Source: an uncultured Clostridium sp.
GTDB taxonomy: Bacteria > Bacillota_I > Bacilli_A > RF39 > UBA660
Direction of reading: 5' to 3'
DNA length: 43,536 nt
Assembly: GCA_946414595.1 (NCBI GenBank)
Contig: CAMKPE010000014.1
Span: 1 to 43,536 of the forward strand
This document shows, one piece after another, positions 1 to 43,536 of this stretch (positions within the stretch are counted from its first letter, which is position 1; every line of letters starts with the position of its first letter). The notes under the pieces were generated by a model. The model was not told the origin of the DNA. It searched no databases and saw only the letters and a program-made list of their open reading frames with translations. Both the position numbers and the translations under genes were made by a program.

Positions 1-42
1 GTACCAGTTCCGCCTGGTGTCGTACCAGTTCCACCTGGTGTT
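1..42 (-). repeat. 21-bp tandem repeat encoding TTPGGTG
   Basis: Two adjacent 21-base units differ at only two positions and translate on the minus strand to TTPGGTG. A more diverged unit follows to about base 60. The array reaches the window edge, so its copy number is unknown. It encodes a flexible linker in the partial gene and could change length by slippage. Confidence 0.75.
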
Positions 43-1244
43 GTTCCTGTTGAACCTGTACTACCTTGGGATGCTGAACCAGTTAAATTAACTGAAGATC
101 CTGATAATGTAGTTCCAAGGAATGTCCATGTATTTGTTACTTTATCATGCTTATAATATCCTTGACCGCTTGTCCCATTTGTGTATATTATTTCACTTTG
201 TCCACCGTCAGTTTCAAGAGTAGCTCCCACAAATGCTTCTGTATTAGTATCAGTATCTACTATATAGAATCCTTGTCCATTAGCTCCCACCTTATACACT
301 ACTTCAGTTGGGTCATAAACACTAGGATCTAATGCTGTTCCTATGAATTCCCATCTATAAGTTGTATTATCTAATTTATAATATCCATATCCTTGTGATC
401 CAAGTCCATAAATTATTTTACTTTGACCATCAGCACTTTGAATTGAAGTTCCAAGAAATTTAACTTCTTGGTTAGTTGATGGATCAATTCTATAAAATCC
501 ATATCCTTGTGATCCATTTTGGAACTTAATTTCATAATTTGGTAATGTACTTCCTGGTGTTGTAACAGTTCCACCTGGATTAGTTCCTCCTGCTTGTACA
601 TTTTCTGGTAATCCATCAAATGTATTTCCAAATTGAACACTTAATTCGCTATAAGATTGGAATGGTGTCGTAAGAGGAGTATAAATAGACGCATTTACTT
701 CGTTCTTCTCAAAATCCCAAGCACCAAAATAATTCTTAACTTGCTTTATCCAATCATTTGCTTGTTGAATTAAAACTGGAAGAGCATTTTCATAAATATA
801 GATTTGTCTTCTCCAACTTTTATGAGCTGCTGTTTCTCTAGTTTGAGTATCACCGTTAGCATCAACATAAGTTTCATTTTCTTGAATTCTGCTCTCTAAA
901 TTAGCATGATCTTCATAATCAGTAAAAGTTGAAGTATATTCCAACACTGCATTTTTCATTGTTGAAACAATACTATCAGCACCAACTATATGTTCTGCTG
1001 CTTTTTGATCTCCTTCTGCTTCTTTCTTAATCAAATCAATAGTTTCTTGAATTTGTTTTTTAACCTTATCATCCCATAAATCGTCACTTGATCCACTTAT
1101 AATTTCACCTATTCTGTTTCCAAAAATAGTTAAATTATCCTTCATATTATTTCCATAAGTAGTTAAAGTTGATGGGTTTAATCCCTCAACATCAGGCTTA
1201 ATTTGGAATAAATAAGCATCTTTATAATTTTGAGTATTGACCAT
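1..1244 (-). CDS. Repeat-rich protein with helical N-terminus, 3' end cut by window edge
   Basis: An open frame runs from ATG at 1244, preceded by GAGGTG at good spacing, to the left edge with no stop, so about 414 residues are visible and the C-terminus is missing. Residues 1-200 look helical and polar, with no signal peptide and a conspicuous Trp (DDLWDD) near residue 57. From about residue 230 come four degenerate beta-type repeats of 35-40 residues (bases 85-548) sharing the core GQGYYK.D followed by F.GT.L. A Ser/Thr/Gly/Pro linker then repeats TTPGGTG and is cut by the edge. I do not recognise a family. The layout (helical head, repeats, flexible linker, unseen tail) suits an exported or surface-displayed protein; a WXG/LXG-type secretion substrate is possible but unproven. 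Confidence 0.8.
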   Translation of the reverse strand, partial: MVNTQNYKDAYLFQIKPDVEGLNPSTLTTYGNNMKDNLTIFGNRIGEIISGSSDDLWDDKVKKQIQETIDLIKKEAEGDQKAAEHIVGADSIVSTMKNAVLEYTSTFTDYEDHANLESRIQENETYVDANGDTQTRETAAHKSWRRQIYIYENALPVLIQQANDWIKQVKNYFGAWDFEKNEVNASIYTPLTTPFQSYSELSVQFGNTFDGLPENVQAGGTNPGGTVTTPGSTLPNYEIKFQNGSQGYGFYRIDPSTNQEVKFLGTSIQSADGQSKIIYGLGSQGYGYYKLDNTTYRWEFIGTALDPSVYDPTEVVYKVGANGQGFYIVDTDTNTEAFVGATLETDGGQSEIIYTNGTSGQGYYKHDKVTNTWTFLGTTLSGSSVNLTGSASQGSTGSTGTTPGGTGTTPGGTG

Positions 1245-1301
1245 AGAAACACCTCTATTCTCATTCTATTTTAAGTTTACTATATTTTAATAATTATTTC
1301 A

Positions 1302-1329
1302 ACAAAAAAAGATATCAAATTGATATCTA
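1302..1329 (-). terminator. Rho-independent terminator after the 117-aa gene
   Basis: On the minus strand an AGATATC/GATATCT stem with a 5-nt loop is followed by seven T. It overlaps the stop codon of the gene at 1327. Confidence 0.8.
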
Positions 1330-1680
1330 TCTTTTATTTACTATACTTGAGTATTGTTTAACTTTCTTTCTTCCTTCTGCTGGTTTAAAAATTCTTGCTG
1401 CATTTTCTAAATCTGTTTGTAACCAACCAGATTCTTCTTTAATATATGTACATACTCCATCATCTAAAAAGTTATTAAACTCTTCTCTTATTTTGCCAAG
1501 TCTTCTATAGTCAATTCTTGCTTTTACTGTTTTAACAAGATGACATGCTTTATATAGAGGGCTCTTAAATAAACATATATTTCTAGCATTTCCATACTTA
1601 GTTTCTAATGTATCTCTAAACTCTCTAATTTCTTGGTCTTCATTCATTACTTGTTTACTTAATTCAATATAATAGCTCAT
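1327..1680 (-). CDS. Hypothetical protein, 117 aa
   Basis: A small soluble, basic, mostly helical protein with no signal peptide, membrane segment or motif that I recognise. The ATG at 1680 has a GGGGG ribosome site. It lies 26 bases behind the phosphohexomutase gene with no terminator between them and is followed by a strong terminator, so it is the last gene of that transcript. No function can be assigned. Confidence 0.6.
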   Translation of the reverse strand: MSYYIELSKQVMNEDQEIREFRDTLETKYGNARNICLFKSPLYKACHLVKTVKARIDYRRLGKIREEFNNFLDDGVCTYIKEESGWLQTDLENAARIFKPAEGRKKVKQYSSIVNKR

Positions 1681-1706
1681 ATTATTACCCCCAAAAACTT
1701 TTTCTA

Positions 1707-3089
1707 TTATACATTGTATTTATTTATTTGTCCAATGAACTCTTCTTGTAATTCTTTTAGTTTTTCTTCACTATCTGCTTCAAATCTAGCAGTTATATTA
1801 GGACCTGTATTACTACATCTTACTAAAGCCCATCCATAGTCAAAATTAACTCTTACACCATCTATGTCTATAAAATCATATCCTTTTTCTATGGCATATT
1901 CTTTAATTTTATCTACTATTCCAAATTTCTTATCATCACTTGATGGGAATTTTAATTCTTCAGTTGAATAATATTCATTAATTCCATCTAATAATTCACT
2001 TGTTTTCTTATTTGTCTTGGATAATATCTCTATAAGTCTTAATCCAGCATATAATCCTGAATCAAAACATGGCCATCTGTCATTGAAGTAAACATGTCCT
2101 GATAATTCTCCTCCAAAAGGAATATCATCATCTTTTACTTTAGCCTTTGTATATGAGTTACCTGTTCTATAACAAATACCATTTCCACCTAATTTTTCAA
2201 TTTCATCAGATAATGATTTAGAACATTTAACATCATATAAGAAATCTTTCTTAACAACTTTATTAATAATATCTCTAATGATTATTATCATGTATTTATC
2301 AGTTGCTACATATTTACCATTTTCATCAACAACTCCAAGACGATCTCCATCTCCATCAAACCCAATACCTAAATCAGCATGTGTCTCTAATACTTTTTGC
2401 TTTAATGCATCAAGATTTTTTTCAACACATGGATCAGGATGATGGTTAGGAAACATTGGGTCACTATCCCCAAATAATACTTCTACATCAATTGGGAATA
2501 ACTTGTATAATTCTTCAGCTATACAAGAAGTAGTTCCATTTCCTAAATCAATAACTACTTTTATTCTTCTATCACCAAAATCAAGTGATGCTTTATATAA
2601 TTCAATATATTCTCTTCTAATATTATAATTTGCTAATATTCCATGACCATTATCAAAGTCTTGTGCAAAAGTGAAATCTCTAAATTCTTCAATCATTTCA
2701 CCTCTTGCATTTCCTCTTTCATCAAAAGCAAATTTAAATCCATTTTCATCTTTAGGATTATGACTTGCAGTAACCATTACACCAGTTGGATTATTAAGTT
2801 TAATACAAGCATAATAATACATTGGTGTAGTAACAAGTCCAAGATTAATAACATTTACTCCAGTATCCATGATACCTTTAATTAATGCTTCAGCAAGTTC
2901 ATCTGATGAATATCTATTATCACGACCTACTACAGCAGTGAAATGTCCTAATCTTCTTACGTATGTACCAAAACTCTTTCCTATAGTATATGCAACATCT
3001 TCATTTAAATCTTCTGGATAAACTCCTCTAATGTCATACCCTCTAAATATATATTTATTCAACTTTTTTGTTAGTATCAACGTAAACAA
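1707..3089 (-). CDS. Phosphomannomutase/phosphoglucomutase (alpha-D-phosphohexomutase)
   Basis: This enzyme interconverts hexose 6-phosphate and hexose 1-phosphate, feeding sugar-nucleotide synthesis for envelope glycans and glycogen-type pathways. All four family loops are visible: phosphoserine loop TASHNP (Ser109), Mg-binding DGDGDR (245-250), sugar-specificity loop GELSGH (327-332) and phosphate-binding RCSNTGPN (424-431). Length of about 460 aa fits the bifunctional PMM/PGM type; sequence alone does not separate mannose from glucose preference. The start is unusual: no ATG is available and the frame opens with TTG codons inside the end of the upstream gene. The in-gene AAAGGAG is badly placed for the first TTG (3089) and better placed for the one at 3080, so the true N-terminus may be 3-10 residues shorter. 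It overlaps the upstream membrane-protein gene by about 35 bases, indicating translational coupling. Confidence 0.93.
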   Translation of the reverse strand: MFTLILTKKLNKYIFRGYDIRGVYPEDLNEDVAYTIGKSFGTYVRRLGHFTAVVGRDNRYSSDELAEALIKGIMDTGVNVINLGLVTTPMYYYACIKLNNPTGVMVTASHNPKDENGFKFAFDERGNARGEMIEEFRDFTFAQDFDNGHGILANYNIRREYIELYKASLDFGDRRIKVVIDLGNGTTSCIAEELYKLFPIDVEVLFGDSDPMFPNHHPDPCVEKNLDALKQKVLETHADLGIGFDGDGDRLGVVDENGKYVATDKYMIIIIRDIINKVVKKDFLYDVKCSKSLSDEIEKLGGNGICYRTGNSYTKAKVKDDDIPFGGELSGHVYFNDRWPCFDSGLYAGLRLIEILSKTNKKTSELLDGINEYYSTEELKFPSSDDKKFGIVDKIKEYAIEKGYDFIDIDGVRVNFDYGWALVRCSNTGPNITARFEADSEEKLKELQEEFIGQINKYNV

Positions 3090-3753
3090 TCTCCTTTACT
3101 ATTTTAGATTCAGTACTACAATAGAATCCAATACTTGTTAAATATTCAGATTCTGCACCTGCAACATAAGCATATTCTTTTAATTGTTCAACATCATACA
3201 AATCATGGTTTTCAAAATCTGCTGTAACAACGTATCCCTTGTCTACTTTCTTTTTAGTAATACCAGCTGCATCTATTTGTTTTGCTTTTTCTATAGGTGC
3301 AAAAGTAGGTTCCTCTTCATTTCCACTAGGTTCAGGTGTTTCTTCTTTTCCTTCACCTTCGTTTTCATCATCTTTCTTACCAAGTTCACTTAAGCTTTTA
3401 TATGAATATTTTAATTCTAACTTTTGTAGTGCACCATCTCTATAATTATTTTCAAGATTTGTATAGAAAGCATAATCATCAATTGAAGTTGAATGTGAGC
3501 AAGTTAATGTTACATAAGTTATATCTTTTTCAATTTCTGTAATTGGCTTTGGATTAAATGCTCTTAATAAAGGTGGTAATAATATTAACACTACTATTAA
3601 AAACATTACACCATAACATATAAAGTCTTCTTTAACATTATGCCTAATACCACTTTTAATAATTTCATCTTCTGTAGCTGTTTTTATATCAATTTGATCA
3701 AAAGGTACAACTACCTTTTTCTCTTTCTTTGGCTTTTTTTCTTTCTTTTCCAT
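3055..3753 (-). CDS. Single-pass membrane protein, unknown function
   Basis: The 232-aa protein has a Lys/Glu-rich cytoplasmic N-terminus of about 45 residues, one strong hydrophobic segment (about 47-64, ending LLPPLLRAF) and an extracytoplasmic domain interrupted by an acidic Glu/Pro/Asn-rich linker near residues 125-150. No signal-peptidase site is apparent, so it should stay anchored with its C-terminus outside. I recognise no family. It overlaps the phosphohexomutase gene and is the first gene of a three-gene transcript. Confidence 0.65.
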   Translation of the reverse strand: MEKKEKKPKKEKKVVVPFDQIDIKTATEDEIIKSGIRHNVKEDFICYGVMFLIVVLILLPPLLRAFNPKPITEIEKDITYVTLTCSHSTSIDDYAFYTNLENNYRDGALQKLELKYSYKSLSELGKKDDENEGEGKEETPEPSGNEEEPTFAPIEKAKQIDAAGITKKKVDKGYVVTADFENHDLYDVEQLKEYAYVAGAESEYLTSIGFYCSTESKIVKEIVYVDTNKKVE

Positions 3754-3796
3754 AATAGCACCCTCTATTCTAGTAATACTATATCATATATTAAGT

Positions 3797-3825
3797 CAAA
3801 AAAAAAGTTCTTAAAAGAACTTTTA
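3797..3825 (-). terminator. Terminator of tig
   Basis: On the minus strand an AAAGTTCTT/AAGAACTTT hairpin is followed by a run of at least seven T, overlapping the tig stop codon. Confidence 0.85.
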
Positions 3826-5088
3826 TTTATTATATTCCTTTAATAATTCAATTACTTTTCTAATTTCTAGATCGTATTGAACCATTTCTTTTCCACCAAA
3901 TGCTTTTAAGAAGTCTTCTTCTTTCATTTGATATTTTTTAGCCATTTCTGTAACTTCTTTATCTAATTCTTTAGCATCAACTTTTACTTTTTCTTGTTCA
4001 AGAATTTCTTCAAGCATTAATCTATATAATACATGGTTGTATGCATCTTTTTCCATTTGTGCTCTTAAATCTTTTTCAGTTGTCTTAGTAAATTCATAAT
4101 ACATTTCAAGATTAATTCCCTGCATCTTTAATTGATCTTCAAATTTGTGGATTAATCTATCGATTTCTTCTTCAACCATTTCTTCAGGAATATCAACTTC
4201 TACATTCTTAGCAACTGTTGCTAATAATTCATCAACATATTTGTTTTCTGAATCCATTTCTTTTCTTGCTGCTATATCTTCTTTAATATGTTTTTCAAGT
4301 TTTTCTTTTGTGTCTACTCCTTCAATATTTAAGTCTTCGAATAATTCTTTATCTAATTTTCTTTCAATCTTTTCTTTGATATCATTTACTTTTATTTTGA
4401 ATACTACTTTAGCACCCTTTAATTCTTCTGCATGATAATCTTTAGGGAAAGTAACATTAATGTCTTTTTCTTCATTTAGTTTTGCTCCAACTAATTGATC
4501 TTCAAAACCTGGAATAAATGTATTACTTCCAATTTCTAATTCATAGTTTTCAGCTTTTCCACCAGCAAATGGTTTTCCATCTTTGAATCCTTCAAAATCG
4601 ATTACTGCAATATTACCTTTTTCAACAACACCATTTTCTTTTGTTCTTGTTTCAGTAAATCTTTCTAATAAATGTCCAATTTCATGTTCAATTTCTTCTT
4701 TTGTAACTTTTACTGCTGTTGGTTTAACGTTTAACCCTTTATAACTCTTAATTTTTACTTCAGGCTTAGTAATAATTTTAAATACAAATTCAATACCTGT
4801 AGTATCAACACTCTTAATATCTACTTTTGGTTGAACAACTGGAACTAATTTAGATTCTTCTATTGCTCTTAAGTAAGCACTTTCTACAACATAATCACTT
4901 GCTGGAAAATATAAGCTTTCTTTACCAAATTTCTTTTCAAATATATCACGTGGTACTTTACCTTTTCTAAATCCATCTACTTGAACTGTTTTAACTCTTT
5001 CTTGAAATGCTTTATCTAAAGCATCAGTCCATTCTTTTCCTTCAATTTTAATAACTATCTCATGAGTATTACTTTGTTTCTTTGCCAT
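3823..5088 (-). CDS. tig: Trigger factor, ribosome-associated chaperone and prolyl isomerase
   Basis: Trigger factor binds the ribosome exit tunnel and shields nascent chains. The ribosome-docking signature GFRKGKVP is at residues 39-46. It is followed by an FKBP-type prolyl-isomerase domain (about 155-240, with IDFEGF and IPGFEDQL) and a long helical C-terminal arm domain. The 421-aa length is normal. I place the start at ATG 5088 (MAKKQS), because GGAGG lies just upstream of it and overlaps the further in-frame ATG at 5100. It is a single-gene unit with its own terminator. Confidence 0.95.
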   Translation of the reverse strand: MAKKQSNTHEIVIKIEGKEWTDALDKAFQERVKTVQVDGFRKGKVPRDIFEKKFGKESLYFPASDYVVESAYLRAIEESKLVPVVQPKVDIKSVDTTGIEFVFKIITKPEVKIKSYKGLNVKPTAVKVTKEEIEHEIGHLLERFTETRTKENGVVEKGNIAVIDFEGFKDGKPFAGGKAENYELEIGSNTFIPGFEDQLVGAKLNEEKDINVTFPKDYHAEELKGAKVVFKIKVNDIKEKIERKLDKELFEDLNIEGVDTKEKLEKHIKEDIAARKEMDSENKYVDELLATVAKNVEVDIPEEMVEEEIDRLIHKFEDQLKMQGINLEMYYEFTKTTEKDLRAQMEKDAYNHVLYRLMLEEILEQEKVKVDAKELDKEVTEMAKKYQMKEEDFLKAFGGKEMVQYDLEIRKVIELLKEYNK

Positions 5089-5141
5089 AATTGCCTCCAT
5101 ATTTCTTCTATATTATAATATACTTCATAATTTTAAACAAG

Positions 5142-5166
5142 AAAAAAATAGTCATTGACTATTTTA
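5142..5166 (-). terminator. Terminator of greA
   Basis: On the minus strand an AAAATAGTCA/TGACTATTTT hairpin runs into a T-tract and overlaps the greA stop codon. Confidence 0.85.
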
Positions 5167-5626
5167 TTTCAGTTATCTCAATTTTGTAAGTTCCATTTGG
5201 ACTTTCAACTTCAACGATGTCTCCTACTTTCTTATTTAAAAGTGCAATAGCAATTGGAGATTCATTAGAAATTTTACTCATAAATGGATCTGCTTCTTGA
5301 CTTCCAACGATTTTATATTCGTCTTCTTCATCATCATCGATATATTTTATATTAACTGTTGAACCTAGTCCTACTTTATCATTTGATTTCTTTTCAATGA
5401 TTTCATAGTTTTCCAACATCTTTTCAATTTTCTTTATTCTTCCCTCTAATTCAGCTTGATCATTTTTTGCAGCATCATAATCGGCGTTTTCTGATAGATC
5501 ACCTAATGCTCTTGCCTCTTTGATTGCTTTTAAATTAGCTGGTCTTTTAACATTAATTAACTCATCTAATTCATCTTGTAATTCTTTTAGACCTTCTTCA
5601 GTAAGTAATGTCTTTTTTCCCTTCAT
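5159..5626 (-). CDS. greA: Transcription elongation factor GreA
   Basis: GreA rescues backtracked RNA polymerase by stimulating transcript cleavage. The N-terminal coiled coil carries the catalytic tip motif LGDLSENADYD (Asp43, Glu46) and the C-terminal FKBP-like domain ends the 155-aa protein, close to the family's usual 158. The start is ATG 5626 (MKGKKT), 7 bases from AGAGGTG; an upstream in-frame start at 5665 lies inside the promoter and is rejected. In B. subtilis greA sits downstream of the yrrM-yrrN-yrrO block, whereas here 4 kb of other genes separate them and greA has its own promoter. Confidence 0.96.
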   Translation of the reverse strand: MKGKKTLLTEEGLKELQDELDELINVKRPANLKAIKEARALGDLSENADYDAAKNDQAELEGRIKKIEKMLENYEIIEKKSNDKVGLGSTVNIKYIDDDEEDEYKIVGSQEADPFMSKISNESPIAIALLNKKVGDIVEVESPNGTYKIEITEIK

Positions 5627-5655
5627 TTGGCAACACCTCTTTTTCAATGTATATA

Positions 5656-5684
5656 ATGATAGCACAAAAACTCAAATCTGTCAA
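5656..5684 (-). promoter_or_regulatory. SigmaA-type promoter of greA
   Basis: On the minus strand TTGACA (5679-5684), a 17-bp spacer and TATCAT (5656-5661) lie about 30 bases before the greA start, in the short gap behind the dGTPase-like gene. Confidence 0.8.
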
Positions 5685-5690
5685 TATTTT

Positions 5691-6821
5691 TTAGTTAACA
5701 GAAATGCTATTTAATTGTGTCATAAAGTAACCATCTGTCATACCTGCAATGAAATCAATGACTACTTGTTTATTGCTTGTATTATCGCGATAATCATCAT
5801 TCATGTCTTTTAAAAACAACTCATAAATCTTACTATCTTTTTTATTCTTTTCTAGATCATCTAATAAAGCATAATATAGTTTATTAATTCCTTCTTTATA
5901 ATATTCCAATTCTTTAGTTGTATTTGCATTTCCATAGATATTTTTATAGTTAAATTTAATTAATTCATTCATGGCATTATAAACTTTTTCACTTAATTCA
6001 ATTTTATTCTTACCATAACTATTATTAACAATATCTAATACAATATTATTTATTATTTCACTATTTTTATTCCCTAAAACTTCAACAATCTCTTTAGGAA
6101 TAGATCCGCGTTTCAATTTACCTAATGTTATAGCGTCTTCAATATCTCTTCCAATATATGCGATAACATCGGAAATTCTAACAACACACCCTTCAAGAGT
6201 CATTGGTTTAATCTTTGATGCATAATCATGTGACTTAACTGATTCATTATAATCTTTTAAGAAATCTTCTTTAGTCTTTTTAACTGGTTCATATACTCTT
6301 TCAAGTTTTTCACCATTATGACACATCATTCCATCAAGTACTTGAATAGTTAAGTTACTTCCCTTTCCATTTTCAGATAAATACATATATTCTCTAACAC
6401 TTTGTAAGTTATGCATAAAAGGCATATTTAATTCTTTTAATGATATTTCATTTAATATTTTTTCTCCTACGTGACCTAAAGGAGTGTGTCCTATATCATG
6501 TCCTAGAGATGTTGCTTCAATTAAATCTTCATTTAAGTTTAAACATCTTCCAATAGTTCTTGCAATCTTACTTACAAGTTGAACATGAAGCATTCTAGTA
6601 GATATATGATCATTCTTATAAAAAGAATATACTTGTGTCTTATTCATGTATCTAGTATAAGGACTACTATGTATTACTCTATCAGTATCACGAAAGAATG
6701 CTGGACGTATATCTTCTTTTATTTCTTTTAATCTTATAGCATCCATACTCTTACATGCATATTTAGATAAAATATCTTCTCTTTTTAATAAATCATTTTT
6801 AATTAAATTTAAAGTATCCAT
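5691..6821 (-). CDS. dGTPase-like HD-domain triphosphohydrolase
   Basis: Members of this HD family hydrolyse dNTPs, typically dGTP, to the nucleoside and triphosphate. Visible are RDTDRVIHS (44-52), the metal site H72...H108-D109 in GHDIGHTPLGH, and a later Asp in RISDVIAY that completes the HD site. The 376-aa length fits the short dGTPase group. The ATG at 6821 has AGGAGTT 8 bases upstream. It is probably monocistronic, followed directly by the greA promoter rather than a terminator. The substrate could be another dNTP. Confidence 0.88.
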   Translation of the reverse strand: MDTLNLIKNDLLKREDILSKYACKSMDAIRLKEIKEDIRPAFFRDTDRVIHSSPYTRYMNKTQVYSFYKNDHISTRMLHVQLVSKIARTIGRCLNLNEDLIEATSLGHDIGHTPLGHVGEKILNEISLKELNMPFMHNLQSVREYMYLSENGKGSNLTIQVLDGMMCHNGEKLERVYEPVKKTKEDFLKDYNESVKSHDYASKIKPMTLEGCVVRISDVIAYIGRDIEDAITLGKLKRGSIPKEIVEVLGNKNSEIINNIVLDIVNNSYGKNKIELSEKVYNAMNELIKFNYKNIYGNANTTKELEYYKEGINKLYYALLDDLEKNKKDSKIYELFLKDMNDDYRDNTSNKQVVIDFIAGMTDGYFMTQLNSISVN

Positions 6822-6840
6822 TTAATCAACTCCTATAAAC

Positions 6841-6849
6841 ATTATAACA
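6841..6849 (-). promoter_or_regulatory. Extended -10 promoter of the dGTPase-like gene
   Basis: The minus strand reads TGTTATAAT, an extended -10 about 20 bases upstream of the start codon. No good -35 is visible; that position lies in the T-tract of the preceding terminator. Confidence 0.65.
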
Positions 6850-6858
6850 CTTGTAAAC

Positions 6859-6893
6859 AAAAAAGTTTAACGTCATATTATACGTTAAACTTT
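6859..6893 (-). terminator. Terminator of the 701-aa surface-protein gene
   Basis: On the minus strand a 12-bp AAAGTTTAACGT stem with an 8-nt loop is followed by TTTTTTG. Confidence 0.85.
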
Positions 6894-6898
6894 ATTTT

Positions 6899-9004
6899 TT
6901 ATTTTTTCTTTGGCTCTTCAGTTTTTTCTTCAGTAGTTTCTTTTTTTGGTTCTTCTTTAACTTCTACTTTTTTCTCTTTCTTTGGCTTACGTAATATTAC
7001 TGCAACTAAACCAACTATAATAACAACACATACTCCTAAAGCTATATATAAAATTGTATTGTTACTATCGCTATCTTTCTTAGCGGCTTCTTTTGCAGCA
7101 TTAACATTTGCAACTGCATCATCTTCACCAAGAACTGAAGAATCATTTACTTTTTCGTTTGTAATAACATATTTAGAGTTATGGTTGATATAGAATTCAA
7201 TATATCCATCTGAAGATTTTTGAACTTCAATAGCAACTTTGTTTAATACATTTTCATTTTCATCAATATGATAAATATAATAAACTTTACCCTCTAATTT
7301 ATTAAATACTTCTTCGTCTTTAATTCTTATTAATGCTTTTCCTGGAAGCTCTCCATTTTCAGGAAATTCAAGCACTACTGCTTTATCACCAATAACTTTC
7401 TTAATGCTTTCATTTGATTCTAGTTTACTTGCATCATAGAATTTCATTGATACATCAACAGGTTTAGAGCTTTCAATATCTACTCCATTGAATACCCATT
7501 GATTCTTACCATATTCGATTACTACTTGTTTTGGTGATTCTTTAATTGCATCGAATAATTCTGCTGGAATAACACTCTTAACGTTAGCGTTAATTGTTAT
7601 TACTGTATTGTCTTTAGCACTTTTAATCTTTTCATATGAAGTTTGATATAATTCTTCTGCTATGAAATAAAGTCCTGCATCTTTATCTTCAACAATACTT
7701 AATTTTTGATCAAATATACTCTTATAACTATCCGCAATTGAATCTTTATCAATAATAATTGTATTAGTTTCACCTACATATGAATCAAATGTAATTGTTA
7801 CAGTTTTTAAAGTATAATCTCCTACTTTTGCAGTAGATGGAATAATAATTGATGTATCTTGTTTAACATCTTTTAAATATGTACTAAACATACTATTATT
7901 TGTTGAATCATAGAAAGTTAATAATACTGATTGCATTCTAATATTCATAGAATTGTAATACCAATCAAAATTAACTGTTACTTTATTTCCAACTTTAGCT
8001 TCATTACTAATTAGTTTAACTGCTTTTAATTCGAATTGAGATTCTTTAATAATATCAGTTATTGGTTTACCAAGAAGAATTGATAAATCATATGGTACAT
8101 ATTTATCGTTATATTCTTCTGCTTTTTCTTGATTTGTATTATATGTGTATTTATTGTTGCTAGCGTCATAGAAGATTATTTCTTCTAATTTATATGTTCC
8201 ATCATAAACATTATTAATTCCGTATGTTGGAACATCTACAGTATAAGTAAATTCATTACTCTTACCTTCTGATAATAAATGAACTGTGAAGAATGGTAAT
8301 GCTCCACTCTTAGTTCTATCAGTAAATGTTAAATATGCACTCTTAATTGGTTCTGTAGTTTTTACAGTGAAAGTCATCTTTCCACCGAAATAACTATAAT
8401 TCTTATCTAATTTAATGCTTTCTAAAATATTTTTTACTTCTGGTTTTTTATTAGTTAGATTAAAACTACTATAAGAATTATTTAATAATACACCTTCTTC
8501 ATTATTATTAGCATCTTCTTCTTTTGTGTAATATGTTGTACATAATTCTTTATAAATAGGAACTTTTTCTCCTTCTGGAGTTACACCATATTCTTTTATC
8601 TCATCAGTTTTCTTATAATAAATGAATCCCCAAATTTCATATTTATCATTAATAGGCATATGTTCTGGGTCATCTGGTATTATGAAATATGATCCTGTTG
8701 AATCACTACCAATAAGATTTTTTAAATAAACATTATAATACTTTCTAGTTGAAACATCTGTAGATCGTATCATAACACTTATTTCTATGCTATTATCTCT
8801 TTCTGCGCCTTTTAAATCTAAATAAACTTTCTCACCTGGTGCATAGGCTTGTTTGTTTTGATAATGAAGTTTTACTTCAGTTAAATTCTTTTCTGCATCT
8901 CCTTTATCAAAAGGTTCACATGCTCTTGAATCAGCATGTACATTTACAGTAGAAAACAAACAAAAAGCTGCAAATATAAATACTAATGTTTTTAATTTTT
9001 TCAT
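6899..9004 (-). CDS. Large secreted, membrane-anchored surface protein with repeated beta domains
   Basis: The 701-aa protein begins with a classical signal peptide (about 1-24: MKKLK, a hydrophobic core, then VHA-D). It ends with a transmembrane helix at about 650-671 and a 30-residue Lys/Glu tail, so it should be displayed outside and anchored in the membrane; there is no LPXTG motif. In between, at least three related beta-rich units of about 90-110 residues start near residues 41, 192 and 325, each with a V.L....A..G.KV.... core and a later Y.L....F.D segment. This suggests Ig-like or adhesin-type domains. It has its own strong ribosome site (AGGAGG), extended -10 promoter and terminator. 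The family is unknown to me; an envelope structural or adhesive role is inference. Confidence 0.8.
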   Translation of the reverse strand: MKKLKTLVFIFAAFCLFSTVNVHADSRACEPFDKGDAEKNLTEVKLHYQNKQAYAPGEKVYLDLKGAERDNSIEISVMIRSTDVSTRKYYNVYLKNLIGSDSTGSYFIIPDDPEHMPINDKYEIWGFIYYKKTDEIKEYGVTPEGEKVPIYKELCTTYYTKEEDANNNEEGVLLNNSYSSFNLTNKKPEVKNILESIKLDKNYSYFGGKMTFTVKTTEPIKSAYLTFTDRTKSGALPFFTVHLLSEGKSNEFTYTVDVPTYGINNVYDGTYKLEEIIFYDASNNKYTYNTNQEKAEEYNDKYVPYDLSILLGKPITDIIKESQFELKAVKLISNEAKVGNKVTVNFDWYYNSMNIRMQSVLLTFYDSTNNSMFSTYLKDVKQDTSIIIPSTAKVGDYTLKTVTITFDSYVGETNTIIIDKDSIADSYKSIFDQKLSIVEDKDAGLYFIAEELYQTSYEKIKSAKDNTVITINANVKSVIPAELFDAIKESPKQVVIEYGKNQWVFNGVDIESSKPVDVSMKFYDASKLESNESIKKVIGDKAVVLEFPENGELPGKALIRIKDEEVFNKLEGKVYYIYHIDENENVLNKVAIEVQKSSDGYIEFYINHNSKYVITNEKVNDSSVLGEDDAVANVNAAKEAAKKDSDSNNTILYIALGVCVVIIVGLVAVILRKPKKEKKVEVKEEPKKETTEEKTEEPKKK

Positions 9005-9028
9005 TCATATCCTCCTATCATTAATATA

Positions 9029-9037
9029 ATTATAACA
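9029..9037 (-). promoter_or_regulatory. Extended -10 promoter of the surface-protein gene
   Basis: TGTTATAAT on the minus strand lies 25 bases before the start codon, immediately downstream of the previous gene's terminator. Confidence 0.65.
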
Positions 9038-9038
9038 C

Positions 9039-9069
9039 AAAAAAAAGAGTTAACCATAGTTAACTCTTA
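9039..9069 (-). terminator. Terminator of the 99-aa gene
   Basis: On the minus strand an AGAGTTAAC/GTTAACTCT hairpin is followed by eight T. Confidence 0.88.
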
Positions 9070-9074
9070 AAAAT

Positions 9075-9374
9075 TTAAATATCTTGAGATAATGCGAAAA
9101 CTAATTTATCTTCGCCATATAATTCAGTATATCTTTTTACAATAATATCTTTTCTTAAATCAAAATATTCTTCTTCACTAATTTTACTAGATTTTTTATT
9201 GTATTCTTTATCTAATACTCCTAAACGTTTTATTAATACTTTATCATTTTCCATCATTTGATTTAATAATCTTTTATTACCAATATTAGATATTTTTCTT
9301 CCTATAGCTTTATACATATAAGCTGTTCTTTTTAGTCTATTAGCTGTACCTTTAACAAATAAGTAAGTAAACAT
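9075..9374 (-). CDS. Hypothetical protein, 99 aa
   Basis: A basic helical protein without a clear membrane segment or recognised motif. Its ATG overlaps the stop codon of the upstream 2-TM gene by one base (TAATG), a typical coupling junction, and a terminator follows. The pair probably works together, but the role is unknown. Confidence 0.6.
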   Translation of the reverse strand: MFTYLFVKGTANRLKRTAYMYKAIGRKISNIGNKRLLNQMMENDKVLIKRLGVLDKEYNKKSSKISEEEYFDLRKDIIVKRYTELYGEDKLVFALSQDI

Positions 9375-9694
9375 TATAATTGCCCCCTTACTCTTTTCTT
9401 GATATATTCAAGTTCAGCATCTTCATCTGTTTTTTTAGTTGTTTTCTTTACTTTTGCTCTTTTAGCACTACTATTGCTAGTCTTAATAAGATTTTCAATT
9501 AATTCCTTATCTCTTTCTTGAACTCTTACATTATTTCTATACATAAATACAAGTGCTATAGAAACAGCAAGAGATATTATAAAGAAACCGATGTTTAACA
9601 TACAAATTGAACAAATGAATACAATAACATCGCAAACAACTAGCATATAAAATCTAGCCCAATTATCCTTATAAATATTATCTAAATCTTTCAC
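9374..9694 (-). CDS. Small two-helix membrane protein, unknown function
   Basis: The protein has two adjacent hydrophobic segments (about 17-35 and 38-52) and a basic cytoplasmic C-terminal half rich in Lys, Arg and Thr. I place the start at GTG 9694, because GGGGGG lies nine bases before it and directly abuts the alternative ATG at 9703. It is the first gene of a two-gene transcript behind a consensus promoter and is coupled to the 99-aa gene. No family is recognised. Confidence 0.6.
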   Translation of the reverse strand: MKDLDNIYKDNWARFYMLVVCDVIVFICSICMLNIGFFIISLAVSIALVFMYRNNVRVQERDKELIENLIKTSNSSAKRAKVKKTTKKTDEDAELEYIKKRVRGQL

Positions 9695-9721
9695 AATAAC
9701 CATCCCCCCAAAGTTGCGTAC

Positions 9722-9750
9722 ATTATATCACATTTTGCTTATTTTGTCAA
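9722..9750 (-). promoter_or_regulatory. Consensus sigmaA promoter for the two small genes
   Basis: On the minus strand TTGACA (9745-9750), an exact 17-bp spacer and TATAAT (9722-9727) are present, with TGA before the -10. This is the closest match to consensus in the window. Confidence 0.88.
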
Positions 9751-9780
9751 AAAAAACTGGCATATTTTTATACCAGTTTA
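9749..9780 (-). terminator. Terminator of the trhP2 operon
   Basis: On the minus strand an AAACTGG/CCAGTTT stem with a 12-nt loop is followed by eight T. Its T-tract overlaps the -35 of the next promoter. Confidence 0.85.
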
Positions 9781-10959
9781 GTTTATTTTTACTCTCATCA
9801 TTGAATCTTTAACAACTTCTTTTGGAACATATATCTTTAATACTTCTTCAGGATGTCTTGCTACATCAATTGGATTCATATCTTTATCATATAGTTTTTC
9901 AACAGTAAATGATACGATATCTCCACTAGGAGTAAATATTTCAACTTCATCTCCTACTTTGAAATAATTTCTTTCAGTTATTGTTGCAATACTTGTTTCT
10001 TTATCATAATCAAGTACAAGTGCTAAGAAGTCTTGATTAGATATTTCTTGTCTTCCTGTGTAATACTGATCATTATAATCAGCTTCTTTTAAATAGTAAT
10101 GTGTACTTGTCTCACGATTTGCAACACGTGATAAAATCTTTTCTTCAAAATCAATTAATTCTTTATTTAATGAACCATCATAATAAGCATCAATTAATCT
10201 TCTATAAGAAGATATAACCGTTGCTAAATAATATGGAGATCTCATTCTTCCTTCAACTTTTAAAGATTTCACACCAGTACTTATTAATTTATCTAAGATA
10301 CTAGCCATATTTAAATCTTTTGTAGCAAGAGTAAACTTAGTTTCATTATCATCAATATCAAATGCAAATCTACAAATCTGAGCACATCCCCCACGATTTG
10401 AATCACGATTTGTAAAATAGTTAGATAAGCAACATCTACCACTATAGAAAGTACACATTGCTCCATGAATGAATACTTCTAAATCTAGTCCTGTTTCTTT
10501 ATAAATCTCTTCTATTTCTTTTATTGATACTTCACGAGCAAGAACTACTCTATCAACACCTTCACTTTTCCAATATTTAACACTTTCAACATTAGTTGTT
10601 GATCCTTGAGTACTTAAGTGAACTTCTACATCAAAATTTTCTTTAATGTATTTAATAATAAACGGATCACTTACTATAAACGCGTCAATTCCTGCATCTA
10701 CTACTTGTTTAATAAATTCATTAACATTTTCCAAGTCTTCATTGTGGAAAACTATATTTAAAGTTAGATATACTTTTTTATTTATGTTATGAGCAAAATC
10801 ACATGCTTCTTTTATTTCTTCAATACTAAAGTTATTAGCATTTGCTCTTAAACTATATTCTTGTCCACCAATATATACTGCATCAGCTCCATATAATAAA
10901 GAAAACTTTAGTCTTTCTAAATCACCTGCTGGTGCTAATAGTTCTACTCTCTTAGTCAT
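9778..10959 (-). CDS. trhP2: U32-family tRNA hydroxylation protein (YrrO/TrhP2 type)
   Basis: In B. subtilis the YrrN-YrrO pair, annotated as U32 peptidases, makes 5-hydroxyuridine at tRNA position 34. This 393-aa protein carries the U32 signature EVFIHGAMC...SGRCCLSNYF, with Cys169, Cys176/177, Cys192 and Cys196 forming the expected iron-sulfur site, and an N-terminal ELLAPAGD barrel motif. It overlaps the smaller partner gene by 8 bases and is the last gene of the ireB-ruvX-yrzB-mltG-trmR-trhP1-trhP2 operon, the same order as in B. subtilis. The symbol rests on synteny and motif. Confidence 0.9.
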   Translation of the reverse strand: MTKRVELLAPAGDLERLKFSLLYGADAVYIGGQEYSLRANANNFSIEEIKEACDFAHNINKKVYLTLNIVFHNEDLENVNEFIKQVVDAGIDAFIVSDPFIIKYIKENFDVEVHLSTQGSTTNVESVKYWKSEGVDRVVLAREVSIKEIEEIYKETGLDLEVFIHGAMCTFYSGRCCLSNYFTNRDSNRGGCAQICRFAFDIDDNETKFTLATKDLNMASILDKLISTGVKSLKVEGRMRSPYYLATVISSYRRLIDAYYDGSLNKELIDFEEKILSRVANRETSTHYYLKEADYNDQYYTGRQEISNQDFLALVLDYDKETSIATITERNYFKVGDEVEIFTPSGDIVSFTVEKLYDKDMNPIDVARHPEEVLKIYVPKEVVKDSMMRVKIN

Positions 10960-11803
10960 TTTTCTTCACCTTATAAATAGTCTTCGTAAAGAAGAATCCT
11001 CTATTTTCCCCTACTAAATTATCTAACTCTATAGCATATTTATCATCTTTTGTATTAACAAGACTAACGTATAATTCTAAAGCTTTATTAAAAGTATTCT
11101 TATCAAAATTATAATCATTCAAAATAATATAATCGACATCTAAGTCTTTTATAATATTACTTCCATTTAGTGCTTTACCAAACAAGAAAGCATTTCCCTT
11201 ATCTTCTTCTTTTACAATATATTCTTCACCATTATTAATAATTGTATAATTATCTTTTTTCTTTTCTTTACCAATAGATTTAAAGTAATTAGATAGTAAA
11301 CTTCTTCTTGTATATCCCATAACTTGGTATCCTAAAACGTTTACAAATAGTTTCATCTTAGTTTTCTTACTTATCTCGTTAATTTCATCAAGTGTAATCT
11401 CACTTGCTATTACTCCATAAGTACATCCTTTGTCATAGTAATAGTTACATGTATTATAGTTTGTAACCATATGTGTTTGATTCCATACAAGAGGAGTTTT
11501 AAGTTTTAATCTATTGTGAATAGATAATACTGAAATGTCATAGAAAAGGATTCCATTAATATCTAATTTATCTAGTTCTATTAACTTATCTTCCAATTCT
11601 TTTAATTCAGAATTAAACATATTCTTATTTACTGCTATGAATAATTCACCAGTATAAGTCTTTCTTAATTCTTTTATTTCTTCAATTGATAATTCATTAT
11701 GATAACCACTTGAAAAGTTTAATAAACCAAAAATAAAGGCATTAGCCCCTATTTTTTCATATTCAAGTATATTATCTTTACTACATACAGTAGCAATTTT
11801 CAT
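10952..11803 (-). CDS. trhP1: U32-family tRNA hydroxylation partner (YrrN/TrhP1 type)
   Basis: The shorter U32 paralogue has the family's barrel pattern (IGANAFIFGLLNFS, LFIAVNK.MF, VNVLGYQVMG) but lacks the cysteine cluster of its neighbour, as expected for the partner subunit. The start is ATG 11803 (MKIATV), preceded by GGGTGAT; a TTG at 11815 overlaps that ribosome site and is rejected. It lies 4 bases after trmR and overlaps trhP2, so the three tRNA U34 genes are translationally linked. Confidence 0.85.
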   Translation of the reverse strand: MKIATVCSKDNILEYEKIGANAFIFGLLNFSSGYHNELSIEEIKELRKTYTGELFIAVNKNMFNSELKELEDKLIELDKLDINGILFYDISVLSIHNRLKLKTPLVWNQTHMVTNYNTCNYYYDKGCTYGVIASEITLDEINEISKKTKMKLFVNVLGYQVMGYTRRSLLSNYFKSIGKEKKKDNYTIINNGEEYIVKEEDKGNAFLFGKALNGSNIIKDLDVDYIILNDYNFDKNTFNKALELYVSLVNTKDDKYAIELDNLVGENRGFFFTKTIYKVKKND

Positions 11804-11807
11804 AATA

Positions 11808-12410
11808 TCACCCAATTTCTTTTTTCTCAGTGACAGCTATACCATCACCCTTTGATACAAAAGTAGTATTATAATTTGGATTAGCTTTTAAAAATTCAAT
11901 ATAACTTCTGATTTTTCTAACTAATGCTCTTAAATTTCTACTTTTAATCTCCTCGTCTGTTTTATTAACATATCCATGGAATTCAATATTATCTGTAATA
12001 AAGAATCCATGATCATCTAAGTTTCTTTCAAAATATTCAAAGAAATTAATATTTTGTCCCTTAGCACCATCTAAAAATATTAAATCAAATTTTTCATTTA
12101 GTTTAACTTCTAGGGCATCTTTAAATAATAAAGTTATTCTATCTTCTAAACCAAATTTCTTAACATTTTTAACGGCCTCTAAGTATCTTTCTTCATCCCG
12201 TTCTATAGATACTATTTTTAAGTTAGGACTAGATAGAGCCATCATTATTGCTGAATACCCTATTGCTGTTCCTACTTCTAGAACACGTGTAATTTGATGT
12301 TTTACTATAAAAGTTGTGAGGAAATCTATTCCTTCATCTTGCATTATAGGTACATCATTAACCCTTGCATATTCTTTTAATTCTTTGATCATCGATCCTG
12401 ATGTTGCCAT
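11808..12410 (-). CDS. trmR: tRNA 5-hydroxyuridine methyltransferase (YrrM/TrmR type)
   Basis: TrmR converts 5-hydroxyuridine-34 to 5-methoxyuridine in tRNAs reading split codon boxes, downstream of TrhP1/TrhP2. The class I SAM site VLEVGTAIGYSA, the acidic SIERD after strand 2 and the metal-binding LIFLDGAKGQ are visible, typical of the caffeoyl-CoA/catechol O-methyltransferase family. The start is ATG 12410, one base after the mltG stop; MIKELK at 12392 is an alternative. A longer frame to 12521 lies inside mltG and is not supported. Confidence 0.88.
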   Translation of the reverse strand: MATSGSMIKELKEYARVNDVPIMQDEGIDFLTTFIVKHQITRVLEVGTAIGYSAIMMALSSPNLKIVSIERDEERYLEAVKNVKKFGLEDRITLLFKDALEVKLNEKFDLIFLDGAKGQNINFFEYFERNLDDHGFFITDNIEFHGYVNKTDEEIKSRNLRALVRKIRSYIEFLKANPNYNTTFVSKGDGIAVTEKKEIG

Positions 12411-12411
12411 T

Positions 12412-13479
12412 TTACCACAATCCTGCTTTCTCAAGTTCATTTTGTTTTTGTTGATGTTCTTGGTAAGTCTTAAAGAAATAAGTCTTTCCTTGATTGTCAG
12501 ATAAGAAATATAAGTACTCATTAGTTGTTGGATTAATAGCAGCTGCTATTGCATTTTCTCCTGGGTTACAAATAGCTCCAGCAGGTAGTCCACTAACTAT
12601 ATAAGTATTATATGGATTATCATTTTGCATAATCTCATTAGTTATTGCTCTATTATCTAACTCACTAAATTCTTTTTTAACTCCATATATTGCAGTAGCA
12701 CAACTTTGGAATAACATTCCTTTTTTAACTCTGTTGTAGAATACTGATGCAATATCTTTAAAGTCTCTTGTCTTTCCTTCTTTTTCAAGAATAGATGCCA
12801 TTATAAGAACATCTCTAACCTTTAAATTCTTCTTTGTAATATCTTCTTTATATTTAGATAATACTTTATCCATTTGATCTAACATCTTAATAAAGATTTC
12901 TTTAACAGTTACATCTTTATTAGCAAAATAATAAGTATCTGGGAATAAGTATCCTTCTAACTTATAATAAGTTTTATCATTCTTTATTGATTCATCAATA
13001 AACCAATATTTCTTAATTATTTCATCTAAAAATTCATTATCATTTGAAAGTGCTATAACATCAGCATATTTGTTATTAGTATTTTTTTCGATCTTATCAG
13101 CAATCTGCCTCATATTAAGTCCTTCACTAAAGGCTATACTAATCTGATTTGGATTATATTCATTACCTTTTTCTAGTATTTCAATAATCTCCTTAAATGA
13201 CATATCTCTAGATAAATAATAAGTAGATGCTTCCATCTTATTTACGCCAAATAGTTTTACATAGATATTATAGAATGTACTGCTTCTTATTAAATCTTTC
13301 TCTTTTAATATCTTTCCTATTTCTTTAACACTAGTCTTTTCTGGAATTACCACTTCTATAGGTGTATGGTCACTACTGTCAACAGGACTCATATTTATTT
13401 TATAAACAATTCCAAGTGTTACTATTGTAACAAATACTAGTACAACTAAGATAATCGCTATATTTCTAAATTTTTTCAT
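12412..13479 (-). CDS. mltG: Endolytic peptidoglycan transglycosylase MltG (YceG-like)
   Basis: MltG cuts nascent glycan strands at the membrane and sets their length. An N-terminal membrane helix (about 6-28) anchors an extracytoplasmic part with a LysM-like segment and the YceG core: ASILEKEG with the catalytic Glu, SVFYNRVKKGM, a Gln-Ser-Cys stretch in place of the usual LQTDPT, then SGLPAGAICNPG and YLYFLSD. The 355-aa length is normal. No clear Shine-Dalgarno precedes the ATG. Instead a stem-loop spanning the yrzB stop ends 5-10 bases before it, so translation may depend on coupling to yrzB. Confidence 0.93.
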   Translation of the reverse strand: MKKFRNIAIILVVLVFVTIVTLGIVYKINMSPVDSSDHTPIEVVIPEKTSVKEIGKILKEKDLIRSSTFYNIYVKLFGVNKMEASTYYLSRDMSFKEIIEILEKGNEYNPNQISIAFSEGLNMRQIADKIEKNTNNKYADVIALSNDNEFLDEIIKKYWFIDESIKNDKTYYKLEGYLFPDTYYFANKDVTVKEIFIKMLDQMDKVLSKYKEDITKKNLKVRDVLIMASILEKEGKTRDFKDIASVFYNRVKKGMLFQSCATAIYGVKKEFSELDNRAITNEIMQNDNPYNTYIVSGLPAGAICNPGENAIAAAINPTTNEYLYFLSDNQGKTYFFKTYQEHQQKQNELEKAGLW

Positions 13480-13483
13480 ATTT

Positions 13484-13516
13484 GGAAATAATAACGAGCA
13501 TTATTGCTCGTTATTT
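13484..13516 (-). other. Intercistronic stem-loop between yrzB and mltG
   Basis: An 11-bp stem (AATAACGAGCA with its complement) encloses the yrzB stop codon and lies directly ahead of the mltG start. No T-run follows, so it is not a good terminator. Partial termination, mRNA processing or translational control are possible. Confidence 0.6.
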
Positions 13517-13809
13517 TCAGCAGTACTATCAATTTTCTTCTTAATTTCTTCTTGTAAAGTATTAAGAATAGTTTCAATAACTTTCCATTCTTGTTCTGTA
13601 GTTATTGGTTCTAACTTTTGATCCTCTTTATTAGGATCGTAAATTGATGCGAAAACTTGAACATTTCCTTCAGCATCTCTTGAATTATCTGTATATACTA
13701 TATAACTTTTTTTAGTTTCTTCTGAATCAAATGTAAATAAAACATCACAAATGATTTCTTCTCCATTATCATTAATAATCTTAAATGTATTCTCCATATC
13801 TTCCTTCAT
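13501..13809 (-). CDS. yrzB: DUF1292 family protein (YrzB-like)
   Basis: A small acidic protein with the DUF1292 pattern: I.DE.G.E..C.VLFTF.S.E..K.YIVYTD, then a distal EE..W..IE..L. Its place between ruvX and mltG matches B. subtilis yrzB. The biochemical role is unknown. ATG 13797 (MENTF) has AAGGA just ahead and is an alternative to ATG 13809. Confidence 0.85.
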   Translation of the reverse strand: MKEDMENTFKIINDNGEEIICDVLFTFDSEETKKSYIVYTDNSRDAEGNVQVFASIYDPNKEDQKLEPITTEQEWKVIETILNTLQEEIKKKIDSTAENNEQ

Positions 13810-13826
13810 ATCTCTAATTCTCCTTT

Positions 13827-14237
13827 TTACTTTTTATCTAGATACGATTGTAATATAATCGTAGCAGCCAAACTATCAACAACTTTCTTTCTTTTCTTTC
13901 TACTTGTATCATTTTTTATTAACAAGTTAGTAGCCTCAACTGTTGATAATCTCTCATCAACTAATATTACTTCTTTTCCTAACTTATTTTCAAGCATTTC
14001 TTTAAACTTATAAGAAAGTTCTCCTTTAGGACCAATTGTTCCATTCATATTCTTTGGAAGTCCTAAAACTATTTTATCAACTTTATATTCATTAACTATT
14101 TTTTCTACGTCACCAACTAATCTTTCATATTCTTCGTTATGTCTGATTATTGTATGACTTGAAGCGATAATACCACTAGGATCAGATAAACTAACACCTA
14201 GTGTTCTACTTCCTAAATCTAGTCCTATATATCTCAT
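13827..14237 (-). CDS. ruvX: YqgF/RuvX-type RNase H-fold nuclease
   Basis: A putative Holliday-junction resolvase or pre-16S rRNA 5'-end nuclease; family evidence favours the rRNA role. Metal ligands are visible as Asp7 (YIGLDLGSRTLG), Glu95 (VDERLST) and Asp121 (KVVDSLAA). The 136-aa length is typical. Its ATG overlaps the ireB stop by 4 bases (ATGA), so the genes are coupled. Confidence 0.93.
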   Translation of the reverse strand: MRYIGLDLGSRTLGVSLSDPSGIIASSHTIIRHNEEYERLVGDVEKIVNEYKVDKIVLGLPKNMNGTIGPKGELSYKFKEMLENKLGKEVILVDERLSTVEATNLLIKNDTSRKKRKKVVDSLAATIILQSYLDKK

Positions 14238-14503
14238 AGTTTACTTACATAACTTCTTAAAAGTACTTCAATTATTGTACTTCTATCGATACTAGTAATT
14301 TTATTTCTAGCATCATTATGTGAAGATATATATCCTGGATCTCCACTCATAATATATCCAACTAATTGATTTATCTCGTTATAACCCTTTTCTTTTAAAG
14401 CAGCACATACTTCCTTTAAAGTAGAGCTAACTAGAGAATCCTCAAACTCATCTATTGAATATAAAGAAGTTTTTTCTATTTCATTTTCTTTTTCTTCATT
14501 CAT
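14234..14503 (-). CDS. ireB: IreB family regulatory phosphoprotein (DUF965)
   Basis: IreB is a small phosphoprotein substrate of PASTA kinases such as E. faecalis IreK and influences cephalosporin resistance. The 89-aa protein has the family core NQLVGYIMSGDPGYI...DARNKI...R..I.E.L.R.YV. Its variable N-terminus includes Thr12-Ser13 as possible phospho-acceptors. It heads the seven-gene operon. The likely kinase and phosphatase (PrkC, PrpC) are encoded 5 kb away in this window. Confidence 0.92.
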   Translation of the reverse strand: MNEEKENEIEKTSLYSIDEFEDSLVSSTLKEVCAALKEKGYNEINQLVGYIMSGDPGYISSHNDARNKITSIDRSTIIEVLLRSYVSKL

Positions 14504-14528
14504 TTTTTATCACCTTATTCACAAGATT

Positions 14529-14557
14529 ATTTTATCATTTATTAACTTTATAATCAA
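14529..14557 (-). promoter_or_regulatory. Promoter of the ireB operon
   Basis: On the minus strand TTGATT (14552-14557), a 17-bp spacer and TAAAAT (14529-14534) are present with TGA before the -10. The -35 overlaps the stop codon of the rhomboid gene. Confidence 0.72.
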
Positions 14558-15723
14558 CTATAATTAACATAGTTAAATGCAACAAATAATAAGAATATTA
14601 CAAGTATTATTGATACTATCCATCCATTAACTTTCTCATATGTCGTACTCTTATATTTAACTCCTAATGCCATTGTCATTAAAGCTCCACCGATAAGTCC
14701 ACCTATATGAGCAGAGTTATCAATACCATCAATCATGAACCCAATTCCAAGGTTTAATAAAAGTATTGGTATTATTTGACTCTTAATTACTTGACCTAAG
14801 TAAACTCTATAATGATATCCAAAATAAAGCATAGATCCAAGAAGTCCAAATATAGCACCACTTGCTCCTACAGATGCAACATTACCATTTATTGTTATAG
14901 ATAATAAGTTTCCTAAGAATGCACTAAACAAGTAAATAATAATGTATTTTATCTTACCCATATAACTTTCCATTTGGGTACCAATAACATATAAAGAATA
15001 CATATTAAGCAAGAAATGTGTAGTACTAAGCCCCATATGTACGGCATCTCCATGTAAGAATGCTCCAGTAATCAATCTAAAGTATTCATGATGTACTACT
15101 ACACCCTCACCCCAGTTACAAAACTGGCCATAGATATAATCTTTATAATCTGCTAAATACATAAGTATAAATATAATTGTATTAATTGCAATAATAGTAT
15201 AAGTAACAACAGGTATTTTAGGTTTAAATACTTCATCTACTTTAACTGAATCATCTTTATTCTTCTTATTTATATCAGAAGTAATCTTCATAAATAATTG
15301 AAATCCTTCTTCAGTAAACTCTACCTTACTACTTATATCAGGGAAAGCATCTATAACAACATTATATTTAGATAAATCTTCTATATCATATAATGAAATG
15401 CAATCTATCTTTTTATTACTTTCAATCTTAACATCATCTTCTAAATCAGTATAGAAAGATAATACATTTAAAGAGAAAGTAAAAGTCTTTTTCTTAATCT
15501 TTCTTAATACATGTTTTGTTTTATATATATCAAAACTAAATTGTTCATCATTAATTATGTGATTTGATACAATTCTAATAATCTTATAATCACTATTTAA
15601 ATTCTCAAGCCAAATTTCATCTTCAGCACCCTGAAGTATTATTGGATTGTAATTTTTTTCAGTAATGAAATAATGAAGAAGTTTCATAGCTAAAACATTT
15701 TTTCTATCTAACTGCTCTAACAT
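14554..15723 (-). CDS. Rhomboid-family intramembrane serine protease with N-terminal soluble domain
   Basis: The first roughly 165 residues are soluble and mixed alpha/beta. They are followed by a multi-pass rhomboid core with the catalytic Ser288 (GASGAIFG) and His339 (DNSAHIGG), plus HMGLSTTHFLLNMYSLY for the usual H...N region. The layout resembles B. subtilis YqgP/GluP, a membrane-protein quality-control protease with a cytosolic N-terminal domain; substrates here are unknown. The start is ATG 15723 (MLEQLD), seven bases after AAAGGAG; a longer frame to 15756 would include that ribosome site. No terminator separates it from ireB, so read-through is possible. Confidence 0.9.
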   Translation of the reverse strand: MLEQLDRKNVLAMKLLHYFITEKNYNPIILQGAEDEIWLENLNSDYKIIRIVSNHIINDEQFSFDIYKTKHVLRKIKKKTFTFSLNVLSFYTDLEDDVKIESNKKIDCISLYDIEDLSKYNVVIDAFPDISSKVEFTEEGFQLFMKITSDINKKNKDDSVKVDEVFKPKIPVVTYTIIAINTIIFILMYLADYKDYIYGQFCNWGEGVVVHHEYFRLITGAFLHGDAVHMGLSTTHFLLNMYSLYVIGTQMESYMGKIKYIIIYLFSAFLGNLLSITINGNVASVGASGAIFGLLGSMLYFGYHYRVYLGQVIKSQIIPILLLNLGIGFMIDGIDNSAHIGGLIGGALMTMALGVKYKSTTYEKVNGWIVSIILVIFLLFVAFNYVNYS

Positions 15724-15747
15724 ATTATCACTCCTTTCAATACTAAC

Positions 15748-15753
15748 ATTATA
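15748..15753 (-). promoter_or_regulatory. Proximal -10 before the rhomboid gene
   Basis: TATAAT on the minus strand lies 25 bases ahead of the start codon. It has no convincing -35, so it may be a secondary promoter. Confidence 0.4.
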
Positions 15754-15833
15754 CATTAAAACACAAATTTTATAAAGACATTTATGCCGACAAAATATGT
15801 AATTTTTTCCATATTTATTAAATGACTTACTCT

Positions 15834-15861
15834 ATTATAAACATTATCTTAATTATTTCAA
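15834..15861 (-). promoter_or_regulatory. Distal promoter of the rhomboid gene with long leader
   Basis: On the minus strand TTGAAA (15856-15861), a 16-bp spacer and TATAAT (15834-15839) are present. A transcript from here would have an untranslated leader of about 105 nt. I recognise no known riboswitch fold in it. Confidence 0.6.
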
Positions 15862-15875
15862 TAATTATTTTATAA

Positions 15876-15907
15876 ATAAAAAAGTGTTAACAATTATTAA
15901 CACTTAT
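15876..15907 (-). terminator. Terminator of the RluD-type gene
   Basis: On the minus strand an AAGTGTTAA/TTAACACTT hairpin is followed by TTTTTTA. Confidence 0.85.
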
Positions 15908-15912
15908 TTTTA

Positions 15913-16806
15913 TTATATTTCGTTATCTAAAGTATCTAAATAATCTTGGAATTCTTTAGGTAATTCTGTTTCATAATATATTTCTTTTCCTGTAATTGGA
16001 TGAATAAATCTAATACTTTTTGAATGTAAGAATTGTCCAAATGGTGTTGTATGTTTATTTTTTCCATATACTGGATCATTATATATTGGGTATCCAATAT
16101 ATTCCATATGTACTCTAATTTGATGAGTTCTTCCTGTATCTAGTTTGCACTCAATTAAAGTTTTGTTTTCGTTTTTATATCTTTTAAGTACTCTAAAGTG
16201 TGTTATAGCATCTTTTGAATTATCTGCAGTTACCATCATCTTCTGACGATTTACTGTATCTCTTCCAATTGGGGCATCAATTTCTCCTGCATCATGCATA
16301 ATAATGCCATTAACTAAAGCTATGTACTTACGTTCTACTTTTTTCTCTTTAATCATTTCAGATAACAACTCATGTGTCTTATCATCTTTTGCAACTACTA
16401 AAACGCCTGATGTATCTTTATCAATTCTATGTACTATTCCTGGACGAATCTTATCATCTTTATGACTAAGATTAAATCTATAAAGAAGTGCATTTACTAA
16501 AGTATGTGAATAGTTTCCTGCAGCAGGATGTACTACCATCCCACTTTCTTTATTAACAATTAGAAGATAATCATCTTCATATAAAACATCAATTGGAATA
16601 TCTTCTGGTTCTATATCAATTTCATAATCTAAATCAGAATTTACTTCGATATTATCTCCAACTTTAGTCAAATAGTTAGCACTTACTACTTTATCATTAA
16701 CAAGTACTTTCTCTTCTTTAATAAGTTTTTGAACCTTACTACGAGAAATATCAAGTTTTTCAGTTAAATACTGATCAATTCTAACTTTATCTACGTCTGC
16801 TATCAC
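15913..16806 (-). CDS. RluD/RluA-family pseudouridine synthase
   Basis: It isomerises uridine to pseudouridine in rRNA or tRNA. An N-terminal S4 RNA-binding domain (residues 8-55, IDQYL...SRSKVQKLI) is followed by the RluA catalytic core with Asp129 in HRIDKDTSG, then KYIALV and the H-Q-I-R-V-H motif in GRTHQIRVHM. The 297-aa length and S4 domain match RluD, but the exact target cannot be fixed from sequence. It begins with GTG 16806 after GGTGAT and overlaps the lspA stop by 4 bases, an arrangement shared with B. subtilis lspA-ylyB. Confidence 0.92.
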   Translation of the reverse strand: MIADVDKVRIDQYLTEKLDISRSKVQKLIKEEKVLVNDKVVSANYLTKVGDNIEVNSDLDYEIDIEPEDIPIDVLYEDDYLLIVNKESGMVVHPAAGNYSHTLVNALLYRFNLSHKDDKIRPGIVHRIDKDTSGVLVVAKDDKTHELLSEMIKEKKVERKYIALVNGIIMHDAGEIDAPIGRDTVNRQKMMVTADNSKDAITHFRVLKRYKNENKTLIECKLDTGRTHQIRVHMEYIGYPIYNDPVYGKNKHTTPFGQFLHSKSIRFIHPITGKEIYYETELPKEFQDYLDTLDNEI

Positions 16807-17264
16807 TTTTTATCACCTACTAATAAATAATCAATAAGAATTAATATAATTCCAACAACTATAAATGTATCTGCAACATTAAATACTGGAAAGTCGTAAG
16901 AAAATATTTGAAAGTTTAAGAAGTCTACAACAAAACCTCTTGCAAATCTATCAACCATATTTCCTAGTATTCCAGCAATTATTAATGCATAATTAATTGA
17001 ACTAAATAATCTAATTGATTTTTGCTCTATTATATACTTTATAAAGAATATTAAAAATACAACACTTAAAAGCCCAAGAATAATTGTACCATTAGAAAAT
17101 ATTCCCCAAGCTGCTCCTGTGTTTTTAACATAAGTGATACTAAAGAAACCAGGAATAATATTGATTGAAGAACCAACTGTCATATTACTAGTAACAAGTA
17201 TTTTAGTAATCATATCAATTATAAATAAAATAAAAGCTATAATAAAAATCCTTTTCTTCATAAT
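16803..17264 (-). CDS. lspA: Lipoprotein signal peptidase (signal peptidase II)
   Basis: LspA cleaves prolipoproteins ahead of the lipidated Cys at the membrane. Four hydrophobic segments are visible with the family blocks NTGAAWGIF, GNMVDRFARGFVVDF (catalytic Asp113) and FNVADTFI (catalytic Asp131). The 153-aa length is typical. The start is ATG 17264 (MKKRIF), with GGTGAT upstream; an earlier ATG at 17276 precedes that site. A likely client, the lipoprotein at 41589, lies in the same window. Confidence 0.95.
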   Translation of the reverse strand: MMKKRIFIIAFILFIIDMITKILVTSNMTVGSSINIIPGFFSITYVKNTGAAWGIFSNGTIILGLLSVVFLIFFIKYIIEQKSIRLFSSINYALIIAGILGNMVDRFARGFVVDFLNFQIFSYDFPVFNVADTFIVVGIILILIDYLLVGDKK

Positions 17265-17286
17265 ATCACCAAACATATTTTATCAA

Positions 17287-17315
17287 ATAAAAAAAATATT
17301 ATAAAGTAATATTTA
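17287..17315 (-). terminator. Terminator of the PRC-barrel gene
   Basis: On the minus strand an AAATATTA/TAATATTT stem with a 5-nt loop is followed by a T-tract, overlapping the stop codon. Confidence 0.75.
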
Positions 17316-17532
17316 CTAAAATAACATCTTCTCCAATTCTTTCAATAGAGTTCCATCTAATCTCTGTATCAACTTTACCTTTTGTAAAAGAGAAAAAACT
17401 CTTATTAGGTTCAATTACTAAAGAAATTATAGTTCCACTATTCTCATCTATTTTAACATCTATTATATTTCCTATATTTCTTCCATCATTTATATTAACA
17501 ATATACTTACTTTGTAAATCAGATAATCTCAT
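17299..17532 (-). CDS. PRC-barrel protein, YlmC/YmxH family
   Basis: The 77-aa protein consists of one PRC barrel, starting RLSDLQSKYIVNINDG and continuing NIIDVKID...G.I..LVIE, then I.W..IERIGEDVILV. Relatives are found in spore formers and non-spore formers (YlmC, YmxH); the function is unclear. GGAGG precedes the ATG. It sits alone between two terminators. Confidence 0.85.
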   Translation of the reverse strand: MRLSDLQSKYIVNINDGRNIGNIIDVKIDENSGTIISLVIEPNKSFFSFTKGKVDTEIRWNSIERIGEDVILVNITL

Positions 17533-17555
17533 ATAACCTCCAATAAATTATATGA

Positions 17556-17584
17556 AATAAAAACCTAATGTTTCATTAGGTTTT
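17556..17584 (-). terminator. Terminator of the rlmN-rpe operon
   Basis: On the minus strand an 11-bp AAAACCTAATG stem with a 3-nt loop is followed by TTTTTATTT. It overlaps the rpe stop codon. Confidence 0.85.
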
Positions 17585-18278
17585 ATTCTTCTTCGTCTTT
17601 CTTTTTCTTAGCTGCTTTTTCTTTTCCTTTATCTTCGTTAATGCTTGCGTTCTTTCTTACTGTTTCTATAGCATACTCAAAATTTTCACTACTTGTTACA
17701 TAGTTACCTGTTACTATAATATCAACGAAATCTAGTCTTTTAGCAACTTTATCATTAACGCCACCATCAACGCTTAGTTTAACTTTTGCTTTTTTAGATA
17801 CTATCATCTTTTTAATTCTTAATATTTTCTTAATAGTATCATCAATAAATTCTTGTCCACCTTTTCCTGGATATACTCCCATAATGATTATTAAATCAAT
17901 TTTAGGTAAGTATGGAAGAAGTACAGATACATCTGTATCTGGATTTATTGCAAGACCACATTTGATACCATATTCTTTAATAAGATCCAAATACTTATCA
18001 ACTTTAGGAAGTTCTACATGTACAGTTATATACTCTGTATTTAAACTAGCAAAATAATTAATATGTTTCAATGGATTCTTTTCCATTAAATGAACATCTA
18101 ATCTTTTGTTGATTGTATTTCCCATCTTATAAAGCATTTTATATGGTTTATGTCTTTTTTTAACAAATTTACCATCCATTACATCTACATGGATATAATC
18201 AGCACTAGTTCTATCAATTTTTAATATATCTTTTTGTTCATCTTTACTGCTTAAAAATGATACTGAAACCTTTTTCAT
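17583..18278 (-). CDS. rpe: Ribulose-phosphate 3-epimerase
   Basis: It interconverts ribulose 5-phosphate and xylulose 5-phosphate in the pentose phosphate pathway. The barrel motifs are in order: SFLSS, His30/Asp32/Asp35 in HVDVMDGKFV, His63 in DVHLM, the phosphate loop VYPGKGGQ and the catalytic Asp171 in SVDGG. An atypical Lys/Glu-rich tail of about 20 residues follows the normal core. It is the last gene of the rlmN-prpC-prkC-rsgA-rpe operon, matching B. subtilis order. A related D-allulose-6-phosphate epimerase is possible but less likely given the synteny. Confidence 0.92.
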   Translation of the reverse strand: MKKVSVSFLSSKDEQKDILKIDRTSADYIHVDVMDGKFVKKRHKPYKMLYKMGNTINKRLDVHLMEKNPLKHINYFASLNTEYITVHVELPKVDKYLDLIKEYGIKCGLAINPDTDVSVLLPYLPKIDLIIIMGVYPGKGGQEFIDDTIKKILRIKKMIVSKKAKVKLSVDGGVNDKVAKRLDFVDIIVTGNYVTSSENFEYAIETVRKNASINEDKGKEKAAKKKKDEEE

Positions 18279-18286
18279 AAACCCTC

Positions 18287-19126
18287 CTAGTCTTTATCAT
18301 GATTTAAAAACTTAATATAATTTTCATATCTTGATAAAAGAATTAAATTATCTTTAACTGCCTTTTTTACCATACATTCATCAATTCCTTCATTGGTATG
18401 CATACAATCTTTATACTTGCATGTATAATCTTTAAATTCAACAAATGCATTCTTTATTGTTTCTTTATCATAAATAGATAAATCTATACTAGAAAATCCA
18501 GGAGTATCCACAAGTTTTCCATCAAATAGTGATACTAATTCAACATATCTTGTCGTATGTCTTCCTCTTCCAAGAGCAAGAGATACTTCTCCTACATCAA
18601 AATTTAAACTAGAATCCAATCTATTAAAAAGACTAGACTTACCTGCTCCAGTTTGCCCAGTAAATACAGTAGTCTTGTCTTTAAATATAGATTTAATCTT
18701 ATCTATTTCATAATTGTAATAAACTTGATAACCAATAGATTTATAATATTCTAATATTTCTTTAATCTTTTGTTTATCTTCATCATTTATTAAATCTTCT
18801 TTAGTAATACATATTATTGGTTTAATCTTATTAATCTCCATAATAAGTATTAATTTATCAAGAAGATTTGTACTAAAATCAGGAGTCTTTAGACTTGTTA
18901 CTATAAGTCCTTGATCTATGTTTGCTACGAAAGGACGAATCAAGAAATTCTTTCTTGGTAATATTTCTAATATATATTTATCATCTGGATTAATAACACA
19001 ATAGTCACCTACTACAGGAGTTATATTTTTATTTCTAAATACACCCCTACTATGACATTCATAAATAGTATTATCACAGTTAACAAAATATAAATTACTA
19101 AGTATTTTTACTATTTGTCCTTTCAT
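18287..19126 (-). CDS. rsgA: Ribosome small-subunit-dependent GTPase RsgA
   Basis: A circularly permuted GTPase for late 30S maturation. After an OB-fold N-terminus come the motifs in permuted order: TKED (G4, 108-111), GQTGAGKSS (P-loop, 157-165), GRGRHTTR (switch I) and DTPG (207-210). The zinc knuckle follows as Cys236, Cys241, His243 and Cys251. The 279-aa length is normal. It lies 8 bases after prkC, with AAGGAG ahead of the ATG. Confidence 0.95.
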   Translation of the reverse strand: MKGQIVKILSNLYFVNCDNTIYECHSRGVFRNKNITPVVGDYCVINPDDKYILEILPRKNFLIRPFVANIDQGLIVTSLKTPDFSTNLLDKLILIMEINKIKPIICITKEDLINDEDKQKIKEILEYYKSIGYQVYYNYEIDKIKSIFKDKTTVFTGQTGAGKSSLFNRLDSSLNFDVGEVSLALGRGRHTTRYVELVSLFDGKLVDTPGFSSIDLSIYDKETIKNAFVEFKDYTCKYKDCMHTNEGIDECMVKKAVKDNLILLSRYENYIKFLNHDKD

Positions 19127-19134
19127 ATCTCTCC

Positions 19135-20889
19135 TTATTGATTATCTTCCTCTTCTCCAGGATCTCCTTCATCAGGTTCATCTTCTTTTGGAGCTGGCTC
19201 TTTTGTAACAGTGATGTTAAGTGAAGCACCACTATATATCTTACTACCTTTTTCTCTACTTTGTTTTATGATAGTTCCTGCAGGATATTCGCTTGATTCA
19301 ACATAATTAATATATAGTTGTACTCCGTTCTTTTCAGCAAATTCTTGAACTGCATCAATTGACCATCCTTCTCCAACAAAATCCGGATACTTGTCATAAG
19401 CATTTGGAATATATAGAGTAATTGCTGTTGGATTATCTTCAGATACAATTACTTCTTTTCCTGGTTCTATGCTTTGTTCAATTATATTATCAAGATCCAT
19501 ATTATCTGTAATTTCTACATCTTTTTTCTCTACTGACACTTTCATCTTATATAGAGATTCAAGTTTTGTTTGAACTTCAATATAGTTCTTACCAACATAG
19601 TTTTCAATTGTATAAGTCTCATTCTTACCAACTGATTCAACAATTTTTATCTTTGTTCCTTTAGCTCTTGTTCTACCTATCTTAGGATTTGTTTCTACTA
19701 CAATTCCTTTTTCATATTTGTCACTAACAACTTTTTCAGTTTCATCTTCAACGACGAAGCCTTCACCTTGTAATACTTTTTCAGCTTCTACTACAGAAAG
19801 TCCTGAAACATCAGGTATCTTAACATTATCACTACCCTTAAGTGTAGGATAAAGTGCTACGAAAAGTGCTCCAACACCTGCTAATAAAACAATTACAAGG
19901 AATACAATAATTGCTGTTGAAAAACTATGTTTCTTTTTAGGTGTTTCAACCTTTTTAGCAACTTTCTTTGAATCCTCTTCATCTTTAACTTCTTTTAATA
20001 CAGGTTCTTTTTCATCTGGATCATGTTCAGGATACTTATAAACATAAGGTTCTTGATTTAAGTTTTCATCATTTAAGCAAACCTTTAAGTCATTATACAT
20101 TTCCCTAACATCATCATATCTATTCTTTGGATTCTTAGCAGTAGCCTTTAATACTATGTTCTCTAAACTTTGAGGAACATTTGGATTAAGTTTTCTAACA
20201 CTAGGAATATCATCCTTCATATGTTTTAAAGCTATTTCTACAGCATTTTCTCCCTTGAATGGAAGTTTTCCTGTTAACAACTCAAATAACATAATTCCCA
20301 TAGAATATATATCAGATTTTATTGTTGAACCTTTACCACTAGCTTGTTCTGGTGGTAAATAGTGAACTGAACCCATAACTGAATTTGTTTGAGTTACTTG
20401 AGTTGAGTTCATTGCCATAGCAATACCAAAATCTGTAATCTTTATTTTTCCATCATCTGAAATCATAATATTTTGAGGTTTTAAATCTCTATGTATTATG
20501 TACATATCATGTGCATGTGCAATTCCATCTGTTAATTGAAGCATTATATCAACAACTTCTGGGGAAGTTAAGCTTCCACGTTTTTTAAGAAGTTGTTTTA
20601 ATGTTCTTCCTTCAATGTATTCCATAACGATGAAATAAGTTCCCTTATCTTCACCAACATCATACATTTCTACAATATTAGGGTGAGACAAAGCTGAAGC
20701 TGCATAAGCCTCTCTTTGAAATCTACGAATAAATTTTTCGTCGGTAGACAAATCTCCTCTTAATACTTTAACAGCAACCTTTCTATCTAGGAACGTATCG
20801 TTTGCTAGATAAACGTTTGCCATACCACCTTCACCTATACTCTTTATAATTTCATAACGATCATTAATCATTTGCCCCTTTGTAAACAA
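19135..20889 (-). CDS. prkC: PASTA-domain serine/threonine kinase PrkC/StkP type
   Basis: A membrane kinase sensing muropeptides/lipid II and controlling wall growth, dormancy and translation factors. The N-terminal kinase has the Gly loop GEGGMANVYL (19-28), Lys41, HRDLKPQN (133-140), DFG (153-155) and LPPEQ in place of APE. A Lys-rich juxtamembrane stretch and one helix (323-347) lead to three PASTA repeats (about 355-560) and an acidic tail. The start is either TTG 20889, with GGTGAT six bases ahead, or ATG 20871 behind AAGGGG at short spacing. It is encoded next to its phosphatase; IreB at 14234 is a candidate substrate. Confidence 0.95.
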   Translation of the reverse strand: MFTKGQMINDRYEIIKSIGEGGMANVYLANDTFLDRKVAVKVLRGDLSTDEKFIRRFQREAYAASALSHPNIVEMYDVGEDKGTYFIVMEYIEGRTLKQLLKKRGSLTSPEVVDIMLQLTDGIAHAHDMYIIHRDLKPQNIMISDDGKIKITDFGIAMAMNSTQVTQTNSVMGSVHYLPPEQASGKGSTIKSDIYSMGIMLFELLTGKLPFKGENAVEIALKHMKDDIPSVRKLNPNVPQSLENIVLKATAKNPKNRYDDVREMYNDLKVCLNDENLNQEPYVYKYPEHDPDEKEPVLKEVKDEEDSKKVAKKVETPKKKHSFSTAIIVFLVIVLLAGVGALFVALYPTLKGSDNVKIPDVSGLSVVEAEKVLQGEGFVVEDETEKVVSDKYEKGIVVETNPKIGRTRAKGTKIKIVESVGKNETYTIENYVGKNYIEVQTKLESLYKMKVSVEKKDVEITDNMDLDNIIEQSIEPGKEVIVSEDNPTAITLYIPNAYDKYPDFVGEGWSIDAVQEFAEKNGVQLYINYVESSEYPAGTIIKQSREKGSKIYSGASLNITVTKEPAPKEDEPDEGDPGEEEDNQ

Positions 20890-20891
20890 CG

Positions 20892-21632
20892 CTAATCACC
20901 ACTTTCTGAAAATTCTAAGTATGCAATTGAAATATTATCTGTCCCCCCACGATTATTACTCTTTCTAATAAGTTTAATAACTTTATCCTCTATTTCTAAA
21001 TCGCTTAACAATACTTTTTCTATTTGTTCTGTATCCAACATAGATGTTAATCCATCACTACATAGTAAAATTGAAGTAATATCCATATCGCAATCAAAAA
21101 TATCAATATCGATTGGATTATTAGCTCCTAAAGCCTTCATAAGAACATTCTTTTTAGGATGATCTTTAGCTTCTTCTTCTGTTAACTCTCCAGCTTTTAA
21201 AAGTAAGTTAACTAATGTATGATCATATGTAACTTTATGCATTTCTTGATCTTTTACAACAAAACCAGAAGAATCCCCTATATTACCGATTAATACATAA
21301 TCAGTTGTAACAAGTGCCATAACTAAAGTAGTACCCATTCCTTTACTTTCAGGATGATCTTTAGCATAACTAAATATCAAATCATTAACTTCAGTTGCCA
21401 TCTCTCTCATCCAGTTAACTGCTTTTGATTTTTCCATATTGCAGAAAGATTCATTAAAGCACTTACTAATATGACTAACAACTATACTTGATGCAATCTC
21501 ACCAGCAGAATGTCCACCCATTCCATCAGCAACTGCCATCAAATAATCGCCACTTTGATTTTTAGTAACTATAACACTATCTTCATTGTGAGATCTTACT
21601 TTCCCTGCATCTGTTAAATAAAATGTCTTCAT
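20892..21632 (-). CDS. prpC: PP2C-type serine/threonine phosphatase PrpC/Stp
   Basis: This phosphatase reverses PrkC phosphorylation. PPM motifs are intact: RSHNEDS near residue 13, VADGMGGHSAGE with Asp36, GNIGDSSG, LLCSDGL and GGTDNISI. The 246-aa length is typical. It overlaps rlmN by 4 bases (ATGA) and is 2 bases from the kinase frame. Confidence 0.95.
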   Translation of the reverse strand: MKTFYLTDAGKVRSHNEDSVIVTKNQSGDYLMAVADGMGGHSAGEIASSIVVSHISKCFNESFCNMEKSKAVNWMREMATEVNDLIFSYAKDHPESKGMGTTLVMALVTTDYVLIGNIGDSSGFVVKDQEMHKVTYDHTLVNLLLKAGELTEEEAKDHPKKNVLMKALGANNPIDIDIFDCDMDITSILLCSDGLTSMLDTEQIEKVLLSDLEIEDKVIKLIRKSNNRGGTDNISIAYLEFSESGD

Positions 21633-22651
21633 AGTTCCTCCCTCTTACTTCTAAGCTGTCCACACGCTGCGCTAATATTAGAACCAAATTCTCTTCTAAT
21701 AGTAACACCTATGTTATTCTTTTTAATTATATCATAAAATTTTAAAATGTTATCGTTTTTGCTTCTTTTATATTGAATATTATTAGTTTCATTATAAGGA
21801 ATTAAGTTAACATAACAATTTAATCCCTTTAATAACTTACATAATTCTTGTGCATTCTCTTCTTTATCATTAACTCCATCAAGCATTATATACTCAAAAG
21901 TTATTCTTCTATTTGTCTTTTTATAATAAACTTTTAAAGCATCCATAACATCTTTTATTTTATATGCTTTATTAATTGGCATTATTTCACTTCTTAATTC
22001 ATCATTAGGTGCATGCAAGCTAACTGCCAAATTAACTTGATAAGGGAAATCTGCAAACTCAAGTATCTTTGGAACAATACCTGAAGTTGATACTGTAATA
22101 TGCCTGCTTCCTATTGATAATCCTTTTGGGTGATTAATAATTTTAATAAAATTAGTAACATTTATATAATTATCAAAAGGTTCACCAATACCCATTATAA
22201 CTACATGAGTAATTTTCTCTTTTATATCTTTTTCTACTTCTAATAATTGAAGTACTATTTCATAAGCTTGTAAATCTCTTACTTTCTTAAGTCTTCCACT
22301 TTCACAAAACTTGCAGCCCATGTTACAACCAACCTGACTAGATACACATATACTTGTACCATAATCATGTCGCATCAAAACACTTTCTACTAGAGCCCCA
22401 TCATTAAGTTCAAATAGATACTTATTAACAAGTTCATCTCTTTCAACTTTCAATAATTTAAGTTTATCAAGAGTAAAATCTTCTTTAAGCTTATCAATAA
22501 CTACTTTCTTAATATCAGTTATTTCATCAAAAGAATTAATTCTTTTTTCATAAAGCCAACTATAAAGTTGTAAGGCTTTAAATTTCTTTTCACCAATACC
22601 TAGAAAGTAATCTTCTAATTGTTCAATTGTCAAATCATATATGTTTCTCAT
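21629..22651 (-). CDS. rlmN: Dual-specificity 23S rRNA/tRNA m2A methyltransferase RlmN
   Basis: A radical SAM enzyme making 2-methyladenosine at 23S A2503 and tRNA A37. The cluster motif CNMGCKFC (Cys109, 113, 116), GIGEPFDNY and the C-terminal methyl-carrier Cys330 in CGQLR are visible. The 340-aa length is normal. It is first in its operon behind an extended -10 promoter. Confidence 0.95.
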   Translation of the reverse strand: MRNIYDLTIEQLEDYFLGIGEKKFKALQLYSWLYEKRINSFDEITDIKKVVIDKLKEDFTLDKLKLLKVERDELVNKYLFELNDGALVESVLMRHDYGTSICVSSQVGCNMGCKFCESGRLKKVRDLQAYEIVLQLLEVEKDIKEKITHVVIMGIGEPFDNYINVTNFIKIINHPKGLSIGSRHITVSTSGIVPKILEFADFPYQVNLAVSLHAPNDELRSEIMPINKAYKIKDVMDALKVYYKKTNRRITFEYIMLDGVNDKEENAQELCKLLKGLNCYVNLIPYNETNNIQYKRSKNDNILKFYDIIKKNNIGVTIRREFGSNISAACGQLRSKREEL

Positions 22652-22674
22652 ATTACACTTCCACTTATATCATT

Positions 22675-22683
22675 ATTATAACA
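22675..22683 (-). promoter_or_regulatory. Extended -10 promoter of the rlmN operon
   Basis: TGTTATAAT on the minus strand lies 24 bases ahead of the rlmN start. No clear -35 is seen. Confidence 0.65.
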
Positions 22684-22692
22684 TATTTAAAA

Positions 22693-22730
22693 CAAAAAAA
22701 AGATAAATTAGAGATTTTCTAATTTATCTA
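22693..22730 (-). terminator. Terminator of the 316-aa gene
   Basis: On the minus strand a 12-bp AGATAAATTAGA stem is followed by eight T. It overlaps the stop codon. Confidence 0.88.
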
Positions 22731-23674
22731 TTATCTTTATTCTCTGTTCTTACTAATCTTTTAACATAATCAGGATACTCTGAATAGATTTGATCAACCA
22801 GTGTTGCTTCTTTACTATCTTTTCCAATCTTTCCATCAAAGATATTTGCATAGAAGTCATTATATTTTTCACTAATTGCTGATGCATCCATATTAGCAAG
22901 TGCACTTATCAAATGAAGTTTTAAAACTCTCAAACTTTTGTCATCATCATCTTCATCTCTTGATAACAAACCATTTTCTACTCCATCCACTAAATTACCA
23001 AAGTATTCTTTCTTAAATCTCCAATAAAGATTAATATCAATTCCAAGTGTTGTACTAGTTGCTAAATCATCTTCAATGAATAACGCTTCATCTCTTTTAA
23101 AGAAAGAGAAATACCAACTTTCTAACATTGGATTTCTAGATAACAATTTATTCTTCTCTCCTATTAAGAATCTCTTCATTGCAATATCCTTACATCTAGA
23201 TATTTCAACATCTAATAACTTTATATATGTTTTTTGTTCAAGTAACATTAAAGCTGCTTTTATATTAATCGATCTAACTGCAGGTTCATATTCTTTTTCA
23301 AGATACTTTTCCTTACTACAATATATTCTTCCATAATCTCTTAAAGAATCATATTCAGCACATTTGCTTGCATAATATAAGTTATTAATTGCAACTGGAT
23401 CAAATGCAAATAACTCAATATTTCTAAAGTCACCTTTATATATTAGTTCACTTTTAAATTTCATTAAAAGTTCTGGATCACCATATAATGCGTCTTTTAA
23501 TTCATTTTCAAGTTCTATAGATAAATCTATATTTCTAACTATTCTTTTATAGTCATTACTATCTTTTCCATAGAAAAACTCTGCATCACTAAGTTGTTCA
23601 TACAACTGTGAAATATTTTTAGAAAGTCTTATTAATTCTTCAATTTTATTCTTATCTTCAGAATATCCACTCAT
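22724..23674 (-). CDS. Hypothetical soluble helical protein, 316 aa
   Basis: The predicted protein is almost wholly helical and charged, without a signal peptide or membrane segment, and has an acidic Asp run (EDDDDK) near residue 245. I recognise no domain. It has a good ribosome site (AAGAGG) and its own terminator, so it is likely a single-gene unit. It is real by length and codon use; function is unknown. Confidence 0.65.
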   Translation of the reverse strand: MSGYSEDKNKIEELIRLSKNISQLYEQLSDAEFFYGKDSNDYKRIVRNIDLSIELENELKDALYGDPELLMKFKSELIYKGDFRNIELFAFDPVAINNLYYASKCAEYDSLRDYGRIYCSKEKYLEKEYEPAVRSINIKAALMLLEQKTYIKLLDVEISRCKDIAMKRFLIGEKNKLLSRNPMLESWYFSFFKRDEALFIEDDLATSTTLGIDINLYWRFKKEYFGNLVDGVENGLLSRDEDDDDKSLRVLKLHLISALANMDASAISEKYNDFYANIFDGKIGKDSKEATLVDQIYSEYPDYVKRLVRTENKDNR

Positions 23675-23733
23675 AATAATACCTCTTGTTTGGCTATTAT
23701 ATTACTATAAAGAAAAAAATGCAATCAAATGCA

Positions 23734-24123
23734 TTATAATTTCAAACGTTTAACATACTCTTCTCTAATTATTTGTTCACCAAAGAAGTTAGTGTCTCCA
23801 GAATGTTCTCTTTCAAATGTATCAAGCATTTGGTGTATTCTTCTCATACATTCTATATCAAGTTTTCCCATTCTGTTTTCTTTCATCATTTCTCTTGTTA
23901 TATCATAAAAGATATCATAATCTTTAAATTCAATAACATGTAGATAAGGGTGAGATACATCTTTGTTTAGTACTGCTCCATTTGCTATATTTTTTACTCC
24001 ATTGTTACGATGAGGGATGATTAGATGGTGAAAGTTAGCAGTTGATTTGCAAACTTCATATCCCATAAAATCTATATTTGTAATATTAAATTCATTAATC
24101 AAAACCCTTGTAATATGAAGCAC
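23734..24123 (-). CDS. Putative HNH-like nuclease-fold protein
   Basis: The small protein contains NFHHLIIPHRNNG, then an Asn-Gly-Ala stretch and SHPYLHVIE. This is the spacing of an HNH or beta-beta-alpha-metal fold: His-His, a central Asn, then His...His-x-x-Glu. No zinc-binding CxxC pairs are present. The C-terminal half is helical. The start is probably GTG 4123 bases into the 24-kb region, at 24123, behind AGGGTGATT; another GTG at 24132 overlaps that site. A promoter lies just upstream. Whether it is a nuclease or a fold relative is not settled. Confidence 0.6.
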   Translation of the reverse strand: MLHITRVLINEFNITNIDFMGYEVCKSTANFHHLIIPHRNNGVKNIANGAVLNKDVSHPYLHVIEFKDYDIFYDITREMMKENRMGKLDIECMRRIHQMLDTFEREHSGDTNFFGEQIIREEYVKRLKL

Positions 24124-24141
24124 CGCAATCACCCTAAAATC

Positions 24142-24170
24142 ATATTAACATAATAAATAAGCTTAATCAA
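24142..24170 (-). promoter_or_regulatory. Promoter of the HNH-like gene
   Basis: On the minus strand TTGATT (24165-24170), a 17-bp spacer and TAATAT (24142-24147) with TGT before the -10. Confidence 0.6.
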
Positions 24171-24176
24171 TAAATA

Positions 24177-25268
24177 CTAACTACTTTTATATTCTTCTAT
24201 TTCTTTAACATCTAAATCCATTTGTCCATCAACTTTTTTCATCTTAGCACCATTGATAACAACTACTACTGCACTTACTAAAATGTAGAAATAGAATGAT
24301 ACAAATCTATTAACAAGCATTGCACTACTTAATACAAGTTCTCCAAATACTCCACCAAATAACTTCAAGAACAATGTTTCACTAACTCCAATTGATCCAG
24401 GAAGCGGAATACTACAAACCATAATATATAAAATAGATTGAATTGACAACAATTCTATATAACTATAACCTGTTAATCCAAAAGCTTTATATACAAAAAA
24501 TGGAATTGAATGTAAGAATAATACTTGAATAAATACTCTTACGATTGATTTAAAAAACTCCATCTTGTGTGTCTTAACAAATTTAGCACTTTTATTATAT
24601 TGACTTAATCCTTCTTCAATCTTATTTTTCTTAATATCAAGATTTTTAACTTTAACAAGTTTTAATATTCCAATAAAGAAATTAACTATTTTCTTAGTAA
24701 TTTTCTTTGAAAAAATTCCAATAAACATCATTGTTAATACAAAAGCATTTAATACAAGCCCAAGAATAAATATCCAAAGTATTCCCCCACTTAATATTGA
24801 TGGATTAACTAATGCACAAAGTATTGCTATTAAAAGCGTACTAATTTGAAATCCACATAATTGTAACATCATAGCAAGCGTACCATTAGCAGTAGTTATT
24901 CCTTCTTTAGTCATATAATATACTTCTACTGGTTGTCCTCCAGTTGCTGCAGGTGTTATTGCGCTAAAAAAGAAACCAATCCAAGTGAACTTTAATGCTT
25001 TAAAAATAGAAATCTTCTTTTCTCCCAATGATACTAAAACACTTCTAATATTAATAGATTCAGTTAAATATACAAGAAGCATTAACAAAATACTTGCAAA
25101 AACATAAATAATATTAACTGACTTAATTGTTTCAAACAATTCATTTGAATCCTGATCTTTAAATAATATCCAAAAAGTAAAAGCTATTAACAATAAGAAA
25201 AATACTATATTTCTTAACATCTTTAATCCAGCACTTTTCTTAATAGGCATATCTCTATATCTTTGCAT
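24177..25268 (-). CDS. Lysylphosphatidylglycerol synthase-like integral membrane protein (UPF0104/YbhN)
   Basis: About eight hydrophobic segments carry the family signatures: FFSAITPAATGGQPVEVYYM near residues 95-115, and SIPLPGSIGVSE near 290. This matches the transmembrane half of MprF and stand-alone UPF0104 proteins; there is no aminoacyl-transfer domain, so it is not an MprF itself. Relatives are proposed lipid or polyprenyl-sugar flippases. It is a single gene behind an extended -10 promoter. The substrate is unknown. Confidence 0.88.
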   Translation of the reverse strand: MQRYRDMPIKKSAGLKMLRNIVFFLLLIAFTFWILFKDQDSNELFETIKSVNIIYVFASILLMLLVYLTESINIRSVLVSLGEKKISIFKALKFTWIGFFFSAITPAATGGQPVEVYYMTKEGITTANGTLAMMLQLCGFQISTLLIAILCALVNPSILSGGILWIFILGLVLNAFVLTMMFIGIFSKKITKKIVNFFIGILKLVKVKNLDIKKNKIEEGLSQYNKSAKFVKTHKMEFFKSIVRVFIQVLFLHSIPFFVYKAFGLTGYSYIELLSIQSILYIMVCSIPLPGSIGVSETLFLKLFGGVFGELVLSSAMLVNRFVSFYFYILVSAVVVVINGAKMKKVDGQMDLDVKEIEEYKSS

Positions 25269-25290
25269 ATATCCCTCTTTTTCTAATTTG

Positions 25291-25299
25291 ATTATAACA
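25291..25299 (-). promoter_or_regulatory. Extended -10 promoter of the UPF0104 gene
   Basis: TGTTATAAT on the minus strand lies 23 bases before the start, behind the terminator at 25321. Confidence 0.65.
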
Positions 25300-25320
25300 C
25301 TTTTAAATATAGTTTAAAGC

Positions 25321-25348
25321 AAAAAAAAAGGAATAAATAATTATTCCT
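25321..25348 (-). terminator. Terminator of the coiled-coil membrane-protein pair
   Basis: On the minus strand an AGGAATAA/TTATTCCT hairpin is followed by nine T. Confidence 0.85.
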
Positions 25349-26546
25349 CTAAACTACATAAAAATGCTTGAACGAAATCCCAAGTTGGTAGAACTTCTTT
25401 TTCAAAGTCTCGATATTCATTATAGTACTTTTTAAGTCCACATTTACTTGATGAATCATTTTTATATTCAACAAAACAATTAGTTGAAAAATCTTTTCCA
25501 TATATTTCATTATTATATGAGAAAATATTTTTATTGTCATCATCTTCATGACCATATATTACATAGTAATCATTATTAATCCATATTTGTTTACCATCTT
25601 TTTCATAACGATATTTCTTTTTATTATATTTCCATCCACTATCATCAAGTGCTTTTAGTAAAATGTCACATCTTTTACCACTATTTTTATCTTTGTTTCT
25701 TTCTTCTTCATCTTCAACTTCAGCTTCAATTTTTTTCATACCTTCAAGCATATAATCTTCTAATTCTTCAGATGATATGCCTACTTTATCAGTAAATTCT
25801 GTTAATGCTTCAACATCATAAATAAATATGACATACTTGCCTACTTTCTTTTCCATAGCAACTTTATTCTTGTCTGATGCTGGAGCAAACTGGTCATAAA
25901 AATCTTGATAAGTAACTAATATTATATCATTATCCTTTTCATCAGTTACTTTAACATTTTCCATAGTATTAACAATATGATAACTATCATCATATTCATA
26001 GTATGAATATGAATACTGACATTTTACTGGTCCATCTTTTATGGTACCATCAAAAGAATAACAATTACCATCAGCATCTTTTTTGTTAATTAATGAAATG
26101 TAATATATCGAATATCCATATTTCCTTGCTTTTGCATCTAAACTTGTTTTTCTAAATACAAAATAATACACCAAGAAACCAGCTATTAAAAGTGCAACAA
26201 TAATAAGTAACACAATAAATAGTTTTTTCTTGCTCTTTTTATGTTTCTTTTCTTCTTTCTTGTCATGAGAAATCTTATCAAACTCTTCACTTGTCTTGGT
26301 TATAAAATCATTGATCTCATCTTCTTCAGAAGTTTCTTTCTTTACAACTGGTTCTTCTTGTGAAACTTCTTCAACAACACCTGGTTTTACCGCATCATCA
26401 AGCAAAGAATCATTATCCGAAGGTTGGTTTAATTTTTCTTTGATTTTCTCATTTTCCTCTTTTAAACGATTAATTTCTTCATTAACTGCTAGTTTTTCTT
26501 TTAATGCTTCGTTTTCTTTTCTTATTTTTTCAATTTCATCTTCCAT
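25341..26546 (-). CDS. Membrane protein with N-terminal coiled coil and extracytoplasmic domain
   Basis: Residues 1-45 form a heptad-rich coiled coil of Leu/Glu/Lys. An acidic linker and a Lys-rich stretch lead to one membrane helix (about 109-131). An extracytoplasmic part of about 270 residues, rich in Tyr, Lys and Asp, contains several Cys (for example GNCYS, VKCQY, KRCDI, TNCFV, SKCGL) that could form disulfides. The orientation is cytoplasmic N-terminus, external C-terminus. It starts 3 bases after the upstream gene, which has the same architecture, so the two are co-translated. I recognise no family. Confidence 0.7.
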   Translation of the reverse strand: MEDEIEKIRKENEALKEKLAVNEEINRLKEENEKIKEKLNQPSDNDSLLDDAVKPGVVEEVSQEEPVVKKETSEEDEINDFITKTSEEFDKISHDKKEEKKHKKSKKKLFIVLLIIVALLIAGFLVYYFVFRKTSLDAKARKYGYSIYYISLINKKDADGNCYSFDGTIKDGPVKCQYSYSYYEYDDSYHIVNTMENVKVTDEKDNDIILVTYQDFYDQFAPASDKNKVAMEKKVGKYVIFIYDVEALTEFTDKVGISSEELEDYMLEGMKKIEAEVEDEEERNKDKNSGKRCDILLKALDDSGWKYNKKKYRYEKDGKQIWINNDYYVIYGHEDDDNKNIFSYNNEIYGKDFSTNCFVEYKNDSSSKCGLKKYYNEYRDFEKEVLPTWDFVQAFLCSLEE

Positions 26547-26549
26547 ATT

Positions 26550-26969
26550 CTACTTCCATTCTACACATTTTTGGCCTGTAACTTCACAGCCACTACTCAT
26601 TGTATATTTGCACCAGTCAAAATTATAAGTATTTTCCCATCTCACACACTGCTTTTCTGTCGAAGTATTATTATGATAGTTAGAAGTGTTAGAAACATTT
26701 GGACTATCATCATCTTTATTAGTAATAAAATAAACAACACCTATTACAAATCCGATTATAATTAATAATGCTAAAACATTAGTTATAGAAAAATTTTGAC
26801 CACTTCTATTATTGTGGTTATTTTCATTTCTATAATATTCTCTTCTTTCTTCAAGTATCTCTTCTTTTTCTTCATTTAATTTTTTGTTTTTTTCTTGAAG
26901 TTCTAATTGCTTTTTCAAAAGTTCATTTTGTTCACGTAACAATTCCAATTCATCTAATTCTTTACTCAT
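26550..26969 (-). CDS. Small membrane protein with N-terminal coiled coil and Cys-rich tail
   Basis: Residues 1-45 are a heptad-rich coiled coil with repeated E-L-L-x-x-Q patterns, followed by one helix (about 62-83). The external tail of about 55 residues holds four Cys and Trp residues (QCVRW, DWCKY, GCEV, KCVEW), the pattern of a small disulfide-stabilised domain. It has the same layout as the next gene, is 3 bases from it and was probably derived from or pairs with it. Function unknown. Confidence 0.65.
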   Translation of the reverse strand: MSKELDELELLREQNELLKKQLELQEKNKKLNEEKEEILEERREYYRNENNHNNRSGQNFSITNVLALLIIIGFVIGVVYFITNKDDDSPNVSNTSNYHNNTSTEKQCVRWENTYNFDWCKYTMSSGCEVTGQKCVEWK

Positions 26970-27058
26970 AATATTGTCTCCACAAGTTATCTATCTTATC
27001 TAAAGTGTATCATACATATAACTAAAAAAACAATACTAACTATTTTATGAAAATCTAG

Positions 27059-27064
27059 TATAAT
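27059..27064 (+). promoter_or_regulatory. -10 element of acpS
   Basis: TATAAT on the plus strand lies 20 bases ahead of the acpS start, followed by the ribosome site AGGAAGTGAT. The -35 is poor. Confidence 0.55.
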
Positions 27065-27083
27065 TAATATAGGAAGTGATTAT

Positions 27084-27440
27084 ATGATACAAGTAGGAAT
27101 TGATTTATTAAATAATAATAGAATTGAAAAAATGAAAAGCAATCCAACACTTATGAATAAATTATTTACTGAAGAAGAATTAAAGTATAGTAAAAGAAGA
27201 AATGATTATAATGGTACAATTGCCGGTTTATTCTGTTCTAAAGAAGCTTTTTTAAAAGCAATAAAAAAAGGAATAGATAATTATTCCTTTAAAGATATTG
27301 AAATATTACACGATGAGTTTGGTGCTCCTTATATTGCCTTACATAATGAATTATATGATTTATATAAAGACAAAAATATAAGCGTATCAATTTCTCATGA
27401 TGGTGATTATACTACTTCTATTGTATTAATAGAATTCTAA
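27084..27440 (+). CDS. acpS: Holo-acyl-carrier-protein synthase
   Basis: AcpS transfers 4'-phosphopantetheine from CoA to a Ser of carrier proteins. The metal ligands are visible as Asp7 (GIDLL) and Glu54 (FCSKEAFLKAI), with the early block FTEEEL.Y and the final SISHDGDY. The 118-aa length is standard. It is the only gene on the plus strand and its end overlaps the SGNH gene of the convergent dlt-like operon by 15 bases. That operon encodes a carrier protein needing exactly this modification, though AcpS may also serve fatty-acid synthesis. Confidence 0.94.
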   Translation: MIQVGIDLLNNNRIEKMKSNPTLMNKLFTEEELKYSKRRNDYNGTIAGLFCSKEAFLKAIKKGIDNYSFKDIEILHDEFGAPYIALHNELYDLYKDKNISVSISHDGDYTTSIVLIEF

Positions 27441-28355
27441 TTGTTTAGCATACTTTTTATATGCTTCATTCCAATCACTGTAGTTTTTTTCATCTTTATG
27501 TGAAGTTACTAAATCATGTTCTTTAATATAGTTTCCTAAATAATGGGAAACTTTTTTTGCGCCTTCATAATTTAAGTGACTTCCCTCATCTTTTGTTTCA
27601 GTAGACCAATCTATATGCAATTCATTAACTAAATTTAAATCAATAAATTCTAGATTATATTGTTCTGCAAAAGATGAAGCCTTCTTATCTTTTTCATAAC
27701 TCCAACTTTTCATACTTGGAATTCCAAATAGAATAAGTTTAATGTCATTTTCTTCACATAGTTTTAATATTTTTTCAAAATACTCTACGTTAACTTCAGG
27801 TATATTTATTGTCTTATGCATATTCTTCATGTAGTTATATTTAGCTGCTTTATTAACTCTATTAACGTAATAGTAACCTTTATTAACATTAAGTGTTTTA
27901 CCATACTCTAGTAAATCTTTCCAATTATCATGATATTCATTTAATAGTGAATATCTATCATAGAAATCTTTTAGTTTTCTTTCACTTGTTCTATTCTTAG
28001 GATCTCTAAACAATACGTTAGCTTCTAAGAATATTACTTTAGGATGTTGTCTTTCAACTGCAATCTTGATGTATTCGTAACTTGTTTCAGTTAACTGTGC
28101 AGGAGTTGAACAATCAAATGAAGTAAAACCATACTCATTCCATATCTCCATTGGAGAAACAGAATTGTATACTAAACTATCCCCCACAAATAATACATCA
28201 ATCTTATCATCATCTTCTTCTAAGATTTCATAATCAAGATAATTTAAGAAACTATATTTAAATAAATTGTTCTTTGGTAAGAGAATATAAATTGATATTC
28301 CAAGAAGAACTAGAAAGATTGAAATAAAGCATATGCTTTTTAATACATTCTTCAT
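27426..28355 (-). CDS. DltD-like SGNH-fold envelope acyl-transfer protein
   Basis: An N-terminal membrane helix (about 7-27) anchors an extracytoplasmic SGNH domain. The nucleophile block is VGDSLVYNS (Ser near residue 59) and the C-terminal catalytic block is DEGSHLNYEGAKK with Asp and His. Such proteins are encoded beside MBOAT acyltransferases (DltD with DltB, AlgX/PatB types) and complete acyl transfer to a cell-surface polymer. It lies 8 bases behind the MBOAT gene with AGGAGG before its ATG and is the last gene of the operon. It is much shorter than DltD (309 versus about 400 aa), so I do not use that symbol. Confidence 0.82.
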   Translation of the reverse strand: MKNVLKSICFISIFLVLLGISIYILLPKNNLFKYSFLNYLDYEILEEDDDKIDVLFVGDSLVYNSVSPMEIWNEYGFTSFDCSTPAQLTETSYEYIKIAVERQHPKVIFLEANVLFRDPKNRTSERKLKDFYDRYSLLNEYHDNWKDLLEYGKTLNVNKGYYYVNRVNKAAKYNYMKNMHKTINIPEVNVEYFEKILKLCEENDIKLILFGIPSMKSWSYEKDKKASSFAEQYNLEFIDLNLVNELHIDWSTETKDEGSHLNYEGAKKVSHYLGNYIKEHDLVTSHKDEKNYSDWNEAYKKYAKQLEFY

Positions 28356-28363
28356 AAGTCCTC

Positions 28364-29941
28364 CTAAAAGTCTGCGTATATTGGGTCAACTGGTGCATAA
28401 GTTGGTCCATACGCTCCAAATATGATGATAGCTAGAATTAATAAATAATAAATTGTCCATCTAACTACTATATTCTTCTTTTCAACTTTTTCTCTTACAT
28501 CAATATTCTTCTCTTTTAATATACTTATTACAAGTACTACTATTAATCCAATAAAGATTAATGCTACATCATATAAATCTAATCCAAAATAATAGAATTC
28601 ATTTTTAGATAAGACAAACATTTTAGTAAGCATTATCTTTGACATTCTAAATCCATCTCTTACTGTTTCAGCTCTAAAGAACATTTCACCAATAAATACT
28701 AAGAAAGATGTTTTAACTATTTGGAATCCATAGTACTTTTTACTATTTCTATTAATCTTTAGTTTTGCACATATCTTAACAATTAGTGGCTCAAATATAT
28801 TACCCATAAGTATTAAGAAGAAATGATACATTCCAAATAATAAGAATGTCCATCCAGCACCATGCCATAATCCATTTAAAAACCAAACACAGAAAAGTGC
28901 AATTCCACCTGCTATTAACGAACTATAATGAGCACTTAATTTCTTTCTTAAACTAACTGATAACTTTTTCAAAGGTTTAGATAAAGACACTGGATAAAAT
29001 ACATAATCTTTTAAGAAATGTCCTAAGCTAATATGCCATCTACTCCAAAAATCAGTTATATTCTTAGAAAAGAATGGCTGTCTAAAGTTCTCTGGAATCT
29101 TAATATCAAATATATCTCCAATACCCAATACTACATCCATAGTACCAGAAAACTCCATATAAAGAAGCATTGTATAAGACATAATTCCTATTAAGATAGA
29201 TAATCCATTAAAACTCATATAATTATTAAATACTTGTTTAACCAAGATATTTAATCTATCAACAATTACTAACTTTTTAAAGAATCCAAATAATATTCTT
29301 TGATATCCATAACAAAAGTTATGATAAGTTACTTTAGAAGCATTATATATTTGTTCTGCTGTTTCACTATAAGTTGATATTGGTCCTTCCATAATCTGTG
29401 GAAAAAAAGACACATATAAAGCAAGTCTAACAAAATTGTCATCTGCTTCTATCTTTCCATTATAAGTATCAACAACATAAGATATTGCTTTCAAAGTATA
29501 ATAAGATATACCTAAAGGAGCTATTAAAGTTATAAGCGATAATTTCTCTAATTTAAATAAGTTTAATATTACATTTAAATTAATAGTAAAAAACTTCAAA
29601 TATTTAAATATAAATAGAAAAGCTATATTAAATAATATTACTATTAATAAAACACGTCTTTTCTTTTTCTTATACTTTTCTTTAATAAGTTTTTTATCTA
29701 TATCTTCTTTTTCTAACTCTTTGGACTTTTCTCCATCAAGTTTTTTAAACTTCTTTCCTGCAAGAAATATAGATATTGTAGATAGCAATAAAAATATGAT
29801 AAGGAATTTACTTACCATAAAGAATATTGCATAACTAGCAATTAATAATATATATGGTTTTGCTTTTTTAGGTACTAGCATGAAGATTAATACTACTACT
29901 GGTACAAATAAAAAAGCAAACCATAAGTCAAAATATGACAC
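28364..29941 (-). CDS. MBOAT-family O-acyltransferase (DltB-like)
   Basis: A polytopic protein of about eleven membrane segments. The family blocks are FFPQIMEGPI, FWSRWHISLGHFLKDYVFYP and the catalytic His in NGLWHGAGW. MBOAT proteins in such operons pass an acyl group from a cytoplasmic carrier across the membrane. A charged loop of about 45 residues near position 70-110 is unusual. The start is GTG 29941, one base after the carrier-protein stop, so translation is coupled. Substrate is inferred from context only. Confidence 0.9.
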   Translation of the reverse strand: MSYFDLWFAFLFVPVVVLIFMLVPKKAKPYILLIASYAIFFMVSKFLIIFLLLSTISIFLAGKKFKKLDGEKSKELEKEDIDKKLIKEKYKKKKRRVLLIVILFNIAFLFIFKYLKFFTINLNVILNLFKLEKLSLITLIAPLGISYYTLKAISYVVDTYNGKIEADDNFVRLALYVSFFPQIMEGPISTYSETAEQIYNASKVTYHNFCYGYQRILFGFFKKLVIVDRLNILVKQVFNNYMSFNGLSILIGIMSYTMLLYMEFSGTMDVVLGIGDIFDIKIPENFRQPFFSKNITDFWSRWHISLGHFLKDYVFYPVSLSKPLKKLSVSLRKKLSAHYSSLIAGGIALFCVWFLNGLWHGAGWTFLLFGMYHFFLILMGNIFEPLIVKICAKLKINRNSKKYYGFQIVKTSFLVFIGEMFFRAETVRDGFRMSKIMLTKMFVLSKNEFYYFGLDLYDVALIFIGLIVVLVISILKEKNIDVREKVEKKNIVVRWTIYYLLILAIIIFGAYGPTYAPVDPIYADF

Positions 29942-29942
29942 T

Positions 29943-30170
29943 CTATTCCTCTTTCAATCTTTCAATTAAAGCATAAATACTTTTTGCAGAATTAAAGTTA
30001 GCAGGAATTATTTCTACTGTAGGAACTTCAACATCAAATTCATTTTCTATTTCTGATATTAAAGATAATATTGTTAATGAATCTAAATGTCTTCCATCTA
30101 CTAGATCTTCACAAGTCTTATAATCAACATCAGGTTGTAATTCCTCTAATATTTCAATTAACTTATCCAT
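29943..30170 (-). CDS. Acyl/aminoacyl carrier protein (DltC-like)
   Basis: A 75-residue carrier protein with the phosphopantetheine site Asp-Ser-Leu in HLDSLTILSLISEIE (Ser31 from this start). It then has FDVEVP, which is common to DltC and other aminoacyl carrier proteins. The start is ATG 30170 (MDKLIE), because GAGGAGGAG lies directly before it; a frame reaching 30185 would start inside the previous gene. It sits between the PLP decarboxylase and MBOAT genes, one base from each. AcpS (27084) should activate it. Confidence 0.88.
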   Translation of the reverse strand: MDKLIEILEELQPDVDYKTCEDLVDGRHLDSLTILSLISEIENEFDVEVPTVEIIPANFNSAKSIYALIERLKEE

Positions 30171-30171
30171 T

Positions 30172-31341
30172 TTACTCCTCCTCATAACAAGGACAATTTA
30201 TTTCACTTGTCTTGTTATTATTTCTTACTAATATATCTTTATTATTTTTTATAAGAACTACCTTAGGTAATTCTCTACTTAAGAATAGTGCAATTCCTTC
30301 AGTTGAAGAATAAGCACCTGCATTCTTAAATATAAATGTATCACCAATATTCAATTTATTCAATTCTATATTTTTAATTAATAAATCATTTGTAGTACAT
30401 AAAGATCCACATAAATTATATATTTCTTTTTCTTTTTCTTCTTTTTGTATTATTTCAAAGTGTGGTATCTTCATAGCCATCATTTGACCATAATATACTA
30501 AATGGTTAATACCACCATCTAATATTACAAAGTTACCATTCTTGTTATCTTTGATATCAACAACACTAGTCAAATAAGATCCACAAGAAGCAGCAATACT
30601 TCTTCCTATTTCAAGAGTAATAGTCTTATTACCAAACTTCTCTATTAATTTATTTAAATCTTTTAGATAACTATCTTCATCAAAAGAATCATTTTGGAAA
30701 TAGAATACTGGAAGTCCTGGTCCATATTCTATTTCTTTTATTTCAAAATTCAAATCATTCTCAATTGTATTAATAAGTTCATTAATATGATTAATATCTT
30801 TTTCAATTATAGTTAAAGAATGTTTCTCAGTACCAGCAAAGTATTCAATACCTGTTATATTTAAGTATTTATTATCATTTTCTTTAATAATTTTTAATAA
30901 GCAATCTTCACTAACACCAAACTGATTTCCACTAGTTAATCTAATTAATACATCAATATTTCTTTTATATTTCTTACTTAATCTATTAAGTAATTCATAT
31001 TGTGTATAAGACTCAATTGTATACTTACAAACATCGTCATAATTAGATATCAACTCTTCAATAAAATCTTCATCTTTATTAACACCAGATATAACCATCT
31101 TATTTCTAGAAATATTTAACTTTTCACATATTTCATATTCACCTTGTGAACATATCTCAAATCTTTCTACTAAAGAATCAGTCTCTTTAATAATAAAAGT
31201 ATTAGCCTTTACTGCATAAGCAAAATTAAATTTTTTATTAAACTTAGATTTAAGATATTTAATCCTATCATGCAAAGAATCTATATCATAGATAAATAAT
31301 GGTGTATTATATTTTTCTTTAATAAATTTATAATCAATCAT
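30172..31341 (-). CDS. Fold-type III PLP-dependent decarboxylase in a dlt-like operon
   Basis: The protein belongs to the diaminopimelate/ornithine decarboxylase fold. PLP Lys45 is in FAYAVKAN, the specificity region is EYFAGTEKH, the glycine loop EYGPGLPVF, EIGRSIAASCG replaces the usual EPGR, and the active-site Cys block CGSLCTTNDLL and GAYSS follow. Alanine racemase lacks the last blocks, so racemase is disfavoured. The CTxxD block resembles decarboxylases encoded with an AMP-ligase and ACP in butirosin and exosortase-A clusters. The start is ATG 31341 after AAGGATGAT, overlapping the ligase gene by 8 bases. The substrate may be a carrier-bound amino acid rather than a free one. Confidence 0.85.
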   Translation of the reverse strand: MIDYKFIKEKYNTPLFIYDIDSLHDRIKYLKSKFNKKFNFAYAVKANTFIIKETDSLVERFEICSQGEYEICEKLNISRNKMVISGVNKDEDFIEELISNYDDVCKYTIESYTQYELLNRLSKKYKRNIDVLIRLTSGNQFGVSEDCLLKIIKENDNKYLNITGIEYFAGTEKHSLTIIEKDINHINELINTIENDLNFEIKEIEYGPGLPVFYFQNDSFDEDSYLKDLNKLIEKFGNKTITLEIGRSIAASCGSYLTSVVDIKDNKNGNFVILDGGINHLVYYGQMMAMKIPHFEIIQKEEKEKEIYNLCGSLCTTNDLLIKNIELNKLNIGDTFIFKNAGAYSSTEGIALFLSRELPKVVLIKNNKDILVRNNNKTSEINCPCYEEE

Positions 31342-32848
31342 GTTTATCATCCTTCATTAATAGTAATGCTTTTCTATCTATCTTACCATTTTTATTTATT
31401 GGAAATTCATCTATTTGAATTAATTTAGATGGAATCATAAATACTGGTAATTTCTCTTTTAATTTAAGATGTAATTCTTTCTTATCAATACTTCCTACAT
31501 AGAAAGCATATAACTTTGATTTTTCTTCTTCAAAGATACAACAAGCTCTTTCTACTTCTTTAAAATCCATTATAGATTTTTCTATTTCTTCAAGTTCAAT
31601 TCTATGACCTTGATATTTTATTTGAAAGTCTACTCTTCCATTAAATACTAAATCATTATCCTCATTATAGAATGCCAAATCACCTGTTTTGTAAATCATT
31701 TCATTGTAATTCTTTTCAAGTGGATTCTGCATAAAATGTTTTTCAGTTTGTTCTTTATTGTTATAGTAACCAAGAGCAAGACATGTTCCTGCAACACAAA
31801 GTTCTCCCACTTCATTTTTCTTAGTAATTAACTTATTATCTTTATCAAGTAAGAATACTTTCTCATTAGGAAAAGCCTTACCTATTGGAATCTTATCATA
31901 TTCTTTTTTATTATCTATTATGTAATAAGTACAGTTACATGTTATTTCAGTAGGTCCATACAAATTAACAAACATTGTCTTTGGCAAATGCTTCTTCCAA
32001 ATATCTAAATGTTTAACAGGCATTACTTCCCCACTAAACAGTATCTTGTTTACTTTATCAGGAACTTTATAATCAAGTCCATGGAATGTTGTAATAAGAC
32101 AAAGTGCTGATACTGCCCAAGTTAGTGTTGTAACATTATTTAAGCACAAATAATCTAAAAGTTTTGCAGGAGATGAGAAATAAGCTTTAGGTACAATTAC
32201 AAGTGTAGCTCCTACTTTTATCGCGCTATAAATATCTTTTACTGAAACATCAAAATCAAATGGTGCTTGATTAGCAATAATATCTTTATCATTAAAATTA
32301 AATAAGCTTGTAAAGTTATCAATAAAATCAATAACTGATTTATGTGATATTACTACTCCTTTAGGTACTCCAGTTGATCCTGAAGTAAAGTTTATATATA
32401 AAGGATTAATATCATTATGGTAACTCTTAGCAAGAAGAAGCATATTTTCATCAATGCTTTTCTTTTTTAAATCTTTAATATTAAATATCTTAGAATCTTT
32501 AAAATACTCTTTAGCATTCTTAATATATTTATCATCAGAAATAACATATTTAGGATTTAATACACCGATTATTTGATTAACTCTTTCATAAGGAAATTCT
32601 GGATTAATCAAAGTATAATAACAAGATGAATAAACAATTCCAAAAAAAGAGATTAAAGCATCTATTCCCTTATCCATGTATACTACAACTGGTTCATTAA
32701 ATATTTTTTTAGACGCTAAAAAAGAGCCAATAATCATAGATGAGTCATTTAATTCTTTATAAGTTATTTTCTTATCTTCTTCAATGACTGCTATCTTTTT
32801 TGGATACTTCTTACATGTATCATTTAAATATTCTAAAACATTATTCAT
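31334..32848 (-). CDS. Amino-acid adenylation enzyme (DltA/NRPS A-domain-like)
   Basis: A stand-alone ANL-superfamily ligase that activates a carboxylate with ATP and loads it on a carrier protein. Core motifs are in order: NFTSGSTGVPKG (A3), NLYGPTEITCNCTY (A5), GELCVAGTCLALGY, YKTGDL (A7), GRVDFQIKYQGHRIE (A8) and the catalytic Lys in NGKIDRKAL (A10). The 504-aa length equals DltA. The gene content of its operon, with an added PLP decarboxylase, argues against simple D-alanine use. It is the first gene behind an extended -10 promoter. Confidence 0.9.
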   Translation of the reverse strand: MNNVLEYLNDTCKKYPKKIAVIEEDKKITYKELNDSSMIIGSFLASKKIFNEPVVVYMDKGIDALISFFGIVYSSCYYTLINPEFPYERVNQIIGVLNPKYVISDDKYIKNAKEYFKDSKIFNIKDLKKKSIDENMLLLAKSYHNDINPLYINFTSGSTGVPKGVVISHKSVIDFIDNFTSLFNFNDKDIIANQAPFDFDVSVKDIYSAIKVGATLVIVPKAYFSSPAKLLDYLCLNNVTTLTWAVSALCLITTFHGLDYKVPDKVNKILFSGEVMPVKHLDIWKKHLPKTMFVNLYGPTEITCNCTYYIIDNKKEYDKIPIGKAFPNEKVFLLDKDNKLITKKNEVGELCVAGTCLALGYYNNKEQTEKHFMQNPLEKNYNEMIYKTGDLAFYNEDNDLVFNGRVDFQIKYQGHRIELEEIEKSIMDFKEVERACCIFEEEKSKLYAFYVGSIDKKELHLKLKEKLPVFMIPSKLIQIDEFPINKNGKIDRKALLLMKDDKHD

Positions 32849-32872
32849 ACTATCACTTCTTTACCAAGAAAT

Positions 32873-32881
32873 ATTATAACA
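32873..32881 (-). promoter_or_regulatory. Extended -10 promoter of the dlt-like operon
   Basis: TGTTATAAT on the minus strand lies 25 bases before the adenylation-enzyme start, with a ribosome site AAGAAGTGAT between them. Confidence 0.65.
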
Positions 32882-32889
32882 TAATAAAA

Positions 32890-32914
32890 GAATAATGAAT
32901 AACTTTCATTACTC
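32890..32914 (-). repeat. Inverted repeat ahead of the dlt-like promoter
   Basis: Two 10-base arms, identical but for one base, are separated by 5 bases and occupy the -35 region. It could be an operator or, on the minus strand with the following CTTTTATTA, a weak terminator of the short frame upstream. Confidence 0.5.
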
Positions 32915-32935
32915 TTTAATACATAGTTTTAATTA

Positions 32936-33049
32936 TTATTTTTGTGATAGTTTGATAAAAACACCTTTTAAAGTTGGATAATAAATCAATTTTTTATTAT
33001 TAGATTTTACTAATACACGAGATACATAAACTCCTCCTATTATCTTCAA
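32936..33049 (-). other. Possible small or broken ORF upstream of the dlt-like operon
   Basis: A perfect ribosome site (AGGAGGAG, five bases before ATG 33027) leads into only five codons and a stop. In the next frame 30 further codons are open to TAA at 32936 and end KLIYYPTLKGVFIKLSQK. A single-base loss after the ATG would explain this. Alternatively a TTG at 33049 starts a 37-aa peptide. No family is recognised; it lacks the membrane helix of DltX. Confidence 0.3.
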
Positions 33050-33072
33050 CTATATATTATCATATTACAATA

Positions 33073-33097
33073 AAAAATAAACTAGCAAATGCTAGTT
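33073..33097 (-). terminator. Terminator of the 205-aa gene
   Basis: On the minus strand an AACTAGC/GCTAGTT stem with a 4-nt loop is followed by TATTTTTTA. Confidence 0.75.
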
Positions 33098-33099
33098 CA

Positions 33100-33717
33100 T
33101 TAAAATGTCTTTTTATTTTTTAAATTACCTTTATTAACATAACTAATATATTTATCTATCTTTTCTAAACTTTCATCTTCATTAATAATTGGTTGTTTTG
33201 TTCTTCTTTTATAATCAGTCCATTCTTTATGAAGATAAAATACACCTTTATAGAATTCTGCATTAGGAACCAATTCTTTTTCTTGAATATATTTATTATT
33301 TGTTATTAAGAAGAAATTATAACTAAAAATATTATCAACTGTCTCTAAATCAATTACATCCTTTTGATATAAAGTAGATAATTCTTCACACCAGAATAAG
33401 TAATTAACTATACCATTATAGTTCATATTTTTAGCAACATCTTTATTACCCAGTCTATATTCATCAAGTAATAGCATTACTTCTTCAGTATGATTTAAAC
33501 TATAAAAGTATTTACCATACTCTAATATGAATGTTGCTTGATTAACGTTTTTATCTCTTTTGTATTGTATAAATATTGATATTGCTCCAACAACTGCAGT
33601 ACTTACTGTAATTACTGTTACTATTCTTGATCCTAGTGAATCATCAAGAAATAAAGATATTACTAATAGCAATACAATTAAGAATGCATATATATAATAA
33701 TATTCTTGTCTTTTCAT
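33100..33717 (-). CDS. Two-helix membrane protein with cytoplasmic helical domain
   Basis: Two hydrophobic segments (about 8-25 and 31-49) are followed by a helical domain with ATFILEYGKYFYSL and LLLDEYRLGN. This resembles poorly characterised DUF4760-like membrane proteins, but I would not assign it. It has a single-gene layout: an extended -10 (TGCTATACT) about 30 bases before the start and a terminator behind. Confidence 0.65.
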   Translation of the reverse strand: MKRQEYYYIYAFLIVLLLVISLFLDDSLGSRIVTVITVSTAVVGAISIFIQYKRDKNVNQATFILEYGKYFYSLNHTEEVMLLLDEYRLGNKDVAKNMNYNGIVNYLFWCEELSTLYQKDVIDLETVDNIFSYNFFLITNNKYIQEKELVPNAEFYKGVFYLHKEWTDYKRRTKQPIINEDESLEKIDKYISYVNKGNLKNKKTF

Positions 33718-33806
33718 TTATTATCACTCCTATTTAAATTAAGTATAGCACTAAAAATTTTAATATAAACTTTAATAAGATTTTTTAATTGTCACCCTAT
33801 GTCAAT

Positions 33807-34262
33807 TTATCTTTTCTTATAAATAAGTATTTCTGGATTCTTTCCATCTTCTTCGTATTCACAAACTAGTAAGAAATTAGTATTAGCAACTAATCCAAAA
33901 CATTTCTTAATTTCATCATCATTAAATAAACATTCAACTTGATTACCTAAATACATTTCATCATCATTTAAGAACTTCTCTTTCTTACCATTTGGTAATG
34001 TATATTCTAAGTTAACAAAAGAACCATGTAATGAATATAATTCATCTATCTTAGACATTCCATCAATATCTAAAGAATTAAATTCTTCAATTAATTGTTT
34101 CTTTAATAAATCAAAGTTTTCTTTCCCACCAACTTCAACATATTTATAAATCCAACACTTCTTACCAAAAGGACATCCTTTCGAATTAACACATCCCTTA
34201 CATTTTCCGCTTTCTAGCGCTTCACAACCAGTGCATAATGCACCACAAAGACCTTCCATCAT
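33807..34262 (-). CDS. Cys-rich DUF3795-like protein
   Basis: The N-terminal 40 residues contain eight Cys in the pattern LCGALCTGCEA...CKGC...GCPFGKKCW, typical of DUF3795-type metal-binding domains. A 100-residue mixed domain of unknown role follows. The start is ATG 34262 (MMEGLC); GGAGG overlaps the earlier ATG at 34277, which is rejected. Metal binding is inferred. Confidence 0.75.
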   Translation of the reverse strand: MMEGLCGALCTGCEALESGKCKGCVNSKGCPFGKKCWIYKYVEVGGKENFDLLKKQLIEEFNSLDIDGMSKIDELYSLHGSFVNLEYTLPNGKKEKFLNDDEMYLGNQVECLFNDDEIKKCFGLVANTNFLLVCEYEEDGKNPEILIYKKR

Positions 34263-34315
34263 ATTACATACCTCCATATAATTAATATAATATTTTTATA
34301 ATTAAAACAAGTATT

Positions 34316-34340
34316 GAAAAAAGAGCTTTTTTATGCTCTC
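34316..34340 (-). terminator. Terminator of the mscS-TfoX transcript
   Basis: On the minus strand an AGAGC/GCTCT stem with an 8-nt loop is followed by six T. Confidence 0.75.
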
Positions 34341-34342
34341 TA

Positions 34343-34633
34343 TTATTTTAAACCTTTACAAGTTGCAAGTACTATTTCTTTTAATGTATCTTGATTATCG
34401 ACATCATCTACTAAATACATTGGTTTAGCATTAGGATAAGGGATAGATTCTTCCATATTATATTTTTTATTACCTTCTACTATTTTAACAAGTAATCTAT
34501 CATCATAAATACCACCGAATAATAAACCATTGTAATAAAGAAGATATTCTCCCATCATTGATTTACAAGTTATAGTATCTAATATATTTAATTGCTCTAA
34601 AATAAAATCTCTATATTCTTTTGTAGTAGCCAT
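34343..34633 (-). CDS. TfoX N-terminal-domain protein
   Basis: The 96-aa protein has the TfoX/Sxy N-domain pattern: CKSMMGEYLLYYNGLLFGGIYDDRLLVK, then PYPNAKPMYLVDDVDN. Full TfoX activates competence genes in gammaproteobacteria. Stand-alone N-domains are widespread in Firmicutes with no proven role, so no competence function should be assumed. It follows the radical SAM gene by 12 bases. Confidence 0.85.
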   Translation of the reverse strand: MATTKEYRDFILEQLNILDTITCKSMMGEYLLYYNGLLFGGIYDDRLLVKIVEGNKKYNMEESIPYPNAKPMYLVDDVDNQDTLKEIVLATCKGLK

Positions 34634-34645
34634 AATATTCTCCTA

Positions 34646-35533
34646 TTAGAACAATGATATTTGTTCATTTTCTTTTATTTCTTTTTTATATGCTTTAATA
34701 ATATCATTCATATTATATAAAATCCCATATTTATCACATTCGTTAGTAAATACTTTATAAAGATATTTATAGTTAGGGACAACACAATTATATCTTTCAC
34801 CATAATACTTAATATACTTTTCTTTTAAACCATTAAAGTATTTATCTAATTGTTCAAAGTAATAATCTCTTTGATTTTCTCTTAAAGTCATTCCCATAAA
34901 AGTATGAATAAATTTAGCGCCACTTTCATGTGCAAGTCTAACAAGTTTTTTAATATCTTCTTCATTATCAGTTATAAATGGTAATACGGGATTCATTAAA
35001 ATTCCCGTAAATATTCCATTATCACTCAATTCTTTAATAGCTTTAAATCTTTTAGATGATACACATACATGTGGCTCAATTATTTTAGATAATAGATCAT
35101 TTGGAGTTGTTATTGTAAATTTAACAATTACATTATTCTTCTCATTTATTTCTTTTAATAAATCTAAATCTCTAAGTATTAAATCACTTTTAGTATCTAT
35201 AGATACTCCAAAGTTATATTTTGCTAAAAGTTTTAATGCTCCTCTTGTTTGTTCATATTTAATTTCATTTGGATTATAAGTATCTGACATTGATCCAATA
35301 CCTACAACACCATGATCAGTTTTTTTACTCAATTCTTTTTCAAGTAATAAAAGAGCATTCTCTTTCCCTTTAGGTACATCAAAATTATCTATGTGATAAC
35401 AATTACTTCTACTATCACAATAAATACAACCATGAGAACAACCTCTATATAGATTTATTTTGTAATCTATACCAAACCATTCATTCCCATATTTTTCTTT
35501 AGATAAAATTGTCTTAGCACTTAAAAATTCCAT
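34646..35533 (-). CDS. SPL-like radical SAM protein (Rv2578c family) with terminal clamp-like motif
   Basis: The cluster motif is CSHGCIYCD (three Cys around residues 32-39) after the family start AKTILSK. GVGSMSDTYNP-type and ILMNPVLPFITDN blocks are typical of spore-photoproduct-lyase-like and Rv2578c proteins. The last five residues are QISLF, close to the beta-sliding-clamp motif QL(S/D)LF, which would suit a DNA-acting enzyme. No spore genes are around, so true photoproduct lyase activity is doubtful. It lies in an operon with mscS, GNAT and TfoX-N. Confidence 0.85.
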   Translation of the reverse strand: MEFLSAKTILSKEKYGNEWFGIDYKINLYRGCSHGCIYCDSRSNCYHIDNFDVPKGKENALLLLEKELSKKTDHGVVGIGSMSDTYNPNEIKYEQTRGALKLLAKYNFGVSIDTKSDLILRDLDLLKEINEKNNVIVKFTITTPNDLLSKIIEPHVCVSSKRFKAIKELSDNGIFTGILMNPVLPFITDNEEDIKKLVRLAHESGAKFIHTFMGMTLRENQRDYYFEQLDKYFNGLKEKYIKYYGERYNCVVPNYKYLYKVFTNECDKYGILYNMNDIIKAYKKEIKENEQISLF

Positions 35534-35558
35534 TTAATCCAACTCCAGTTAGTAACTG

Positions 35559-36023
35559 CTATTTCATTTGTCTTGATAAAACATATTCTTTTTTTAATTC
35601 TTTCCTCATTGGAAAAAATCTTAAACCATGAATACATTGTTCACTATCCGTATCTACAAAGCCTAAATGCTTATATATTTCATGGGCATATGGTGAAGAA
35701 TTAACAGTGAAATAATCATCATTGTTTAATGAATCTGCCTTATCATATAGTTTTCTTCCGATTCCTTGTTTATGATGTCTACCATCAACAAAGAATAAGG
35801 CAATATGATGTAAATCTTTTGTTGCAATAACTCCTAATACTTTATTATCTTGAAAGGCACCATAAAAGTCTCTTGCACTAACCCAATCTTTATCATCAAT
35901 ACACTTTCTAAATTCTTGAATCCCTTCTTCTGTGTAATCAGGAGCTTCAAACTCTAAGAATACTTCCCAAACAAGTTTTAAAGCTTCTTCCATTTCACTT
36001 TCTTCTATTTTTCTAATCTCCAT
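35559..36023 (-). CDS. GNAT-family N-acetyltransferase
   Basis: GNAT fold with the acetyl-CoA motif around RHHKQGIGRKLYDKA and the terminal YKHLGF. It resembles the N-acetyltransferase group of COG0454. The start is ATG 36023 (MEIRKI) after AAGGAG; a frame to 36053 overlaps mscS and is rejected. Substrate unknown. Confidence 0.88.
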   Translation of the reverse strand: MEIRKIEESEMEEALKLVWEVFLEFEAPDYTEEGIQEFRKCIDDKDWVSARDFYGAFQDNKVLGVIATKDLHHIALFFVDGRHHKQGIGRKLYDKADSLNNDDYFTVNSSPYAHEIYKHLGFVDTDSEQCIHGLRFFPMRKELKKEYVLSRQMK

Positions 36024-36033
36024 AAAAATCTCC

Positions 36034-36837
36034 TTATTTTTGATGAACATCAATTTGATTATATGGTACGTGAATATCTTTTTCTTCTAAACATTTAATT
36101 ATACAAGTTAATGCATCTCTTCTTGCTTGTACTTTATCGTCTGGTGCAGAATAAACTTTAACTTGATACAAAATTGATGATTCAGCAAGTTTATTAACTC
36201 CACGATATTCAACATATTCAACGTTATCTAACTTCTCTATTTTCTTTGTTATATAATCAATTGTCTTTTCAGCTTCCTTTAACTTAAGTTCATAAGGAAG
36301 TGGTATATCAATATTAATCATATGTGATATTACTTCTACTTCTTCTATATTTCTATTCGAAATAGATACAATATTCTTTTCAAATACATCTTCTATTTTA
36401 GTAGTCTTAATTCCAATAGATAATACTTTACCAGTATATTTATTAACTCTAATAATATCTCCTACTTGATAATAAGAATCTGTAATAATATCTATTCCTT
36501 TAATAACATCTTTTAAGGCATCTTGTATTGCAAATCCAAAGATAATTCCAAATACTCCAACTCCTGCTATCATAGCAGTTATATTAACACCATTAATCTT
36601 TAAAATTATGAATAATAATACAATTATAAAAATATATCTTCCTATACTTTTCATTAATTTAATATAAGTATTTGATTTATTATTCTTAAATATTTTATAA
36701 TTCTTCTTCTCTAGTTTAGAAAAGAAAGAATGAGATATAAGTAAATACAATATTACAGATATTACAATAGCAAGTATTGAATACAAAATATTTAATATCC
36801 ATGGATTATCATTTAATATATCTTTTATTTGATCCAT
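36034..36837 (-). CDS. Small-conductance mechanosensitive channel, MscS family
   Basis: Osmotic-release channel. Helices at about 16-37, 64-82 and 87-105 precede the pore-lining signature GVFGIIFGFAIQDALKDVIKGI, then the beta domain QVGDIIRVN...GKVLSIGIKTT. The 267-aa length equals the minimal MscS/YkuT type. It is the first gene of the four-gene transcript, behind an extended -10. Confidence 0.93.
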   Translation of the reverse strand: MDQIKDILNDNPWILNILYSILAIVISVILYLLISHSFFSKLEKKNYKIFKNNKSNTYIKLMKSIGRYIFIIVLLFIILKINGVNITAMIAGVGVFGIIFGFAIQDALKDVIKGIDIITDSYYQVGDIIRVNKYTGKVLSIGIKTTKIEDVFEKNIVSISNRNIEEVEVISHMINIDIPLPYELKLKEAEKTIDYITKKIEKLDNVEYVEYRGVNKLAESSILYQVKVYSAPDDKVQARRDALTCIIKCLEEKDIHVPYNQIDVHQK

Positions 36838-36857
36838 AATATCAACTCCTTGTAATT

Positions 36858-36866
36858 ATTATAACA
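36858..36866 (-). promoter_or_regulatory. Extended -10 promoter of the mscS operon
   Basis: TGTTATAAT on the minus strand lies 21 bases before the mscS start, directly behind the terminator at 36869. Confidence 0.65.
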
Positions 36867-36868
36867 TA

Positions 36869-36892
36869 GAAAAAACAGTCTTGCGACTGTTC
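36869..36892 (-). terminator. Terminator of the DUF1003 gene
   Basis: On the minus strand an ACAGTC/GACTGT stem with a 4-nt loop is followed by six T. Confidence 0.82.
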
Positions 36893-36909
36893 GTTTAGTG
36901 TGATTATGA

Positions 36910-37431
36910 TTATTTATTATCGTTATCTTCTTCTATATATTTAATTATCTTTCTTTGATTTTTAAGCATCTCTTCCATCTTGTCATGTAACTCTTCAAGT
37001 ATTAATTCACTTTTCAAATCAGTACGATAATCATTTTGGTTTCTTAAACTATCTTTTGCAGCCTGTCTATTTTGACTCATCATGATAATAGGAGCTTGTA
37101 ATGCAGCAAGACAAGATAGTAATAAGTTAAGTAAGATAAAAGGATATGGATCTGCTTGATTGTGTTCTGATAATATAAATGCATTCAATATAATCCAAAA
37201 TAATAAGAATGCACAAAAACCAAGAATAAATCCCCATGATCCTGCTATTTCACTTACTTTATCAGCAACTCTATCTCCTCTAGTCATCTTAGCTTCTTCT
37301 TGTTTATCAACATCAATACTAATTGGTTGATCAATTAATAAATCTAAAAGTTCTTCTTCGTCTTTTTCTTCTAGTTCATTATTCTTTAATAACATCTTAA
37401 CTATTTCTTTTTTTGTTTTCTTCTTTTCCAT
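36910..37431 (-). CDS. DUF1003 membrane protein
   Basis: The family core is clear: GSWGFILGF...WIILNAF, then DPYPFILLNLLLSCLAALQAPIIMMSQNRQAAKD, with two membrane helices and a cytoplasmic coiled-coil tail. A role in divalent-cation or membrane stress has been proposed for relatives, without firm proof. The start is ATG 37431 (MEKKKT) after GGTGAT; the ATG at 37443 overlaps that site. Confidence 0.9.
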   Translation of the reverse strand: MEKKKTKKEIVKMLLKNNELEEKDEEELLDLLIDQPISIDVDKQEEAKMTRGDRVADKVSEIAGSWGFILGFCAFLLFWIILNAFILSEHNQADPYPFILLNLLLSCLAALQAPIIMMSQNRQAAKDSLRNQNDYRTDLKSELILEELHDKMEEMLKNQRKIIKYIEEDNDNK

Positions 37432-37463
37432 TTTAATCACCATTATAATTATATCAAATTCAA

Positions 37464-37491
37464 ATAAAAAAACTAGTCACCAAACTAGTTT
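37464..37491 (-). terminator. Terminator of the TraX-like gene
   Basis: On the minus strand an AAACTAGT/ACTAGTTT stem with a 6-nt loop is followed by a T-tract. It belongs to a set of ACTAGT hairpins in this window. Confidence 0.82.
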
Positions 37492-37500
37492 CTTTAATCC

Positions 37501-38304
37501 TTATTGCCCTAAGAATACACGTATTATTCCAATAACACACGCATGAAGTGGATAGAATGAAATATATAGTTTTTTAAACCAACCTTCATGATATCCATTT
37601 TTACCATTATATAAACTTAATATTAAAGCAGCCCCTACGTGTCCAATAATCCATGGTATATAGTCATACATTTTTTGAACCCAACTATTAAAGCTACCAA
37701 AGTCAGTTCTAACCCAGAAATAAATTGGTAAATAAATTGCGAAAATTAATAGTAAAACAGCAAACTTTTTCCACCATTTCCATAAATTTTCATTAGTCTT
37801 AGGATCTCTTGATAATCTAATAAACCAATAGTATGCAATAACTAACCATGGTCCAACAAGATTAAAGTTACCTTTAATCATGTAATTAGCAAATCCAAGT
37901 AATAGATATGCACTTACTAGAACAATTATTGATCTAAAATCTTTTTTCCCTTTTTTATCTCTTGGATATAATTCTTCAGTAATAAACATACCTAAGAATC
38001 CTAAAAATAAAGTAAGAATATTATTTTGTGAATTAAAATAACTTCCAAAATCTGTACCACATTCCATCAAATCATAGAAGAATTCTGAAACCATTATTAA
38101 TACAATCAATGATGATATATGTTTCAATACTCTATCTTTATTTTTACAATAAAATATAAATCCTTCTGCTAATAAAAAGGCATATATAGGAAAAGCAAAT
38201 CTTCCAATGCTTCTCATTACTATTTGGTTATCAAGTAAATTACAAGCAATGTGATCAGTTAACATAGTAACCATTGCTATTATTCTTAGTACAAAACCAG
38301 TCAT
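37501..38304 (-). CDS. TraX-family membrane protein
   Basis: About eight hydrophobic segments with the TraX pattern at the start: LRIIAMVTMLTDHIA...IGRFAFPIYAFLLAEGF, and YPLHACVIGIIR near the end. F-plasmid TraX acetylates pilin, but chromosomal TraX-like proteins in Firmicutes are of unknown role and the family resembles membrane acyltransferases. No conjugation genes are nearby, so a conjugative role is unlikely. Confidence 0.88.
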   Translation of the reverse strand: MTGFVLRIIAMVTMLTDHIACNLLDNQIVMRSIGRFAFPIYAFLLAEGFIFYCKNKDRVLKHISSLIVLIMVSEFFYDLMECGTDFGSYFNSQNNILTLFLGFLGMFITEELYPRDKKGKKDFRSIIVLVSAYLLLGFANYMIKGNFNLVGPWLVIAYYWFIRLSRDPKTNENLWKWWKKFAVLLLIFAIYLPIYFWVRTDFGSFNSWVQKMYDYIPWIIGHVGAALILSLYNGKNGYHEGWFKKLYISFYPLHACVIGIIRVFLGQ

Positions 38305-38379
38305 TCTTATTCCTCATTTCTTTTTATTACAACTTCAAAGACACCCTTTGATAACATGATTTTATCATATAACTAAAAC

Positions 38380-38406
38380 AAAAAAAACTAGTCATTTGAC
38401 TAGTTT
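38380..38406 (-). terminator. Terminator of the second GNAT gene
   Basis: On the minus strand AAACTAGTCA/TGACTAGTTT is followed by eight T. The hairpin matches that at 40366. Confidence 0.85.
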
Positions 38407-38408
38407 CA

Positions 38409-38900
38409 TTATTTATTAAAAACTATATCTAAATATACATGAGTATCATCTTCATTATATTTCTTAAATCCTAATCTTTCATATAATTTCTTAGCAGGAT
38501 TCAATTTATAAGTTTTTATAATTATACGTTTTTTATCATCTTTAGCAATTTTAATATATTCACTTATTATTTTTGATCCTATTCCTAAGTTTTGACAATC
38601 AGGATGTACCATAATTAGTCCTACTACATACTCACCATTTTCTTCATAAAATGTAGTAACACCAACATCCTTATTGTTATACTTAATTATTTTCATGTCA
38701 TCTTTGTGTTGTTCTAATTCCTTTTTAGTTAGTTTTCTTTGTACATCAAAATCCCATCCATAGATTATTTCAATGTACCATCTTAAACACAAATCTTTTA
38801 AATATAAAATATATTCACAATCATCTAATGTAGTATCTCTAAATGATAAAAAATCATATTTTTCTTTTATTGTATTAATTGCAGTTTCTATATAATTCAT
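38409..38900 (-). CDS. GNAT-family N-acetyltransferase
   Basis: Acetyl-CoA loop QNLGIGSKIISEYI and the final AKKLYERLGFKKY, with VGLIMVHPD before. The start is ATG 38900 (MNYIET) after AAGGTGAT; a frame to 38909 overlaps it. It lies 31 bases downstream of the zinc-ribbon gene without a terminator between them, so they are probably co-transcribed. Substrate unknown. Confidence 0.88.
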   Translation of the reverse strand: MNYIETAINTIKEKYDFLSFRDTTLDDCEYILYLKDLCLRWYIEIIYGWDFDVQRKLTKKELEQHKDDMKIIKYNNKDVGVTTFYEENGEYVVGLIMVHPDCQNLGIGSKIISEYIKIAKDDKKRIIIKTYKLNPAKKLYERLGFKKYNEDDTHVYLDIVFNK

Positions 38901-38940
38901 AATTATCACCTTATAATTAATGATTGTTGATTAACACCCA

Positions 38941-40302
38941 CTAATCACTGACTTCTTTATACTTTTTCTCTTTTATTTTATTTTGATTAAATTTTTTGTT
39001 TGTCATTTCACATTCACTAGATAATTTATATTTATCTGAATTATCTTTTCCAGAATAATAATCACTAGTATTACTATATGAAGCCCATATTGACAATCCA
39101 ATAAATAATGTTATAGCTGGTAAAGTAAAAATTAAATAAACCTTCATTCTTTGAAAGAACTGTGATTCTTCAGGATTAAATGGATCACATAATACAAGGA
39201 AAACTAAAGTAGCCATTAAATATGCTAATAGATAAGCAGAAGTATAATCTAAGATGGCACTAAGTAGTGCTTTTTTCTTAACAAAAGGAACGCTTCCACA
39301 TACTTCTCCAGTTCTTCCATTAATAGCAATATAATGAATTACTTCTTTTCCCTTTTCTTTCTCACGATGACTATATAACCACACAGGTAAATAAGCACTT
39401 GCCCACTGAGTTCCAACAATATTAACATCATTAGTTTTATATTTAATTCCACGATTATAATATTTTAGTTCCCTATTTAAAACCATATCATTAACAATAT
39501 CAAATTGTCTTTTAGCATTCATAATACTTTTATCTACATTAATATTTAAATCTCTTTGATCAACTGAATACCCTACTAAATAATTTGGATTATACTCCAC
39601 GCAATTTTGAGTATCAAAAGGTTTTATTAATGATATTATTCTATTTGTTCTATCATTAATATCAACATCTAAATTATTACTTGCTTCTACAATTAATTCT
39701 GGAATTGTTAAATCATATTCTAAATCAATATTAAATGTTTGTTTTAAATAAGTATCATCATCTATTTTTTCTTCGTGTACTGCTTTTCCATTTACTTTTG
39801 TATGACTATTAACATCAACTAAAAAATATGGTAAATATACTCCATTAATATCATTAATATCTAACTTTTCTAAAAAAGGGTTAGAAGCATATGCTTGCTT
39901 ATTTGATACAAATTCTTCCATTATCTTTTTTGCTTTTTCTTTTGATATTGAAAAAGGCAAAATTTGATCTGGTACCAATGGTTTATCTAATACTTCTTCA
40001 GTTGTTAAAACAGTATTACACCAGTGGCATTTTTTAAATTCATCATTTTTATTAAATAAAGCTTTCGCTCCACAATTTGGACATACACATCTAATTAAAG
40101 GTATTTCTTCTAAATCTAATTTATTAGCACCTTTACTTATATGATTTCCTTTGAGTTTAGTTAAATCAGTTATTTCACTATTATATATAGTTCCTTCTAA
40201 TACTTTTCCACAATACTTACATTGTAACTTCCCTATTTCTGGATTTAATATCAAACCATTTGATGCACAAGATGGACAGTTTAAATTAATTATTTCTCTC
40301 AT
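38941..40302 (-). CDS. Zinc-ribbon membrane protein (TFIIB-type ribbon family)
   Basis: Two CxxC...CxxC ribbons open the protein: CPSC...CKYC (residues 9-32) and CPNC...CHWC (about 74-95). A large soluble region with the family blocks LPFSISKEKAKK, GVYLPYFLVD and ASAYLPVWLYSH, then INGRTGEV, leads to two membrane helices near the C-terminus (about 360-405). Related proteins are common in Firmicutes and unstudied. An extended -10 (TGGTATAAT) lies about 40 bases upstream. Confidence 0.82.
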   Translation of the reverse strand: MREIINLNCPSCASNGLILNPEIGKLQCKYCGKVLEGTIYNSEITDLTKLKGNHISKGANKLDLEEIPLIRCVCPNCGAKALFNKNDEFKKCHWCNTVLTTEEVLDKPLVPDQILPFSISKEKAKKIMEEFVSNKQAYASNPFLEKLDINDINGVYLPYFLVDVNSHTKVNGKAVHEEKIDDDTYLKQTFNIDLEYDLTIPELIVEASNNLDVDINDRTNRIISLIKPFDTQNCVEYNPNYLVGYSVDQRDLNINVDKSIMNAKRQFDIVNDMVLNRELKYYNRGIKYKTNDVNIVGTQWASAYLPVWLYSHREKEKGKEVIHYIAINGRTGEVCGSVPFVKKKALLSAILDYTSAYLLAYLMATLVFLVLCDPFNPEESQFFQRMKVYLIFTLPAITLFIGLSIWASYSNTSDYYSGKDNSDKYKLSSECEMTNKKFNQNKIKEKKYKEVSD

Positions 40303-40365
40303 ATATTGCCTTTCTATAATACTTTATATCTATTTTAATTATACCATAGAAGAATATTTAACCTT

Positions 40366-40393
40366 AAAAAAAAACTAGTCATTTGACTAGTTT
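40366..40393 (-). terminator. Terminator of the GGDEF gene
   Basis: On the minus strand AAACTAGTCA/TGACTAGTTT is followed by nine T, with the same 22-base hairpin as at 38380. Confidence 0.85.
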
Positions 40394-40407
40394 ATTATAT
40401 TTATCTA

Positions 40408-41457
40408 CTAATGTCTTCTATCTAATTTATATTTTTTATACATTACACCTTTATCTTCTTGCATTCTTTCATCTGCTCTCATAAATGTTTGCTTAAAAGA
40501 ATCACCAGGAGTATGCTGTACAACTCCATAATTAATTCCAATTGGTGTTTCTTTACCAAGATCTAAGTCAATCATTTCGGCTTCCTCACTGGCTAAAGCT
40601 GCTTTTATAGTTGTCAATGTATATGTTTCTTTAGTAGTTAATAAAACAAATTCATCTCCTCCAACTCTATATACACAGTGTCCTGTATCTTTTGCAGTTT
40701 CAATTCCGTTTTCATTAATTACAATTTTTTGTTTTGGCCAATATTTACTCAAAATATCTCCTGCTTCAGTAATATATGCATCTCCCTTAGCATGGGTATA
40801 ATTATCATTGATATACTTAAGTCTAAATAAATCAAAGATTGCAAGTACTAAATTTTCATCAGCTTCATTAAATGCTCGAATTCTCATTTCATATGAATTT
40901 CTATTATCTAACCCAGTTAATAAATCTGTAGTTATTGCACTTACATTTCTTTCATAACTTACTGCTCTTTTTAATATTATTTGCATTGTGTCTTTTACTC
41001 TATCCCAAAATTGTGGCTCAACTTCTTTTTCTTTATCTACATTAAGAATTGCCATAATACATTCATCTGCAGCTTTTCTATTGTCACTATTGCTATTACT
41101 AGAAACACCTATATGAAACAACATCATATTTTTAAGTCTTTCTGATAAATTAAGATCTAAATGGAAAATCCCCTTCTGTTCTGCTAAAGGTTTAGTTTTA
41201 TTAATAATACAACCAACTGATTGAACTAAATCATCCATTTGTGAATCGGATAATTTAAATACATATGATCCTTCTTTATTCTTTCGAAATATTGAAATAT
41301 TACCAGATTTAAGGTAAGTATGTAACATAAATAAAGATTTATTTATACCTCCCTTAACATCATCTGTTTTTAATGATTGCATCATCATCTCATAGAATAG
41401 ATAAAATTCATCCGTTTTAATAAGATTAATTTCTGGAGCCATTATTGAATCTGTCAT
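40408..41457 (-). CDS. Diguanylate cyclase (GGDEF domain) with GAF-like N-terminus
   Basis: Makes c-di-GMP from two GTP. The C-terminal half has TDLLTGLDNRNSYE (177-190), the metal Asp209 in IFDLFRLKYINDNY, and an intact GGDEF at 266-270, so it should be active. The RxxD product-inhibition site is absent at its usual place five residues before GGDEF, and about 18 extra residues sit just upstream of the motif. Residues 1-165 resemble a GAF-type sensor without a membrane segment. No PilZ or EAL partner is in the window. Confidence 0.9.
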   Translation of the reverse strand: MTDSIMAPEINLIKTDEFYLFYEMMMQSLKTDDVKGGINKSLFMLHTYLKSGNISIFRKNKEGSYVFKLSDSQMDDLVQSVGCIINKTKPLAEQKGIFHLDLNLSERLKNMMLFHIGVSSNSNSDNRKAADECIMAILNVDKEKEVEPQFWDRVKDTMQIILKRAVSYERNVSAITTDLLTGLDNRNSYEMRIRAFNEADENLVLAIFDLFRLKYINDNYTHAKGDAYITEAGDILSKYWPKQKIVINENGIETAKDTGHCVYRVGGDEFVLLTTKETYTLTTIKAALASEEAEMIDLDLGKETPIGINYGVVQHTPGDSFKQTFMRADERMQEDKGVMYKKYKLDRRH

Positions 41458-41484
41458 TATTATTCCCCCTTTTTAGTAAGTGTT

Positions 41485-41493
41485 ATTATAACA
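41485..41493 (-). promoter_or_regulatory. Extended -10 promoter of the GGDEF gene
   Basis: TGTTATAAT on the minus strand lies 28 bases before the start; the ribosome site is GGGGG. Confidence 0.65.
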
Positions 41494-41553
41494 TAAAAAT
41501 GTTTTATCTGTAAATAATAACAACTCAATTTACCTTATTTTTTTATCACTAAT

Positions 41554-41579
41554 AAAAAAAAGCGCCATATTACGACGCC
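41554..41579 (-). terminator. Terminator of the lipoprotein gene
   Basis: On the minus strand a GCGTC/GGCGC stem (one G-U pair) with a 7-nt loop is followed by eight T. Confidence 0.8.
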
Positions 41580-41588
41580 AAATTTTAA

Positions 41589-41942
41589 TTATTTATCAAA
41601 TACAAAACTATCTCCTGCAGTTAACCAATTTCCAGATGCTTCTAAGACAGTAAGTATCTTTGTATTATAATCAAATGAAAATTTATAGTCTATTCCATCA
41701 ATATATAAAACATTATCTTTTATTTCATAAACATTACAATCATTAAATGCAGCAAGTCTAAAAATAGTAATATTAACTTTATAATTATCATTTTCTTTAG
41801 TAATTTCTAATTCTGATGAATCATCACTTTTATATACTCCAGAATAATCTTTTACATTTGTTTCAACACTGTTGTTATTTTTACCACTTTCATTAGTATT
41901 TTCTTTACCTCCACATGCTGTTAATGTAAAAACACTAATCAA
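41589..41942 (-). CDS. Small lipoprotein with abnormal start region
   Basis: A lipobox (LTAC, then Gly-Gly) followed by an Asn/Ser-rich linker and a small beta domain marks a secreted lipoprotein anchored by lipid on Cys. The first canonical in-frame start, TTG 41942, leaves only nine residues before the Cys, too short for a signal peptide. Upstream the frame continues in phase as KIFAILLLISVF, a perfect signal core, to about 41969, but no ATG, GTG or TTG opens it. AAGGAGG lies seven bases before ACG, which is followed by six A in the wrong phase. Either the gene is damaged, or an odd start is used. Signal peptidase II is encoded by lspA at 16803. Confidence 0.6.
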   Translation of the reverse strand: MISVFTLTACGGKENTNESGKNNNSVETNVKDYSGVYKSDDSSELEITKENDNYKVNITIFRLAAFNDCNVYEIKDNVLYIDGIDYKFSFDYNTKILTVLEASGNWLTAGDSFVFDK

Positions 41943-42012
41943 TAATAATATAGCAAATATTTTTTCGTAATTTTACCTCCTTATAATTTATTATATTTTA
42001 TTTGCAAATATA

Positions 42013-43125
42013 TTAATCACTTACATCAATATCTAAGTTAATATCAATCTTATAACCTTTATATTTATTTTGAACTTCATCATAGATTTCTTTATAAACT
42101 TCTTCTCTATTCTTTATTTTAAAATCAATAATTATGTCAAAACTAATACTCTTGTCTTCCTCATCTAGATAAAAACCATGCATTTGTAATATTCCTTCGT
42201 GAGAAAATACTATTTTTGCAACTTCTTTTTTTGTCTCTATTACTTTTTTATCTTTAGTATTTACTGAATAAACTCCAATTGTATGTAATATAACACCATA
42301 CTTTTTTAAAATTGTTTTAGTTATTTTTCTAGATAGTTTATCTATATCAGCAACTGATAAAGTATCAGCAACTTCAATATGAATTGATCCTAAATATTTA
42401 TCTGGTCCATAATCATTTAAAACTAAATCATAAGCACCTTGTATATCTTTTTCTTTTGTAATTTCTTTTTTAATTGATTTAGCTAAATCACTTTCAACTC
42501 TTACACCTAACATGTTATCTACTGATTCTTTAATTAACTCAATACCTGCTTTAATAATAAAGATAGATAATATTACACCAACATAGGCTTCTAAGCTTAA
42601 ATCAAATAACATATAAATTATTGCTGATGCTAAAACTGAAATTGATAGTATTGCATCATTAAATGCATCTGATCCACTAGCAACTAACGAATCTGAATTT
42701 ACATCTTTTCCTTTTTTCTTAACATAAAGTCCTAAAGCAAATTTAACTACTATACCTGCTATTAAAATTATTAAAGTTATTGTACTGTAATCTGCTACTT
42801 CTGGATTAATAATCTTTTTTATAGATTCCACCAAAGCAGTAATACCAGCATATAAAACGATTGCCGAAACAACTAAAGATGTCATATATTCAATTCTTCC
42901 ATATCCATATGGATGTTTTCTATCAGGCGCCTTTCCTGCTAATTTAGTTCCTACTATTGTGATAATACTTGATAAAGCATCACTTAAATTATTTACAGCA
43001 TCAGAAATAATTGCAATAGAATTAGCTAGGAATCCTACAAATGCTTTAAACCCTGCAAGTATTATATTAGCAATAATACTAATTATACTTGTTTTAATAA
43101 CCACTTTTTCACGATTATTTTTCAT
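42013..43125 (-). CDS. Cation diffusion facilitator, possibly manganese-selective
   Basis: Six membrane helices of the CDF family. The metal site in helix 2 reads N45-N-L-S-D49 (SDAVNNLSD) and in helix 5 DAFND (DxxxD); no His is present, which in this family points to Mn rather than Zn. HPYGYGRIEYM after helix 2 is the family loop. The cytoplasmic part is about 170 residues, long enough for two ferredoxin-like domains, unlike the usual single one. It is probably monocistronic or reads into the lipoprotein gene. Confidence 0.9.
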   Translation of the reverse strand: MKNNREKVVIKTSIISIIANIILAGFKAFVGFLANSIAIISDAVNNLSDALSSIITIVGTKLAGKAPDRKHPYGYGRIEYMTSLVVSAIVLYAGITALVESIKKIINPEVADYSTITLIILIAGIVVKFALGLYVKKKGKDVNSDSLVASGSDAFNDAILSISVLASAIIYMLFDLSLEAYVGVILSIFIIKAGIELIKESVDNMLGVRVESDLAKSIKKEITKEKDIQGAYDLVLNDYGPDKYLGSIHIEVADTLSVADIDKLSRKITKTILKKYGVILHTIGVYSVNTKDKKVIETKKEVAKIVFSHEGILQMHGFYLDEEDKSISFDIIIDFKIKNREEVYKEIYDEVQNKYKGYKIDINLDIDVSD

Positions 43126-43153
43126 GATTACACCTCATATAATAAATATATCA

Positions 43154-43178
43154 CAAAAAAACTAGTTCTCACTAGTTT
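43154..43178 (-). terminator. Terminator behind the tRNA-Arg fragment
   Basis: On the minus strand an AAACTAGT/ACTAGTTT hairpin with a 4-nt loop is followed by seven T, 11 bases past the CCA end of the tRNA fragment. It was probably the terminator of the intact tRNA gene. Confidence 0.8.
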
Positions 43179-43189
43179 CTTTTCATAAA

Positions 43190-43234
43190 TGGTGTCCCGG
43201 AAGGGATTCGAACTCTTGACCGACGCCTTAGAAG
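43190..43234 (-). other. 3' half of a tRNA-Arg(UCU) gene, probable attachment site
   Basis: The minus strand reads an anticodon loop CTTCTAA (anticodon TCT), the 3' anticodon stem, a five-base variable loop, a T-arm with TTCGAAT loop, seven acceptor bases, A and CCA. The sequence before the loop is AAAAA, which cannot pair with the stem, and no 5' half follows upstream, so the gene is cut at the anticodon loop. The T-stem has an A-C mismatch, a sign of decay. This is the usual trace of a tyrosine integrase that uses a tRNA 3' half as core site; the element should lie to the right. Confidence 0.8.
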
Positions 43235-43318
43235 TTTTTCGAGATTATTATTCCCACATTCATTTTAGTCTTATTTTACAGGTGTTTTAGGAGATGCTAT
43301 TTTAAGTCAAAAGAAAAA

Positions 43319-43342
43319 TCGCCATAAAACGTCGCCATAAAA
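43319..43342. repeat. Direct repeat next to the tRNA fragment
   Basis: Two copies of TCGCCATAAAA, 13 bases apart, lie about 85 bases inside the presumed element end. Short direct repeats at such distance can be integrase arm sites; nothing else supports this. The surrounding 43235-43379 holds no gene I can see. Confidence 0.5.
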
Positions 43343-43379
43343 ATAATCTTTTTGTTCGTAATATCTAAATCTTCCGAGC

Positions 43380-43406
43380 ATTTTAAAAGCTCCAAAACTG
43401 GAGCTT
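43380..43406 (-). terminator. Terminator of the partial gene at the right edge
   Basis: On the minus strand an AAGCTCCA/TGGAGCTT stem with a 4-nt loop is followed by TTAAAAT, a weak T-tract. Confidence 0.7.
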
Positions 43407-43411
43407 ATTTG

Positions 43412-43536
43412 TTATTCAGTTGGTTCTTTTGTTAAATTAATATTAATGAAATATGCCAATTTACCTTTGTAAGTAAATAGTATATCATATTTCCCTTCTG
43501 GATAATCCATATTAACATATCCATTTCCAACATACT
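43412..43536 (-). CDS. C-terminal end of an unknown protein, 5' part beyond window
   Basis: An open frame enters from the right edge and stops with TAA at 43412. The last 41 residues look like a beta strand-rich domain end (GYVNMDYPEGKYDILFTYKG, then FININLTKEPTE). No family can be named from this. Its position next to the tRNA fragment makes it the outermost gene of the presumed integrated element. Confidence 0.6.
   Translation of the reverse strand, partial: YVGNGYVNMDYPEGKYDILFTYKGKLAYFININLTKEPTE

Follow-up and report, generated by a model that had tools for sequence, protein, structure and literature searches.

Why should an operon that otherwise resembles the Dlt operon carry a gene for a PLP decarboxylase? 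The question is raised by a gene cluster on a contig of an uncultured Clostridium sp., of which a stretch of 43,536 nucleotides (the window) was analysed. D-alanylation is the textbook route by which the surface polymers of Gram-positive bacteria acquire positive charge. Our analysis suggests that the cluster probably, though by no means surely, encodes a Dlt-like envelope aminoacylation system in which an acidic amino acid would be decarboxylated on its carrier.

Operon organization and conservation

An ORF check of the window identified five ORFs on the minus strand at 27426-32848. The first encodes a stand-alone adenylation enzyme of 504 aa (31334-32848), predicted to load the carrier, and is followed by the genes for a fold-III PLP decarboxylase of 392 aa (30172-31350), a carrier protein (29943-30185), an MBOAT acyltransferase of 525 aa with a GTG start (28364-29941) and a predicted SGNH acyltransferase with an N-terminal membrane helix (27426-28355). 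Pfam domains were found in the first four proteins: AMP-binding (E 6e-61), Orn_DAP_Arg_deC with Orn_Arg_deC_N, PP-binding and MBOAT. The carrier also has weak DltC matches. Pfam is uninformative for the SGNH protein; the AlphaFold model of this protein (pLDDT 83.8) matches SGNH/GDSL enzymes, including PatB, with E of about 1e-5 to 1e-6. The gene set described in an earlier note on this DNA is therefore present, with its families backed by Pfam and the SGNH structure model, and the genes do overlap or lie 1-8 bases apart as the note had it, the annotated gaps from the adenylation to the SGNH gene being -17, -14, +1 and +8 nt. The carrier gene probably starts at 30170, giving 75 aa, because its homologues open with MDKLIE and a ribosome site, GAGGAG, lies upstream; the actual gap between the PLP and carrier genes is therefore likely to be about +1. 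The claim that the genes stand behind one promoter was not borne out, as promoter-like matches in our scan were no commoner than in shuffled sequence (46 versus 51.5 +/- 6.4). A search with Rfam found no RNA elements in the window.

On the plus strand a holo-ACP synthase gene, AcpS (27084-27440; Pfam ACPS E 6e-15, TIGR00516 above cut-off), is convergent with the operon and overlaps the end of the SGNH gene by 15 nt. In another genome from this family the operon likewise has an AcpS gene beside it (L095:11220-11588). AcpS probably installs the phosphopantetheine of the operon carrier, whose attachment Ser lies in an LDSL motif (30080-30078); an LDSL-type site is found in nearly all homologues.

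Genomes were searched for the same gene set, as the earlier note had proposed. Of 49 loci from Bacilli and Clostridia, 42 have all five genes on a single strand, and contig ends truncate five of the remaining seven. This recurrence indicates that the grouping is beyond chance. The median intergenic gap in the conserved loci is 1 nt, and the hosts include many gut and rumen Firmicutes. A scan of viral contigs found no relative, and a plasmid search found distant relatives only (up to 30% identity), which are suited as tree outgroups. Our literature searches found no paper on this operon, nor a relevant MBOAT-SGNH operon with a decarboxylase.

Proposed pathway

That a single operon holds genes for an adenylation enzyme, a carrier, an MBOAT and an SGNH protein supports the Dlt-like donor and transfer system that had been suggested. 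In the pathway we propose, AcpS would prime the carrier and the adenylation enzyme would activate Asp or Glu via the side-chain carboxylate and load it onto the carrier. The PLP enzyme would then strip the still-free alpha-carboxylate, leaving a beta-alanyl group (from Asp) or a 4-aminobutyryl group (from Glu). The MBOAT would take this group onto the Tyr of the PIYADF motif at its C-terminus and pass it to the Ser of the SGNH protein, which would form an ester on a polymer outside the membrane. VinN, VinL and VinO provide a precedent for an adenylation enzyme, a carrier and a PLP decarboxylase acting in that order, and FlvN activates Asp (PMC11284099). BtrK decarboxylates Glu held on the carrier BtrI (PMC7857480). 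Against the pathway, a 4-aminobutyryl thioester would be prone to cyclise, and no counterpart of the protecting enzymes BtrJ and VinM is present.

The adenylation pocket

The specificity code of the window's adenylation enzyme is DVKTLSLCNK, in which D200 (32251-32249) corresponds to D235 of GrsA and K204 (32239-32237) occupies the position of GrsA W239. The pattern DVKxxSxCNK is near-invariant, being found in 43 of 44 operon adenylation enzymes. The position of the conserved Lys is held by Trp in GrsA and by Met in DltA, and where B. subtilis DltA (DLMTMCTVAK) has M, C, T, V and A, the operon pocket has K, S, L, C and N, respectively. The GrsA numbering used here was checked. The enzyme also falls under both DltA cut-offs (320 versus 476 and 301 versus 560 bits). 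Judged by these residues, an acidic substrate appears to suit the pocket, in agreement with the diacid earlier suggested, and Asp would fit at least as well as Glu; the pocket differs from that of the D-Ala-specific DltA.

The PLP enzyme

In the PLP enzyme, K48 (31209-31207) is predicted to bind PLP, C318 (30399-30397) and D322 are catalytic-site residues, and T319 stands where LysA has Glu. The catalytic Lys, Cys and Asp are retained among the operon enzymes, the decarboxylase Cys being present in 33 of 33 and also invariant in LysA and BtrK. The Arg and Glu that LysA uses for its substrate are invariant in 13 of 13 LysA sequences, and the same positions are Tyr and Thr/Ser in all 33 operon enzymes and Ala and Thr in BtrK, exosortase-A and Streptomyces carrier-linked enzymes. 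A residue alignment confirms that the CE(S/N/T)xD motif of LysA is missing. The loss of the LysA residues, the retained Lys and Cys and the motifs in common with BtrK argue for the carrier-acting BtrK type over LysA. In our tree the operon enzymes form a clade apart from the LysA clade, with support of 100/100 for both. The operon clade is a deep, long branch that does not join specifically with BtrK. BtrK (Z 38.8) and LysA (Z 38.1) are tied as the structures nearest to the AlphaFold model.

Another way to read the operon is that the PLP enzyme acts not on a carrier-bound diacid as a decarboxylase but as a racemase at the alpha-carbon of an amino acid, whether free or on the carrier, or that it decarboxylates the amino acid in free form ahead of loading, with a D-amino acid, GABA or beta-alanine being transferred. 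The enzyme weakly matches the alanine racemase N domain in Pfam, and if the adenylation enzyme activated the alpha-carboxylate, no free alpha-carboxylate would be left for decarboxylation. Codes with this Lys also occur in NRPS domains whose substrate, Glu, is activated through the alpha-carboxylate; loading of that kind would leave nothing to decarboxylate and weighs against our own pathway. We nevertheless consider this reading unlikely, given that the decarboxylase Cys is kept throughout and the best 50 structural matches of the model are decarboxylases. The conserved pocket Lys would moreover be left without a partner if the substrate carboxylate had already been lost.

Proposed transfer to the envelope

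The MBOAT has the catalytic His motif LWHGAGW, and WHG is found in nearly all full-length homologues. Its nearest solved relatives are DltB, and its NCBIfam DltB match is below cut-off. At its C-terminus is a Tyr acyl-shuttle motif, PIYADF (28384-28367), and xxYxxF is present in 45 of 45 MBOAT genes with the C-terminus present. In PatA and DltX this motif serves as the acyl-Tyr shuttle (PMC12148441). In the literature we found no described system that pairs a PatA-type Tyr-shuttle MBOAT with a DltC-like carrier. The SGNH nucleophile S60 (28178-28176), D256 and H260 are invariant in an alignment of 18 sequences; the SGNH profile is slightly contaminated by a chimera (L035), of which the alignment used for structure prediction is free.

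The same chemistry might have as its acceptor not a teichoic-acid-like polymer but a lipid, a capsule or a small molecule that is secreted. The adenylation-PLP-carrier half is constant among the loci compared, whereas the MBOAT-SGNH half occurs as two sequence subtypes in two gene orders, and CDP-glycerol glycerophosphotransferases are missing from 7 of 21 operon genomes, including the window's own. Such an acceptor seems rather improbable to us, however, because the MBOAT-SGNH pairs treated in PMC12148441 have envelope polymers as their targets, 20 of the 21 genomes encode sulfatase-domain proteins (three in the window's own), many of them similar to LtaS in size, and a TagF-like gene adjoins the operon at one locus (L092).

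That this is an ordinary dlt operon loading D-Ala, supplied by a stray PLP enzyme, is very doubtful: the adenylation enzyme, the MBOAT and the carrier do have the DltA, DltB and DltC models, respectively, among their best matches, but all fall under curated cut-offs, and alanine racemase is encoded separately elsewhere in the genome (C11). A standard dlt operon was rejected on these cut-offs, on the pocket, which differs from DltA at key positions, and on the absence of DltD (PF04914), found in none of the 21 operon genomes, the window's own included, a count that is limited to operon carriers and does not prove replacement of Dlt. That the PLP enzyme is a housekeeping diaminopimelate decarboxylase in the operon by chance is barely credible, for although it is, as in the refuting case named in the earlier note, the sole PF00278 protein in the window's genome, and TIGR01048 lysA is its best NCBIfam match (180 bits, under the cut-off of 298), a LysA identity is ruled out by the tree, the lost substrate residues and the lack of DapF in a search of that genome, larger relatives encode a separate LysA, and the linkage is kept across Bacilli and Clostridia.

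We therefore return to the Dlt-like system with on-carrier decarboxylation. In its fullest form, our reading is of an envelope modification widespread among the Firmicutes of gut and rumen: Asp or Glu would lose a carboxyl group on a carrier, and the resulting beta-alanyl or 4-aminobutyryl group would be joined by an ester bond to a surface polymer. The modification would be employed where DltD-type D-alanylation is absent, and its MBOAT, which has the Tyr shuttle built in, would be fed by a carrier and not by acyl-CoA. This whole could about equally well prove right or wrong. If a different amino-acyl group is installed, many gut and rumen bacteria without DltD would reach the end that D-alanylation serves by a route not yet described, which might affect their sensitivity to cationic peptides and their recognition by the host. 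It would also follow that MBOATs with a fused shuttle can run the Tyr-shuttle mechanism on donors bound to a carrier, and that decarboxylation on a carrier, familiar from antibiotics, also serves cell-envelope biology.

Comparison with known systems

The exosortase-A proteins TIGR03098 and TIGR03099 are similar in that an AMP-forming ligase adjoins a fold-III decarboxylase with a CT motif, but the operon proteins are far under their cut-offs (205 versus 592 and 151 versus 478 bits), and no MBOAT-SGNH pair is annotated in the Sinorhizobium exosortase-A example. The operon resembles PatA-PatB and AlgI-type acetyltransferases in having an MBOAT with a C-terminal FxYxxF-like shuttle motif and an SGNH partner. 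Those systems use acetyl-CoA as the donor and have no carrier protein (PMC12148441), whereas this operon encodes a carrier and its own loading enzyme.

Butirosin biosynthesis had been put forward as a parallel. Like BtrK, the operon PLP enzyme is of fold III and has the GxLCTxxD and DGGxxH...P motifs, and it is predicted to act on a carrier; unlike the BtrI-BtrJ-BtrK system, whose product goes into an antibiotic, it would serve the envelope, and identity over the fold is about 24-25%. BtrJ is an ATP-grasp ligase, and this part of the analogy is therefore loose. The closer precedent is VinN-VinO-VinL (PMC11284099). In the vicenistatin VinN-VinL-VinO system and fluvirucin FlvN, likened here by their described chemistry, an adenylation enzyme loads an aspartate-type diacid on a stand-alone carrier, where decarboxylation by a PLP enzyme follows, but to make a polyketide starter unit and not an envelope group.

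With the Dlt operon (DltA, DltB, DltC, DltD, DltX) the cluster has in common a stand-alone adenylation enzyme, a small carrier, a DltB-related MBOAT and an SGNH protein in one operon, and, as predicted from its genes, an aminoacyl donor bound to the carrier. With the Tyr shuttle motif forming part of the MBOAT itself, a separate DltX would be unneeded. Unlike Dlt, this operon has no member of the DltD family, a different pocket with a conserved Lys, and an additional PLP decarboxylase.

The operon and its distribution

The earlier note had described a Dlt-like operon in which an amino acid could be decarboxylated on a carrier protein. All five genes are indeed present on the minus strand, between 27426 and 32848. 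The adenylation gene comes first, followed by the PLP, carrier, MBOAT and SGNH genes, with intergenic gaps of -17, -14, 1 and 8 nt. The carrier probably starts at 30170 instead of 30185, because a GAGGAG site precedes 30170 and the homologues begin there. An AcpS gene adjoins the operon on the opposite strand, with a 15-nt overlap with the SGNH end, and is also convergent with the SGNH gene in another genome from this family (locus L095). Downstream of the operon, positions 24177-25268 encode a lysylphosphatidylglycerol-synthase-type membrane domain lacking the synthase part; two neighbouring coiled-coil membrane proteins (25341-26969) had no Pfam family over threshold. The genome, of which the window is one contig, is 1.44 Mb and 94.8% complete. 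The closest relative found, a sheep-rumen MAG of the Bacilli (locus L002), has a PLP enzyme 88% identical to that of the window.

The spread of the operon is patchy, as expected of an accessory trait. Scanning species genomes turned up 34 operon loci. A separate sample of the phylum, 392 genomes from 154 genera, had the operon in 15 genomes and 11 genera, counting the window's own; one genome of the window's genus lacks it. The resulting 49 loci, window included, are not all independent, and the two scans may share genomes; for example, sampled genome G141 and that of locus L024 look the same. The five-gene arrangement recurs, with all genes on one strand in 42/49 loci, and the median gap is 1 nt. 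Two gene orders predominate, A-PLP-CP-MBOAT-SGNH (A, adenylation enzyme; CP, carrier) and MBOAT-SGNH-A-PLP-CP, with variants at L102 and L104. Seven loci are incomplete, five of them cut by contig ends. The other two are L013 (407-2747), with SGNH, PLP and carrier genes but an adenylation gene neither between them nor nearby, and L035 (5758-6690), a chimera in which the SGNH N-terminus is joined in frame to the PLP C-terminus, by internal deletion of the operon or misassembly. The full gene set is present in all 14 sampled genomes besides the window's; in two of these 14, genes are split (PLP and MBOAT in L103, MBOAT in L102), possibly by decay or sequencing error.

The PLP enzyme

The PLP enzyme has a fold-III barrel and a decarboxylase C-terminal domain, and the operon enzymes keep the Lys that binds PLP, the Cys and Asp catalytic residues, and the motifs ExGR, DGG and GAY. 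The nearest structure to the AlphaFold model (pLDDT 89), BtrK (Z 38.8), ties with LysA (Z 38.1). The window's genome encodes its own alanine racemase but no second PF00278 protein and no DapF. Although it is the only PF00278 protein in the genome, the enzyme groups apart from LysA: a tree of 54 proteins puts all operon enzymes in one group and LysA in another (each 100/100). Two positions separate the groups without exception (13/13 LysA, 33/33 operon enzymes): 286, which is Arg in LysA but Tyr in the operon enzymes, and 319, where LysA has Glu and the operon enzymes have Thr or Ser. In LysA these residues grip the distal end of diaminopimelate. Thr at 319, with no Arg at 286, is also seen in a Streptomyces carrier-linked enzyme, in BtrK and in the exosortase-A enzyme. 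Larger operon-bearing genomes have a separate LysA with a CES or CEN motif.

The likely substrate

Aligned to GrsA, the adenylation enzyme has the specificity code DVKTLSLCNK, which differs from that of Bacillus subtilis DltA (DLMTMCTVAK); in the alignment the ten GrsA residues land on their published numbers. Positions 235, 236, 239, 301, 330, 331 and 517 are D, V, K, S, C, N and K in 43/44 operon enzymes. Lys at 239 is a mark of Glu-activating NRPS domains, and an acidic substrate is therefore likely from the code. Since a PLP decarboxylase requires a free alpha-carboxylate, the thioester must in that case sit on the side-chain carboxylate. The adenylation enzyme would thus load an acidic amino acid on the carrier through its side chain, and decarboxylation would give beta-alanyl from Asp or 4-aminobutyryl from Glu. 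We have a slight and weak preference for Asp, because several pocket residues look like Ser-type codes, a 4-aminobutyryl thioester cyclises easily, and a protecting enzyme is absent. A divergent subgroup (L031:4222-7149 and L032:89-1552) has the carrier gene ahead of the PLP gene; the L031 code, IARGCSQASK, suggests a different substrate.

Transfer and acceptor

The closest solved relatives of the MBOAT protein are DltB structures. It ends in PIYADF, and xxYxxF ends all 45 operon MBOAT genes having a C terminus. In PatA and DltX this motif is the acyl-Tyr shuttle (PMC12148441); here a carrier and a fused shuttle are combined in one operon. The SGNH protein carries a membrane helix at its N terminus, its residues S60, D256 and H260 are invariant, and its model matches SGNH enzymes, PatB among them; DltD (PF04914) was found in 0/21 operon genomes. 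At L027 (Stoquefichus; 9166-11190) two more SGNH-like genes lie in tandem downstream of the operon. Of the 21 operon genomes, 20 have LtaS-like sulfatase-domain proteins and 14 have CDP-glycerol polymerases, the window's genome lacking the latter. A lipoteichoic-acid-like polymer is a candidate acceptor only, and a guess. The earlier reading was mostly right in kind, its substrate and product chemistry and its acceptor standing as proposals, and the operon is a good candidate for a short biochemical test.

Comparison with known systems

A literature search, with most subscription papers outside it, found no on-carrier decarboxylation coupled to an MBOAT-SGNH pair. The donor half has several precedents. 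VinN puts 3-methylaspartate on VinL and VinO then decarboxylates the carrier-bound product, and FlvN activates Asp (PMC11284099); BtrK decarboxylates glutamyl-BtrI (PMC7857480). A ligase-decarboxylase pair is present in an exosortase-A locus, and trios of adenylation enzyme, PLP enzyme and carrier adjoin ectoine-type genes on Streptomyces and Rhizobium plasmids. At loci L067, L068 and L070, on plasmids of these two genera, a fold-III PLP enzyme, an adenylation enzyme and a carrier lie beside ectoine-synthase or ectA/ectB-like genes, and the adenylation enzymes have the common code DYYxTTMCKK. From the Vin, Btr, ectoine-neighbour and exosortase-A cases, decarboxylation on a carrier appears to be a donor module that recurs.

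Follow-up and report, generated by a model that had tools for sequence, protein, structure and literature searches.

CIMEs carry cargo between att sites without an integrase of their own, stand in tandem at the 3' ends of genes and tRNA genes and bear copies of their target ends; sections of two reports describe CIMEs and microCIMEs as common in tandem at gene 3' ends of streptococci (PMC7563491, PMC5704250). In the class A tRNA islands of Islander, the 3' tDNA is displaced from the anticodon loop and the intact tDNA is on the 5' side. Crossover centred on the anticodon is a known class, with 2083 islands vs. 1836 in the T-stem region, in the figures given in an extract of the Islander report (PMC4383910). 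The dif/pdif modules of Acinetobacter are flanked by 28-nt near-palindromic sites, inverted around each module. Integrons are arrays of genes, each followed by a site that abuts the stop codon, with varied cargo. Recombinase-mediated cassette exchange with heterospecific sites (i.e., same arms, different centres, an inverted pair around the cassette) is an engineering method.

The window considered here, i.e., the whole stretch of DNA that was analysed (43,536 nt), is the entire contig C14 of a 38-contig, 1.44-Mb assembly (G000; G, C and L numbers designate genomes, contigs and loci). All data are MAGs, and their contigs are often broken at arrays. The favoured account, to which a probability of about 70% is given, is that the right end of the window holds the tRNA scar of a cargo-only, CIME-like element that belongs to a modular family of ruminant-gut Bacilli, the modules being bounded by two 28-nt sites named L and R. 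As an event the scar is ordinary, and the elements resemble CIMEs in the traits given above. They share other traits with each of the systems described and differ from: (i) CIMEs, in that the cargo is bounded by 28-nt L/R sites, a further layer that recurs in elements aimed at different genes, and in that the elements go down to one gene; (ii) class A islands, in that complete elements have no integrase gene; (iii) Acinetobacter modules, by attachment modules placed at the ends of chromosomal genes, by centres of two fixed types and by L/R arms that differ from those of the putative local dif; (iv) integrons, by single short sites and by the fact that no integron integrase was identified, the scanned tyrosine recombinases matching Pfam Phage_integrase, a domain that cannot separate IntI; (v) engineered cassette exchange, in that the L/R system is natural and its reaction is deduced from comparison. 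Judged from titles and abstracts, most subscription papers and preprints being outside the coverage, such sites are undescribed in rumen Bacilli. As far as searched, an apparently orthogonal short-site pair that bounds both cargo and attachment modules is likewise undescribed in this group.

The features at the right end of the window are as follows.

42013 to 43125, minus strand: cation-efflux (CDF) transporter gene, the first gene past the scar, in the flank and outside the element
about 43153 to 43180, minus strand: intrinsic terminator AAACTAGT...ACTAGTTT with a T run, behind the tRNA half, read from the sequence
43190 to 43234, minus strand: 3' half of tRNA-Arg(UCU), displaced, running from anticodon-loop position 32 to the encoded CCA
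43235 to 43353, minus strand: conserved element tail (putative attP arm) with direct repeats TTATGGCGA, kept in G002 and in G007 (twice)
43354 to 43381, minus strand: 28-nt R-type site ATGCTCGGAAGATTTAGATATTACGAAC, from site alignment and profile search
43385 to 43411, minus strand: terminator hairpin of the cargo gene, read from the sequence
43412 to 43536, minus strand: 3' end (125 nt) of the cargo gene, cut by the contig end, with homologues in relatives

The 45-nt fragment covers the anticodon loop CTTCTAA (anticodon TCT) and the 3' anticodon stem, then the variable loop, the T arm, the acceptor strand and the encoded CCA, as read directly. No tRNA was found in the window by ARAGORN or Rfam (gathering scores). 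The 45-mer was searched at ≤3 mismatches in 12 genomes of the genus, G000 included, and matches were obtained in 10 of them. An intact tRNA-Arg(UCU) is called by ARAGORN in G001, G002, G005, G006, G007, G008, G009 and G010. In seven of these intact genes (G001, G002 and G006-G010) the 45 nt are identical to those of the window, the intact copy of G005 differs by two changes, and a copy of G004 with identical 45 nt is cut by a contig end. The tRNA-Arg(UCU) 3' half starting in the anticodon loop, as proposed by the sequence-only reading, is thus real. The original terminator that was placed behind it is found as the hairpin and T run listed above, and a comparable hairpin stands 3' of most, not all, of the tRNA-Arg copies compared across relatives. 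On the other hand, a T-stem mismatch had been interpreted as decay. This is wrong: the A.C pair is present in every exact intact copy and is thus native. Terminators of the AAACTAGT..ACTAGTTTTTTT type, like the one behind the tRNA, also occur in the window at about 37459-37495, 38376-38410 and 40366-40396.

The 5' half is missing in the copy of G000, in one of G002:C20 that differs by one change and in two of G007:C50, one exact and one with two changes. These fragments are always preceded by the same conserved tail. The aligned region (tail plus tRNA half) has a mean column identity of 81%. Among 59 genomes searched, full-length tail matches are confined to the fragment sites in G000, G002 and G007:C50; the other tail matches are short (50 nt or less). 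G007:C50 reads in the order intact tRNA, 1.25-kb unit (one gene), fragment, 1.96-kb unit (two genes), fragment, i.e., the fragments sit 1.25 kb and 3.2 kb downstream of the intact tRNA-Arg(UCU), as displaced 3' tDNA in the correct orientation to the intact tDNA. The G007 elements, like the rlmCD elements of G137:C3, have kept their att sites and contain no integrase or transfer genes, which is what defines a CIME. Neither L nor R is recognisable in the first G007 element. G002 has the tailed fragment near one contig end and the intact tRNA near another. Genes upstream of the tRNA are syntenic in 8 genomes, and downstream genes are common to none. Since the agreement of the fragment with the intact gene starts within the 7-nt anticodon loop, the crossover is placed in this loop. 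No scar is present beside the CDF gene in G004. In the same genome, a T-box-like leader (recognised by eye) follows tRNA-Arg(UCU) at a distance of about 100-330 nt, on the minus strand (locus L036, G004:C8).

These relatives (G007:C50, G002 and the one-sided synteny) support an integration scar in the anticodon loop with the element to its right. The element had been expected to lie entirely outside the window, which nevertheless includes its last 302 nt (43235-43536). The prediction of an intact tRNA-Arg(UCU) at the far end holds in G007:C50, the window's own contig ending before the far end, and the prediction of an adjoining integrase gene fails, since neither of the two complete G007 elements (1.25 and 1.96 kb) has one. 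It had also been proposed that the lack of a second copy of the 45 nt would refute integration. No second copy is present in the G000 assembly at ≤3 mismatches, and no intact tRNA-Arg(UCU) is among its 15 tRNA matches. This absence is formally what was proposed but is not deciding, because the window is a whole contig that stops 302 nt beyond the fragment, a rebuilt far-end tRNA thus being invisible. A partial tRNA at G000:C13:16-50 was considered as the missing Arg half and belongs to a different tRNA. The 5' flank (GerM-like protein of G007) is unmatched in the G000 assembly, so that the other side of the gap is not located. Another contig of G000 stops a few nt past a tRNA-Gly(UCC) (locus L285, G000:C11:46000-48436). 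This gap may hide another array, since in G007:C38 a tRNA-Gly(UCC), identified by eye, precedes an L site and its array.

Fifteen 28-nt sites were aligned and the resulting profile was searched in the 12 genus genomes. G000, G001, G002, G003, G004, G005 and G007 gave matches at E<1e-3, and five genomes gave none. With an exact degenerate pattern, 89 stretches were retrieved from GTDB genomes; nearly all of them come from MAGs that bear the names of ruminant or gut Bacilli, Erysipelotrichaceae, Bacillales or Tenericutes. The exceptional labels are few (two Saccharibacteria, one Ruminococcus and one Clostridia among them) and may be binning errors. In the 80 loci analysed from this set, a weight matrix gave 153 sites vs. 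0 in the same sequences reversed. At the level of the order, a site match at E≤1e-5 was found in 28 of 288 genomes and 18 of 102 genera. Phages were considered as carriers of the element and rejected, the tRNA pattern and the R pattern both giving 0 matches in IMG/VR.

The de-duplicated count is 225 unique sites over 120 loci. Each site is near-palindromic, a short centre being flanked by inverted arms; L and R have like arms and different centres. By the two central letters, 162 sites are R (AG), 57 are L (CT) and 6 are neither, the R:L ratio being biased because loci were found through the R pattern or the profile. Orientation and position relative to stop codons are independent of the search design. 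Neighbouring L/R pairs are inverted in 65 cases out of 65, as are the 28-nt flanking sites of dif/pdif modules, and neighbouring R/R pairs have the same direction in 46 out of 46; the remaining adjacent pairs are one L/L and 8 with an unclassed site. R lies within −28 to +30 nt of a stop codon for 109 of the 141 testable sites (i.e., those of the 162 with an upstream ORF on the strand, the other 21 having none) vs. 60 of 671 random control positions.

In the R-to-L intervals, L is often immediately preceded by a duplicate of a conserved gene's 3' end and terminator. Target-end copies are found 34-177 nt behind R for rlmCD, secA and tRNA-Arg. The rlmCD-type methyltransferase (Pfam tRNA_U5-meth_tr) of G137:C3 is present as an intact gene plus three displaced copies, secA end copies (named by eye from the protein) occur in G001:C21 and G007:C47, and end copies of a gene ending in QAAIKAKNNK or similar occur in loci L144 and L252. 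A longer R-L interval, in locus L215, contains a compact IME with helix-turn-helix proteins, a tyrosine integrase and a Mob_Pre relaxase. The same IME genes are present in G000:C32, up to its L site, this Mob/Int-bearing IME thus lying on a different contig from the window element. The R-L interval of locus L213 contains a serine recombinase fragment and other genes. Several other R-L intervals hold cargo-like genes, and the division between attachment and cargo is therefore not absolute.

The L-R and R-R cargo consists of ordinary accessory genes and comprises lipoproteins, XRE and TetR regulators, an acetyltransferase, radical SAM and NUDIX proteins and ZIP and MatE transporters. A 1049-aa protein, similar to GajB/UvrD helicases according to PADLOC, starts 50-51 nt behind R in three loci and is defence-like cargo; two of its positions are the following.

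L253, 139 to 3288: 1049-aa GajB/UvrD-like protein, behind an R site
L296, 6943 to 10092: 1049-aa GajB/UvrD-like protein, behind an R site

The window itself contains a radical SAM gene (34646-35533, minus strand) with no adjoining L or R site. Its homologues (84-85% DNA identity) in G002:C20, G309:C17 and G023:C6 are site-bounded cargo, with the stop codon just before R.

Homology breaks were scored in all-against-all alignments. Of 384 testable alignment ends, 97 are ≤20 nt from a site centre; for random points drawn within these alignments, the figure is 108 of 3840. A TetR-GNAT-radical SAM cassette (L to R, 2.4 kb, 92% identical) stands behind yebC in G309 and next to an integrase region in G023. 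Loci L263 and L288 share an L-gene-R cassette that is 96.5% identical, and loci L154 and L243 an R-gene-R cassette that is 83.6% identical. The cargo 3' end of the window recurs at 87-90% DNA identity in G001:C21, G005:C28 and G007:C46, adjoining R sites, and in each case the similarity ends at a distance of 8-16 nt from the site centre. The G001 homologue of this gene has no Pfam match. The window cargo thus adjoins R in G000 (tRNA-Arg), in G001:C21 (secA) and in G005:C28. The same cargo is thus borne by different attachment modules. At the yebC locus, L and R are present and a displaced yebC end was not found in the roughly 19 kb inspected. This absence speaks against the favoured account, as do the lack of sites in the first G007 element, the cargo-like genes of several R-L intervals and the fact that no integrase for tRNA-Arg was found.

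The mechanism that would account for these observations is the following: (i) a small element entered the anticodon loop of tRNA-Arg(UCU) by site-specific recombination and displaced its 3' half; (ii) the tyrosine integrase would be supplied in trans, attP presumably carrying the same 45 nt; (iii) the element is cargo-only and CIME-like, i.e., an attachment module plus one or few cargo genes; (iv) attachment or mobility modules lie between R and L, and cargo modules in L-R or R-R intervals; (v) since the arms are common and the central bases different, a single recombinase could act on both kinds of site and yet pair each kind only with itself; (vi) a given cargo could thereby pass from one attachment module to another, whether the target is tRNA-Arg, secA, rlmCD or the 3' end of another gene. 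The sequences show the scar, the tandem elements, the regularities of the sites, the homology breaks at them and the sharing of cargo between attachment modules, whereas the exchange itself and the identity of both recombinases are inferred. Natural cassette exchange at two orthogonal sites is what the compared sequences suggest. It is tentatively proposed, with a little less than even chances, that ruminant-gut Bacilli have a natural recombinase-mediated cassette-exchange system in which L and R flank interchangeable cargo and attachment modules, cargo can be re-aimed and arrays are separated by R. If so, integration specificity and cargo would be separate, exchangeable parts, as engineers build them with heterospecific sites, and the L/R recombinase could serve as a useful tool. 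One tRNA scar opens a view on gene trade among small-genome rumen Bacilli, and the cassettes can be counted in metagenomes because the sites are short and recognisable.

The cargo-only tandem elements match the description of CIMEs, and they could be no more than classical decayed genomic islands or CIMEs that have lost their integrase, the 28-nt sites being incidental repeats inherited with the element ends. This explanation is rather unlikely, because R also separates cassettes with no target-end copy seen between them (46 direct R/R pairs), the same sites are found on elements with different targets, and homology breaks occur at the sites.

About as doubtful is the possibility that L and R are XerCD targets, a Gram-positive version of the Acinetobacter modules moved by host Xer recombinases. 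The size and structure of the sites, with two inverted arms and a short centre, and the position of modules between inverted sites agree with it, given the dif structure and the modules described in one report (PMC12907356). Two Xer-like recombinases are present in most genomes. However, a dif-like 28-mer, ACTTCCTATAATTAAAGTTATGTTGCCT, which is likely the chromosomal dif of the genus, is found near xer, exact in G003, G004, G005 and G009 and with one change in G000.

L277, 9483: dif-like 28-mer ACTTCCTATAATTAAAGTTATGTTGCCT, near an xer gene
L279, 3625: the same
L281, 9701: the same
L282, 9850: the same
L284, 9316: the same

Its arms are unlike those of L or R, which makes the host Xer pair less likely. 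L and R were also considered as the host dif itself and rejected, a Firmicutes dif pattern matching 1 of 12 genomes with 3 mismatches and the putative genus dif being different.

For the favoured exchange at L and R, no recombinase was found that co-occurs with all site-bearing genomes; the tyrosine recombinases of G003, which has sites, are its two Xer-like ones only. One candidate is a 321-aa tyrosine recombinase, intact in G001:C45. A copy in G005:C28 (locus L144, 9041-9697), which closes an array and directly follows an R site, lacks about 100 internal residues, in frame. Another candidate is a 409-aa-type serine recombinase (Pfam Resolvase, Recombinase and zinc ribbon), which starts 38-89 nt past R in 6 of 12 cluster members and 210 nt past it in one more. 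From this position it could be supposed that a serine-integrase element has L as its attL and R as its attR, with the integrase gene beginning directly after R. This is improbable and the model was rejected: other genes follow most R sites, and the attB-like and attP-like hybrids predicted from L x R are absent at ≤2 mismatches, with 23 exact L and 94 exact R (redundant loci included). As for a chance or pseudogene tRNA fragment with no element involved, the single copy of the 45 nt in G000 agrees with it, but it is excluded for practical purposes by the like fragments that stand with the same tail in G002 and, past the intact gene, at two places in G007.

It must be added that two small contigs of G009 (C59, locus L101, and C61, locus L102) contain each three neighbouring tyrosine recombinase matches, a set which we take to be reminiscent of recombinase-in-trio elements.
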